A DNA stretch of 64,000 nucleotides. Origin: Ustilaginoidea virens. Its lineage: Eukaryota; Ascomycota; Sordariomycetes; Hypocreales; Clavicipitaceae. A program made the position numbers and the translations under genes. Within the stretch, counting starts at the first letter, position 1. Every line of letters starts with the position of its first letter. The stretch is from positions 4,154,001 through 4,218,000 of the forward strand of contig NC_057316.1 of assembly GCF_000687475.1 (NCBI RefSeq), given 5' to 3'. This document shows, piece after piece, positions 1 to 64,000 of the stretch. A model generated the notes under the pieces. That model ran no database searches, was not told where the DNA came from, and worked only from the letters and a program-made list of their open reading frames with translations.

Positions 1-2430
1 CCTTGCCTTGAAGGAACCCGATCCATGGTCAGCGAAATCCATGTGGGAATAGCAAGCATGACCCTGCCACTGCGCGGCATCCCTTTGTTCGCCCCATCTG
101 TCGCGGTTTCGCGTTCTTTATCTGGGTGATGTCAAGTTTTCATCGCCTCCAGGGCCCCTTCGTCCCGTGTTTTTCTGGTCATCTTCTATTTTTAATTATT
201 ATTTAATCATCTTTAATTATCTTTCATCAATTTTTTTTTTGTTGTCTGTCCCTTCTTTGTTCCTCGTTTCGTGCTGTATTTCAGTACGACTGAAACCTTA
301 ATTGAGTACTGTCCCCAATGATGAGCATTTGCATTGCGTAAGGTAGGTAGTCTGAAAGGTACATGTAGCTCTGGCAGGCAATGGCTCCAGTGCTGGCGTC
401 ATGGCACTGCCCACGTACATGGTACATAGTCTGGTCGCGGCCTGGTCATCTTAACTATCAGTTAACCCAACTCGAAGCAAAGAGGCCTGGCCTGCTTGGC
501 AGCCCACCCGGTCCCCAAGATCATATCATGTCCAGGCAAAGCTTGCAGGTGGGATGGGGTAGCCGGCCATCCGTGAATTGAATGCAACCGCGTACATGTA
601 CATGAACAGAGGGACGATGATGATGGTTGATGATGGTTGATGATGGTGATGATGAAGCACTCGGTCAAGACAACGCTGCGTCTTTTGCTGCACATGGGAC
701 AAACCAGGTAGGCAGGCATTGGGTCGGATTCGCGATACACGTCCCGCTTGGCCGATTTGCGCCCTCTTGAGACCAGCACATCATCCGGCGGCGGCCCCCT
801 TTGCCGCGGGCTTTGCTGATCAGGCGAGTTTCATGTTGACGAGCCGAGCAATTAAGTGACCCCCTCGCCCGCTCCAAGTCGCCCGGCAGGTCCAGCCACG
901 ACGAAACTTGCGGGACGCAGAACATCTCTGCAGCTTCTTCACCGGGACGCCCGACGGGGACGCACGACGCCTCGGCCGCAGGTACCGTGGCGCGCCTCAG
1001 CTGTGACAAGGACGCACCAGACACGGCTGCAGACTCCCCCTCTCGGCGAACTCATTTCAGCCATCCCACGAATGACGGGCAATCAGAATAGAATAACAAT
1101 AACAATAACAATAATAAAAAGACAGCGTGACCGGGAAATCAGGGGTGGCGTGCGGGCCGGATAGACAGCGCTTTTGCTTTTGGGGCGCTGCGGGTACCGT
1201 CTTGCCGATCTGCCGTGGGCGTCCGCCAGCAGCGGCATTACTCGCTGGCCGGCCAGTACGTCGATCCTGCAGGATGCGCGCATTTGGTATCCAGACGATG
1301 TCGTGCAGGAGTGCCTTGGGGCGACTTGTTGCGCATTGACTCGTGGCGGGTCGGGCGGTGTGTCATCGAGGCGGCTGGCACGCTCGCGCTTGCAAAAGAC
1401 GAGGGAGAAAGAAGACGCAGCAATGGAGGGATGGTAAGAGATCCTGTAGTGCCCCTTGGTTCTTTTCTGGTTGCGGGTTCGTCGAGGATCCCTGGCTGCT
1501 GTATAAGGAGAAAGAGTGAGAGAAAAAACGCCTCGTCCCCAAAGATAAGAGCAGAAACTAGAAAAACAGAGTGGATGAGTGGATGGATGGATGGATGGAT
1601 GGATGAATAGGTAGCTGAAAGAACAAAGGACAACATGACCACGGCCGAAACTGCAGAATGGAAGCCCAACCGCAAAGGAGAGTCCGTCTCCCAACGCCGT
1701 TCGAGATGCTCAAATTCACCATACTTGGGCCTCGCTCCTCTCTCCAACTCGGTTCGGTGCAGGTGCTCTTGCGTAGCCTCAATCTTCGTTCAATGACGCC
1801 CGCCAGACCTGCAAATGACAATAGCTCTTGTCCACCGGGCTTCCCCGATGCAAGGATGACGTTGCTTCGGTTCTGACTAAAACTCCTCATCTCTAGCACC
1901 TGTGCCTGTACCACGCACGGCTCCTCATATCCCACTTTTGGGGATTCCCTTGCCACCTTGCGCCGTCGTTGAGAATCCACTCTGACCACTCAATGTGTCC
2001 TCGTCTGCTGCGGCAGGTCGTGCATGAGGCGGATCTTGACCGCCGTCTCTGCTTTAAGAGGCGGATACCTTATGACCGAATGGGGAGAGAGGCAAGTCAA
2101 AGCCGGGAGGGAGGCGTTGCATTGTCTGTGCTAGCACAAGGCTCAGTTTCGCTACCATACTCGCGTTGAAACCATCGAGCGACATGTCGCCAAGAGCCAA
2201 CGAGTGCTTCACATATTGACAAGGGTCGCTGCGTGTAACCTCTTCCACCTCTGTGAAGCACCAGCAATTGTGCCGTGAGGTCCCCCTATTGCCCGGGGGA
2301 AACCCATCCAGTTACGCCGGCTCCTGAGAATGGCTCCGTGTGACGGTAATCTCCATGCAACTCGGATGACCAAGATCCTTCATCTGACATGACGCCCGAA
2401 CAAGCGTTGGCTAAATGCCGGAGAGGTGAC
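1..2430. other. gene-poor spacer at left edge
   Basis: I see no supportable gene here. Open frames on both strands are short, overlap one another and carry low-complexity peptides derived from simple repeats. The stretch contains a GATGATGGTT-type run near 616-655, T-rich runs near 180-245 and an ATGG microsatellite. It may hold the downstream flank of the decayed transcription factor to its right. Confidence 0.6.
1580..1605. repeat. (ATGG)n microsatellite
   Basis: About six tandem copies of the tetranucleotide ATGG. It produces Ser-Ile-His-Pro repeats in open frames on the opposite strand, which is why those frames should not be taken as genes. Confidence 0.85.
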
Positions 2431-2439
2431 GTCCGGGGT

Positions 2440-4440
2440 GCTGTAGCGACCGTACTTCCCGTCATCTCGGTTGAGCAAAGAAGCGGTATCTTCAGGCAAC
2501 GTCGCAAACTTATTTCCGTCGCCCTTTTCCGTGCGAGGACGCCCAGCATACTAGGAATGCGAAGGGCAAATGGCCAGTCGCCGGGCTATTTTTTCGACGT
2601 GTTTGACGCCGTGGATAATGTCTCGCCTGGCACTTCCTCTCCGGAAGGTCGAGCAAGTGGACAGTGCATGGGCTGTGCATCATGTAGACAGCAATTTTGC
2701 AGATTTGCCGCAAACCATGGACTCTTGGTGCAAAGCCTCATGAGCTTGGAAATGGCATCTGCATTAACAGAGCATTATTCTTTCGAGGCGAAACGTGACC
2801 GGGTGGCGGCGACGCAGCCGAGGGATACTTCAGGAATGGCCGAAAAGGATGCATGTACTGTAAATGAAACAACATGCTGCCACGACAAGGAGTGTGTCAG
2901 TGTCAGCCGACTTGCCCTCCTAGCAGATGGAATAAGTCAGTTGCGCACGACAAGTCGCTGCACAAGGGTGTCGTTTGGAAGCTGGCAGTCGGCAGGCTCA
3001 AACTCCTTGGGTTGCGCCTTGTGCCCGCCACCGTTCCGACGTTTGATGAATTTCGCTCAGCTTCGCTCAGCTTCGGTAGCTCGGCACACTTGGCACGTGG
3101 CCGACCAATGTGATTTGAGTGGTCAAAGAATACCAACAGAATCGCTGCTGATTTGCAGGGTTCCGGATCGGGTTCGTGACGGCTGCTGGCGTGACTGGTC
3201 AAAGCCTTTGCCGGTCTACCGTGACCAGCTGACTTCATCCGCCAGAGAAACGTCAAACTTTGAAACGCTGCAATAAGCTTCGGGAAGCTGGGGTAATCTG
3301 CCCAAGAGGTTGGACCAGCATTTTATCGACGACGAAGCATCCCCAGCAGGTAATCTTTCGGGCGTCAATCTCATCTGCTGCATGTACTCCCTACCAGTTT
3401 CTGTAGCCTCGAGATTGAAGCCAATGTCTTGAGCCATGAGAAAGCTCATGCTGCTATACACCCAACCTTTGGCTTCACCGCCGCAGCCTGCATCTCTCAC
3501 AGGCATGAAGGCCAGCGCCTGAACTGTGACGAGGCAAGGCTTGGCGAATTCTTCATTGTCCACGACCAGCCGCGTCGTCTCGCAAAGAAACCATCGCCTT
3601 TGGTCTGGAAGTCGCCAGGTTTTGGAATGCGCTCCAGGTAAATTGGTTGACCGACAACCAAGGCGAGCATGGCATTCACCACAGAGGTGAGCAGTACTTT
3701 GTAGAGCGACGTAGGGTAACATTGGCCCGATCCTGCATAGAAAACCCGAAAAATAGCTCCTATGACAAGGTGGTGAAGTACGGAAAGCGATAGAAGAAAT
3801 ACATGTCGATAAGATGGCCCAGGAGATTGGAGTCGGCTGTGAGGTTGGTCCATGATACGAACGGTGTTGCCGTTTATTAGCTGCTTGCTGATTGGAGCGA
3901 AGGTCAAGCTCGGCAGTCTCGTTCCGTGAATCTCCAAAGAATGCGACGTGCCACCAATGGAGCCGACGAATTCATTTTCGGATCGAAGTTGACTCACTTT
4001 GCGAGCCAACTCCTTCTCGCGCCGGAAGGCTAGAGAGTCGCCAAAGTCATGGTTCTTTCCTCCGGTGTGGCTGCGCGGCGGTCTGCATCTGGGTTAACAA
4101 TACGTTGCGCCTCGGACTCTAGGTTATCACAGGAGTGGATTTTGTGAGCAATTGAAGACACGTCGTCTTCCGAGGCGCTGAGAATCATCTCCGCGAGCAC
4201 CTGCAGCGCCCTATCCTGTATCCTTGGGATGTCAACTTTTTCACGGTAAGACACCTTTCCGTCGATAGTCGGAATTTGGGTCATTTTTACACTCCGTGCT
4301 ATGGAGCTCGCGCAAGCTGCACAGCTCGGTGATTCGCCATGGCATTTGGATACTGCGTTGGCGGCAGGCAGCACATATCGTGCTAATGCATCGTCGCTTT
4401 TGACTACCTGGCTAGCGAAATCGGCACGTCGACGTAACTT
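2440..4440 (-). pseudogene. decayed Zn2Cys6 fungal transcription factor
   Basis: Reading the minus strand in shifting frames recovers all parts of a Zn(II)2Cys6 binuclear-cluster regulator in the right order. At about 4390-4240 the zinc cluster is split over frames: CAACRQR, then SKCHGESPSCAAC one base out, then TECKNDPNSDYRRK back again. Near 3860-3740 the start of the fungal-specific TF domain reads ADSNLLGHLIDMYFFYRF and ends in TAG shortly after. Near 3480-3420 comes GWVYSSMSFLMAQDIGFNLE, then CWSNLLGRLPQLP near 3320-3280. Near 2690-2560 are VYMMHSPCTVHLLDLPE and, after a shift, RRDIIHGVKHVEKIA. Frame changes fall within a few bases, so introns cannot explain them, and in-frame stops occur. 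It should make no functional protein. The + strand open frame of 295 codons across 2389-3276 is its antisense shadow. The family is confident; the target genes are unknown. Confidence 0.8.
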
Positions 4441-4449
4441 CATCCTGGC

Positions 4450-5590
4450 AGCGGCGAGAGAGGCGGTACCCAAGCTTACCAGTCACATCTGCCGCTGCGT
4501 GGACTCCTCGACGTCCAAGAATCAAGTCGGACCAGACCGTCTTGGTTACGCACAAGTTGGAGCGGATTGAACAGGTGCCGGGCAACAGGGGAGCGAGGTG
4601 GCCAGGTAGTGCCACGCATCATAGATGCGACTCTGTGAAGCAGTGAGCAGAGAGCAGCAGGCCTTGCCAATGTTGTCGTTCACCGGATTTGCAACGCCAA
4701 GGCTTGGAGTGGACAATCCGAGTATCAAGATCGGGAATCGCGAGCAACAGGCGTAAGCGTGGCCGAGTACCGGTGGTCACCAACAGCAATGAGTGACGGT
4801 GGTCTGCCGATGCTTCGAAGCGGCAGATAAGCATGTGTTGCTAGATCTGGTCTGACTCATGGGAAGCTTGAAATCGTGCCTAGACCCTTGACGCTCGAAG
4901 CCGTTTGTGGGGTTTGGAATCCAGATTACATACCTCGGGACTTTCTAATGAGGTTACGGACGATGAGATGAGCGGCTTGGCCAATTGGCTGGTGGCGTTG
5001 GCGTTGGCGTTGGCGTTGGCGTTGGCGTTGCTGAACTTTGGGCTGATAAGCAGGAGCGACCCGACCCGCACTGCCACTGTACCAATCACTCCGTACCCAA
5101 TGGTTCTCGTGCCAGCTATGTACGAGGCAGGTACGATGGCACGCCAAGCTGGTTCCGTTCCAGGTGACAACAACCTGAAGTCGCCCCCGCTTGTCAGGCC
5201 TCCTGTTAAATGTCCGTCATAGCCCTCTCGGTGATGATTATTCCAAGCCGTCTGAGCACATGTCGGGATAATAGACATCAACAGCCGTGCAAGTCAGCAA
5301 GACGAAACGCTGCAGCCCAACAGCACAAAGACTTTTCGACTGTGTAGATGAAACATGCAAATCTAGACCTCTTTTCCGACCAACAAGTGTACATGTAGAA
5401 TGGCCCAAGCCCCGTAGATTTCTCTCCCCTTTGCCTTCACTAATAACATTTGGTTGCATGAAAAATCAGGGCAGAAGCCTCCAATGGGGAAGCAATCGCC
5501 CACTCTAGTGTGCAGAGAAGCCACATCCTCTTTCTCCATCGCCCTCCCCCGCTTCCCTTGAAATCGTGTTTCTCCAGCGAAATCACCGAC
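4450..5590. other. spacer between decayed regulator and uS4m gene
   Basis: I find no gene. A minus-strand frame at 4880-5281 contains Asn-Ala repeats made by a GGCGTT microsatellite plus a short hydrophobic stretch, with no recognisable domain. The stretch may include the former promoter of the decayed regulator. It holds one ACTCCGTAC word near 5089. Confidence 0.5.
4994..5030. repeat. (GGCGTT)n hexanucleotide repeat
   Basis: Six tandem copies of GGCGTT in non-coding DNA. The length is a multiple of three, so it stays open in several frames and generates spurious Ala-Leu, Gly-Val and Asn-Ala repeat peptides. Confidence 0.9.
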
Positions 5591-7407
5591 CTAACCACGC
5601 TCCAAGTACCAGTTGTGTGTCAATTGGCTGGTCAGGTAGCTGAAAGGAGTGGGGACCTCGGCCATGCCCTTGCGTGCAATAGGATGGCGTATGTAGACAG
5701 CGGCGCAGATGTTGGGATTCACTTCGAGATAGCGAGGGATAAAAGCAAACGGCGACATGAATGGTCGAGGTCGCCATGGTGTCGCGTACGGTTTCGACTC
5801 GTCGACGGGGTTCTCTTCGTCAGTTATCAGGAGCTGGGCAAGCTTGCGCATCTCTTCTCGGGAGAGTTGTGATTCGCCCATGATGCGAACTGCCTTTTCC
5901 TTTTGCTCCTCTGACAAGGCTTCAAGCCCCTTGTCCATCTGGCGCTGTCGATTAAGCTGGGTTTGTTGGCCTTGTTCGGAAGCAACTGCGCCAGTGGACG
6001 AGGCTTGCGAGGTCTCCTGGGCCGAAACAGGATTATGGATGGTGAGATCTTCAAAGCTTTTCCGCATAAGTTCGTGGCTGCTCATCTGGAGCTCTAGTTC
6101 TTTAATGAGGTCCCGCATATCAAGAGGTTTATCCTCGGCGTGTGACAGGAATCGCTTGGCGTCTGCGCGGAAAAGTCGCAAACTCTTCTTTTCCTTTGCC
6201 GAGAGCTCCTTTGGGTTGTTCTTCAAGATCTTCTTGACATCCTTGAGGAGGAATTTCAGTGCACGATTGTTCAGTTTCCAAGCCTCCTCTGGAGAAAGAG
6301 CCTCTCCTCCCGGTACAGAGTCTGCATCTTTTGCGGCATCTGATTCCAATCCCTCCGTCGACCTTTTTGTGGGTGTTTCTGAATCATTGTCCCCTTTATC
6401 GGTAGCCACGTCGCTTGATGAGGTCTCACCAGACTTATTGGCTGTCGCTTTTTCAAGAGCCGTTTTGTAGAACGCTTCCGCCTTCTTCTTCCGGGATTCT
6501 AAATTTTCCGCCAGGCGCTTATCACCCTGGGCCACCTTTTGCTGACCAGTTCCGTACATGACCTTATCGATGTCAACTTGGAACATGTCGCCAGGGTTCA
6601 GCTGATAAGACGGGTGAAGCATCTGGCGGAAACGAAAGGTTAGTGACCTAATACAGTTCTTCGCAGCCGCCAACTTGGGCGGCAAGACAATCTGACCTTT
6701 TTGCCATTGACCTTGACGGCTCCATGGAGGATAAATTGTCGCGCCTGGCGCACGCTGCTGGCGAATAAGGCGCGGAATACAGCCGTATCCAGCCTCCGTT
6801 CCAGAGGAGCAAACGTCATCTGCATATATGGAGTCATACTAGTGAACTGGTCGGACAGGAGCTTGTTGATGTCGCCAAAAAGAGGCGGTCTACGTCTTAA
6901 TCGTTCTTGGGTGCTCAGTGCGGGGGCCTTGGAGTATGATTCCGCCGTCAGATGAGACGTAGACAGACCAGAGCCCCGGCCAGTGGCCTGCTCTGAGCCA
7001 TCGTGGGCAGCCAGATATTTAGGCGGTAGGTCGACAGCCGACAGAAGGCGCCGCGAGAATAGGCGCACCCATTTCTTCTCTGGAATATGCTCGCCATGGT
7101 AGGCTCTTGTTTTCGACTTTGCCGCCCATTTCTGCTGGAAGAATGTCGGAGTGCCTCGAATCTGTGGTTCCCGTCCAGCGTTCCGGTATAGGTTATACAA
7201 ATTGTACTTATTCCATGACTGGCGCAGTTTCTGAGCAGTCGAAAGAAAGGAGGGGGTAAAGGGTGTATATTAGCATGACTGGCCGCGCAGAAGAACGATG
7301 ACGGAAAGATGTAGGGGAACTGAGACCAAACTAATGGTCAGCGACATGGCGTCAAGAGCTAGTCTTACCGGTCTGATGAGACTATAAAACCTGTACGGCT
7401 TACGCAT
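5591..7407 (-). CDS. nam9: mitochondrial small-subunit ribosomal protein uS4m (Nam9)
   Basis: Mitochondrial counterpart of ribosomal protein S4, a primary 16S-type rRNA binder of the 37S subunit. Three exons join in phase: 7407-7369 (13 codons starting [13 protein letters not shown]), 7230-6697 and 6622-5591, giving 534 residues. The S4 RNA-binding domain lies at about residues 145-205 ([20 protein letters not shown] through [10 protein letters not shown]) and crosses the second intron; the joined reading [17 protein letters not shown] matches the family pattern. The first intron has a consensus GTAAG donor; the second has GTCAGA with a clear CACTAAC branch site. The C-terminal half is a charged, coiled-coil-rich extension ending with an [24 protein letters not shown] tail conserved in fungal Nam9. 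The first exon serves as the likely start of the import presequence. Divergent from ctf18. Confidence 0.9.
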
Positions 7408-7837
7408 CTTGACCAGAGCTGCCGCTGTATGGCTGGCTGTCTGGGCTGGCTAGCGGACAAGATGGATGTTGCCTTGTCGTCTGAGTTTCAGGAGCCGAGT
7501 TCAATTTGTCTTGTCCAAATTTTTGACGTAGCTCGATTGGGTCGTCGGTCATCCGGTGGGTTTCCCCGTCCGGATCTTGGATTGATGAGTCAGCGGCCCT
7601 TTGGACTTTGGTGTGCGGAATAGAACAGTGGATCCACTAAACGCGCTTCCCCGGATCACAACGCGTCTCTCGGGTTGGCTTTCAAGGCAGGGTTACGAAA
7701 ACCAAATTTCTGCTCCCACGCATCGATCTGAACACAAAAAAGTGAAGCGTTTCAAGTCACCTGTGGCGGAGAAATCCTGAAATTTGACGGGTTTTTAGTA
7801 CCATTTTCGCGTCTTGTTTCAGCAGAAAGCATGAAAA
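7408..7837. promoter_or_regulatory. divergent intergenic region, uS4m / ctf18
   Basis: About 430 bases between two divergently oriented start codons, so it should carry both promoters. I see no clear TATA box. An ATG at 7831 lies just before the ctf18 start in another frame and opens a short overlapping uORF. Confidence 0.5.
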
Positions 7838-10800
7838 ATGCCATCTGCTGCCCCGGACTCACGAGGAGCTTCGAAGCGCACAACACCTCACGAATTCGAG
7901 CCAACAAAGCCCAAAACACATGTCAAAGTGCCATTTATAATAGATGATGACGACGAGGCTACCGAGGGCGAGACTTCAGGCTCACAAGATGCCCATATAA
8001 CAAAAAAACGCATGCTTCATCATCCTTCCCGACATGGCAAAGGTTCTGTCACGACGGAACGAGAGATTACTGATAGTGCCGACGTTGCATCTCAAAGAAA
8101 TGGGGAGAAAGACAGCCGGCCTATACCCAGCCTCGAAGGGCCCCCAAGCTGGTCACTTCAGTCGTCAATCTTCTCCGGCTCAATCCTTCAGCACATGGCG
8201 CCGCCCAGCTACACTGCCAAGACCTGTTGCGGCAAGTCGGCAACGATCAAGCAACGGACAGCGTCTGCTGTAGTATCGTACGAATCAATTGTCGCAGCCC
8301 GTTCAAAGACAAAGGAAGGGAGAGCGAAGCGAAGCTACTATGGCATAGACATCCACGATCTGATCAGTAGGGCGACAAAGGATGACGCCAACACAACCGA
8401 GCCAGCTGCGGGCGAACCAGATGTGCCCTTTGCATCTGTGGAAACCAAAATCTCAGAGGGAAGGCCAAAAAAGTCTCTGCTGTGGACTGAAAAGTATCGC
8501 GCAAAAAGGTTCGTGGACTTGTGTGGCGACGACAGCACCAATCGACATGTGTTGCGATGGTTGAAACGATGGGATCCAGTCGTATTCCCTGGCCAAGCCA
8601 GAGTTAGACGTGCCGTCGCAAGGCGACCTGGTTTGAAGCAGCAAGTGGAAGAGGAGAAGCCGCACCGCAAGATATTGATGCTTACTGGACCCCCTGGACT
8701 GGGCAAGACGACTTTGGCGCATGTCTGCGCGAAACAGGCAGGATACGAGGTAGTAGAGATCAACGCCAGCGATGATCGAAGCAGGGACGTGGTCAAGAAC
8801 CGGATACGACCCAGTTTGGGAACGGAAAATGTGAAAAATGTTGCCAACAACAAGAATGCTGATGGCTCTCACAAGGTGGCGAAACCAATCTGTGTCATCG
8901 TTGATGAGGTAGATGGTGTGGTATCTGGTTCTGGTGCGTCCGGCGAAGGTGGCTTTGTCAAAGCCTTGATTGACCTGGTTATGGCCGACCAGAAGAGCGC
9001 CGCCGCTACCCTGTTGGGGTCTACCGCCGAGAGCAACCGCAAGAAGAAAAGAGGCGATGACTTTCGGCTGTTACGACCACTCATCCTCATCTGCAACGAT
9101 GTCTACCACCCGGCACTCAAACCGCTTCGACAGTCGAATCTAGCCGAGATTGTTCATGCCGGTCGGCCGTCTCTGGACGTGGTCGTAGGTAGAGTGAAGA
9201 CGGTTTTCGAAAAGGAGGGCATACCATGCGACAAGGACGCAGCGCGGAAGCTTTGCGAAGCCGCGTGGGGCATGACGAGCGGCATCGACGCCAAGCGCGG
9301 AGCAAAGAGCACGGTTGAAGGCGACTTGCGCGGCGTCATGGTGGTGGGGGAGTGGGTAGCGGGCCGATTCCGAGCCTGTTCCAGGGGCGTCAATCAGCGT
9401 CTGACCCGGCAGTGGGTCGAGGACAACATCCTCCGCGACGTCTCGAGCGGCGCTGCTGGCTCGAGAGGCCTCGGTCGAGGCAGCGTGCGGGATATTGTTC
9501 AACGGCTCTTCCAGGAAGGCGGGGGCTTCCCCAAGCAAGCCATGGATCTAACCCGATCCAAGACGCAGCAGCAGCTCGAGCAGCCCCAGGCGGAACTGGG
9601 ATTCGGGGAGCAGCAGAAGAAGCACGCCATGGACCGGTTGCGCCAGATGGTCGAGACCAGCGGGGAGATTAGCACCATCATGACCGAGATATTTGCCGAG
9701 TACCCCGGCCGCGAGTTCAACGACGACATCTACCTCACCAAGCCCAACCTTGCCTACGACTGGCTGCACTTCCACGACGCATGCCAGTCACGGCTCTACG
9801 CAACCCAGGACTGGGAGCTGGCACCTTACTTGAGCCAGCCAGTCCTCGCATGCCACCACCTGTTCGCCTCGCCAAAGAAGCACTACGCCGACCCCAGCGG
9901 CGGTTTCCATCCTGACAAGCGCTGGAACAGCGCGGGCCAGGAAGCAGACGACAACGGCGCGCAGCCGCCGCCATTCTCGGGGCCCCGGGCCGACTTCCAT
10001 GCCCGAGAGGCGGAGAAGCAGAATCGGTCGCAGCTCCAGGCCCTCCATGGACAGCTCAGTCCGACTCTGATGAGGTCGTTCCGCAGCCCCGAGGACGTGG
10101 CGACCGAGTTTCTGCCCTACCTCGTCCGTCTGGTCTCCCCGGACGTCAAGCCAGTCGTCGTCGGCGGCAGCCAGGGTTCAATGGCCAGCGTTCGCAAGGA
10201 GAGTGAAAAAGCCATGGTCAAGAGGGCGAGCGAGATCCTCGCCGACGTGGGTGTCGTCCTGCAAAAGGGAAGGATTGAAAACGAACCTAGTTCTTACGGA
10301 GGTGGTGCGCACTACGTCTATCGTCTGGAGCCGTGAGTTGACACCCTCTCCGCCCCCGCCTCCCTCTTTTTTTATTTTTATTTTTTTTTTTCCCCTTTGG
10401 CGAATTTCCCCAACCCTGCGCACAGCGTCCCGCAGACAACGTCTTCCTGACAAGGTAAATCCCCAGTGACCTCGACTCCCTGTCCACCTTTGAAACAGGC
10501 ACTTTCCTCCCCTCGCTCGCACCCGCCCGCTATGCCGTCCGCCAAGTCCTCGATCAGGAACTTGGCCGGACCTTGGCCCTCAGGGCGAACAACACCCGGC
10601 AGGCACGCTTCCTAGCCGGGACGGACACGACGCAACCCCCCCCTCCGGCGGCTTCGGACGAAAGCCAGAAGAACGCCCGCGCGGCCACCCAGGCCATGGA
10701 GGCAGAAACAGTAGTCAAGAGGGATTTCTTTGGAAGAATCGTCGAGGCGAGGCCATGGGTAAAAAGTGATGGCGGTGGTGTGGACAAGAGGGGTAGTGAG

Positions 10801-10896
10801 ACGGAGGAGTGCAAAATCTGGGTCACGTATCATGAAGGACTGAACAATGCGGTGAGGAAGCCGATTTCCCTGCAGGACTTTTTGCAGGCCCTGTAA
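7838..10896 (+). CDS. ctf18: Ctf18, RFC-like clamp loader large subunit
   Basis: AAA+ ATPase that replaces Rfc1 in the Ctf18-RFC complex, loads or unloads PCNA, and acts in sister chromatid cohesion and the replication checkpoint in the nucleus. Exon 1 is 7838-10332 and exon 2 is 10467-10896; the join uses GTGAGT / CCCCAG and gives 974 residues. Walker A is GPPGLGKT at 284-291 and Walker B is CVIVDEVDG at 352-360, followed by the sensor region LLRPLILICNDVYHPALKPL. The second exon supplies the conserved tail (PDLDSLSTFET then YAVRQVLDQEL) and ends SLQDFLQAL, the segment that binds Dcc1-Ctf8 in this family. Residues 1-210 are a variable acidic/basic extension. The start is the first in-frame ATG; an upstream out-of-frame ATG overlaps it, so the true start could differ. 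The gene is convergent with the flavocytochrome gene 300 bases away. Confidence 0.93.
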
Positions 10897-11201
10897 GCGC
10901 TTCTTTTTTGTTTTCTTTCCCTTTTTTTTGGGGGGGAGAGGGGGGGGTCCGCCTCGGAAAGCCATGGGCGGACGCGTCGACGAAGCAACGACTGGGGAAT
11001 CGAGGGCTTTTTCGAACAAAAGCGTACTTTGATCACCGCGCGCCTCCCCGGGGCTTGGTGTGACAGTGAGCGCAGCCAGTTTGGTTTGCGGAGTTGGTCA
11101 GCATTCATCTTACATCTTACATCCTTCTACTCCGTACAAACAATGGCAAAAGCTCGTGTAAAATGTGACAACAAGTGGCTGATGTCCTGAAACCCCCCAC
11201 A

Positions 11202-13044
11202 CTACAACTTGGACTTGGGTCGCTGGGCCGGCACAACCAGAGGATCGTACACCGAATGAGACAGGGCATCCGTGGCCGTGGAGGAGTGAGAAAACAGGCT
11301 CTTGGCGTCGACCAAGCTCGGGTTGAGGTCCTTGACGCTCGCGCAGCCAATCAGCCTCATGTTCATCTCCATCTCGTCCTTGAGCAGCCGCATGGCGCGC
11401 TCGACGCCGTCCTGGCCGTAGGCGCTCATGGCGTACAGGAAGGGACGGCCGATGCCGACGCCCCGCGCGCCCAGGCACAAGGCCTTGATGATGTCGGTGG
11501 CGCGGCGCACGCCGCCGTCGACAAAGACCTCGATGCTGTCCTGCAGCCCGCGGGCGCGCAGCACGGGCATGGTCTCGGCGAGAACCTCGATGCCCGACCG
11601 CGCCGTGTCCAGCTGCCGGCCGCCGTGGTTGGACAGGACGACGCCGTCCACGCCGGCCTCGACGGCGCGCAGCACGTCTTCCACCGTCTGGACGCCCTTG
11701 AGGACGATGGGCATCTTGGTGACGGCCCTGAACCACGGCACGTCCTTCCAGCTGAGGGACGGGTCGATGAAGCTCGAGATGGCGCGGGCGGCGCCCTGGG
11801 AGTTGTCCGTGTCGTGGCCGGCCTGGACGCTGCTGCCTTGCTCGGTGAACTTGGACCGCATGTCCTTTTCCCGACGGCCCAGCTGGGGCGCGTCGACGGT
11901 GATGAAGAGGCCCTTGCAGCCGCGCTGCTCGGCGTGCGCCACGATTTTGCGCGTGATTTCGCGATCCTTGTTGACGTAGAGCTGCAGCCACTGGACTTGC
12001 TGGCCCTGGCGGGCGTCCATGATCTCGTCCAGGGAGCACGAGGCCAGGGTGGGGATCATCTGGATGACGCTGTGCGTGTGGGCCGCGCGGGTGAGGACAA
12101 CCTCGCCCTCGGGGTTGCCCAGCTTGCCGAGGGCGGTGGCCGTGACGTAAAAGGGGATGGAGCACCGGGTGCCCAGCATGGTTGTTGAAAAGTCGACATG
12201 CTCGACGTCGACAAGGACGCGAGGTCGGAACCAGATGCGGTGGAAGGCGCTGTGGTTTTCCCGCAGGGTCTGATGGAAACAAGCCGGGGATGGTCAGCGT
12301 TGCGAGTGAGAGGAAGAGAGGTTGGGAGGTTGGGCGGGTTGGGTGGGATGGGTGACACACGATTTCGTCGTCGGCGGCACTGGAGTAGTAGCCCCATGCA
12401 GTCTTCTTGAGCAATCTGCGAGCGACGGCCTCAAAGTCAAACAGGTTGTAGCACTGGGACAAGAGCGGTTTCTGCTCCGCACGTTCCAATCGCTCGGCCT
12501 CGTCGGCATCTTGCTCTTGCTCTTGCTCTTGCGCGGCAACCGTGCTCATGTCGACCGGCCCGAGATGCTTCGACCGGTCGAGATATTTGCGCAGGGTGTC
12601 GGACGGGTGGACGGGGTCGAACTCTCGGGTCGCATCTTTGCCCTGGGCGACGGGATTGTGAGTTTACTTGCGCAGGCCACGCACGGCATGGCGTGGCATG
12701 GCGTGGCATGGAAAGGGGTGGTTGCCCGCTAGCTCACAGCATATCGTAGGATGATTTTCGATCCTCCGGGGTGCTCTATCAGGAAAATCGCCGGGTCAGC
12801 AGCCTGTCTGTCAGGGAGGGAGGGCGTCATGGCCGAGAGGCGGACGGCGCAGGCGCAGGCGCAGGCGCAGATGGGGCCAAACGAACCGGGCAGGAAGTCT
12901 GTGACGTCGTAGGCGTTGCCCTGCGGCAGAGTCAGTCAAAACGGCGAGCTTGGGGGATTTTCCGTCCGGACGGGTGCCCACGTGTATGATGACCCAGCAT
13001 GACTTTGCGTCGCTGTGCTGAGCGACGTCGGCGCCCGTAAGCAT
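11202..13044 (-). CDS. cyb2: cytochrome b2-type L-lactate dehydrogenase (FMN-dependent alpha-hydroxy acid dehydrogenase)
   Basis: Flavocytochrome oxidising L-lactate or a related 2-hydroxy acid, with electrons passing from FMN to b5-type haem. Five exons join in phase: 13044-12982, 12920-12887, 12775-12738, 12642-12361 and 12269-11202, giving 494 residues. The cytochrome b5 domain (about 1-80) has haem ligands H34 in EHPGG and H57 in FDPVHPSD. The FMN domain (about 115-480) contains ITVDAPQLGRREKDMR and the catalytic SNHGGRQLD with H354 and R357. The start MLTGADVAQHSDAKSCW begins directly with the b5 domain, so unlike yeast Cyb2 there is no mitochondrial presequence. The protein ends PKSKL, a canonical PTS1 signal, which suggests peroxisomal location. 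The substrate could instead be another 2-hydroxy acid such as mandelate or glycolate. Confidence 0.92.
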
Positions 13045-13087
13045 GCTGTTGATGGTTTGGGTGGGGGGGGGAAACTGGTGCGAGGCC

Positions 13088-13121
13088 GGGGATGGGGATG
13101 GGGATGGGGATGGGGATGGGG
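13088..13121. repeat. (GGGGAT)n repeat
   Basis: Five tandem GGGGAT hexamers in the promoter-side flank of cyb2. The G-rich strand could form a four-stranded structure. Confidence 0.85.
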
Positions 13122-13823
13122 GGCTCAGAGGAGGTTTCCCGTCTTTGAAGCAACGAAGCAGAGGCAGAGGCAGAGGCAGAAGCAGGCGGGTGCGGGCAGC
13201 TACTTGGCGGAAAGCAGCAATACGCCGTCGCCTGCCCAAAAGATAGATTGAGGCGGTACGGAGTAGAGAAACTCCAGAACCTACGTTGCAGCTTGCTTGG
13301 AGGCAGGTCCAAGTCCAGGTCCAGGGCCTCGGCGCCAGGGTCAGCAGGGCAAGGACGGACGGACTCGGACAAATCCCGACGGCATGATTGGGCTGCTCCA
13401 AGAACCCCACTTTCCCCACTTCCCTACTGACCTCGGGTTAAAGGATGGCGAGCAACGGACTTGAGTCTTGAGGAGGAGCTGGACCCACAAAAAACGGAGC
13501 GGGTACAAGGCAACGTCTGGTGACTCCAGCTGTTCCATCGTTCCATCGTCGTCAAATCGTCATCGTGTCAATTGTATTGGTACTTCCCAAGTACCTCCTA
13601 AGGTACCGTAGGTACCTAGGTAAATTAGGTAGGTAGGTACCTTATCTGTCATGCCCTGCAGAACTGCAACCCTGGCCGCCGGCATCGCCTACGACGCACA
13701 TGAAGAACGAGGCCTACCAAACATGCCAAGCACAGACACATGCATTAGGTACTGAATCAGTTGACTCCTCTTAGGGTTACGCCACGGTACGCACCCGGTA
13801 CGTAGAACAGTCCCAGAGCTGGG

Positions 13824-13857
13824 CAACGCCGACAACGCCGACAACGCCGACAACGCC
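13824..13857. repeat. (CGACAACGC)n 9-bp repeat
   Basis: Nearly four tandem nonamers, in the 3' flank of bro1. Confidence 0.85.
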
Positions 13858-13930
13858 AGGCTCGCCACCCACCCGCAACGTCCTCCCAGCCCAAGCATGG
13901 CCATGCTAGACGCAAAACCCATGGTTATGT

Positions 13931-16900
13931 TTACTTCCAGGAGCTGAGCCCCGCCCACGGATCATGGGGCTGTTGCTGTCGCTGTTGCTGCTGGGCCGAC
14001 CTCGGCTGAGCACCTTGTGCTTGTCCGCCAGGGATTTCATAGGGCTGACCTTGGCCGCCATCACCACCACCGTAGTGGAAAGTCTGCTGGGGCCCCAAAG
14101 GAGGAGGGCCGGGAGGAGGTGGGGGAGGCACGAACCCCAGCGGCACGTAGCCGGGTTGCTGCTGCGTTTGAGATGCCCCGTAGCTGCCGTAAGTCTGGTG
14201 GCTCTGGTGGTGCTGGTGCGTCTGGTGCTGGTGCGTCTGGTGCTGGTGCGTCTGGTGCTGGTGCGTCTGGTGCTGGTGCGTCTGGTTCTGGTGCGCCTGT
14301 CCAAACGATGTTTGGTTTGGGGGCGGCGATTGTGCCATGTAGCTCACGCCAAACGATAGTTGATTCGGTGGTGGCGATGTCGGTCCCGGCGTCCGCCCGT
14401 ACTGCGATGGGTCATACGTGGGCTGGGTGAAAGTGCTTTGTGGTGGTGGAGGACTCGAGTATCCTGGGTATCTGGCTTGACCCGGTGGCGGTGGCGACGT
14501 CGCTACCTGGTACTGTCCCTGAAAATTGGTCTGCGGATATCGTGGCCCCTGGCCCGCCTGGAACAAGGGAGCAGGTGTTGGCCGCCCACAAGTCGACGGC
14601 GGTTCTGATGCCGCCTTCGGCTTTTCTGGCTCCATTGACATGCGCTCCATCAACTCCCGCAACCGCTCTCGTTCCAGTTCTGCTTGCGAGTTCTTGCTGG
14701 CTGACCGATCCTGTTCAATGTGGTTGAGCAGCTGAGCGCCCTCGGCCCGTCGGTTGTTCACAAAGCTCTCCACGTTCTTCTCCAGGCTTTGCACAGTCTC
14801 CCGCATCTCCGCGTACCAATTCTTCGCGCTTTGCAGCCCCGCCTCGAGATCCAGAAATTCCTGATATGCCCTCTTGTATCTATTGATGGCCAACGACCGC
14901 TGCCGTTGAATGGCCTCGTACCTGCTCTGTTCCGACCTGACGCGCTTGTCCTGCAGGAGGGCGTTGAACGTGACCGTCAACTCCTTCATCAGCTGTGATT
15001 GTTTGTGGTTCGCTTGCAGCAGGCGATTCTGATGTGGCCTGAATTTCTCCAACTCCTGCTCAAACAGTTGACTTTCGTAATTGGCTATCGACTTCTTATT
15101 CAAGATCAGAACCTGCGAAATGTCGTCATTATGCACCTAAAGAGAGAAGACGACATCGGTCAGTGACTACAAGTTCACAGGCCGGGGGGAGGGGCGCGAA
15201 AAGAATCGAATCCAAGATTCAAAAGAGATCCAAAAAGGGCCGACGCCCCAACTCACCTTGTCCTTGAGGTCCTTCAAAACTTGGTTCCGCTCACGCTTGA
15301 TGAGATTGAGCTTTTTTAGAATATCTTCGACTCTGCTGACTTGGTCCAACACACTTGTTCCACTCTCCCCGAAGTCGGCGTCTAGCAGATTTGGCTCGGT
15401 TCTTGAGGGACTAGACACGCGGCTACCCCTGGCCCGAGACACAGCAATCTGGAACAGCTGGTCAACTTGGCCTTCTTGAGCTGCGTGCCGCATTTCGTCA
15501 AACTCGTGCTCATTCTGTCGCAATTTATTTGCAAGCCCATTGTCGTTCCTTATTGCCTCGTCCAATGCTTCTCGATAGCTGCGGATATCGGATCTCAACG
15601 TGGTTGTTAACCGGGAACTGGGTTGCTGACTCCATTCACTTTCAAATTTTGACCGCATCTTCTCGCACACACCCTCTTCCATGTCCAGCTGCTTAGAACA
15701 GCTGTCCAGAGTTGAGACGATCGATTCCTTCTCTTTACGCAACACATCAAAAATATCGGCAGGGCTCTCGTGGTCAGCAACATCGCTACACCACTGACGG
15801 AAATCTTCGTCTGGGATGATGTCCTGGTCAAAGCCACCTTTAAGCACCTGCAATGCCCCAGGCAATCGGAGGTAGTCAAGACTTGCCGCCATCTCCCCGT
15901 TCGCTGTATCTACTCTCTCGGTCTCGGCTCGAACCAATTTCGCCTTTTCCTCATCATACAAACTTGCTGACTCGGTCACGGCCATTGGTACAATCTTGGC
16001 AAATAGGTCGGGTCCGGTGATGCGTTGCATATCCTGGCCAGCGTAAAGTTCCGTCACGGGGATAGGTTTCGAGGCGGGAAGCTTGGCGATCGGCGGGAGA
16101 CTTGCCTCAGAAGGAACATTTTGATGGTATACAAAGTCGTTGTCTTTCATCGCACCGCGGAGCTTGTCCTGAACTGTTGATAAATGCCGCTTTGACAACT
16201 CTGACAGATGGGCGCCACACTCTGCACTCAGGTTTGAGTTGGCGGGCACTGAAGAAGGGAAGTTTCGCGACATTCGATCCGCTTCTTTTGCGAGGGTTTC
16301 TGCGACCTGGTATCGAGACACGGCGATGCCATGCTGATTCGAGTCATCGTCGGCAAGGCCTTGGTAGTACTGGGCCATTGAATTGAGCAAATGCGTCTTG
16401 ATCTGATCACGGACGGCAGTCTTGGTTAGTGCTGTGAGGTGGCTTGGGGATTGTTTCTCGATGCATTTCTCAACATGTGCGACCGGCACCTGTGACGGGG
16501 TGTTTTTCTTTTCTTTCGTTCTCTTTTGATTTTCCGTACCTGAACCATTATCAACCAAACCTTCTCGAAAATTGCCCTGTTGACATTGTCTTGAACCCCT
16601 TCAATAGCCTGGCCGTAAAGGTAGCCTGCTTGCGAAGCCAGCTTGGCAAGCAATGCCACCTTTTTGCCATCCGCCACCTGCTTCTCCAAGAAGACTTCTT
16701 GTGCCTGGGCAAGCAAAATGCTTATCAATGTCTTGACTGTTTCCCGGCTTAGGTCGAAGGAAGGCGCGTGAAGAAAGTTTTCGTTGATATAAGTGTACAT
16801 TCCGGCCGAGGCCTGAAACGAGTGGTAGGCAACTTTGAGACGTGACTCCTCGGCCCGGTTTTGGAAAGCTGCATGGCATGACAAGACGGCGGAGATGTTG

Positions 16901-17336
16901 AAGATGACGGATGCCTTTTCGAATGCCAGAGAATATTGCATCGTTGACTTGTGGGTGAAGGCGTCAAACCTGATACGTGAAAGGGGGGGGTGTGAGCAAG
17001 CTTCCAAGGTTTGGGCATGTCGCCCGTGGTTGGGAATACATCGGCACCTGTTTCATACCAAGTGAAGGGGATTTTAATGTGCTGCTCATCAACGGGGAAT
17101 CGCAGATCGAGTAGCTCAAGCTGACCGTAGTACCTATACAACATGTCGCGGCCAGTTGTGCTCTCCTTGCCGGCCCCTCGCATATCCTGCCGCAGGCGGT
17201 TGAGGGTGGCACACTCTTCAGCGTAGCGCTCGGGGTCGTCTCCGTAGCTCTGGCGTATATAACCCTTTAATGGACCAACCCAATCAATGTCAACAGTGGC
17301 CTTTAAAGGCACCGAGATCATTGGCGACTGCGGCAT
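13931..17336 (-). CDS. bro1: Bro1, ESCRT-associated vacuolar sorting protein
   Basis: ALIX/Bro1 family scaffold that binds Snf7 on endosomes and recruits the deubiquitinase during multivesicular body sorting. Four exons join in phase: 17336-17059, 16969-16540, 16489-15257 and 15136-13931, giving 1048 residues. The BRO1 domain (about 1-390) starts MPQSPMISVPLKATVDIDW and includes YGDDPERYAEECATLNRLR. The V domain, helical and coiled, runs from about 400 to 790. The tail from about 830 is rich in Pro, Gln and Tyr (SSPPPP, YDPSQYGRT) and ends DPWAGLSSWK. The direct BRO1 start and vacuolar-sorting-type tail favour Bro1 over the pH-signalling paralogue PalA/Rim20, which is the main alternative. 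A coding minisatellite gives Gln-Thr-His-Gln-His repeats near the C-terminus. Confidence 0.9.
14217..14291. repeat. 15-bp coding minisatellite in bro1
   Basis: About five copies of a 15-bp unit encoding QTHQH on the minus strand, inside the Pro/Gln-rich tail of Bro1. The 15-bp period preserves frame, so copy number can vary without breaking the gene. Confidence 0.9.
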
Positions 17337-19499
17337 CTTTGCTGCGCAGAGTTCCCCCAATGGCGTGGTGGCGAGGAACTACGACCCAGGCCCAAAGATG
17401 CTCCCAACGTCGGCCCAAGGAGAGGCCGCGAAATCGTATGTTGACCCCCAGAGGCCGCAGGAGCTATGCAGGAGCAGGAAGTGCAAAGACACGGCATCAG
17501 CAGTCAGCTGCAAGGCGAGGCGTAGCTCACGACAGCAACTCTTGCCGAGCGCTCAGCAGTATGATTCTCGGGGGACGCTTCGGGAGGGATGTGGGGAGGC
17601 GGCACGAGTCGTGGCAATGAGCTCGGAGAAAAAGAAAAAGAGAGAATAGAAGGATGGAACGGGTCGGGTCGCTTCTCATGCAGCCCAAACCGCGTGGCGT
17701 GGTGCGGGAAGACGCAGGTACTTGTTTGACAAAGCGGATCAGGTGATCGTCGGTTGGATGGGTAATGCGGGACGGAAGGCCGACTGGACTCGATGTTTAT
17801 GAGGAGTTTTGCGATGCGTCTCTGGAGGTTAGGGAGAGAGCTGACACGGTACAGACACCGTACTGCAGAGCTTGTAAGACGGTTGTCTGCAGCAAGTGGG
17901 TTGGACCAGACCGTATCGTAGCCCTGGGATGGCAATGTTATGTCGAAGTAAGCCTTTGGTCGGGCTGGGGGGATGGAGAAGCGGGGTCTTGGTTGGTTGC
18001 GGGTTGCGGTTGAACAGCGTCCCATCCCCATCCATGCCAGACGATCACGAATCTCGATCCTTAGTGGACGCAGGTGGTCCGGCCTCGGTGGTCACTGCCG
18101 TCCAAGCTTGCAGTCCCTACATACATACCTCCCAGTGCCAAGTTAGGTACGGAGGGCGGACTCTAGTAGTGTCTGGTACATGCCCGTTTCAAATATGACG
18201 CAGGCAGGCGGGAAGCACGGAAAGAGGCGGCGTGGTGGGGGGGAGAGGCGGGGGACAAAGTACCCCCGTGGTATCTGAGGTTATCCATATACGGACTCGG
18301 TTACTCCGTAGTCCGTACGTAGGTACATAGCACTGAGCAGTCTTCCACAGCCGCCGATTGTTTCAATTGCTCCTCGCACGGTGCAGCCAGTTGTCCACTG
18401 TCCAGCAAACACCAGACCCATCATCGGAAACCCCCAGCCCTTTCCCACGCTCACGCAGACAGACAGACATACACATGCCCATAATAGAGTCTGGTCCTTT
18501 TTGAAATGGACGCATGCAATGCAATCAACACATGCCATCCTCGATCCTTTATCACGCCAGTCCACAGCAAGTCCACAGCAAGTCCACAGCAAGTCCACAG
18601 CAAGTCCACAGCAAGTCCACAGCAAGTCCACAGCAAGTCCACAGCAAGTCCACAGCAGTCCACAGCATAGCCAAGCATCCAACAAGTCGACACGCAACCC
18701 ATCCATCAATCATTCGACAGGCATCATGGTTCCGACATGTCCGTCTGAACGGCGCCACGAGCTTTCAACCTCCGCCGCCGTGGTAAAAGCGTCTGATGCT
18801 GTCTGGTTTTGCAGCGGGGACCACCAGGTCCGCTCCGCTCTCGCAACTTGTACGGAATGGTTCATGTTTTAGTCTCTGCAATCTCACCCACTAAAGCCAG
18901 CAGGATGCCCCCTCGTGCATAATGCAGGTGACGGCACCCAGCAATTCGCATCCGCCATTGGCCCACTCTTGCCGCTGGCAAACAGTAAGCTATCGATTGA
19001 TCCTCGTTTTCACGGGCCGAATGGGTAAACCTGCCCCAACTGGCCCCGTCAGGCATGGCGCGTCGTCTGGCGGGCGATACAACCCGATGGTCTCTATTTG
19101 CTCGTCTGGAGACGCCGACTTCTATCGCATAAATCATGGTACTACGGGGTGACAACAAGGCGGGCACGTAATACTGGCGCAAGAGGATCAAAGACTTGAG
19201 CTGAACGAAGTAGGCCGCACCACATGTTACCACCTGGCTAAAGTCAAAGTCTCAGCAACGAATAGGGCGTCTGGTATGCAAAGATTTAAGCGCTGCATTG
19301 GTTCGACTCGCACTGCCAGCTGATTCGAAACGTCCTTGACTTTCATTCTTGCAAACATTGCATTCCCAATCTGCCGCACAACACGGCCGTTGTAACCAAA
19401 ACAACACTCCGTACTGCAAGGAGACGTTGTCAAGTCCTGTCGTCCCCCGTCCAGCTCAAGTGATGCTTCATGCGGCGAAACCGGGGACCCGGAACACGC
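17337..19499. other. long spacer between bro1 and phospholipase D
   Basis: No supportable gene on either strand. The left part should include the bro1 promoter. It contains an 11-bp minisatellite and an ACTCCGTA/GTCCGTAC motif cluster near 18302-18320. Frames across the minisatellite are repeat artefacts. Confidence 0.6.
18559..18668. repeat. 11-bp minisatellite (AGTCCACAGCA)n
   Basis: About ten near-perfect tandem copies of an 11-bp unit, the last ones missing a base. The 11-bp period shifts frame at every copy, and all frames stay open. It lies in non-coding DNA. Confidence 0.9.
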
Positions 19500-22428
19500 C
19501 TAGGTGTACACGCTCTCGGTAAAGGAATTCACTTGCAAACCCCTTTCGGCCATCTCGGCCCCTTCCAAAAATGACATGGGCATGCAAACTAAATGACCCT
19601 TGATTTGGGATAGCTTCTCGCGCGCTTCATCGGGGGGCATGAATTGGTCGTAAATGTGGCCGGCTTTGACACCCCTGGGTGGTAGATAACGATCGTAGTC
19701 GTTGAAGTTCTTGACTAGTCACTTGTTTTAGCATCTTGCATCTGCCAAGGACGCAGCAGTGTCCAGCATTGGGGCTACCTACTGTGATCATCAGGATCGG
19801 CATGGAAAACATTGCGGAAGAGCTTTGTGTTCTTCTCTGCCTGTCCCATCCACTTGTCCCAAAGCTGGTCCGACAATGGGTCGGAAACAAATTCCCACGA
19901 ATCATCCCTGTCGTAAACGTCGTTTTCCGCCTTGACGGTGGGAGGCTGGGCATTGATGTCGTCTTGGGCGTCAAAGGCTTGCGGGGGCAGCAAGCCAAGA
20001 TGCTCTCGCCAAAGATAACGACGCAAGGTGGCCGCATGATAACCTGCTTCGAATGGTTTGCCGTCCATAGTAGTTTGAATCCTGCGACCATCTTCCATGA
20101 CGATGCTAAGCTCGCTATCGTGGTCACCGAGCTGGCTTCGGTCATTCAGGTTGCTGGATCCGCAAATGACGATGCGGTCGTCGGCAATAAGGAGCTTCGA
20201 GTGAACGTATAGCTCCTCCTGAATCCAGTTTTTAATCTCCGACTCTTCGTCTTGACGATTATCCCACGGCTCATCCTTCAGCGAGCCTTCCGCCTTCATG
20301 GCATGATGGGCAACACTTGCCGCTGAGATGACTTCCTCTTCTGGCTTCTCTCGCTCAAAGGTCTCTCTGGCACGCATGGCATCCTCTGCTGCCTTTTTTT
20401 GAGAGCTCCTCATGTTGGATTGGCGCCTCTCCCTTTCCGCCTTGCGGTGCTCCTTCCGCCTTAAGCGTAGTTCGGAGAATCTGCCGCCATCTTGCTCCCC
20501 AGAGCTGCTGCTGTCATAGCCGTGTACCCCGCTAGCCATGATTTCCTCGGCTTCGGCCCGTTGAACTTGCTGGTAGCTGATACCCGTCTTCTTCTCAGCT
20601 TCGCAAATGGCATGCGTCTTGTTCAGACGGTCGTAAGATCGCAAGTTGAAGAAGAAGATGTGTTGGGTGGGGTCGACACCCTCCTTCTTGATTTGCCCAA
20701 AGATGGAGTGTTCTCCTCGACAGATCGACTTGTACTGGTAGTCCATGATGGCTCTGGTTCCGGAGGCCGCATTCTCGCGCAAGTCGCCGGCGAATCCTGG
20801 AATGGCGGGGATGATGATGATGATGCGGAACTTGCGGCCCTCCTTGGCTGCTCGGACGACTGCTTCCACCATGGCTCGCCCGATCGTGTTGTGGATCGGG
20901 TATTGCTGGTCGCCAGTAGCGGTGATGAAGAATTGGTTTTCGATGTAGACGTAATGCTCGGCTTTGCGAATGACGTCGATGTAGGCATTCTGTATAGAGT
21001 GATCCTTGAGGATGCCGCTGGACCAGTCAGCGCTAGATCGTACGAGTTGCGCACGAACAGTGCCCCTGCCGTCCAAGCTCTTGGTGCTGAGCGGCGACAG
21101 AGGATGCTTAATGTAGTCGCCAACGGGATGCTTGGGCCTCTGGACGCCCACCAGGTCCTCGTCGTCACCCTCGCGCCCTTCGAGCATAATCCAATCATAT
21201 CTTTCATCCCGCTTGTACTTGTCTCTTTTGATAAAGTTCCAGCGAAGAATGAAGTGCTCGGCCATGTCGTAGACGCAGGGTCCAACGACAGCCATGGAGA
21301 CATCATGCCACGGCATTCGACCGTACTCGGCCTTGCTCAGTTCATTCTCCTCCCAGTCTTGTACCTTTTTAAAGTCCATGATGCGGTTATTGTTGAAATC
21401 TTGGCCCGGCCATATTTCTTCGGAAACGCCTTCGGGGTGCACATCGGAAAGAGGATGCTGATGGGCGTCCCAACGGCCAAAGCACAAGTCTAGCCCTCCA
21501 ATAAAGGCAATGGCGTAGTCAATGACGATGAACTTTTCGTGATGAGCCCAATACATGGTCATGTCAGCAGCGTTTTCGAAGACGTTGTGATCGGGATGCC
21601 TCATGACCCGAATGTTGCCGTGACCAGGCGTGCCCTCTGGGCAAAGCGCATCAAGAGCATGCTTGGTGTGGCGAGAGTTGCAGGTCAAGGCGGCTTCGAC
21701 CTCCTTGTAAACAGACACGTAAATTTTTACTCCAGCCTCTGCTCTTCTTTTGAGGACCTGGTCCAGGCGATAGTCCTGTTTATGGTACGGCGGTCGTCGC
21801 AGAAACAGTTCGGGAGATAGCCACCAGCCGCAAATATAGATGGATTCCCGAGCCTGCTCCAGGGCCACGGAAACAGCCCAGAAGTAGTCGCGGCCATCGA
21901 CGTACCACTTGACAAGGTTGCCGTCCCTTTCAGGAAAGTAGGAATTGAAACGATGCGATTGACATATGGCAGAGCGCTTCTCGTCGCATCGCTGTTCGTG
22001 TTCTTCATCGTGACGGTGGTCTTTGTTAAACTGTGGTCAAGGATTTTAGCAGACGTCCCTTCTCTCCATCCCCTTCGGCCCTCCCTTTTCTTCTTTTCTT
22101 CTTTTCTTCTTTTCTTCTTTTCTTCTTTTCTTCTTTTCTTCGTTTCGCAGTCGTTTTGGGAATACGCACCAAGTTTCCAAATTTACCAATCTGATGTCTA
22201 CAGAGGAAAATGTCAACCGGCCTTGGAGACTCAAGGCAAGCAAGGCATGGCAGGGCTGTCGTCAACGTACTTTTTGTGAATCAAGGCGACTTTGGCGTCA
22301 TGAAGCTTGGTGTCGCTAAGCTTTTCTTTCAAGTCGTCCATGAACCCCGAGAACCCGGTATGGTTCCCGGGTTTTTTCTCATCCCCAGGGATAGCACGGT
22401 CATTGGGAATTTCCCCAGTCTTGGACAT
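19500..22428 (-). CDS. phospholipase D (two HKD motifs, PLD1/PldA type)
   Basis: Hydrolyses phosphatidylcholine to phosphatidic acid at membranes. The main exon 22030-19783 and last exon 19714-19500 join in phase (PDDH-IKNFNDYDRYLPPRG) and end VNSFTESVYT. HKD1 is HHEKFIVIDYAIAFIGG and HKD2 is HSKLLIADDRIVICGSSN, with YIENQFFI and the IIIIIPAIPGF strand between them, as in eukaryotic PLDs. A Lys/Glu-rich insert separates the halves. No PX or PH domain is visible, unlike yeast Spo14. The first exon is less certain: 22428-22267 (MSKTGEIPNDRAIPGDEKK) requires a weak GTTGAC donor to keep phase. A further exon to 22608 (MSAVPISVACSNHPP) can be joined in phase by a 46-base GTACGC/CATAG intron. The intron before the main exon carries a CTTTT-type repeat. 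Confidence 0.88.
22088..22142. repeat. (TTCTTTTC)-type pyrimidine repeat
   Basis: Tandem CTTTT/TTCTT array inside an intron of the phospholipase D gene; purine-rich on the sense strand. Confidence 0.85.
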
Positions 22429-22608
22429 GACGCGGTTCGGGCCGTGGACCTTGCCAAATGGCTATGTGCAACAGTTCAGCTCAGGTCAGGGGTCGCCGCA
22501 GCGTACAATGGATGGGCAAACAGCTCTTGAAGCTTTTCCTCTGTGGTCGACTTGTTGATTGCCAGGGGGGTGATTTGAACAAGCAACCGAGATTGGGACC
22601 GCAGACAT

Positions 22609-24192
22609 CAGGTCAAACTTCAACAACAACGGATTGAGCATTGAACGACATAGGAATAGGAAGAAGAGGAGTAGCTGCCAGCAGTCTCGCGAGTTGACCA
22701 AGGTTCGAGGTTTCAACCAAGCCAAATGCAGCATGAATGACTGCTCTCTCTGTACTCCGTACTACAGTACGTCGAGGTACGAGGTACGATTGACACATGG
22801 TTGGCCTAGCCCCTCGCCACGGGCCAGGGCTAAGTGCAGTTGACCCTCCCTAACTTACTACTCGTGCCGTAATCCGTACTCCGTACCTAGGTACCTACCT
22901 ACCTATGCACCGTGCCAGCAGACCCGAAGAGTGGGGCAGTTCATTGTTGTCTGGTAGCACCAGACAGCGTCTGGGACATACCAGGTTACAGGCACAGGGC
23001 ACAGGTGACAGGTGACAGGTCCCCGGGAAGCGTTCCTCTTCCGCCCCCTGTCGCTTCTCATTCTAAACTTTCTACCGGACGGATTCAGGCCCCAGCAGAC
23101 ACACGACTGGACCCCCCAGCCCAAAAGTGGTGCGAGGCAGATGTTGCAATGTTCGGAAAAAGCCTCCATGTGACCGCAGATATCGCTCTGGCAGTGTAGT
23201 CAGAGAATGCGCCGCTTACCTGACCTGCGCCCCGTACCTGTATACCTAGGGGTACCTTGGTTAGTCCCGGCAAAGTTTTTAGACGACTCAGGGCCCCCTC
23301 ACGTGACTGCTAATGCCCATATGCATCGTATCATGCCATGCTCAAGGGGGGGTTGAGCCGGGTAGCAGTGACGTCAACTACTAAATCGGATGACCATCCA
23401 TTGCCATGGGACCGCTCGGCTTACTGACTCGAGTCCGGGGGGGGGGGGATCTTTAACCCTGGTTCCAAGATTTTAGCAGCAATCTTTTGGATTTTCATGT
23501 TTATATTGAAAACACCAATTTCTTCTTTTGGCTGCATTCCATCTAGTATGGTACCTAAGCTACCTGTCAGGTCAACAACTGGCAATCGAGCAAGCGACGC
23601 CATTTGGGGCCGGCCAATCACTGACGCTGGGGAGTGCGTAACAGGTACCGAAGTATCTGTACCTACCTCTTAGGGAGATACCTCCAAAGATACCGACGGA
23701 TTTTCCCGCTCCTCATTGAATATATACCTCTTTTGTGAATATAAAGGGAGAAAGAAGAAAGAAAATTTAACAAATGAAAAAGAGTAATAGGAGTAGTACC
23801 AAGATACAAGGTGTCGAGCAGTTGGTTCTGAATCTGTCATGAATACGCATATAGGTACCTGTCTGGTGGCGGTTGTCAGGCCGTTTCCCCGCAGCCATGG
23901 CCCTGAAACCCCCGCGCCACCAATTCGACGTACCTGTCAGTAGTGAGTCGGTCGGTCTGTGCACCTACAACACGGCGGGGTTCAGAGTCCAGAGTCCGGC
24001 TGGGATTCTGCATGTGCATGTCAACTCAATAGCAACCTCGACTACCTCCCACCTAGGCCTAGTGTTTCCTCAGCCTCAGCCTCATCCACAAGGACAGCTT
24101 GACCTTTGGACCCTTGACATCCGCGACTGGCAAATCTATCTTCTCTCCTACTTGGAACAGGAAGCTAGCTCATTGCCAATCAGGATCCCATC
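22609..24192. other. divergent spacer, phospholipase D / GLTP
   Basis: No gene seen. The spacer separates two divergently oriented lipid-related genes. It contains TACTCCGTAC words near 22750 and 22880, GGTACCTA-type palindromic stretches near 22886-22906, 23228-23268 and 23640-23690, and a 12-G run near 23439. Confidence 0.6.
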
Positions 24193-25156
24193 ATGTCTGC
24201 TCCCGTTATTCCCCCCGGCGGCACCATTGTGCAAACCTTCAGGCGATCCTTCGCAGACGTTCCCGTCGATGCGGAAAAGGACAATGCCATTGCTACTACC
24301 GAGTTTCTTGATGCTGCCGAATCACTGACCACCATGTTTGGTACGCGCTCTCCCTCTCTTCCGCTCCGTGCCATTGTGCGTTTGGCGGCACTGCTGATGT
24401 CCTTTCTGCTCATCAGATGTCTTGGGCTCCGTTGCCTTTTCCCCCGTCAAATCCGACATGCTGGGCAATGTCAAGGTAGTCCCCTTAATTTTTTTTTTTT
24501 TTTTTAAAAAAAAAAACTGGATTATTGTTGTTGTTGTTGTTATTTTTTTCTTTTTTTTTTTAAAAAAAAAGAAATCTTTCTCAGCTTCTCAGTCGCAGAG
24601 CTGAACCTGACGCGAAGTGGATGCTGAAATATGCTCTTGTAGAAACTTCGTGACCGCCAGCTTGCTGCCCCTGCCGAGTCCGAGAATATCCAGGACCTCT
24701 GCCGAAACGAGCTCAAGACAAAGAAGCATACTGCCACTGAAGGTCTTATTTGGCTGGTTCGGTATGATCTCACCACCCCGTGTCGTTTGTCGTTGTACCT
24801 GGATTGTGGGTTGCAAAGTCCTTGGAAGGAATTCAATTAACACAGAAAATGAAATCCGCAGTGGGCTTGATTTCACCTGCGTCGCCCTCAGCTCCAACAT
24901 CGCCAACAGCTCTCACGAACTCGCCGAATCTTTCCGCAACGCCTACGGCCAGACCCTCAAGCCACATCACGGATTTCTCGTCAAGCCAATCTTCAGCGCC
25001 GCCATGAGCGCCTGCCCCTACCGCAAGGACTTTTACGTCAAGCTTGGTTCGGATGAGGGCAAGGTTCAAGAGGAGCTCCGCGTCTACCTGGCTGCCTTGG
25101 ACAAGATTGTTGGCATCCTGAAGGGTTTCCTGGAGAGCAAGGATGCTAAATGGTAA
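24193..25156 (+). CDS. het-c: glycolipid transfer protein, HET-C2 homologue
   Basis: Cytosolic GLTP-fold protein moving glycosphingolipids between membranes; the Podospora orthologue HET-C2 controls heterokaryon incompatibility. Four exons join in phase: 24193-24340, 24417-24475, 24643-24761 and 24862-25156, giving 206 residues against 208 for HET-C2. The glycolipid head-group site is intact: D63, N67 and K70 (in KSDMLGNVKK), W106 (EGLIWLVRGL) and H144 (KPHHGF), each three less than the HET-C2 numbers as I recall them. The C-terminus LAALDKIVGILKGFLESKDAKW is typical. Intron 2 carries two long T-run/A-run pairs. Whether allelic incompatibility operates here cannot be seen from one sequence. 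Confidence 0.95.
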
Positions 25157-26132
25157 AGGGATCGTTTGCGAGCGGCTGAACCAACCAGAGCGCTCAAAGC
25201 TGCTACGCAGAGGAGGCAACAACGACACGAGGCAGTGCACCACCATTTCCAACGCCATATAGAAGAAGAATATATGACTCCATGCAATACGGCTCTGCTG
25301 GTGATGATTGTGTGATTTCCTCTGGTCGTGCGACAAGACATTGAGGCAGTCGGCCGCCACACGTGCACGTCTTGACGGTGCTTGACTCTGACAAGAAGGC
25401 ATTCGAAATTCCAGGATGCAGATTATAATCTAGCTACAACTAATGATTGTGGTGCCGTCGAAACCCGTGACACTCGCGCCCCTACTCGGTACAATGCCCT
25501 CTGGCGAGGCCTAAATCGCTGGGGTGCATTTCCACCGTCACGTCACTGTCCACTTGCCCGTTGACAGCCACACTAACGACTTGAAGGGATAACGAGGCCC
25601 AACATGTCATTCCACTCCATACCGTGCCGTGCCGTGCCGTGCCGTTAGCCCTCGTCGAATTTGTCGCCATTCGCCAGCCAGCCAGCCAGCCAGCCAGCTT
25701 GCCTGGTTGAGCTCGAATCCCGACCAAATCACTTTTCCCTTGTCCAATGTAGAAATCGAAAAATCTTTCTCCAGGACTTCGAACTACGAAGCGGGCCTTT
25801 CGAGTCGAGGACGAGCTGCCGCCGTAGGAATTGCTGTAGGCGCCGTGTTTCCCAGACTTCGTGTGAATCAAGACATGCGGGTGGCTGTTGCTACGTCTAC
25901 GTCTTGGGCCTACATACTGTGCAAGTGAAACGGCTGGACACCCATGACAAGGGTCCAGATATTGCCCACACCGAGTTTGACCGGCCCAATTACTTGCCCT
26001 GTCATACATACACAACATGGCGACTTCACATCTCGCTCTGTTCTAACCCATGGCATTTCTAACGCTAAATCGTACAACAACATCACTCGGCAAGGTGAAA
26101 CCCTCACCCCCCGGCCTGCTTCCAAGAGCTAC
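25157..26132. other. spacer between convergent GLTP and hydrolase genes
   Basis: No gene seen. Both flanking genes end into it, so it should hold two terminators. It contains CCAG and GCCGT microsatellites near 25621-25698. Confidence 0.6.
25673..25698. repeat. (CCAG)n microsatellite
   Basis: Six tandem CCAG tetramers, preceded at 25622 by four CCGTG units, in the convergent intergenic region. Confidence 0.85.
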
Positions 26133-27374
26133 CTACCATATCGATCTTGATCTGATGGACAGGTGCTGAGGCCGTCGAAATCGGGGCCGTTTGCGTTGCA
26201 GGGAGCTCACCGACTCCCCGTCCACCTCGCAATCTCGGCCGAGCCAGCGGGCAATGCTGTCCGTGGCCTTGCCGTACTCGACGAAGACGCTCTCTTTCGG
26301 AGTCATGGGAGGCGGCTTATCCCAGGCATGACCTTCTCCTTCCACGACCCGCACAGTAAACGGCACGTCGTTTTGCTCTAGTCGCTCAGCAAACCGTATG
26401 CCCTCGGCTAGCAGCATATCGTACTCGCATAGAATCATGTGCAGGTGAGGCAGTTTTTTCAGCAAGTCATCCGGCATCAGTCCGGGTGACATCCTGGGAT
26501 CAGTGCGTTGTTCCCGGGGAATCGGCGGATAGAAATACGATGCATCTATAAGATCTGTCAGGCCGGGAGACAAGGTGCGCTCCGGTCGAGTGCAAGCTTG
26601 ACGCTTGCCAGGCCGAGTAATGGTCACGTCCAAGGTGGGGTAAAACAAGATGATGCCGAGTATGGACGGCGGCGGACTCGGCAGTTTGTAGTTCCACCGA
26701 GCTGGGTCTTGCATGGCGATCCAGCTGGTCAGAGCATTCGTCGCTCCTGCTGAGAAGCCGGACAGCACGATGCGGTTTGGATCGATGCCAAACTCGGATG
26801 CCCGCGAGGCAATCTGTATGGTGGCGTCGACGCAATCCTCCATTGGGGTAGGAAATGGGTAGCTCGGTGCCAGTCGGTAGTTGACGGTGAAGACAACGGC
26901 GTCCAAGTTGCAAAGCACGGCACCGGCCCAACGAGCATCGTCGGTGCCTTGGCCCAATATCCACCCTCCGCCATGCAGGTTGATGACGGCGGCGCGTGGT
27001 CCGAAGGATATCCGTGGAGGATTCCACACCTCTGCCTTGATCTTGCCTTTGCCCTTCCAGGCTGACAAGGTTGAATCTAGCCAGATTTCTCGGGAAGGGC
27101 ATGGTGCTGGAGGATCAGACCGGTTATGAATGCTGAACCCCAGGCTGGCCGCGTAGCGTACGGTCTGGGCCTTTGCGTTAAGATACCATCTGGAGCTGGA
27201 CTCGAGCGGGTTGTCATACTCGTCGCCAGCCTCCGAAGGTGCAGGAGTGGAGACAGCAGTGCCGATGGCAGATGGTGTCGTGAGGGTGGCTGGAGCCGAC
27301 GACGATTCGGTGCAGGTCACGCTGCGTCTCAGAGCATCCGCGCGAAGGGGAGCTTGTCCAGGCGAGTCCAACAT
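26133..27374 (-). CDS. alpha/beta-hydrolase (HSL/abhydrolase_3 type), candidate ergosteryl-aspartate hydrolase
   Basis: Single-exon serine hydrolase, 413 residues from the start chosen here. The oxyanion-hole motif HGGG is at 134-137, the nucleophile elbow GFSAG carries S208, and D319 (CEYDMLL) and H349 (GEGHAWD) complete the triad. The TDDARWAG segment after HGGG is usual for fungal members. Residues 1-60 are Ser/Thr/Pro-rich. The frame stays open to an ATG at 27626, but a TATAAAAG box at 27455-27448 lies about 75 bases upstream of the ATG at 27374, so transcription should start below the longer frame. The gene is divergent from erdS. ErdS systems are known to pair with the alpha/beta-hydrolase ErdH that removes aspartate from ergosterol; family and position fit, but the substrate is inferred. 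It could be another ester hydrolase. Confidence 0.85.
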   Translation of the reverse strand: MLDSPGQAPLRADALRRSVTCTESSSAPATLTTPSAIGTAVSTPAPSEAGDEYDNPLESSSRWYLNAKAQTVRYAASLGFSIHNRSDPPAPCPSREIWLDSTLSAWKGKGKIKAEVWNPPRISFGPRAAVINLHGGGWILGQGTDDARWAGAVLCNLDAVVFTVNYRLAPSYPFPTPMEDCVDATIQIASRASEFGIDPNRIVLSGFSAGATNALTSWIAMQDPARWNYKLPSPPPSILGIILFYPTLDVTITRPGKRQACTRPERTLSPGLTDLIDASYFYPPIPREQRTDPRMSPGLMPDDLLKKLPHLHMILCEYDMLLAEGIRFAERLEQNDVPFTVRVVEGEGHAWDKPPPMTPKESVFVEYGKATDSIARWLGRDCEVDGESVSSLQRKRPRFRRPQHLSIRSRSIW

Positions 27375-27447
27375 TCCGGAACCAAGTTGGTATCCCACCG
27401 GACTCGGGCCCCGCGTTCGCTCTTTTGCGTTGTTTGTGGCGAGAATA

Positions 27448-27455
27448 CTTTTATA
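27448..27455 (-). promoter_or_regulatory. TATA box of the alpha/beta-hydrolase gene
   Basis: TATAAAAG on the minus strand, about 75 bases before the ATG at 27374. It argues for that ATG over in-frame ATGs at 27503 and 27626, which lie upstream of it. Confidence 0.65.
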
Positions 27456-29536
27456 CGAGCAGGCTAGCAGTCGCCAATCGCAGCCGAGTTGCTGCCCAGT
27501 CATGCGCCGGGGGGGGAGAAAAGCCCCGGAGGAAAGGGTTGGCCGTGGGAAAAGAGCGAGAACTGCGACGGTGCAAGTGATTTGAGACGAGTCAAGTTGC
27601 TTTGGAGGGGAATAATTTTGCCGCAAGCAGTCTAGTCAATCAGACGTGACGTGGCGGCTCCGGTTGGCTTGCAGAGATCATACCGCAAACGCAGGATGGC
27701 GAAGACGACATGGAAGGAAGAGGCGGGGTAATGGTGAATGATGTCAATCGCTCATGAACTGAACTAAAGGCTGAGCGGTTGTTGTTGCAGCGCACCTTTT
27801 CAGCCGCGCCAACTGAGCTCGACCGTTTTGAAGTCCTGGAAGGCAGCATGACCTACCCCAATGGCAGCATGACCTGGAAGTTTCGCTGCCCTTGCTGCCA
27901 GGCCATGGCACCTGCCTATGTAGCACCGACCTGAAGGCACGTGCATGTACTCTGTACGTAGAACCTCCTACCTACCTCCTGGCAACCAAGCAAGGGGGGA
28001 TGCACTTGCTTGTTTAACGCCGGAGACTGTGCAGTTGGTCACGTCATCATTGGCTCCGACTCAATACCAAGGCACGGGGCGGAGTACGGAGTACGGAGAA
28101 CGGAGTACTTTGTAATGCTCTGTGCGGAGTGGATGACAAATTGAGGGGTGTGTGACGAGCGGGTCCGGTAAGATGTCATGCTGACTGACGTCAAACGGTC
28201 AAAATCCGTGGTACCTGCCCCTGACACTAAAGACACAGAAAGGCAGGAAAGAGCAGGACAGAGCAGGAAAGAGCAGGATAGAGCCATGCTGAGCAACAAG
28301 CAAGCAGCAAGTTTTTGCCTTCTGTCTCTCTCTCTCTCTGTGTCTGTCTCTCTTTCTCCCCCTTTCTTACTCCTTTGTTTTGAGCGCCATCTGTGCACCG
28401 AGTTGGAGAAATCAAAAACTTGTCCCCCAAATTAAGAAGCCGTGCCAGTTGCCGGGAACCGGGTTTAGCCTAGCCTGCCACGAGCCCATGACGGTCCTCC
28501 GCTGAGCAGGCTCCGAGCCTCTGACGGATGTTTGGCAAAAGTCCGGGCGGGCATTGAATACGTGGTACCTGCTAGCCCAAGGTGTCCCAGCGAGTGATTA
28601 GCAGAGGATGATTTATTGGGAGGTACCTAGCTACCTTAGGTTAGGTAGGTTATCCGTACTTTGCCGGTAAGCTTGCAAGCTCGACTCCCGAAGGGCTTCA
28701 GACCGCTTGCTATTTCATCTGGTGCTAGTTATTTCGTGCTGTAATTTGTCCGTGGAAGCTGTGGGGCCAGGAGCAAGTCGGAGATTGTCAGCAACAAGCC
28801 AAGCCGTGCGAGGCGAGAGAGCGCTTCAGGAGTCCTGACTTCCGTGAGGACAAAGGACCAGACGGGTCCGGGTCCAAGGAAACCTTGTTCAAAGGACTTC
28901 ACGGAGGGGTTCGTTCCCACACGGAGTGGGCGAGCAGTATAATAAGCGGCGCGGCGACTGCTCGACTCCTGCTTCTCCCGTTTTCTCGATGACTTTTGGA
29001 TTCCTGTTGGCCGCAGACCTCGTCGATCCGACATCTCAGCTCTTCAACCATCATATCCTAGGCACTCCAACATTAGCACTGGAGTCGACTTCTTGTCGAT
29101 AAAGCAGACTGGAATACCCCGCGAGCCTAGCACCCCTCTTCCTCACGAGTATCGAATATTCAGTATTCATCCACCAACGAAGAGTTAACAAAAGTTGCCC
29201 GAAAAAGCGCATCAAAAAAAAAAAAAAAAAAAAAAAAAAAACAGGAATAGACAACCTACGATTCGCCAGGTGTCGGGCACCGAAGGTCCCCCCACGCCTG
29301 ATTCGGCTCCCAACCCCGGCATTGTTACCTCGTTGCCATTTCGTGCCTGTACCACTTATTTCCTTGGCCGTATCGATCGAGCTTTGAAACCTGCCAAGTG
29401 GGAACCCGGACCATCCCTTCCGCTCAACTTTGCATTTGCAGAAAAGTATAGCGCAAACTTCAAAGCTTTATCTTCTCCGTTCTCGTCGTTTGACAACCCG
29501 CTCACGCCAACGCTCACGCCAACGCCCCTGGCAGCA
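27456..29536. promoter_or_regulatory. 2-kb divergent intergenic region, hydrolase / erdS
   Basis: Shared upstream region of the hydrolase and erdS. It contains three TACGGAGTA-like words in tandem near 28082-28110, a CT microsatellite near 28322-28358, a GGTACCTA-type stretch near 28620-28655 and a 27-base A run near 29214-29240. A frame continuous with erdS extends left through the A run to 29195, but the Lys-only repeat there looks like 5' leader rather than protein. No other gene is visible. Confidence 0.55.
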
Positions 29537-32293
29537 ATGCCAAGCTCCTCTGTGTTCGCTCCGGTGGCATCGGCCTTCGGCTTGCCCCGGTCGTCGCCCA
29601 GTCGAAACTCCAGTCCCCTCAGGACCGGCGACGTCACAGAGGATGCCAATTACACAGCAACCTTGTTGACGTCAAATGCTTCGGGAATCACCAGCCCGAG
29701 CCCCAGTTCCGCGTCGCCCGCTACTCCTTCCACGCCCCCATTCTCTGCAAGTGCTTTCGGCAGCAACAAGCGACTGCCCAAGATGAACGACGGCGCCGTC
29801 GACGTCGTCAAGAGCTCAGCCCGCTCCAGCCTGGAGATGCTCAGCCTCAGCAACTACCGAGCCGATCTGGACAGGCTCAACGACAAGTCGCAGCGTTCCA
29901 GCATGGACAAGAGCAGCAGAGACTCTGGCCGCTCTAGCCTGGACAGTGGCCGCACAAGCTCCAGCGCCGATTGGCCTGCCCACCCTTATGAGCTCAACCC
30001 CATCTCCGAGCTGGACAAGCTTCCCCTTGGAACAGAGGTCAACTTTCGAGCCAGGCTAGTCACCCAGCGACAGCTGTCCAAGAACCTAGACTTTCTCCTC
30101 TTCCGTGACCAGACGCACACCGTCCAGGGCGTCCTGTCTCGGGAGTACCTCGACATGGTACGGTGGGTGCAGAAGCTCAACTCGGAAAGCCTGGTCCAGG
30201 TAAACGGGACCCTCAAGGCCCCGCCCGAGCCCGTTCGTTCGGCGACGCATTCCAGTGTCGAGGTGGAAGTGCATTCCATACTCCTGGTCAACGCTGCCCA
30301 GGGGGCGCCCTTCACAAATTACAAGCCCCCCGAGACTCTTCGCAACCGCCTGACGTCCCGGATTCTCGATCTTCGTCACCCGTCCAATCAAGCCCTGTTT
30401 CGAATCCGCGCCCTTGTGGCGCGCAAGTTCCGCGAAACTCTGGAAGAGCAGGGCTTTTTGGAAATCAACACCCCCAAGCTGCAGCCCGCTGCTACCGAGA
30501 GCGGCGCAGCCGTGTTCAAGGTAAACTACTTTGGCCGAAATGCCTTCCTCGCGCAGAGCCCGCAGCTGGCCAAGCAAGAGGTCGTGTCGGCCGACTTTGG
30601 CCGCGTCTTTGAGATCGGCCCCGTCTTCCGCGCCGAAAACTCCAACACGCATCGCCACCTCACCGAGTACACCGGCCTCGACCTCGAAATGGCCATAGAA
30701 CACGACTACCACGAGGTAATCGCCGTCATTGACGACTTCCTCAAGTCAGTGTTCGCCGCCGTGTATGCCATGCCCGAGTTGAGCGAGGTCCAGAAACGAT
30801 GGCCCAGCACAGAGTTCAAGTGGCTGGACGAGACCCTGATTCTCGACTTTCAAGACGGCATCCAAATGCTTCGTGACGACGGCCGAGATGTCGAGATGGT
30901 GGATCTGTCCACCCGAGACGAAATTCGCCTGGGCCAGCTGGTCAGGGAAAAGTACGGGACCGACTATTACGTCCTGGACAAGTTCCCCACCAGCGCCCGG
31001 CCCTTCTACACGCACAAAGACCCCCAAGATCCATTCTGGACGAGGTCTTTCGACATCTTCATCCGAGGACAGGAGGTCTGCTCCGGCGGCCAGCGCATCA
31101 ACGACGCCGCGGAGCTGCGGGAGAGCATGAGGGCCTCGGGCATCGCGGAAGACGGCATGCAGGACTACCTCGACGCCTTTGATCTCGGCGCGCCTCCCCA
31201 TGCCGGCGCCGGTCTCGGCCTGGAGCGCATCGTGGCCTGGATGCTGGAGCTCGGCGACGTCCGGTACGCCTCCCTTTTCCACCGCGACCCCAAGTCGCTG
31301 CCCGAACAAGCCCCCGGGCTGCCGCACCCGGAGGCCGACACCACCAAGCCGCTCCGAGACGGCGCCATGCCGCCCGTCGAGAAGCTCATTGCCAACTACG
31401 GCGACGCCTCCAACACGTCTTGGCTGGACGAGCGGTTCGAGATCTGGAGACACCCCACCGGCGCCGCCGTCGGCTACGTCAGGCAGGACAAGTTCGCCAT
31501 GGTCACGGGAGACCCGCTGTGCGAAAAGTCGCAGTACAACGACGTCGTGGCCGCGTTTGTCAAGTTTGTGGAGCGCGACCTGGGCCTGTCGCCGGTGTGG
31601 ATGATGGTCTCGTACAACGTCCAGAAGATCCTCGGCCAGCAGCTGAAGTGGCGCACGCTGTCCTGCATCGAGGAGCAGAGGGTGGACGCCAGCAAGGTGC
31701 ACAGCGTCAACGGCAAGGGCCCCAAGGCGCGGCGCGTCGAGCGCGAAGGCGTCAAGATGCAAGAGGTCAAGCCCGACGCCGACCTGATGCGGCGGGCCGA
31801 CGAGGCCATCGCGGCCTGGAAGGCCAACCGCAAGGGCAAGCAGATGCACCTGACCGAGGTGCGCCCCTGGGTCGACATGGACCACCGCCGATACTACGTC
31901 GCCGACAAGGGCGGCAAGATGCTGGCCATGGTGGTGCTGGCGAAGCTGTCGCCCGAGCACGGCTGGCAGGTCAAGTGGGCGCTCGACTTCCCCGGGTCCG
32001 TCAACGGCGCCATCGAGGTGCTCATCGAGCACGCCCTGTCGACCATCTCCGGCCAGGTCACGTTTGGCGTGGGCGTGTCGGAGAAGATGACGCCGGGGGA
32101 GCACCTGCACGGCCTGCGCGCCAAGTTCCTAGCCTCGGCGTACGCCTCCATAGTCGACAGCCTGGGCCTGCGTCGCAAGGCCGACTTCCGCAGCAAGTTT
32201 GGCGCCCTGGGCGACGTCGTCTACATCTGCTTCCCCAAGCACGGCCTGGGCCTGCGCGACATTCAGCACATTGTCAAGTTTTTCCAGGACTAG
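29537..32293 (+). CDS. erdS: ErdS: aspartyl-tRNA synthetase-DUF2156 fusion, ergosteryl-3-beta-O-L-aspartate synthase
   Basis: Two-part enzyme that charges tRNA-Asp and then transfers the aspartate from the tRNA to the 3-beta-hydroxyl of ergosterol. Single exon, 918 residues from the ATG in GCAGCAATGC. Residues 1-150 are a Ser/Pro-rich extension, 160-255 the OB-fold anticodon-binding domain, and 285-585 the class II catalytic core. Motif 2 is FRAENSNTHRHLTE at 364-377 and motif 3 GAGLGLERIV at 557-566, both intact, so aminoacylation should be retained. About 615-905 is the DUF2156 domain, a GNAT-like tRNA-dependent transferase related to the MprF C-terminus (VGYVRQDKFAMVTGDPL, SYNVQKILGQQLKWRTLSC). 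An intact AspRS part favours ErdS over ErgS, the related glycine-using enzyme. Upstream in-frame codons to 29195 run through poly-Lys and are judged untranslated. Confidence 0.92.
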   Translation: MPSSSVFAPVASAFGLPRSSPSRNSSPLRTGDVTEDANYTATLLTSNASGITSPSPSSASPATPSTPPFSASAFGSNKRLPKMNDGAVDVVKSSARSSLEMLSLSNYRADLDRLNDKSQRSSMDKSSRDSGRSSLDSGRTSSSADWPAHPYELNPISELDKLPLGTEVNFRARLVTQRQLSKNLDFLLFRDQTHTVQGVLSREYLDMVRWVQKLNSESLVQVNGTLKAPPEPVRSATHSSVEVEVHSILLVNAAQGAPFTNYKPPETLRNRLTSRILDLRHPSNQALFRIRALVARKFRETLEEQGFLEINTPKLQPAATESGAAVFKVNYFGRNAFLAQSPQLAKQEVVSADFGRVFEIGPVFRAENSNTHRHLTEYTGLDLEMAIEHDYHEVIAVIDDFLKSVFAAVYAMPELSEVQKRWPSTEFKWLDETLILDFQDGIQMLRDDGRDVEMVDLSTRDEIRLGQLVREKYGTDYYVLDKFPTSARPFYTHKDPQDPFWTRSFDIFIRGQEVCSGGQRINDAAELRESMRASGIAEDGMQDYLDAFDLGAPPHAGAGLGLERIVAWMLELGDVRYASLFHRDPKSLPEQAPGLPHPEADTTKPLRDGAMPPVEKLIANYGDASNTSWLDERFEIWRHPTGAAVGYVRQDKFAMVTGDPLCEKSQYNDVVAAFVKFVERDLGLSPVWMMVSYNVQKILGQQLKWRTLSCIEEQRVDASKVHSVNGKGPKARRVEREGVKMQEVKPDADLMRRADEAIAAWKANRKGKQMHLTEVRPWVDMDHRRYYVADKGGKMLAMVVLAKLSPEHGWQVKWALDFPGSVNGAIEVLIEHALSTISGQVTFGVGVSEKMTPGEHLHGLRAKFLASAYASIVDSLGLRRKADFRSKFGALGDVVYICFPKHGLGLRDIQHIVKFFQD

Positions 32294-33452
32294 ACGGGAC
32301 GGGACCTTGACAGCCGCCGCATCACCTGCTGCCTCGAGTCGCAGTCATGGTCCATGAGCCACGGCGGCAACATTGGGGAGACGGGCTCTCTTCTCGCCGG
32401 GTCGGGGAAAACCACGACGTGGAAAGGAAAGGGAAGCGTTGGCGCACCTTTGTCTGGGATCCGCACCCGAGCATGTCGATACGACACCTTTTCTCCTCCT
32501 CCTCTCTCTCTTTCTCTCTCTCTGTCTCTTTTCTTGCCTTCCTTTTGGTTTGTTTCGGGTTGGGTTTGTTCAGGCTAGATACCACGGCTTATATAAACAG
32601 GTGCATGCGCAAACTCTAATAAACTCTATTTGGCGAGCATTGCGTCACCCGCCCGTCCCGTAATGACCAATTACATAGCAAACCACGGGACTGATTGGTC
32701 GTGCTCGGTCGTGACTGTGACTGTACGCGCACAAAACACCAGCACACCAGCAGCACATGCACATGCCACCTCCCATCACAGCGGCGCTTCTCCACGAAAC
32801 AAGGCTTCATCAAGTTCGGGCCAGCAGCGGCGGCAACTGCAATTGACGCGTCTTCAGTATCGACGGGACCACGGCTTGTGCCGCCTCATTGATTTACTCA
32901 ACCCAGAGCCCAGCGTCCAGAGCCCAGTGCCCAGTACCCAGTACCCAGCGTCTCTCTACTAAAGGACAAAAACCCCCACATTGGCGCGCCAGCCGGTGAT
33001 TTCACCCTTGGGTAGCAAAAACTTGCATTTTCGCAACCAGTCTGGTTTTTCATGTTCCTCTATTTTCAGTTTTCATTTGGGTCACCTTGCCCGTGCTCTG
33101 AACCGTCCAAATTCCGCTTGTATGTATGCCCATGCCTATGCCAATACAGCTGGTCCAGTGAGCCCGTCCTTGGGTGCGCAAGAAAAGAAAAGAAGAAAAA
33201 GAAGAAAAAAGAGAAAAAAAAAGGGGGGAAAGAAAAAGAGAAAAGTACAATTTCCTTCATGTTGGATTCTTTGTCTTTCTGAGCCGGGTTTAGGCCGGGT
33301 TTGAGCCTCGTTTGAGCCTCGCACAAGGGCTTCGCTTTGCAGTCGCATCGAGTTTGCCAGGGCCCGACCATGCCTCGGAAGTGAAAGGAGATGCTCTTTT
33401 CACAGAAAGGGGGAAAGGGGGAACACGGGATTTTTTACCACCATCCCCAGGG
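32294..33452. other. spacer between convergent erdS and RING genes
   Basis: No gene seen. The erdS and RING genes converge here. It contains CT-rich and A/G-rich runs (32500-32530, 33180-33245), repeated CCCAGT words near 32905-32945 and an unassigned TATATAAA at 32590-32597. Confidence 0.55.
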
Positions 33453-35292
33453 CTATTGTTCTCCGCGAGGTGACCCTTGGTTGCTGTCGCTGCCTCCTCC
33501 AGAAAAGCGCTGCCGTAGCCAGTTCCACGCCCCGGGACCTGATTGCCGGCCATCCTCCCCATCGCTGTTGCCGCGTCTATTGCCTTCCGAGGGGCTCCTC
33601 TGTCGCATTCGAGCACCTTGCTCGGTCAGCGTTGCCGCTCGTGGACTCGTTGGCGAGTGCGATGTCCTGCGTTGCAGTCGCCATGCTTCGTACCCAACTG
33701 TGGTGGATGCAGGCCCTCGATCACGGCTCTCGTAGTCCCTCTCCCTCTGTGCGTTGGCGACGTTTTGCAGAGCCTCGTCCAGTCTGCCACCACCTTGATG
33801 TCGTGACTGACCACGAGAATCCAGGTAAACGGACGACACCATATCAGCTGCTGCTCTGCCCGTGGGCGTGTCGGCCCCGCCGTCGTACCTGCCGTTGAAG
33901 ACTCTGGATTGATCCGAGTTTTGACGGCTGAAGCTCGCCGGGGGTCGTCGGTGGAAAGGCGCGTCATTGCCCGACGCCGAGGTGCCTGCATCGCCCTGGG
34001 CGTCTCCAGGTGTGTTGCGGCTCCTGCCCCTGTTGGGCTTCTCGATTGGCGTTCGGCAGACTGGACAAGTGTTGTGCTCCTTCAACCACAGGACCACGCA
34101 ATCTTCGTGAAACCAGTGTTTACAGGGCAGGAAGACGGCCGTCTCCCCCTCCTTCATCTCGTCAATGCAGATGGAGCACTCTGCCTTGCCGCCTTCTCTC
34201 GCCAACAGATGCTCGTCCACGGGTCTGCGATCCAGCTTGCCCAAGGCTTCTTCTGAAGCTGGAGGCGCCGCATTGGACTGCGGGTTGGCTTCCATGAGTT
34301 GCGTGATGATGCGATCCAGTGCCTCTTGCGAATAAACGGCGTCGCCCATCATTGCATTTGCTGGGTTGAACAGGTTGAGAATGTCTTGCAAGCTTCTAGC
34401 GAAGCCAACTTGAGGACCGCCCTCGCCAGCACCACCGGGAGGGGCCATGTCTCGTATGACGTTGGAAAAGATGCTGTTCCGAATAATTAGCCTCTCCAAG
34501 AATACAGACAAGGAGGGGTAGCAGAAACGAATGCAAATGCCCACGGTAGAGTGGAGCAATGGTCTCTGCATAGAAAGCGTGGATTAATTCCCCGAGGGGA
34601 CTTCAGTCACTTACGCTTGAAAAGGATCTACGTCGCCCCGAGTATTGGTGGCGTCATTGCCTTCAGCATGATGGTCTCGAGGACCAAATGCTGGGCCAGA
34701 AATAATAGTGACGGATGCGGTACCTCCCCCAAAGGTACCGGATGTAAATGTGGTGCGATGAATCCGTGGTGGAGCAGGGTCATCATTGTGTTGTCTATCA
34801 AGAAGACCGCCGCCACCTTCGGTCCGTCGGGGTTGGCCAAAGTTCTGGATCATGTGGAAGAATCGTTCAAAGACTGGATCTATTGACGGGTCATGATGTC
34901 TCTGGTCCGAACCTCTGCGAGTGCTCCTGCGAAAGTGAAAGCCGTGGGGCCCCATGTGCTCTTCTATATCGGCTTCATCTGGATCCGAGTCATCTGCGTG
35001 ACGTAACGGTGGCAGGCCAGGTGATGTGGAGTTTGAAGATGGCGTTGTAACTCGAGGATCGTTGTCCGGGTCGACCTAGGAAGAAAAAGACGTGAGTATA
35101 ATACTGGGCAGGTGGGTCGATAGGCAAGTAAAGTAAAACCGACGCACGTACAATTTCGGTTATATCGCCTTCACAGCGGGGGCATATCAAGCCGTACTCG
35201 TCGCGATACCACTCGTGCGAACAGGCGTGACAAAAGACAACCTCGCGGCCCTGGCTGGCATCCAGCCAGTCCCGAGAACTTTGAGATGCCAT
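33453..35292 (-). CDS. RING-H2 E3 ubiquitin ligase, RNF126/RNF115 type
   Basis: Probable E3 ubiquitin ligase. Exons 35292-35152, 35075-34615 and 34473-33453 join in phase to 540 residues. An N-terminal zinc ribbon (C21, C24, C37, C40; FCHACSHEWYRDEYGLICPRC) and a distal C3H2C3 RING (CSICIDEMKEGETAVFLPC, HWFHEDC, CPVC) match the architecture of RNF126/RNF115, which act in cytosolic quality control by recognising exposed hydrophobic segments. Between them is an acidic, Gly-rich region with DPVFERFFHMIQNFG. The tail after the RING is long, basic and disordered (Arg/Ser/Gly-rich) and ends GSDSNQGSPRGEQ. Both introns have consensus donors (GTACGT, GTAAGT). Confidence 0.9.
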
Positions 35293-35642
35293 ATGTGCGG
35301 TCTAGGTCTAGATTTTGTGGTCGCAAGCAGTAAAGGCACGTAGTCCTCGGCTGATGGTGAGGCTGGCAAACTCGGATCGCACAGAAGGCCAAAATGAAAT
35401 GTGCTTGGCGATGTGGTTGTAATGGTTGGGCCGAGAAAAAGGGGGGTGGAGGGCGATTAAAGGAAGGGAAGGGGGAAATCAGTGGCACACCCTTCCACCG
35501 GCCCGCAACTGCAGATGGACCGGACCAGACGCCGTCGGGTCGACTACAGTCACCGGAAACTGATGGAGCCTGCTAGAAACTCAAGGCGCAAGCGCTGGGG
35601 GAGGGAGGTGCCTCGGGCGTATTATGTGATATCTGGTCAACT

Positions 35643-35667
35643 GGGGGGGGGGGGGGGGGGGGGGGGG
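35643..35667. repeat. poly(G) run
   Basis: Twenty-five consecutive G on the + strand in non-coding DNA, about 350 bases upstream of the RING gene start. Confidence 0.9.
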
Positions 35668-36545
35668 CCTTGTGGCAAGGCTTAGGCGTCAACTGCTTGG
35701 TAGGGCGAGGAGAACAGCGGAGACGGAGGGATCGCATAGATGTTGGAGCAACCAAAGGAAAACGCTATCGGCAGGTCAGCAAAGGTGAAGAGATGATGCT
35801 GTCAATGAGAACGGAAGTGGGAGCCGGGCGGTGCCGCATCGCCACCATAGGATGCAGGATGGGGACATAGGTAAGGTAGGTAAGGTAGGTAGGGTCTGGT
35901 GAGATTCGGGGGGACACGGGGATACGGGGATACGGTAAGCAGCACAAACGACGGAAGGGTCTAGGTGTACAGTACACACAGGTCAGAGCGAGTGCCGGTC
36001 AGTCGGTGCAGGTATCAGCGTTTGGTGGAACGGTTACTCGGTCGGAAGACCGTGCAGCAAGGGGACCAAAGGCTGGCGGGCTAAAGGCTGGCGGGCTAAA
36101 AGCTGGCTGCCGGAAGAAAAGAATGGAGTCTGGTGTTGCTAGAGTCTGAAGTCTGAAGTCTGAAGTCTGGTACCGACGAGCCAAGTGCGGCGGGGCGCTG
36201 GATGCTGTGGGCCGGTGGCACTGGCAGTTGCAACGCGTTAGGTACATGCCAACTAGGTACCTACCTAGCCTACCTTGGGTAATGCACCTACCTACCACTT
36301 TAGTATTGAGTCTGCCGTATACATGACGTTTGTCAGCAACGCTGCAGCGCTCTTGCTGTCTGTGATTAACCCTGGCCCTGGTTACAGGGGACCAGCGCAT
36401 CGGCAGATGGGGTTCCCAGGTACCACCAGCCATTGACACCACGTGCACCGTGATTCACGAAGTTATACTCCGTACCCGGACCAAACCTCCCAAGTCGTCA
36501 ACTGCGGCCATCTCGATATCACGAGTTTAACTTTTGACGAAGGGC

Positions 36546-36596
36546 AAAAAAAAAAAAAACAAAAAAAAAAAAGGGGGGGGGGGGGGGGGGGGGGGG
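36546..36596. repeat. poly(A)-poly(G) compound tract
   Basis: Fourteen A, one C, twelve A, then twenty-four G. The same A/G junction appears in reverse complement orientation as a C-run followed by an A-run elsewhere only in composition, so no common origin is implied. Confidence 0.85.
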
Positions 36597-37285
36597 CCAA
36601 AATGGAAATGGGAAATGGACGTTTCAAACGGCCTGATCGGTGTTCATGCCCACACTTTAAAATATTCCGTCTCGCATTGGCACACAAGACAGCGCAAGGC
36701 TGTTGCTCGACGCCTCCATCATCCGACTCATCCCCCCTGCCATGGTAGCGTCCACGTCCTTGCCCGTCAGCTTCGACAAGCCAACGGACCTTGCGGGTGA
36801 CTACATGTAGCCTTGGAGCATCAACCCCGACGGCTAAACTTGTTCACGCGGAGGCGTCGCTGCGATTCACAACTCTGTAGAGAAACAGGCACACGCACTG
36901 TCCGTATTCGCCTCGGCGATACCACCAATAGTGCGACCAAGTCCGCTTCACGCCAGGGGTACTACCCGTGACAGCCGGAAGGTGAAGAATATAAATCAAA
37001 TCAATTGTGTGATGATCTTTTCAACGTCGGCAGGCACACTCAAAGTCCATCCAACGGCCACGGCAGGCCGTTGACCGGGCGTATCGACGCTCATTACTCC
37101 GTACCCAGCATTGGTACCCATACACACACGAGGCCATACCACAAGTGGACAAGGCTAACGCGGCGAGAGGATGGTGCTCAAGTGATCGAAAGAGAACGCG
37201 GGGGGGCGGAAAAAAGATGCTGCTTTGATTCACGCATAATATACACATGTCGGGTTGCCGTTCCTTTCTTCGCAAGGACGGGTAC

Positions 37286-37306
37286 TTTTTTTTTTTTTTT
37301 TTTTTT
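37286..37306. repeat. poly(T) run
   Basis: Twenty-one T on the + strand just beyond the stop of the small minus-strand gene, so an A run in its 3' leader; it could act in 3'-end formation. Confidence 0.7.
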
Positions 37307-37314
37307 CGTCTCCT

Positions 37315-37917
37315 TCAGCTCTGCTCCTTGTCCTGCTCAGCCTTTAGTCTATCCTCCTTGTCCCACTGAATCAGTTCCTTCGACCAACTGCCAATCGTAA
37401 AAGTTAGCTGCCTCGCTGCTTATCGAACAATGGATCGATGCGGTTGCGTTGCACGTACCGTCGGCTCGGATACCAGTCTCCAGGCTCCGGTTTGCGAGCC
37501 CATGATTCTCGCTCAGAACTGAACTTCCAGGTCACAGCCAAGATACCAACAACGAAGCCGGCAGCAACGAGAGTATTGGCCCTCCAGTTGCCAGGCTGGG
37601 CGTACCAACCCCCGGCCGGTGACCAGACGTGCTTGGGGTAACTGCATCAAGAATCGAAGAACGAGTCAGAAATCTCGTCACGGGGGCGGGGTGGGGGGTC
37701 GCGTCCCAACGCGCGGCGGACCAATAGAGGGGAAGGCATCGTTGCAGTCTGGGGGTTTTGGGGGGATTTGGTCGTCTGGTGTTTTTGATTCTGCCCATCA
37801 TCCGCAGGTCGGTCACTTACGGGATCTTTCCACCACCGCCCTATATGTGGGCGCATGCCCAGTCAGCATGAAGCTCCACGTTCTTCGGATGGCTTTTCCA
37901 GAGGACTGACTTACCAT
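37315..37917 (-). CDS. small single-pass membrane protein, mitochondrial type (four short exons)
   Basis: Built by hand from four exons: 37917-37915 (ATG only), 37840-37821 (20 bases), 37641-37459 and 37387-37315. Every junction has GT-AG ends (GTAAGT, GTAAGT, GTACGT donors) and phases agree, giving 92 residues. The protein starts MGGGKIPYPKHVWSPAGGWY, continues AQPGNWRANT, has one hydrophobic helix at about 34-49 (TLVAAGFVVGILAVTW) and a charged C-terminus with KPEPGDWYPSRRWSKELI. Similar small proteins with a conserved YPKHVWSPAGGWY block are common in ascomycetes; I recall them as mitochondrial or complex I-like but cannot name the subunit. Divergent from the mL44 gene, which fits a mitochondrial role. 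Gene structure is firmer than function. Confidence 0.8.
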
Positions 37918-38391
37918 TTTACTGGCTTGCAAAAGGACGTCTGAGAATCAAGTTGAGGAGCGCAATTGGCTGTCGTTTTGGGTAGAACGAACTTCGCTCT
38001 GGGGCTGGGTTGGTTCTTGGGGAGTTAGTTTGAAGGTCCCGACAGAACGTTCGGCCCGAATTTATTCCGCGTCCTTTCGCCCCCCCGTACGCTCCGTCTA
38101 GTCTAGCCGCCTCACGCGGCGTGTGGCTTTGCCTCCGCCAACACGGGTTAACGGGGTGGTTGAACTTTTTCCCCAGCTGCACCCATCTCGGGCAAGCTGT
38201 CGAATCAAACACCCTGACGATATTTACATCAACGCCGCTCTCAGCTTTGCAACGGAAACTCTGGGGTGGGGGGCAATTTCTATCCAACATCTTTTCTATT
38301 CAATCCACCCGGATCTCTGTTTCCTACTTGCAGCCTTTCTAGTAAGAAATTACATCACAAAAAAAAAAACATATATATATATATATATAAA
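37918..38391. promoter_or_regulatory. divergent promoter region, small membrane protein / mL44
   Basis: 474 bases between two start codons. An A run and a (TA)n tract at 38359-38389 lie immediately before the mL44 ATG, in its 5' leader. No clear TATA box is set apart from this tract. Confidence 0.5.
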
Positions 38392-39570
38392 ATGAGGAGA
38401 TTACGAGGGCCACGATGGAGTAGCAGACCAGTCCTCCCAGCTCGCCCAGGAGCCCCTTCTCTTAGCTACAGATCACCATTCGTTCAATCCAGCCGCCGAT
38501 GCCAGTCGTCCGAGGCCATGGCACCGCAAGCCCCAGCACAAGACACCAACACGTCCCTCCAAGAGCCGACATCACGAACCCCCCTGCCGTCACCGCCTCA
38601 AGAACGAAGCGCCCAGTCAGCAAAGCTCGCAGCCCTGCATGCCCGACTGGCACTGTCCAACAAGATCCCTCTGCAGACCGTTGCGCGAGCGCTCGTCACG
38701 CCGTCGGCCGACCCCAATGGCAGCTTCAACAACGCCAACCTGGCCTTCCTGGGCAGCACCATCATCAACTACCACGCGCTCGAGTACCTCGTCTGCAAAT
38801 GGCCGCGCCTGCCAATGGCCATTCTGTACGAGGCTCTCCGGGCATACGCGGGGCCCGAGTCGCTGTACCAGGTCTCCCGCCGATGGGGCGTCGAGGCCGC
38901 CGCCGCGCCTGGCGGGGAGGTCGACCCCGGCCTGCTGCAGTGGAAACCTGATGGCGAGCAGGTGGTGAGCACGCGGTGGGGATACGTGCGATCCGAGGTC
39001 GAGCGCAACAGCTCCTACAGGCGCGGCTTGAGCAGCCGCGTCGTCCTGGACGATGTTTTTGGCGACGCGCTGGGCAGGCCCAACAGCGACGAGGCCCAGC
39101 AAGAGCCCGAGGTCTTGCTCCACGACGCCTTTGGGTCCTTTGTCCAGGCCGTCGTCGGCTCCATCTACACGCACTGCGGCCGCGAGGCCGCCAGAACCTT
39201 TGTCAAGGCTCATATTCTGTCGAGGCAGCTGGATCCCTCGTCGCTGTTTGAATTTCAGCTGCCCACTCGCGAGCTGACCTTGCTCTGTGCCAGAGAAGGG
39301 TTCGAACCGCCCGTTGCCCGGCTGGAAAGTGAAACTGGTCGCATGTCGCGAACTCCCGTTTACGTGGTGGGCATCTACAGCGGCAAGGAGAAGATAGGAG
39401 AAGCAGCCGGCCCGAGCTTGGATATCGCCAGACGCAAAGCTTCAATGGGTGCCTTGAAAGCGTGGTATATGTACAGCCCTGGTAACAAGGTCCGCGTCCC
39501 CAGCGACATGATGGAGCCCGACGCGAAGCCATGGCAAGCGCCGCACGTTGACATTGGCGAAATCATCTAA
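38392..39570 (+). CDS. mrpl3: mitochondrial large-subunit ribosomal protein mL44 (Mrpl3)
   Basis: Component of the mitochondrial 54S large subunit, built on an inactive RNase III fold. Single exon, 392 residues. Residues 1-45 are Arg/Ser-rich (MRRLRGPRWSSRPVLPARPG), a typical matrix presequence. An RNase III-like domain spans about 100-290 (LAFLGSTIINYHALEYLV, LLHDAFGSFVQAVVGSIYTH), and a double-stranded RNA-binding domain about 295-370 (YVVGIYSGKEKIGEAAGPSL, then ARRKASMGALKAW). The start is the ATG after the (TA)n tract; the open frame continues upstream only through A and TA repeats, which are unlikely to be coding. A 28-G run follows the stop by 18 bases. Confidence 0.92.
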   Translation: MRRLRGPRWSSRPVLPARPGAPSLSYRSPFVQSSRRCQSSEAMAPQAPAQDTNTSLQEPTSRTPLPSPPQERSAQSAKLAALHARLALSNKIPLQTVARALVTPSADPNGSFNNANLAFLGSTIINYHALEYLVCKWPRLPMAILYEALRAYAGPESLYQVSRRWGVEAAAAPGGEVDPGLLQWKPDGEQVVSTRWGYVRSEVERNSSYRRGLSSRVVLDDVFGDALGRPNSDEAQQEPEVLLHDAFGSFVQAVVGSIYTHCGREAARTFVKAHILSRQLDPSSLFEFQLPTRELTLLCAREGFEPPVARLESETGRMSRTPVYVVGIYSGKEKIGEAAGPSLDIARRKASMGALKAWYMYSPGNKVRVPSDMMEPDAKPWQAPHVDIGEII

Positions 39571-39585
39571 CCACCCAACATTTCT

Positions 39586-39588
<3 letters not shown>

Positions 39589-39616
<28 letters not shown>
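39589..39616. repeat. poly(G) run in mL44 3' leader
   Basis: Twenty-eight consecutive G starting 18 bases after the mL44 stop codon, on its sense strand. Confidence 0.9.
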
Positions 39617-40039
39617 ACGACCAGAAAGGGGCGGTGGCGGTCGGAGGGAAGGCAGAAGCAGTATTTCCATCCATCACATGCGTGCAATCTTGCTACATCA
39701 TGGGAGAGCGATCTTTGAACAAGTACCACGCAACTTTTTGCGGCATTTTTGCGAGACGGGGGAGGTCGACAGACTACAAAGGTACGGCCAACTGTATATT
39801 AGGGTATACTGTAGAACAGACCGGTTTGAAAAAATCAGCCCTTCGAAAAGAGGCCTACAGGTGAAGAGACAAGGTGAAAGTCAAAGTCAACCAGAGGATA
39901 TTAGCATGTAAAAGGCCAACCATTTGAAAAAAAAAAAAAAAAAAAGGGGGTAGATAGGATAATATCTATAGACATGTATGCTCATACTTTTTGCATGCCA
40001 ACAAGTAGCTTACACGGGTCACGTACCCCAGATTTTATT

Positions 40040-40040
40040 C

Positions 40041-40071
<31 letters not shown>

Positions 40072-40083
40072 AAAAAAAAAAAA
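40040..40083. repeat. poly(C)-poly(A) compound tract
   Basis: Twenty-two C followed by twenty-two A. On the minus strand this is T-run then G-run, about 50 bases past the stop of the cPLA2-like gene. Confidence 0.9.
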
Positions 40084-40132
40084 GAAAGAAAGAGAAAGAG
40101 ATAATCTGTACACACAAGAGACCTGCTTCGCC

Positions 40133-42538
40133 TCATGTCGAGATTGCCAGCGATTTGGATGCTTCCTCCTTCACTTGCTGGTTATCCGCCTGTTCCCGCA
40201 AAAACTTCTTCCTCTCGTACACGGCCCGCACCGTGGACCTAATCTGCTCTTTGCTCTCGTCGTAATTTGCCCGTGCAAGGCTGACAACACTGTCAATCTG
40301 TTCGGGAGCATACACAAAGTTCCATGTGCTGAGAAAGTCGGTCGTGCCAGGGGAAATATCTGGCCCTTTTGGGTTCGCCACGAACGGAACATAAACAACC
40401 GCAAGGCCCGCATCAGGTTCCATGAGTTGCCACCTGTTTGTCTCGTCGATGGCTTTGGCCGGCGGAGGGGGCTTTGGAGATCGTTCTTGCGTCGTGCCGA
40501 CCCAGACAGTACAGTATCCCAAGTCGCCGGCTTCTTCGTCCCCAGCCTGCAACTTATCTTGGTCGGTTGTGCTGTTGCTGGCTGTGCTGCCGTTTGCTGA
40601 TTCCTTGAGACATCTCTGGTCCTGCTTGGCCTGCTCCACTCGTCGGTCTGCCTCGCGAGCGGATTTGGCTTCGGCATTGGCGAGCTCTTTGACAGTCTCT
40701 TTGACAGATTCACCCGGTTTTGGCCAGCCAATGCCTACCGGCCAGCCCTTGATGCCGCGCTGCCGAGCGTATCCATCAGCCACAGAGAGCCAGTTGTCCG
40801 TCTTGATGTCTGCAGAGGCGTCAAATGCGATGAGAATGTCGACGTTTCGACCGGGTCGTAAGAGAGGATAGATGGGCAGGTTGTTTGACATGCCCGCATC
40901 CATAAGCTGGATGTGTTCTCGTTCGTAGATGCTGGGAGGTGTCATGCTAGATAATTTGCCGTGCATCTGATAAGCAAAGTTGGGAATTGTGGCGGGATCT
41001 ATAGGGTGGACTTTACTCAAGTCGTCGTCTCGGCCAGAGACAAACTCGTCAAGGCTGGCGAGAGCTGTTATGCTGAGAACCAGCGGCTTGATTTCTCTGT
41101 AGTAGTGGCTCAGGGTGGCACAAAAGGCGCTCCCAAAGACGCCCATCAACAAAGGTACCCTAACCTCTGGAAGGTGGAACCCGTGCTCTGGCGGAACGTC
41201 GCTGCCGTTGTTGAACTTTCGTCCCATGGCCCAAGTCGGGATACCGGCACCAAACTCTTCGCAGAAGAACTCGTACGGCGTGATCTCGTACCATTGGAAC
41301 CATGGCTCCTCCTTGGTGAGCTTCTTGTCCTCCTTAGTCAGCTGCCCCTGATTTCCTTCAGCCCGTGGAATCTCGTGCCGTACAACGGTGTAGATGGGTA
41401 ACGGACGATCCCCGTACTTGACAAGTTCTCTCTGGTTGGAAAGCTTGAGATCTCTCTCATTGACGCCAAGCTCGCCTTTGGGGACTAGCAATCGAGATGC
41501 CAGCAACAAGCCGTAGACATCGACGAGACCAAAGTCGGCCTTATCGTCGCCTCGCAGCTTCTCCACCAGGCCACTTAGCAGAAACTTGTTTGTCGGCAAC
41601 GAAACGAGGGATTGGAGGGCAACTGGTGGGTATGCGATGTGGACATTCAAGCGAGCCTTCAAATGCTCCAGCAGCCGTGTCAGGTCGCCCCCTGATATGG
41701 AGGAGTTCAAAAGAGTCTGTAGCCAGCAAGAGCCGCTGACACCCGCAGTATACGTAACGCAGTCAAAGAGCCCGTCCTCTTCGGTGGCAATCAAGGATCC
41801 AGTGCCGGCGACAAGGGCGCGCAGGCCGCCTCCCGAACCGCACATGGCAATGGTGGGGATATCATCTGGATGAATGTCGTTTTCGCGGAGGCCGAGATAT
41901 TTGGCTAGAGCAACCCGTATCACTTTTTTACGTCTTGATAGAAACTCCTTTTCGTCATTGCAGAGTTCGCAAGACACACGAACGTTGGCTTTCCAAGCAA
42001 TTTCGGGGTTGACGTTTGGGTCATGCGCCTCTTCCCAGATTTCATCCGCCAGAGAGCCAGGGGCCATGGACAGTTCCCTCTGAAGCTTTTTCACGTATCC
42101 AGGTACGAGTTTGGACCAGTCTGGGAGAATCAAGTCGGTGACTTTTTCCGAAAAGGCGCCCCATTCGGTGTCGGTGATGCCGGCGATGCTTTCCATGCGC
42201 GCGGCAAAGCTGTCCCACGCGTTCGCGGGTGGCTCGGCTGCCACCTTCGTATCACCACCAAGCCTTTGTCCGTTTGGTTCGGTTCGAGACCATCTTTTTC
42301 GTTTCTGTGTGGGGGTGAGATAATCAAGGTCTTGAGAGGGATATAGCCACCAGATGAACAAGAATCCTGCAGCGAGGCTAATGGATAAGCTTACTCCAGA
42401 GGTGCTAGGCTTTTTGGTAAACGTAAAGAGACTTTGCTGGAAATTCCTGTGCAAGGGTGGAGGGGGGCGACTGGTGCCAACTCTCCATGGCAAATTGAGA
42501 GTCCGCAGAGACTTGGCGACGCCGTTGAGGTGTCTCAT
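40133..42538 (-). CDS. cPLA2-like lysophospholipase/phospholipase with N-terminal membrane anchor
   Basis: Cytosolic phospholipase A2 (PLA2c/lysophospholipase) catalytic fold, single exon, 801 residues. The N-terminus is basic (MRHLNGVAKSLRTLNLPWRV), followed by one membrane helix at about 49-66 (VSLSISLAAGFLFIWWLY). The arginine-containing glycine loop GSGGGLRA is at 234-241 and the nucleophile S268 lies in GVSGSCW; the catalytic Asp is in LMDAGMSNNLPIYPLLRPG. A charged Ala/Lys/Glu insert follows the Asp. The N-terminus resembles a mitochondrial presequence plus inner-membrane anchor, as in fungal membrane-bound cPLA2 proteins, but ER is possible. Longer in-frame starts run into a (GCAA)n repeat giving Leu-Ala-Cys repeats, so the ATG at 42538 is preferred. 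Convergent with mL44. Confidence 0.88.
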   Translation of the reverse strand: MRHLNGVAKSLRTLNLPWRVGTSRPPPPLHRNFQQSLFTFTKKPSTSGVSLSISLAAGFLFIWWLYPSQDLDYLTPTQKRKRWSRTEPNGQRLGGDTKVAAEPPANAWDSFAARMESIAGITDTEWGAFSEKVTDLILPDWSKLVPGYVKKLQRELSMAPGSLADEIWEEAHDPNVNPEIAWKANVRVSCELCNDEKEFLSRRKKVIRVALAKYLGLRENDIHPDDIPTIAMCGSGGGLRALVAGTGSLIATEEDGLFDCVTYTAGVSGSCWLQTLLNSSISGGDLTRLLEHLKARLNVHIAYPPVALQSLVSLPTNKFLLSGLVEKLRGDDKADFGLVDVYGLLLASRLLVPKGELGVNERDLKLSNQRELVKYGDRPLPIYTVVRHEIPRAEGNQGQLTKEDKKLTKEEPWFQWYEITPYEFFCEEFGAGIPTWAMGRKFNNGSDVPPEHGFHLPEVRVPLLMGVFGSAFCATLSHYYREIKPLVLSITALASLDEFVSGRDDDLSKVHPIDPATIPNFAYQMHGKLSSMTPPSIYEREHIQLMDAGMSNNLPIYPLLRPGRNVDILIAFDASADIKTDNWLSVADGYARQRGIKGWPVGIGWPKPGESVKETVKELANAEAKSAREADRRVEQAKQDQRCLKESANGSTASNSTTDQDKLQAGDEEAGDLGYCTVWVGTTQERSPKPPPPAKAIDETNRWQLMEPDAGLAVVYVPFVANPKGPDISPGTTDFLSTWNFVYAPEQIDSVVSLARANYDESKEQIRSTVRAVYERKKFLREQADNQQVKEEASKSLAIST

Positions 42539-42559
42539 TTGCGAACAAGATGGAACCAG

Positions 42560-42560
<1 letters not shown>

Positions 42561-42601
<41 letters not shown>
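42561..42601. repeat. (GCAA)n microsatellite
   Basis: Ten tandem GCAA tetramers just upstream of the cPLA2-like start codon, in its 5' leader. Confidence 0.9.
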
Positions 42602-43911
42602 TGACAGCGGCAGTGACCAAGACGCCAACAAAAACAACAAAAAAAAGAAAAGGAAAAAAAATTAATAAAAAAATTAAATTAAGGGAAAAGAAGAGGAAGT
42701 AGGAAATAACTACCAAGCTCTTTCAACAATAACAGGCGGCGCGGGATTATCACAGTCGAAGAGGTCGGAGAGGACGCGCAATGTCTTGCATCTCAGCGCT
42801 CAGCTGCATGGACAGCCAATGGCAGGTTGAAGGTTGAAGGGAGGCAAATGCGAGGGAATGTGAGCTGGATGCTTGCGGTTTGCGGTTTGCGGTTTGCGGT
42901 TTGTTGACGTGCAAGTGTCGAAGTCAACGACCAGCCTATTATGTCATTATGTCATGGACGGTACCTGCAGCCATTCCATTGGAGGAAGGAACCCCCCGCG
43001 AAAATGGGCATGGGCTTGGTGTTCGGCACCTGCAACGTACCAGACATGTACCTACCTAGGCCTGGTACCTCCTACCTGAGAAGGCACCTTTGAAAGTAGG
43101 TCCTTGATACATGCCGGCGATGAGCTGCCCAAGGCTGTTGTATCTATTTTTGATGCGGCCCCTTGCTAAGAAGGCCTTGCGCACAAGATGCTAAGACCTG
43201 CAACCTACAGGTCGGTAGGTAGGTAGGTACCTTGGATACCTGGTACAAGTCGCCAAGGCCCACAATTTGTCTGGGAATTGATAGAGTTAGCAGACGACGC
43301 ATGCTAGACAACGTATGCATTAATTGAAGCGATATTAGTTTGATGGCTTTTTATTCTAGTTTATTTTTGATTTTTCTCCATAATGGTATTTTCATCCCAT
43401 CGATTCCTATTTACAAGGCAGGTCCTGCTACGCGGTTCGAAATTCCAAGGTCGCTGATGCGACTTGGCCCGCATTCGCCAAGGTGACAAAGGCGGTGAGT
43501 GAGTAAGCGGCGGCGCGACACTCGCTGAGTTTTTGGCGCTCTGGTGGGCGGCAGAATTTCCGTCATTTTTTTCCGCACACGGCTTTGTTTGTCAGTTGCA
43601 GAACCAAACTCTCGCTCGCACGACGCAGACCATCTTCATCCCAAGCTACCCTCTGGACATCTTCGCACCCGGCGATTGTCCCGAGGTAGGGTCAATTGAC
43701 TCGTCTTGTACCCTTGTCTCGCTCCAAGGCAGTTCTCCTGTCGACGCGCCGTCTGGGAGCAAAAGCCCCGCCACCAAGTCCTCCCTTGATTCTTTGGATA
43801 GGTCTGTCAACCCACTGTGTTTTTTATATCTGGGAGTCTGCAGATGTTGCAAGCTGTTTAAGGCCTATACTTCGTCATTCTCTGATACAAAGAAGTAAGC
43901 AGGTCGACAGG
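42602..43911. promoter_or_regulatory. divergent spacer, cPLA2-like / La
   Basis: No independent gene. Includes GCGGTTT repeats near 42876-42902, GGTACCTA-type stretches near 43046-43080 and 43205-43240, and a long La 5' leader. A 121-codon frame at 43533-43898 ends 14 bases before the La ATG and looks like leader sequence, although a leader peptide cannot be excluded. Confidence 0.5.
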
Positions 43912-45427
43912 ATGAGCGAAGCAGAAGCCACGACAAAGCCCATCGAGGCTACTCCTGCCCCGGCGCAGGCGGAAAAAGCCAACGAGACGAGCGAGGCGGA
44001 ACCTACCACCAAGCCCGTCGAGGCTGCTGCTGTCGCTACGGACAAGTCCGTCACCAAGACGATGGACAAGACTGACAAGGATGCCAAGAACAACAAATTT
44101 GACCCCAGTGTGCGGGAGGTGACGGATGATCCTGTGGCTATCCGCAAGCAGGTAGGGCAAAGCGACGGTCCATTTCTGTGGACGCTTCTGCAGCTTTTTA
44201 TTATTTTTTTTCTTTTTTTTTTCTTTTTTTTTTTTTTTGTTGGGTGAACATGCGCACTATCGACTCCCCTCGACTGACTGCATGTGTACACCTGAAACAG
44301 GTTGAATTCTACTTTGGTGACTGGAACTTTGCCCAAGACAAGTTCATGTGGGAATCGTGCGGCGGGTCGGAAAATAAGCCCATGGCCATTTCCACGCTTC
44401 ACTCTTTCAAGCGCATGCGCACTTTCCAACCCTACAGCGCCGTTGTTGCCGCTCTTCGCGATAGCAAAGTTTTGGAGGTATCGGGAGAAGAGGGCTCCGA
44501 GGTGGTGAAGCGCAAGACCCCTTACAAGCCGGCTGCCGAGGGCAAAGCCAAGATCGAGGCTGCCACCGTCTACGTCAAGGGCTTCGGCGACGAGAACCCA
44601 GACACACAGTTCGACCTGGAGAGCTTCTTTGCGCAATTTGGCGAGGTCAAGGGGTTGAAGCTTCGCCGCACCAACGAGGGCCTCTTCAAGGGATCCGTCT
44701 TTGTCACCTTTGCGGACCAGGAGCTGGCCAAGAAGTTTCTTGATTCCGACCCGAAGCCCACCTGGAAGGGAAACGACTTGAAGATCATGTCCAAGAAGGC
44801 CTACTGCGAGGAAAAGAGCGAGCTCATTCGCCAAGGCAAGATAGAACCCAACGCCACACAGCCACGCAAGTTCTACGAAGGCAAGGACTTTAGCGGCAAC
44901 AAGAAGAAGGGGCGTAACGGCGGCGGCGGCGGCGGCGGCGGCCAGGACGACTGGAAGAAGAGGCGCGAAAACGACCAGAAGAACGGATTCCGCGGAGGTC
45001 GCGGGCGCGGTCGCGGTCGCGGTGGCCGTGGAAGAGGCGGAGGTCGAGGCGGGAGAGATGGTGGTCATGCTCGTCAGAACAGCGACCACAAAGACAAGAC
45101 CTACGAAGGGTTAGTATGGATGCACCCCCAACGCTTGCTGCCTGCATTTTGTTTTATTTTTTTTCTACCTTTTTTCTTTTTCCAAGATTTCCCGATTTTT
45201 CCATTTTTTTTTTGTTCATTCGTTTGAGGAAACGAAACAGCCCAGGGAAAAGTCCGACTGCTGACAGACAAACCCGTCATGGTCTCTCTAGCGGTATGCC
45301 TTCCATCCAAGCCACTGCTGGTGATTCCAACGGAAAGCGAGCACGCGATGAGGACGGGGTCGCTAGTGAACCTCCGGCCAAAAAGGTCGACACAAAAGAA
45401 GCGGCCGCCGCAGACAAGGTAGAATGA
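43912..45427 (+). CDS. La protein (Lhp1/SSB homologue)
   Basis: Nuclear RNA chaperone that binds the UUU-OH ends of RNA polymerase III transcripts and helps tRNA precursor maturation. Exons 43912-44151, 44301-45109 and 45292-45427 join in phase to 394 residues. A Thr/Ala/Lys-rich N-terminus (1-60) precedes the La motif (about 65-150; VEFYFGDWNFAQDKFM across the first junction, STLHSFKRMRTF) and an RRM (about 165-245; ATVYVKGFG, GSVFVTFAD). Then come a lysine patch, a Gly8 run and an RGG-type box (GGRGRGRGRGGRGRGGGRGG), and a short acidic end with an AKK basic motif (GKRARDEDG, PPAKKVD) that may serve nuclear import. The first intron sits inside the La motif and contains a long T run. Confidence 0.93.
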
Positions 45428-46052
45428 GGGGAAATGCTGCAAATAGTCATGATTGCTGGGTTGACAAGCCCTTGCTTGCCAAGGCGGGCGGAGCAAGAGT
45501 CGAGAAAGCCAAGGATGGCCAAGCACAGAGGACTCACGCAGGATGTATCGTTTTCCTCCTTCTTTTCTTTCCCTTTTTCTCTTTGTTTGGCGTTGTGGCT
45601 ACCCAGTTTGACGTCCTGTGGGACCACCAGGGCTATGAACTTATTCCGTGTCGGCATGTTGTGATTTTTGTCCCCCTCCCCTATGGGGTGCAATAAAGGA
45701 ACTGAACAAGGCGAATGAACAGACCTCCAATGAAGGCGGACTTGGGGGGGGGGGCGGAGGGGGCTCCATCTGATGGGTTTGCTGAAGCGATTTTGTCGAC
45801 GGAAGCACAGGATCTAGCGGTCAGTTTGCATGCCAGCTGTAGAAGTAGGAAAAAAGCTCATTTGCTGGGATTTTATTGCATCGGCCTGGCGTGGGGATCA
45901 AGGCGCCGTGGAAAGCAGAGGGTTCCGGGCTCCATCGCCGATGCGGACAGGGAATACACGCACAAGGCGCGTCCACCGGCTCCCAACTGAGCTTCCTCCC
46001 TCCCTTCCTTCGTCCCTCCCATGCTCCCATGCTCCCTCCCTCCCTCCCTCTC
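45428..46052. other. convergent spacer, La / inositol monophosphatase
   Basis: No gene seen. The 3' ends of both neighbours face each other here. It contains a 10-G run near 45745 and a CTCC repeat near 46003-46055 that continues to the end of the phosphatase gene. Confidence 0.6.
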
Positions 46053-47191
46053 TCAGGCCGAGTACTCCAAGCTCGCGTCGCCGATGACGCTCCAAAACTC
46101 GTCGACCAGCTCGCGCTGGCCGGCGGGCGCCGCCCGCACCGCCAGATAGACGCGCGACTCGAGGTCGGCGTCCCAGCCGCCCGGGTTGCCGCTGACGACG
46201 CGGCCGCCGGCCTCGCGGAGGATGCACCAGCCGGCGCAGACGTCCCAGGCCCAGCAGCCGCCCTCCCAGTAGGCGTCCATCTGGCCAGCCGCCACGGCGG
46301 CCATGTTGAGCGCCGCGGAGCCCAGCGACCGCAGCGAGTGGACCATGGCGCCGCCCGTCTCGCGGCTCCCCGCGAGCCTCTTGAACACGGCCGTCTTGCG
46401 CTCAAAGTTGGCGCCGTCGCGGTCGGCCCCCCACTCGACGGCGACGAGGGCGCCGGCCAGCCCGCCCAGCGGCCGGGGCGGCCGGGCCAGCGGCAGCCTC
46501 TGCGGCGCGGCGCCCCGGCCGCGCGTCATGTGCGCGCCGCGGCCGTCGACGGCCGTGAACAGCACGTCCTGCCACGGGTTGTAGATGACGCCGACGACGG
46601 GGCGGCGGCCGACCGCCAGGCCGAGCGAGGTGCACGCGCTGGGGAACGAGTGCACAAAGTTGGTGGTGCCTGTTTGCCAATGCAATGTGTCAGCGGGCGG
46701 GAAAGGGGGTTGGTTGGTTGCATCTGCAGTGGCCTCCCCCTCCCCTTCCCCCCCCCCCCCCTCCCTCCCTCCCTCCCCCGGGGTTTTGGGGGGTCGGGTG
46801 TGGTTTATGTACCGTCAATAGGGTCGACGACAAAAGTCGGCTCCGGGCCGAGCCTCATGCCGGGCTGGTAGGTCTCCTCGCCGAGGAAGGAGATGGACGG
46901 GAACGCGGCAGATAGGCGGGTGAGGATCATGTGCTCAACGGCGCGGTCGGCCTCGGTGACGATGTCGACAGCTGCAGGCGCGACGGGTCAGCTCGTTGAT
47001 GCCGGGCGCGAGGTGAAGAGCAGCGAGATATGAGGGAAGGGGGGGGGGGGGGGGGTCGGGTTTCTGAGCGCACAGTTGAGCTTGGTGTGGGTGTCGAGGC
47101 GGGCCGGGTCGGCGGCGAGCATCATCCGGCCGGCCTCGTAGGCGACGGCCACCATTTCATCGTGGACGGCTTGGAGGTCGAGGTCGGCCAT
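46053..47191 (-). CDS. inositol monophosphatase
   Basis: Mg2+-dependent phosphatase releasing myo-inositol from inositol monophosphate. Exons 47191-47074, 46971-46813 and 46669-46053 join in phase to 297 residues, the normal family length. Motif 1 reads KLNSVDIVTEAD at 37-48 across the first junction. E71 lies in GEETY, the metal-binding loop VVDPIDGTTNF at 87-97 crosses the second junction, and the C-terminal WDVCAGWCILREAGG supplies the last metal-binding Asp. The protein ends WSVIGDASLEYSA. Intron 1 has a GTGCGC donor and a G-run of about 15; intron 2 contains a C run followed by CCCT repeats. GC content is very high in the last exon. Fungal members include quinate-cluster paralogues, but no quinate genes are nearby. 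Confidence 0.93.
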
Positions 47192-48048
47192 GGTGCGTGC
47201 GTGCGTGCGTTGTGTGTGTGTCGTGTGTGTGTCGTGGGAAGGCAAAGTAAGCAAGCGTGGCGTGGAGATGAGATGGCAAAAGCAAACATAAGCATTGAAG
47301 CAAGCTTTCGGGGCGGCCTGTGTAGGCGTGCCGCGTGGGGGAGGGGCCAAGCGATGCTCAAGCGGGGGTCTCGGGTCTCGGGTCTCGGGTCTCGGGTCTC
47401 GGCATTGACGAGGTTGGCAGTGCAGTGCGGGTCGGGTCGGGTCGACTGCTGACGGATGCTCTATCCACCAACCATGTCCGTACAGCATCATGTCAGGGCT
47501 GCAGCATATCTCGCAAGTCATGTCTCGTAAATCATGTTCCGTATATCGTGTCCGTACAATGTCTGCAAGTCATACCCAAAGTCATGTTCCACTCGTCATG
47601 TCAGTTGTGATGGCCTGCCAGCCTGCTGCAGTTACCAGCCGAAACGGAAACGGAATGCAAATCAGAAAACTCCAGCAATGGTGCCAAGTCAATACGGTAT
47701 ACCAAACAGCAAAAAACACGGCAAAAACACAGCAAAAACAAAAACCAATCCCGCAAATGCCACTTATGGCATGACCTCCCGGCCCTGTCACTACATGGGA
47801 AAACATACTCTGCACCGAAGCAGGTTCCACCTCAAGACGACCCGACCCGGCAGGCATCTCTGCGAGTCCCTCGTCGCGCTATGCCATCCGTTGATTGCGC
47901 AGAGAGGGCAAGGTTTCCGCGGCCGTAGAGCAGAGCGCACCCCCCTTCTCCCCCCCCCCCCGGTCCCCATATCATATTGAGCCAAGTTCCTAACCACGTC
48001 GTCTTTCGTCCGCTACCACCTTTTGTATCGTCCCGAATCCCTAGACAT
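47192..48048. other. spacer with GGTCTCG repeat
   Basis: No gene seen. GTGCGT/TGTG repeats precede the phosphatase start near 47190-47232, a GGTCTCG heptamer array lies at about 47366-47400 and GTCATGTCC-like words recur near 47490-47605. Confidence 0.55.
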
Positions 48049-48765
48049 TCAGACATTCTCCCGGAATGCAAATCTCCTATCCGTGGGGCTGTTCCTGGCG
48101 CTGGCAGCGTCCGCGTCTGCGCTACCTCGTTTCGCCTGCAAACCTGGCGCGGCGGCAGTCTCGTACGTCTCGATAGGCCGAGGGCTCACGCCTCGCAGGC
48201 TGGACACGGCGTCGTCGTCAAACGGGTTCCTGCCGACGGACCCGACAGAAAGGCGACCCGGCCGGCCTCGCTCCTCGTCGTCCTCGTCGGGCACCGGCGT
48301 CGCAGCGAGATTCATGCTGTAGCTTCCGCCGCCGGCGCCGCCATACTCGGTCTGGCCACGTCTATCAAACTCTCGCTCCTCGGGGTATCCGTAGCCGTCG
48401 GCCTCATGGCCAACGCGGGTATCCCACGCCTCGTCGGGATCCAGCGGGTCGAAGCCGCGGCGCGCGCCGGCAGCGCCGTGCAGAGGCGTCGGCTCGTACG
48501 CCCCGGTAGCCGATCGGTTTTTGCGGATCTTGACCTTGCGCACCTGGTCGTTGACCCAGCCGACGATGCCGCCCGGCGCGGGCTGGGGGGGGCCGTACGG
48601 GCTTTCGTTTCGTTTCCACGGTAGATAGGAGGAGAGCGTGGGCGAGGGCAGCTGTTTTCCCACGCATCGTCAGAAACGCTGTCAGCCTCGCGAAGCAGCC
48701 GACTGACTATGCGTGATTTTTCCCAAGCGCCAGGTTGCGCGACGGGAGAGCAGGGCAATCGAGAG

Positions 48766-48798
<33 letters not shown>

Positions 48799-48951
48799 AG
48801 AGAGAGAGAGGCAAAGAAGGAGAAGGAAAAAAGAGAACGGACGTACACCTAATCTGCGGGCGCGCATCTGTGTGAAAACGACCCAGCCAATCGCCGCCGC
48901 AACGAGCAGAACGAGGATGGCGATGATGATTCCTCCAGCTGTAGAGACCAT
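48049..48951 (-). CDS. single-pass membrane protein, fungal 'acid phosphatase-like' family
   Basis: Exons 48951-48847 and 48651-48049 join with a GTACGT donor to a 235-residue protein. A short outside N-terminus is followed by one membrane helix at about 7-28 (GGIIIAILVLLVAAAIGWVV) and a basic stop-transfer MRARRLG. The conserved block after it reads LPSPTLSSYLPWK and PAPGGIVGWVNDQVRK across the junction region; then FDPLDPDEAWDTRVGHEAD and an acidic, disordered tail. Fungal relatives are often labelled acid phosphatase-like, but I see no phosphatase motif, so that name should not be read as a function. The intron contains a 29-A run and a GA microsatellite. An alternative donor two bases away breaks the frame. 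Confidence 0.8.
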
Positions 48952-49214
48952 CGTGGGCAGCCGCTCCGCCTGACCGCCGAGTAGCCGCTCTGAAGACGAT
49001 GGCCAAGACACGGGACGGGAAAAGAAAGGAAGGAAGGAAGGAAGGTAGCAGCAGTGGCAGAGCTCCGACGGACGCGAATACGCACGCACTCGTCGGGCAG
49101 CAAAAGAGGTCAACCGAGGCGGACGGGGCGAGCAAGCCGGGGTTGAGGTGGAATGTCGGATGTCGGATGCTGCAAAGAAACCAGACGACAAAGAACCAAA
49201 ACAAAGAAGCAAGA

Positions 49215-49318
49215 AGCAAGCTTATGGCTTTGGCTTTGGCTTTTGGCTTTTGGCTTTGGCTTTGGCTTTTGGCTTTGGAATTTTAGCCTGGCTTGGCTTT
49301 AGCCTGGCTTTGGCGTGG
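49215..49318. repeat. (GGCTTT)n imperfect array
   Basis: Mixed GGCTTT and GGCTTTT units over about 100 bases, decaying into AGCCTGGCTT words; located in the promoter side of the membrane protein gene. Confidence 0.8.
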
Positions 49319-49899
49319 GAAGGGAAGAGGTTGTTGTGGGGGGGGGCGACCGCCTTTTGCCACTTGCTTTGCTTGCTGGTTGCCGAACCGAACCGAACAT
49401 TTCAATGTTGACGGGACGGACTGAAGAGCTGCTTGAAGTGCGCTGAAGCGAACAGAAGTGGACCAGACTGGACTCAACTGAACTCAACCAAACTCAACTG
49501 GACAACTTCTCCGCAAGCCGGCACTCGGGGCTTTGTCAACCAGACTCGTCCCAGATTTAATAGAGGCTGGGTTCCCCCCTCCCCCCCCTCGGCCGCGACA
49601 ACCTGTTTTTTTTTTTTTGTTTAATTTTTACCAACCAGCCCATTCGCCCATTCGCCCATCCGCCCATCCGCTACTCCGTGCCATGCCCATCCATTGTTCT
49701 TCCGTGCTCCTTGTCCCCTTCACCTGGGAAATAGGCAAAATACGCGCAACGGATTTCCAGACGCGCGGCCGCCAATCAGACCGGGCCAAAGGGTGGATCC
49801 CCGGCATCGCTCCTCCAACCTCTAGTAACATACCTTGCAACAAACAGAGTAAGTACTCCATTCCCCGTAAAATGAGCTGATTGCGTCCTGCACCCAGCC

Positions 49900-49985
49900 C
49901 AGCATCCAGCATCCAGCATCCAGCATCCAGCATCCAGCATCCAGCATCCAGCATCTTGCATCTTGCATCTCGCATCTTGCATCTT
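49900..49985. repeat. 7-bp compound repeat (CCAGCAT)n(CTTGCAT)n
   Basis: About seven CCAGCAT heptamers run directly into four CTTGCAT/CTCGCAT heptamers, one word evolving into the other by two substitutions. Confidence 0.85.
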
Positions 49986-50339
49986 GTCCTCGGTACGTCC
50001 TGCCTGCTGTGTAGCCGAGCATGGCGTCTGCTGGTGGCAATCCGCCGGCTATCCGCCGGCTGGCGCGCCAAAGAAAAAGGAAAAAAAGGTCGACGGGTGC
50101 CGACTTGGCTTGCTGCAGGAGAAGCCGCAGACGCCGGCTCAGTGTATCGCTCGCTTCAGACATGCAGAGTACGGCCCGACACGGTGCCCCCGACGCGGGT
50201 GACATCATTCGGCATAGGGCCCCAGCTGGCAAGCATCGCATCTATTGATCCCACTAACTCCGTACCTACCTACTTACTCGCCACCAGCTCAAAGACCCAG
50301 ACGGTCTGGGATTGACTCTCCAACATGCACCCACCCTGA

Positions 50340-50370
<31 letters not shown>

Positions 50371-50377
50371 GTCGTCC

Positions 50378-52073
50378 TCAGGTTCGCAGAGAGCCGCGCT
50401 TGCTCGCTCGCCCACATTGATCCCAGTGACCGCCCTGCTTGGCGAATTCGAGCCCCTCCAGAAAGCCCTCGAGCTTGCATCGGCCGAGTGCGTCGGCCTG
50501 GCAACCCTTGGGCGTCACCAACCTGTCGTTGACCAGCACCCTCACCAGCTCCTCCGCAACGCCGTCGCACCGCATCTTCTCAACGTACATTCGCGCTCCG
50601 AACGGCACAGCCCACGAGGCCGAGTACCCGTCCGTCTTCTGCGGAGGCACCCTGCGGTTCGTCGGCACCTCGGTGGCATTGGTGTACAAGCCCAGCGCCC
50701 CGTAGATTGTCATCAGCGTGTTGTCGTGGCTAAAGTCGGCGTACAGGGCGCGGTCCAAGGGGAAGGTGGAAGCGTCCGAGTCCAGGGTCCTGTTTGTCGA
50801 CGTGTGGTCGCTGACCGGGCTGTGCGCGAGACGCGCAATCAGCTCGTTGACGTAGCCGACCCCTTGGGTCGGGCCCAGAGGGTTTCCCGGGCCGTAGCCG
50901 TACCACTTGTCCAGAGCCAGGTAGTAGTCGTAGCCCTTCCATTCCTCCAGGGAGAACAGACGGCAAAACTGCGACGTCTTTGCCTCGGCCGACGCAACCG
51001 TGTTGAAGGGGCAGAGGTCCATGAGCTGAATCGTCTCCTGCAGCGTCAGGTTGGCGCCACGAAGCTTCCGGTTCAGCCGCTCCGCGATTGGAGCGGCCCA
51101 CACATTCCTCCACGCCGCTTTGCTTTCATTTCCCATTTCAGAAATGGGGCCCTCCTCGAACGCGGCGCAGTTCCCATGGTCCAGCGTGTTGTTGAACCCG
51201 TCGCCCTCGGGGATGACGAGTATGTTGGCCACGTCCTTGTCGTTTTCTCGGCCCTTGGCCCGAGAGTATCCCTGCATGAACCGCTCGGCCGACATGACGA
51301 CTCTTTCCGAACCAGAAGCTCGCACAAAGGGTGGGAGTTTCGAGTGCTCGGCCAGCTTCCGGTACCGCTTAAAGAACCGTTTGCCAGACGCGACGAGCTC
51401 GCCTTCACCGTACGCGGTGAGGTCATCGGCACCCAGCGAGTACTTGTACTTTTTGATGAACTTGAACCCCTTGGCGTAGACTTGGACATCCTTGTGGAGT
51501 CTGTCGACCAACTTCTTGTAGGCATGGGACTTGCCGGCCGTGGGGAGGCGAGAACCGTGGCGGGAGAGGACGGAAGCAAACGTGATGTGGCATCCTGCCG
51601 GTATATCAGGCTTCCTCGAGGGGTCTGGCGCCACAAAGTAAGGCGAATACTGACCCCAGTATTTGTGGGAGTTGTAAGTGCAGCTCGCGTTGTCAACACA
51701 TGACTTTGAGCCTGATGTATCACGCCTGGATGGAATTTGCTCTCTTGTTAGACGGGGTGTACGGTGGTCCTTGACTTTTTCTCGCCAGCCGACTTGCCGA
51801 AAGCGGCCCCTCTCTCTCTCTCTCTCCTTTTCTTTTTCTTTTCCTTCTTATCTTTTTTTCTATTATCGTCTTTTCTACATCCTTTTACATTCGTTTCCCG
51901 CTCCCATGTCACCCAAGGCAAGACGACCAGAGAGGGAGTCGCGAAACATACCTAAAGGGGACACCCAAGAAGAGAAATGCAGCAAGCAACAAGACACCCA
52001 TCGAGAGCTTAAGGAACCTCGAGCGAGGCGGAGGATGATGGCCAACGACGTGTGCTGCACGATTCCGGTCCAT
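50378..52073 (-). CDS. membrane-anchored histidine acid phosphatase (phytase-like)
   Basis: Histidine-acid phosphatase clan member. Exons 52073-51952 and 51725-50378 join in phase (GTATGT donor, ATCCAG acceptor) to 489 residues. The catalytic signature RHGSRLP has H97 as nucleophile and R96/R100 as phosphate ligands; H374-D375 in ADFSHDNTL supplies the proton donor. The segment NSHKYWGQYSPYF before the signature is typical of phytase/multiple inositol polyphosphate phosphatase relatives. Instead of a cleavable signal peptide, 24 polar residues with two Arg and one Lys just before the helix precede a hydrophobic segment at 25-40 (MGVLLLAAFLFLGVPF), which suggests a type II signal anchor with the catalytic part in the lumen or outside. 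The family name is firm; phytate as substrate is inferred. Confidence 0.9.
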
Positions 52074-53893
52074 GGCTGGCGTAGGAATAGCTTTATATCT
52101 GTGATTACCGGCAGTAAGAAGCACCCTCACAGAGGCCGCCGCATCGCGTATCGAGCCCATCTCATGCTTCCGTGACCAGGAACGGCCTGGTCGCCAGAGT
52201 CGGCAGCGAGAGCGGTCCAAGCCTGCCTGAAACGTTGAAAGAGTGAGGGGTTATGTACCGCAACCGCGGAATGTCGATGCAGACGGGGAGGAACTAATTC
52301 ACCAAGCCCCTGGTGGTTCGGTTTAAGGTTGCAAGAAAGGAGACAGGTGCGGCGGGGTCGGGTGGAGCGCATATCGTGGCTCCGTGGCTGGCTGGATGGG
52401 TTCCTCCAATGTTCTGCCCTTGTCCTCTGTTCCTTCCCAACAAGGATCAACGGATTTGGGGGTGGAAGGTGGTAAGGTATATGTGGTACTGTAAGGTTAA
52501 TCCAATCGGGCCCTGATGCCAAGTGCGTGCGGCTGGCGCACTCGAGTACGGCCTCGCCATACGGAGTACTACAAGTCACTTCGAGTGAAATAAGTGGGGG
52601 GCAGCTTGTACAGCTCCGTACCGATATCCTCATGGTAATAAGCTTGAGCACTTGCAGAAAACCTGTGAGCTACTAGAATACGCCTGATGGTGAGCGATGG
52701 CGATATCGCTCGCGGTCGGTCCTTACTATTGGCTTGGTTATGTACTGTAGTAAGCTAGAATAAGCTAGAATAACAGAGCCTCTATAATCAGCGCGCCTTC
52801 CCTGCCAACTATTCCTTTTACAGGGCAGGTAAGCGGCCCCTGCTAGCGCGATACATCGTGAGCAGGGCGGCTCGTGGTGTTGTTGTGGGAATGCTTGCCA
52901 TAAAATGGCTGGGTGTTGCCAATTCCTACCATGTACGGAGTACTCCGCACTACATGTGTATTTCTGGCAAGGCGCCATCCATTGTGCCTGCCGTCCTTGC
53001 TCTCTCTGCACGTGCTTTGCTGGTTGGCTGCCGCGTGCGCTGCAAGGAAAGAAACAGCGCACGGCCTGATGGCTGCTTATGTATGTACTGTACCTCTTCA
53101 CAATGTGAGTCATGCATGCCCTTTGTTCCATGCAGTCAAAGATGTCATCAGTGTCATGCCAAGTGGTTTAGAGTCATCAAATTCTGTTTCAAATAGGCCA
53201 ACTCACCCAATGGCCCGCAAAGCCCCAGCCCGCCCTGTACGCCCGCTTCCGCCACGTGTGAAATTTTAATTTCGACAGCCGCTCACAGGAGCTTCTGCCA
53301 CAGAGCAACTGTCACCGTCAACGGCTTTTGTACCCGTGTTTGGAATAATATCATCTCAACACTATTACTATCTGCATCTACCATTTGAGACTTCCCACAT
53401 CGTCTGAGCAATCATGTCTGCCATGTCATCCGATTGTAACCCCGTGGGGTGATATGCTGACACGACAATCAAAACGAATCCCCCCTTGCCCTCCCCCCCC
53501 CCACCCTCTCATCCATCTGCTGCGCCTTATTAAAGGATGAGTGAAGGGAGCGACTTTCCCTTCCAAGCACTCAGACTCGTATTATGCGACCTTGGGCCCT
53601 GTGCAAGACATGGCTGGGAGAGTTGGGCCCGGCATCAAGCCGCGACATTTTGTCTCGCGTCCACATCAGCTATTCCAACCACCTCCATGTCCTCGCTTTA
53701 TCCCCTCCAAGCATTGCCATCCTCCAAAGTGTTTTCGCAAGATGCGTGGGCAAAAGTGGCCCCCAATGTTATGGTCTCCCCACACCAACAAGTGCCTGTA
53801 AGCATTTCGTGCAAGAAAGTGTCCCATCGGTGATGTACAAGTCCTCCCCGGATCTGGAGCTTTTCAAATGGGAGGGGCCGGCAAGATCCCGCC
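52074..53893. other. spacer between acid phosphatase and unrecognised Ser-rich gene
   Basis: No gene seen. The right end is the 3' flank of the Ser-rich gene, and the left end should carry the phosphatase promoter. TACGGAGTA words occur near 52560 and 52934. An inverted ACCCCGTGGGGT lies near 53439 without further RNA-gene features. Confidence 0.55.
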
Positions 53894-55279
53894 TCACACT
53901 GCCGACGCCAAGAAATCGGGCTGCCCAGTTTTGGTCTCCGAGTCCGAGAAAGACCCGTCATGGCTGTGTGACGGTGTGCTCTCCGGGGACCACGCTGACT
54001 GCATGGCGCGTTCTTCATCCTCGGTTCCCCAGGTGGATATGCTGTCGATCGACTCGCAGCTCGCCTGGCCTACTGCGCCGTTGGCAGAAATAATCTGATA
54101 AAAGCCCTCACTTCCCTTGACGGCCTTCGGCATGCTCGTGACCGTGTAAGGTCTGGTAGTTTTTCCCTGCTCCTGAACCGAGGGCAAGCGGGTGGATCCC
54201 GGGGGGAACGACTTCTTTTTTCGCAACGGCGGTCGAAGCACCAGGGGTAACGGTGGCGTTGGCAACGGTCCAACTCCTCGCACTGTCTGGCTTGGGCGTC
54301 TCTTAATCTCCGTCGTGTCGTCTGAGACTTTGTTCAGGCTGCACGGAACACTTAGTGATTTGATCAGCGCAGTTGGAGGACGATCCAGATCCGCCCTGAG
54401 GCGCTCGGCGAATGATTGAGCAGCCGGCGGAAAAGCTGGGATAGACGGCAAAGGCTCAAAATCCAAGGCTGCCAAAAGTTAGAAGAAGGGGGAAGCCAGA
54501 AGCGGGAACAGATAACGCTTGCCCTGGTCTGGGGCAGGCATCAAGAGGACTGGTCTGTCAGAACAGGAGAGCAACTCACGAGGTAAAGTGAGGGCCATGG
54601 ATTGGGACGTCGAGGGCCGACTGTTGACATATAGACTCTGCCTTTCTATCACGTCGTCGATTTGCTTCTGCAGCCGCTCGACTTCCATCATGGCAGTTGC
54701 TACACGTTCTCTGATAGCATCAACCTCTGGGGAGGTGTAAGCTCGCGAGCGAAATTTCGACTTGGATGGAATCTGGGGTGGAATTCCGTATCCTCCAACG
54801 CTTGCGGAACTATTATCCAGAGGCAGTCGCCTCGGAATATGAAACGACATGGACCCCCAGCTCCGTTGGTGAGAAAGCTGACGATCGTGCCCTGACATTG
54901 ACGCGATGGGGGTAGGGGAATGGAAATGTGGCGAGGTGGGCGAGGTGGACGATACACCTTGCTCAGCGTCGTAAAAGCTAAGCTGCAAGGGCCGAGGACG
55001 ACATGGTCCTTCTGCGAATAGATCTTGAAGCTGTGACGTAGTGTATGCCTGATTAGAAGGATCGACGTCGGGAAGGAACTGGAAATCAGCGGTTTCTACG
55101 TGTCGAAACTCAGAGGGCGCAGAGATGAGCGGCTTGCTCGAGGAACCATCTGAACAAAATCGGCTTCTTTCCGAGGTATTTGTGCGGGTAGATGCGAAGC
55201 TCTTCTTTTTTACCAGCTTCTTTTGGTAACTGGGATTGGTGTGCCCAGACGTAGATAATACAACCGGCCGTGGTTGCAT
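53894..55279 (-). CDS. unrecognised Ser/Pro-rich protein with short coiled coil
   Basis: Exons 55279-54580 and 54468-53894 join in phase (GTGAGT donor, GGCAG acceptor; ALTLPPLDFEPLPSIP) to 424 residues. I do not recognise a named domain. The N-terminal 165 residues are Ser-rich and basic (KKLVKKKSFASTRTNTSERSR). Around 185-220 there is a short amphipathic helix (SPEVDAIRERVATAMMEVER) likely to be a coiled coil. The second half has a helical LDRPPTALIKSLSVPCSLNK, Pro-rich RGVGPLPTPPLPLVLRPPLR that could bind SH3 domains, and a Ser/Thr/Asp-rich end with FYQIISANGAVGQASCESID. Composition suggests a disordered, phosphorylated cytoplasmic regulator or cortex protein; that is inference. An additional upstream exon is possible. 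Confidence 0.7.
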
Positions 55280-56189
55280 GAAAGGCTGCGTGTTTGTGAT
55301 TATGGATGTGTTTTTCTTGCTGGCTGATGGATGGAAAGACTGCTGTTAGCCACGAGCCGTCACGAGCCGTCGCGAGTATCCCTTGTGCTTGTTTGCGAGG
55401 CTGGATACACCGAGATAAACCTGTAATGGGCTGACATACCATGAGGCGGCTCCGGCTCGAAGCAAGAGCCGAGGAACATGCAGCACGTCATTGTGGAAGG
55501 ATGTACTGCTTTATTCGAGGCCGCAGTCGCCCTGTTCATGCCACGGATGGTATATGACACTGTCTTGCATACATGCCGGAACAGAAGGAGGGAAACCGAG
55601 GGAGAAAATAGGACGACAGAGTTCACACGAGCACAACCGGCCGGCGAGTTGAAAGTCTCCACAGACGGGGTTGCAAAGGTACCTTATCTGGACACACAGA
55701 GAGAGAGAGAGAGAGGGAGAGGGAGATGTGTAAGCCGGCGCTGTCTTGTTGTTTCCAGTCCATTCCCTGTTTTTGGCAGGCACAAAGAGGATCGAGCGAA
55801 CGAGGGGGAACAAGAGCCCAAACCAAGAGCCCCGTTTGGGCCAATGTCGGGGAGGGGGGGGACCGTCGGGGACATTGTCGCCCAAATACGAAATGACGAG
55901 CAAGCACTGCGGTCTGGATGTTGAAGACGAGCAGATAGGGCTACGTATTCATTTGTTGTAAGGTGCGTGATGGTGCAACTTGATAGGCTGTGCTTGAATG
56001 AAGGTCGGCCAGGCGGCGCTTCCCACCACGGATTCAGATGGGCTGGTGCCCACCCTCCGGGACTCGGAGGCCCCACAAAGGAGCAGCATCAGATGGGCCA
56101 GGCCAGTGAAGCACAGCGAGTCAAGGACGTGCCTTGAAGTTGTCAAGGTTTGCGCCATCGTCACAAGCCCGTTGCCGCATTGCCACAGG

Positions 56190-56219
56190 ATCCTCAGCAT
56201 CCTCAGCATCCTCAGCATC
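56190..56219. repeat. (TCCTCAGCA)n 9-bp repeat
   Basis: Three exact and one variant tandem nonamers in non-coding DNA. Confidence 0.8.
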
Positions 56220-57531
56220 CGCAGCCATCCTCCGATCCCTCTGGCAAGGGGGTCGTGTGGTCTGCCCTTGAACTTTGTTGCAGCACACACTAAGCAGTAC
56301 TGGCCAACGGGCCCTTGTCGGTCGGGCCCGTCACATCTCGCCTCACAAGAGCCGTGTTTCTGGCTGCTTGCCCACGAACACCGCCGGTACTCCGTACTCC
56401 GTACAAGTCCAGGTATATTAGCCGTGACCGGGCCAGAAGAAACCATGGCTGGGCTATCGATGCCGTCCGTTCGCGTCACTTGCTGTGGGAGGAAACCCTG
56501 TCGCTTTCCGCATTCGGCCTAGGCCAGCGTTGCGACTTGTGGCCTGGCCAAACGACGTTGAAGACTTGTTTGATGGACCTGACTGACTTTGACGAAGCTA
56601 GGAAATGTGGCGCCCGCCCAACAAGGGTGCCGGTGTTCATGTCCTGCAACCCTAATTTGTGATTTGTGTCTCTGCGAATGATTCATTGGATCCAAAGCAC
56701 AAAGCCTCAAGAGGCACGCACGTTGGTGGACTGACAAGGTGGGTATCCAATTGTTGTTCCTTGGTCAGCGTGTGTTCCTTGGTCAGTGTGGTGTGAGATG
56801 TGCATCGAAATGGCACATGATGATAAAGTCGCCATGATTACTCCGGATTCTGCAAGGAGTACGGAGTACACTTGGCAAACTTTGTCGCATGACCATGAGG
56901 CAGGTGTTTTTCCGGAGACGGGGGTTTTTTTCTTTTTTCTTTTTTTTCTATTTTTAATTTTGTTTTCCCCTTTCCCGGTAGGTTTCTGATTCCACCAACA
57001 GCCTCGCCTCATGCTTGTCTCACGTCTGTGGGGCTGCTTGATCCACCCCGATTGTTATTAGTTCGTTTCCAGACAAGATTCTTCAACACGGCGTGAGGGA
57101 GTGGCAAGCGGTTGGCTTGAGATAAGTTCTAAGTCGAGGCTAGTCTAGTCCAGTCTTGTTTAGTGCTCGCAGCCGAATCGTACGCTTGTTGAGGAGGAGG
57201 AGGAAGGAGGGGACAAACAAGTTGGGAGACGGGAGTCACGGCATCGCAAGCCTTGCCAGGAACCGTTCCATATCTATTGATTGGTGGCACCGCGGTGGTG
57301 CGTCTTGAACACTGATGATCGATTGGGGCTGGAAATTCGCTTCGCAAGTTCGCCATGGCTTCGAGAACGTCCCCTGGGACGGCCAAACTTGGTGGCACGA
57401 AGCTGATGCGCAAGCAGGGGGATAGACGCGCGGCTGCTCGATGGCGGATGGCCCTCGCAAGCTGCAGTCGAGACGGATGAAGGAAAGCCAGCAACGACCC
57501 GCAAATCCCAAGCAGCGTGTGCTTGTGCTGG

Positions 57532-57566
57532 TCTTTTCCGTCTTTTCCGTCTTTTCCGTCTTTTCC
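57532..57566. repeat. (TCTTTTCCG)n 9-bp repeat
   Basis: Nearly four tandem nonamers about 220 bases upstream of the urb1 start. Confidence 0.85.
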
Positions 57567-57783
57567 CCGACTTCAAAGTTCGTGAGCTGTGCTGGTGCAG
57601 GTGGGGCAGCGGTGACGTCCGGCAGAACCTCAAAAATCAATCTCGGCCAAAGAGTAAAACCAAACCAAAACCGAATCACAACCCAATGCACAAGACGTCT
57701 TGCCTGGTGCTCGTGCATCGTGTGCATCTGGGCAGCGCATCCTGAAATCAAATCGCCAGACATATCATAATGGTCATTCCAGA

Positions 57784-60700
57784 ATGGTCAAACGGTCCTC
57801 CCAAGTCATGGATGGCGCTGCGGCCTTTCGGAAGCGCCAAAAGCTCAGTCAAGAAGCACCGACAAGCGAAGATGTCACTTCTGCCGAACATCTGCTCAGC
57901 TTGCTGACCTTTAACCAAAATATGCGGAATGCCAGACATGGTTGGTTTTTTCTTTATCTTTTTTTAAACTTTTTCCCGGTCCCATACTCTAGGCACCTAT
58001 TTGTCAAATCTGGACGCTAATTCATTCCAGGCCTCCAGTCGTTCAAACACTTCCTCGACGGCGTTATCGCAAACAACGACGACAAGGGCGCCAAGCTGGC
58101 TATTCTGAAGCAGTACTTGGAGAGTGTCAAGCCTCGGGACACCAGTGAGGATGCGGTTCATTTTCATGATATCATGGAGATGTGGTCCTTTGCAATCCAG
58201 GTGGGCGACGAGGGCGTCATGTCTGCCGTGGCCGTTGTTCTTGCTCTCCTCCTTCAGGTGATTTCCGAATCATGGCAACTTGTGCCGTACGGCAACGGCC
58301 TCTGCCAAACCCTCCTCCAGGATGCGCAACTCAGATCAGTCGCGAGGAATCTATCGTCAGAGAAAGCCAAGGGCTTCATAATCTCTCCTACTTTAAGATT
58401 GTTGCGTGAAGCGGTCTGCTTGGATGGCGGGGTTTGGGCAAAGAAGATTGTCCGAGCTAGGGCCTATACCTTTGCCTCTTTGGGAAGAAACCTCGAAATT
58501 GATCAAGTGGCAGAAGACGAAAAAAACTCGCGGAAAACGTCGGTCAGATCTCATGCAACACGATTTCTTTTGAGCTGCCTCAAATATCTGCACTCCGAAG
58601 GCCGGAAGGAACTCGCGTCGCAAAAGGACTTGCTGTCGCATCTCACTTACATGATCAAGAACGACCCCCCCTCTCTTGTTCTGGAGATCCTGGACTCTCT
58701 CAAGTCGCACGTGCTGATGGACGCCAAGATTTCCCGCGAAGTCAAGTTCCGAGCGTTTAGCACCAAGGTGCTGATGCGCCTGTTGTCTCTGTATACGTAC
58801 GCCCATCCCCTGGCCAGTACGGATGAAAGAGAGCTCGTGTCCGAAACAGCTCACAAGTTCTTGACGTTTGCTTGCACCACACCGGGTGCTGGCATCCTGT
58901 ATCCATATCGAGGCTTGTATCCGAAACAGGCCGACGAAATCCTCCCAGCCTCGTCTGCGAGGCATAGGAGAGGTGCCAAGAGTGGTGGCGATCCGTGGGA
59001 GGGTAAATTCCGAGATGGTGTTCCTGTTTTCAACTTTGCGCTCTCCGACTTTGCCAGCAAACTTCGCCCGTGGTCCAGTCTGAAGCATTGTGAGCTTCTA
59101 GTTGCCATCTTGGCCGCCGCGCCAGAGCTCATTTCAGACTACTTTTCCAAAAATCTATCATTCACTTTTGAGCCCAAACTCTCCATGACTTGGATAGGAT
59201 ATGCCACCTTCCTCTTCGAAACCATGATGATTCCTATCCCTCCCTCGTTTGGCGACGCTGCCCGTTACGCAGTCCTACCTCCCCCTACTTGGATCCTGCT
59301 TGACAATATCATCCCGAGGCCGATTACTCGAAAAGTCCTCGTCCGATGCCTGTCTTCCCAGTCGAACCTGACCGCCTTTTTCGCCACGAGAATTCTCGTC
59401 GCGGCATTGGAAAAGTTCTCTGCGGCCGTCCGATTGCTCGATGATCAGGCCAATGGGAAGAATCTCCTGTGGGCGGATGCCAGCCGAAAAGTCATGGACA
59501 TGTTCTGCCAGTGTATTCCGGATATGAAGGACATTGTGCGGTGCTACAAGGGCGTCCCGGCGGAGAATGTTCTGCAAAGAACGTTGACGAGCCGCCTCCT
59601 GCGCCTGTATTACGAAGTGATTCCCCGAGTAGCTCTGGCAGCCAACTTTGACGTCTCCCCTTTCCTGATCGACGCCCTCCAGCAAACGCGTCAGAACGAC
59701 GCGGCGGAACGCGAGCGCAGAAACCTGAGCGCCATGGAATTGGGAAACTTGGTGTCGATTGCGAGCTACTCTCCCGGGATGCGATGGTTTGCGAGACTCG
59801 AGCCCCTCGGCGGCGATCGTCAGAAGGCGACTTCACCGTTCACTGCTCTGTTGAAGCTTTTATGTCGGGGCGCGGGGGATCAACCTCTGGACGAGCTGAA
59901 GGCTGTTTTGGGCGAAGTGGCCGCAGAGAGCCAAATTGTCACGGATCCCGCAGCACTGAAACCTCTGTTGCAAACGCTGAGTGCGGCGCAGAACACAGTG
60001 GGATCCGGCAAAATGGCGAGCGTTTGGTCTCTGCTGGACAACTGCGTGAGCCGGTGCGCGACTTCACCCATCAAATATCTGGATAAGATGAAGGAGTACT
60101 CTCCAGAATTCGCTTCCCCCGCAGCACCCTGCGGCTTTTCGCTGCTCAGCGTCGTCATCCTGGAGCAGCTTCCGTACGCGCTCGGTGCTGCTGCCGACAA
60201 TCAGGCGATCCAGCATCTTGCAGCTTTTACTTCTCTCTACTTCAACGCTGTAGCAATGTACAGCGGGAACACGGACACGGCGTCACTGTCTGCCCTGCAC
60301 CGGGAGGCAGAGAAGCAGTTCTCGGGCGCCTCTGCACCGTTGGGCGGTCTCGGGGACAAGAAGCTCGTCAAGCTGCTCAAGAAGCACGACGTGGCGTGGG
60401 CCCGCGGCGAGGCGGCCGCGGCCGTCGCGGATGGCCAGCACAGGACCAAGCGCGTGGTGGAGCAAGGGGCCCTCCGGGACCTGTTGCACACGCCCTTCCC
60501 GTCGGCCGAGGACGCCGCAGCGCTGACCAAGTGGGCGTCCAGAAGCGCCGAAGACATGGTCGAGGAGGGATGGGCGGCCGGCCTGGTTCGCCTCCTGACG
60601 TCGGAGCACACCAACCTGCGCAAGGAGGCGCTGACGGGCATTCGCAAGATGGCGGCGGCGGTCAAGGAGTCGCAGTACGAAGAGAAGACGCAGGTTTGGC

Positions 60701-61311
60701 TCCTCCTGTCCGAGGTGGCCGAGTCGTGCGGAGCGCAGGTAGACGCCGGCCCCGTCCCGTCGGCCCTGACGGCCTTTGCCGTCCACGCCTTGGAGATCCT
60801 CAAGACGCCCCTGCATCCGCTCTACTCCAAAGTCAACTCGTACCTCACCCGCAGCCCGGTCTGGGGGCTGGACAAGCTACCCCTGGCCCACGACATTCTC
60901 CACGGCGCCCCCTCCGAGGACGACAAGTACTACACCGAGCTCACCTGGCTGCTCAGCTACCTCCTCGACAGCCTCGCGACGCCCCGCGACCTCGACGTGT
61001 TCCACAGCAAGCGCTGGTTCGAGAAGATCCTGGCCCTCGGGAGCAATCCATATCTGCGCAGCGCCCTGCGCACAAGGCTCCTCCGGCTCGTCTACAGGGC
61101 CACCTGCATCCCAGCCGGCAGCACCACCCTCATCACCAGGTTCGGCATCCTGAGCTGGCTCGCCTCGCAGCGGTCAGGGTGCGACGGGGACGACGAGGCC
61201 GCCGCCCTGTATGACGCGCTCGCGGTGCGAGCCTGGGAGACGTGCGACCAGGAGCGAGTTGCGGCGTGGAGCAAAGGCGGCGCTCGGCGACTGTTGGAAG
61301 CCGTGTCTTGA
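57784..61311 (+). CDS. urb1: Urb1/Npa1, nucleolar 60S pre-ribosome assembly factor
   Basis: Large helical-repeat protein of early pre-60S particles, needed with Urb2, Nop8 and Dbp6 for large-subunit assembly in the nucleolus. Exons 57784-57940 and 58031-61311 join in phase to 1145 residues; the join gives NARH-GLQSFKHFLDG. The first exon starts MVKRSSQVMDGAAAFRKRQK and carries a basic nuclear-import-like stretch. The NPA1 N-terminal domain covers about 60-420 (KPRDTSEDAVHFHDIMEMW, LLQDAQLRSVARNLSSEK, PSLVLEILDSLKSH) and the URB1 C-terminal domain about 840-1060. The intron donor GTTGGT is weak but the acceptor TTCCAG and the phase fit. The protein is shorter than yeast Urb1 and usual for filamentous ascomycetes. 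Confidence 0.9.
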
Positions 61312-62735
61312 GACTTGCTCGCTGTGGCTGTTTGTGGCTGTTTGTTCCCCTCCAGATGTTCGAAGCATCGATGGGCGCCACGAACAACCTCGCAGCCCGC
61401 ATTCTTTTTTTTTTTTCCTTCTTCTTTTTTTTCCCTCCCGAGCATCGTCCAAACGGAATGCTGTCCTCGGCCGGACGAGGTGCGCAGCAAAGGCTTTTTT
61501 TCTTTTGTCACTCCGTTGCCAATGGGTCGAATACCAACTGACGTCCAAGCTGCACAGAGTCACAACCTAGACGAGGTATCGTGCATGAGAAAATAGGGGG
61601 AAAGAAAGAGAAAAAAAGAAAACCACAGAGGCAAACATGGCCAAAAGTTCGGGACATGGTGATGATTGATTACGCCAGATGAGAGGCCTAGGCTAACTAC
61701 TATCTAGTACTCCTGCCACTTATCGCGGAGGGAAAAACAAAAACCGTGCTAGTTGCCTGTGTACATACCTTGACACGCTCCTAACACGCTCCTGACACCC
61801 TTGCAACACCCTCGTACCTATATTTACCTCATCTGCTCTATTCGTGAGCGATTGTTTTCCTATCCCTGTGATCCAGTCACTGTACCTCGCAGCTTCTCCG
61901 TGGCCACTATTCCTTCATACCCCCCCCAGGCCTCTTACGATCCTACTACTCCTAGTAGCAACACCCCCTGCAAGATATCCCCCCCCCCCCAGACCACAGC
62001 TAATTCCATGATGTTCCCCCTTATTCCGAGTTCCTTGTGTAGTAATAGCACCCCAGGCCAGCCCAGCACGCGGCATGTGCTCAAATCCTACTGACCCCAG
62101 GGCCTAGCCACGGAGGTAGATGGGGGTGGTTTGAGACATTACTTGTTGATAAGGGTATACACCTACGTGCCCAAGTCGCAGCAGCAGCAAACCGATACAT
62201 GGGCGCTTCGTGAGGCGCTTCATGAACAGCATCGAGTCAAGGCAGCGTTATCGATTCGATCGATGCTTCTCCTCGTGCCATCTGCCCGTTTGCACCGGTT
62301 TAAATGAAACGGACCTCTGGAATCAAGGAGATTTTTTTTACTTTGTGTACAAAAAGATGATTGTTGCACCCGTGATTATACATGCATATATTGTGGCGGT
62401 ACATGTTTCAATCCGCATGCCCTCGAACAGCAAGGTACCTCCTAGGTTTCCATCCTTGGGACATGACATGGCTGACATTGCCGAATTCCAAACTCCTCGC
62501 GGCACAGGCCCAGTCAAGAAACGAGGCGGGGTTGTTGGGCAGGGGGGAAGACTACGAAAAAGAAGAGGAAAAGGGAAAAAGGGAAATGAAGCAGAGGCAA
62601 GAGAGACGAAACATGGTTGTATGGAGTAGAAATACGAAATATGAAGTACGAAACACGATTTACAACTAGACAATGGAATGAATGTCTGCTCCCGAGAACC
62701 AAGTCTATCAAAAGATCGATCGCTAACCCGTTTTT
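61312..62735. other. convergent spacer, urb1 / chitin synthase
   Basis: No gene seen. The two neighbours end into this stretch. It contains T-rich runs near 61405-61432 just past urb1, C runs near 61921 and 61981, and CTAGGTAC-type words near 62437. Confidence 0.6.
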
Positions 62736-64000
62736 TTAAAGTTGGCCCGAGAGGAGAGCCTCGGTCGCTGCGGAAATGGAGGGATTAGCACTTTTGCCTT
62801 TGCTTCCAAGGCGGGCCAGGCGGCAGGACAATGACGCTCGCTGCGCTTCTACTTACCAGTATTAATATAAGCCCTCTTCGCGTCCAGCGGCACATCGAAC
62901 CGGCGTTCCAACTCTTGCTTGATGCCCTTCTTCGTCACCGTCATCAGATCCGCCGTCTTGAGGATATCCCGTATCTCGGCCAGGAGCGCGTCGTCGCTGG
63001 GCAAGCCCACCATGTCGTCGGGGTTGAAGAACTGCGAGCCCCCGTACTGGCTGACACGGTGGTGGCCCATCTCCGAGTGAGCCAGAGACATGCGCGAGTC
63101 GTTGCGCGAGCCATACGGGTTGTGGTGGGCAAATCCCGTGGTCGAGCCGGGTCGGCTGGGAAAGGCATACTCCGACACAACGGCCTGCGCCTTGGTGCCG
63201 TAGCTGAAGCCGGAAACTTCGGAACGGGCATCGTCTCTGGACGTCTGCGTCTCCCAGAGCTCGGCCTGGTACTCCTCCCACTTCTTGCGCGGTATCGAGT
63301 CCGGGTCAAACTTGCCTTCGTCCGAAATCACCACCTTCTTGCCCTTCTCGCCGGCAACGACACGGGTGTTGCCCCAGTTGAAGTCGTCCATGTGCCAAAA
63401 GGCGTAGAGGGGCAGACCGAAGCTGAAGACGGGAATGGCCAAAACGTACAGTATCATCCAGCCCACCATTTCCCACTTGCGACGCAGGATGAAAATGATG
63501 GCCTGCAGGCCATAAATGGCTCCCAGCAGGATGAACGCCGTGATGGGTACGACGGTGGTTCTAGTCGCCACGAGAACAACCAGGTAGGCAATGTAGGCAA
63601 TGGTGACGGGCTGCACAACGGTGCTGAGCAGGTCGATGAAGACGACGAAGCGCATGCTGAAGCAGCAGAAACCGCAAAGCTGAGCCATGGGTATCAGTTC
63701 AATCAGATTGTGCACCGTCGAGTTGATCCACCGTCGTCGCTGAGACAAGAACACCTGCCACGAATCCGGGGCAATGGTCCAGGCATGAGCGTTGAAGAGG
63801 TACTTGGTCTTGTACTTTGAGTGGTACTTTAGCAGAAGCGTCGTCAGGTACCGATCCTCTCCCAGATGAAGCAGGTTCTTCATATGCAGCGTGTCCACGC
63901 GGATGGTGGCGTACGACTCAACCACCTCCCGGCTGACGAACAGGGGCTTGCCAGTCTCGGCAGCCCGGATCCGGTACATGGAGAAGCAACCAGGCAAGCA
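62736..64000 (-). CDS. chitin synthase, class V/VII type, C-terminal part (5' end beyond window)
   Basis: Processive family 2 glycosyltransferase making cell-wall chitin at the plasma membrane. Only the C-terminal part is in the window; the gene continues past 64000. The exon reaching the edge ends at 62857 and a last exon of 32 bases, 62767-62736, restores the conserved end [10 protein letters not shown] after AYINT. Visible elements in order: [24 protein letters not shown] with the GED motif, [12 protein letters not shown] (Q-x-x-R-W product-binding motif), a cluster of five or so membrane helices, a Ser/Tyr-rich linker, and a DEK_C domain ([20 protein letters not shown] through [16 protein letters not shown]). 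The DEK_C end is typical of class V and VII enzymes, whose N-terminus is a myosin motor; the motor cannot be seen here. Confidence 0.93.

Follow-up and report, generated by a model that had tools for sequence, protein, structure and literature searches.

A candidate ergosteryl-aspartate synthase and hydrolase gene pair in the rice false smut fungus Ustilaginoidea virens

Does Ustilaginoidea virens carry, in two adjacent and divergent genes, both the enzyme that attaches aspartate to ergosterol and the one that removes it? The question is raised by a 64,000-nucleotide stretch of its genome (hereafter the window), in which a gene for an AspRS-DUF2156 fusion protein lies next to a gene for an alpha/beta-hydrolase. 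Yakobov et al. are said to have described ErdS in Aspergillus fumigatus in 2020, together with ErdH, an Erg-Asp hydrolase reportedly belonging to the alpha/beta-hydrolases, and reportedly added ErgS, an ergosteryl-glycine synthase, in 2022. For comparison, bacteria likewise possess MprF/aminoacyl-PG synthases, which aminoacylate lipids in a tRNA-dependent manner, and dedicated aminoacyl-PG hydrolases, but the substrate there is a glycerolipid, whereas that of the window pair would be a sterol. Works on the bacterial hydrolases are referenced in a section of PMC10580965. The name and function of ErdS, ergosteryl-3beta-O-L-aspartate synthase, are given in an excerpt of PMC9437257, the gene tag of A. 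fumigatus erdS (AFUA_1G02570) in a portion of PMC11619415 and also within PMC4551469, and ErgS appears as a freestanding DUF2156 protein in a passage of PMC10449517.

Judging from the sequences, the window pair very probably represents a fungal ergosteryl-aspartate writer together with its probable eraser. Because sterol-aspartate chemistry is already known in other fungi, this is a sound new example and no surprise. It would add a crop pathogen, in whose genome there is also an ErgS-like, freestanding DUF2156 frame, to the fungi with a sterol-aspartylation pathway, and would make U. virens and its relatives usable to ask about the roles of aminoacyl-sterols.

Structure of the two genes and the reactions proposed for them

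The erdS-type gene (29537..32293, + strand) consists of 918 uninterrupted codons between an ATG at 29537 and a stop codon ending at 32293, the open reading extending upstream to 29195. A single frame joins AspRS to a DUF2156 (LPG_synthase_C) aminoacyl-tRNA transferase domain, and both Pfam matches exceeded their cut-offs (tRNA-synt_2, PF00152, 249 bits; LPG_synthase_C/DUF2156, PF09924, 48 bits); an OB-fold match reached 20.5 bits, under its Pfam cut-off of 27. Class II motif 2 reads RVFEIGPVFRAENSNTHRHLTEYTGLD and motif 3 reads GAPPHAGAGLGLERI, and the 918-residue AspRS-DUF2156 fusion with intact motifs 2 and 3 announced in the preliminary description was thus recovered in frame, domains and motifs. 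All 37 aligned sequences have R365 and R564, and the N-terminal stretch up to about residue 134 was poorly conserved in the alignment of relatives. At E ≤ 1e-3, 2,900 database proteins matched, a tally that includes AspRS-type proteins generally.

The candidate erdH gene (26133..27374, - strand) is one open frame of 413 aa, with its ATG at 27374 and a stop codon ending at 26133. The nucleophile S208 lies inside a GFSAG motif, D319 and H349 complete the triad, and HGGG occupies residues 134-137; these residue numbers are exactly those first described. The Abhydrolase_3 domain scored 144 bits (Pfam), and 275 database proteins matched at E ≤ 1e-3. The catalytic Ser, Asp and His, as well as the HGGG, were invariant in all 72 aligned relatives (selected among the best 120 listed), and GFSAG was present in 119 of the 120 homologues listed, with GFSSG in the remaining one. 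The HGGG, the G-x-S-x-G elbow and the Abhydrolase_3 domain identify the protein as an esterase of the hormone-sensitive lipase (HSL) type, and its fold and Ser-Asp-His triad are those of an alpha/beta-hydrolase, as ErdH is said to be. The sequence features of both genes are real and far exceed chance.

By analogy with the chemistry of the ErdS family, the AspRS half of the 918-aa protein would charge tRNA-Asp with aspartate, and the DUF2156 half would then transfer the aspartate onto the 3beta-OH of ergosterol. The 413-aa hydrolase would probably cleave the aspartyl ester by means of Ser208-Asp319-His349 and an HGGG oxyanion hole, a cleavage which, as proposed for ErdH, would regenerate ergosterol and Asp.

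Gene order and the intergenic region

The two genes are divergent and their start codons are separated by 2,162 bp (27375..29536), in keeping with the 2-kb region initially reported. Adjacency of erdS and erdH may already be in print. A neighbouring gene in the window is 100% identical to UV8b_00926 of U. virens, and a flanking gene of four exons for a HET-C2-type glycolipid transfer protein (GLTP; 24193..25156, + strand) was used as a synteny control. Linkage was scored as the number of contigs of equal size common to two lists of relatives, a measure independent of gene orientation. The hydrolase and synthase relatives listed had 24 such contigs in common, versus a mean of 0.16 for offset sizes; therefore, on the synteny comparison suggested at the outset, other Hypocreales also have the two genes linked.

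One explanation for such a conserved neighbourhood would be that selection favours joint control of writer and eraser out of one intergenic region. Besides the 24 common contigs, 8 of which are ≤30 kb, this is favoured by Hirsutella minnesotensis, in which the pair is consecutive (HIM_02718/02719) and the GLTP gene (HIM_02703) lies 16 tags from the hydrolase. However, when the GLTP relatives were compared in this way, 16 equal-size contigs (the one of the window included) were common to them and the hydrolase list, and 11 to them and the synthase list. Since the linkage frequency of this flank is broadly comparable, the conserved pair may be ordinary regional gene order and linkage alone is no argument for a common function; pair-specific conservation of linkage was, consequently, not accepted. 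Co-regulation is further disfavoured by the presence of a separate TATA-like word for each gene, at 27455-27450 (-) on the hydrolase side and at 28938-28943 (+) on the synthase side, about 1.5 kb apart; these words come from a bacterial-type promoter scan, of which only the TATA-like word is meaningful for a fungus. The region gave no sign of shared control, and the balanced expression first attributed to it would be conjectural. Selection for co-regulation appears doubtful on this balance, and it is unlikely that in Hypocreales the common intergenic region of the head-to-head pair sets the writer:eraser ratio, which would make the pair a selected regulatory unit and not mere neighbours.

Identity of the hydrolase

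The next matches to the hydrolase in the U. virens genome were only 26-38% identical, and the 7 paralogous frames examined carried GVSAG, GESAG or GDSAG as nucleophile motif. In a tree with the U. virens paralogues, the hydrolase and its relatives from the listed Sordariomycetes formed one group apart from the U. virens paralogues, the parting branch having a support of 90/77 and the paralogue branches being very long. One relative (P0019, 73% identical) bears the source label 'putative ergosteryl-3beta-O-L-aspartate hydrolase', as the only one of the 8 JGI-named proteins among the best 120 listed; the other seven are labelled 'acetyl esterase/lipase'. With no other protein of its clade detected in the genome, and with the catalytic residues, an ErdH-labelled relative and linkage to the synthase gene in other Hypocreales, the candidate hydrolase is most likely ErdH. 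The original assignment of the neighbour as ErdH is partly supported, by the triad, the clade apart from paralogues, the label and the linkage, the likeness to ErdH being one of description and of one labelled relative. Nothing in the comparisons, which covered the paralogues and the listed relatives, pointed to the contrary arrangement initially named, with the hydrolase among sterol-unrelated esterases and the true ErdH in another place.

Alternatively, the fusion could be ErdS and its neighbour an HSL-type esterase for another substrate (a xenobiotic ester, an acetyl-sterol or another lipid), linked by regional synteny only, the true ErdH lying elsewhere. HSL-type esterases act on varied substrates and many of them match the hydrolase model about equally well, with 17-28% identity in the best 50 Foldseek rows. 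Database names are mostly generic (arylacetamide deacetylase and lipase at NCBI), the GLTP flank is likewise syntenic, and the genome has 13 further places matching Abhydrolase_3, some of which are pieces of one gene and one of which is under the cut-off; among them, the paralogue at C5:489 kb matches Say1/steryl acetyl hydrolase (PF10340). No ErdH-named entry was present among the best 60 of the 106 solved-structure matches, and the nine NCBIfam families matched, none of which is ErdH, all scored under their curated cut-offs. Against an esterase of other substrate, one source places the ErdH label on the hydrolase's own group, the genome holds no close second copy, a single nucleophile motif is conserved across the group, and the hydrolase had no match to Say1/Mug180 (PF10340) at E 1e-3 in the Pfam search. 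The hydrolase differs from HSL-type esterases such as EstE1 (2c7b) and Est2 (1evq) by its GFSAG elbow. We consider this alternative improbable and retain ErdH as the preferred assignment.

Identity of the fusion protein

Like ErdS, the window synthase has AspRS fused to DUF2156 in a single protein, and no notable difference was seen; it has the DUF2156 family in common with ErgS but differs in being fused to AspRS, ErgS being freestanding and devoid of a synthetase. Searching the genome revealed a second eukaryotic/archaeal-type AspRS at C4:5.047 Mb, in three coding blocks, whose catalytic-domain blocks are 47 and 51% identical to the synthase, as well as a freestanding DUF2156 frame (L009) at C1:1.90 Mb. 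That the fusion is chiefly the cytosolic AspRS for translation, as the names of its relatives, its intact synthetase motifs and a TIGR00458 match exceeding the curated cut-off would have it, is most improbable given the AspRS at C4:5.047 Mb, in which motifs 2 and 3 are present, and bacterial-type AspRS fragments at C1:5.17 Mb, whose scores, as fragments, fall under curated cut-offs. Because the genome holds these AspRS sequences and the freestanding DUF2156, the fusion, with its intact class II active site, would be an ErdS-type enzyme extra to the cytosolic AspRS. Its prediction as ErdS is strongly supported by the fusion architecture, the co-linearity with a solved fusion enzyme and the other AspRS genes. 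Among frames of ≥150 aa within about 9 kb on each side of the freestanding DUF2156 frame, judged by eye, there was no obvious hydrolase, and hence no second writer/eraser pair was seen at that place.

Many of the best 120 synthase relatives listed bear the name 'aspartate--tRNA ligase, cytoplasmic' or dps1, and 2 of the 12 JGI-named matches among them are labelled 'ergosteryl-3beta-O-L-aspartate synthase'. With hydrolase relatives called arylacetamide deacetylase, lipase or similar (best 120 each), both genes present a naming problem. AlphaFold modelled the synthase poorly (mean pLDDT 58.5), and the best 50 rows of the fold search made with that model were all AspRS or AsnRS structures, one within a transamidosome, 9w9e being absent from these rows. 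By sequence search, residues 157-918 aligned with PDB chain 9w9e (E 9.6e-241), and the synthase is co-linear with the solved fusion enzymes (862-947 aa), which carry the PDB name 'Aspartate--tRNA ligase, cytoplasmic'; we infer that 9w9e is itself an ErdS. Nine residues inside the alignment differ between 9w9f and 9w9g (counted by eye); the synthase agrees with 9w9f at 9/9, and none of the nine varied among the 37 sequences aligned.

The ErdS-type synthase and its hydrolase neighbour

In the rice false smut fungus (Ustilaginoidea virens; Clavicipitaceae, Hypocreales), a confirmed ErdS-type synthase adjoins a probable ErdH, and the pair is a new member of an already known system. Both open reading frames were found exactly where the preliminary description had placed them within the window (C1:4154001-4218000; the genome comprises 37.2 Mb on 8 contigs): the synthase frame (918 aa) runs on the plus strand from its ATG at 29537 to 32293, and the hydrolase frame (413 aa) on the minus strand from its ATG at 27374 to 26133. 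For the hydrolase, the numbering given earlier is likewise exact at S208, D319 and H349, and the HGGG motif of this enzyme spans residues 134-137.

The synthase carries both the tRNA-synt_2 and the LPG_synthase_C (DUF2156) Pfam domains in one protein. The function of ErdS is stated in PMC9437257. Three PDB entries, 9w9e, 9w9f and 9w9g, all named 'Aspartate--tRNA ligase, cytoplasmic', were found to align from residue 155 or 157 through the last residue, 918 (E 1e-240 to 1e-232). The deposited sequences of 9w9f and 9w9g differ at nine residues, counted by eye in the alignment, which we read as located at the active site of the synthetase or close to it. The window synthase matched 9w9f at all nine, and the same 9w9f-type residues were invariant in 37 of the 37 aligned sequences (the window protein plus 36 picked from the 120 homologues listed). 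Among those listed homologues (P0121-P0240), many ErdS-type fusions carry the public names 'aspartate--tRNA ligase, cytoplasmic' or dps1, which are likely misannotations.

Elsewhere in the genome, a separate eukaryotic/archaeal-type AspRS was located at C4:5.047 Mb (identity in tblastn was 51 and 47% for the blocks of the catalytic domain and 28% for the N-terminal domain), and fragments of a bacterial-type AspRS, probably the mitochondrial enzyme, at C1:5.17 Mb. The fusion is therefore additional to the enzymes of translation, which fits what is established for the ErdS family.

Conservation of the gene order in Hypocreales

The best 120 hydrolase and best 120 synthase homologues listed, with 120 and 118 distinct longest-contig sizes, were compared, and 24 sizes were common to both lists among these matches; offsetting sizes by 1-200 either way, as the chance expectation, gave 0.16 on average and never more than 2. 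The window's own pair falls outside the 24 because its synthase row (P0121) is listed with a differently sized contig. Eight of the 24 common contigs measured 30 kb or less; those above 1 Mb are no proof of adjacency, and a non-match among the 120 listed carries no weight. Where both locus tags were visible, four of five pairs were consecutive, judged by tag order only (E4U41_003766/003767, E4U14_000754/000755, E4U54_006204/006203 and, in Hirsutella minnesotensis, HIM_02719/02718), the fifth being two apart (V2A60_003001/003003). In Cordyceps assembly RAO-2017 the two genes occupy separate contigs (8,190 and 3,552 bp) too short to decide linkage.

A four-exon HET-C2-type glycolipid transfer protein gene (GLTP; 24193-25156, plus strand; 100% identical to UV8b_00926 of U. 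virens), lying tail-to-tail with the hydrolase gene on its far side, was used as control, with a homologue list prepared in the same way (118 of 120 listed rows with a contig). Among the matches listed, 16 of its contig sizes recurred for the hydrolase, including that of the window itself, and 11 for the synthase. All three tags are consecutive in Claviceps lovelessii, and in five further species the GLTP tag is two away from that of the synthase. GLTP, hydrolase and synthase thus form a conserved block in Hypocreales. GLTP linkage is comparable to that of the pair, so the shared order is no proof that the pair itself is what is being preserved; attractive as a writer/eraser unit is, its support ends at regional synteny. 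Two leads come from H. minnesotensis, where the pair is together and GLTP lies 16 tags off the hydrolase, and Ophiocordyceps camponoti-leonardi, where GLTP lies 30 tags off it (no synthase row among the matches listed).

The intergenic region and further lipid-related genes

The two start codons are separated by 2,162 bp, in which we found nothing pointing to shared control of both genes. A TATAAA word lies 76-81 bp before the hydrolase start (27455-27450, minus strand) and a TATAAT word some 600 bp ahead of the synthase ATG (28938-28943, plus strand), although TATA-like words also arise by chance. A run of 28 A (29214-29241), 3' of the TATAAT and upstream of the synthase start, is probably inside the synthase 5' leader.

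A freestanding DUF2156 (LPG_synthase_C) frame without synthetase (L009; C1:1900951-1901838, minus strand) is probably the ergosteryl-glycine synthase ErgS; frames of at least 150 aa within about 9 kb either side, inspected by eye, included no obvious hydrolase. An Abhydrolase_3 paralogue also matching the Say1/Mug180 steryl acetyl hydrolase (L004; C5:489069-489932, minus strand) is a candidate further sterol-esterase. The literature drawn on included PMC9437257, PMC10449517, PMC12186260, PMC12492740, PMC11619415 and PMC10580965. The window also holds, all on the minus strand, a phospholipase D-like gene (19775-21868), a PLA2_B (lysophospholipase) gene (40133-42640) and a gene for a RING-finger protein (33453-34571) that converges on the synthase gene.
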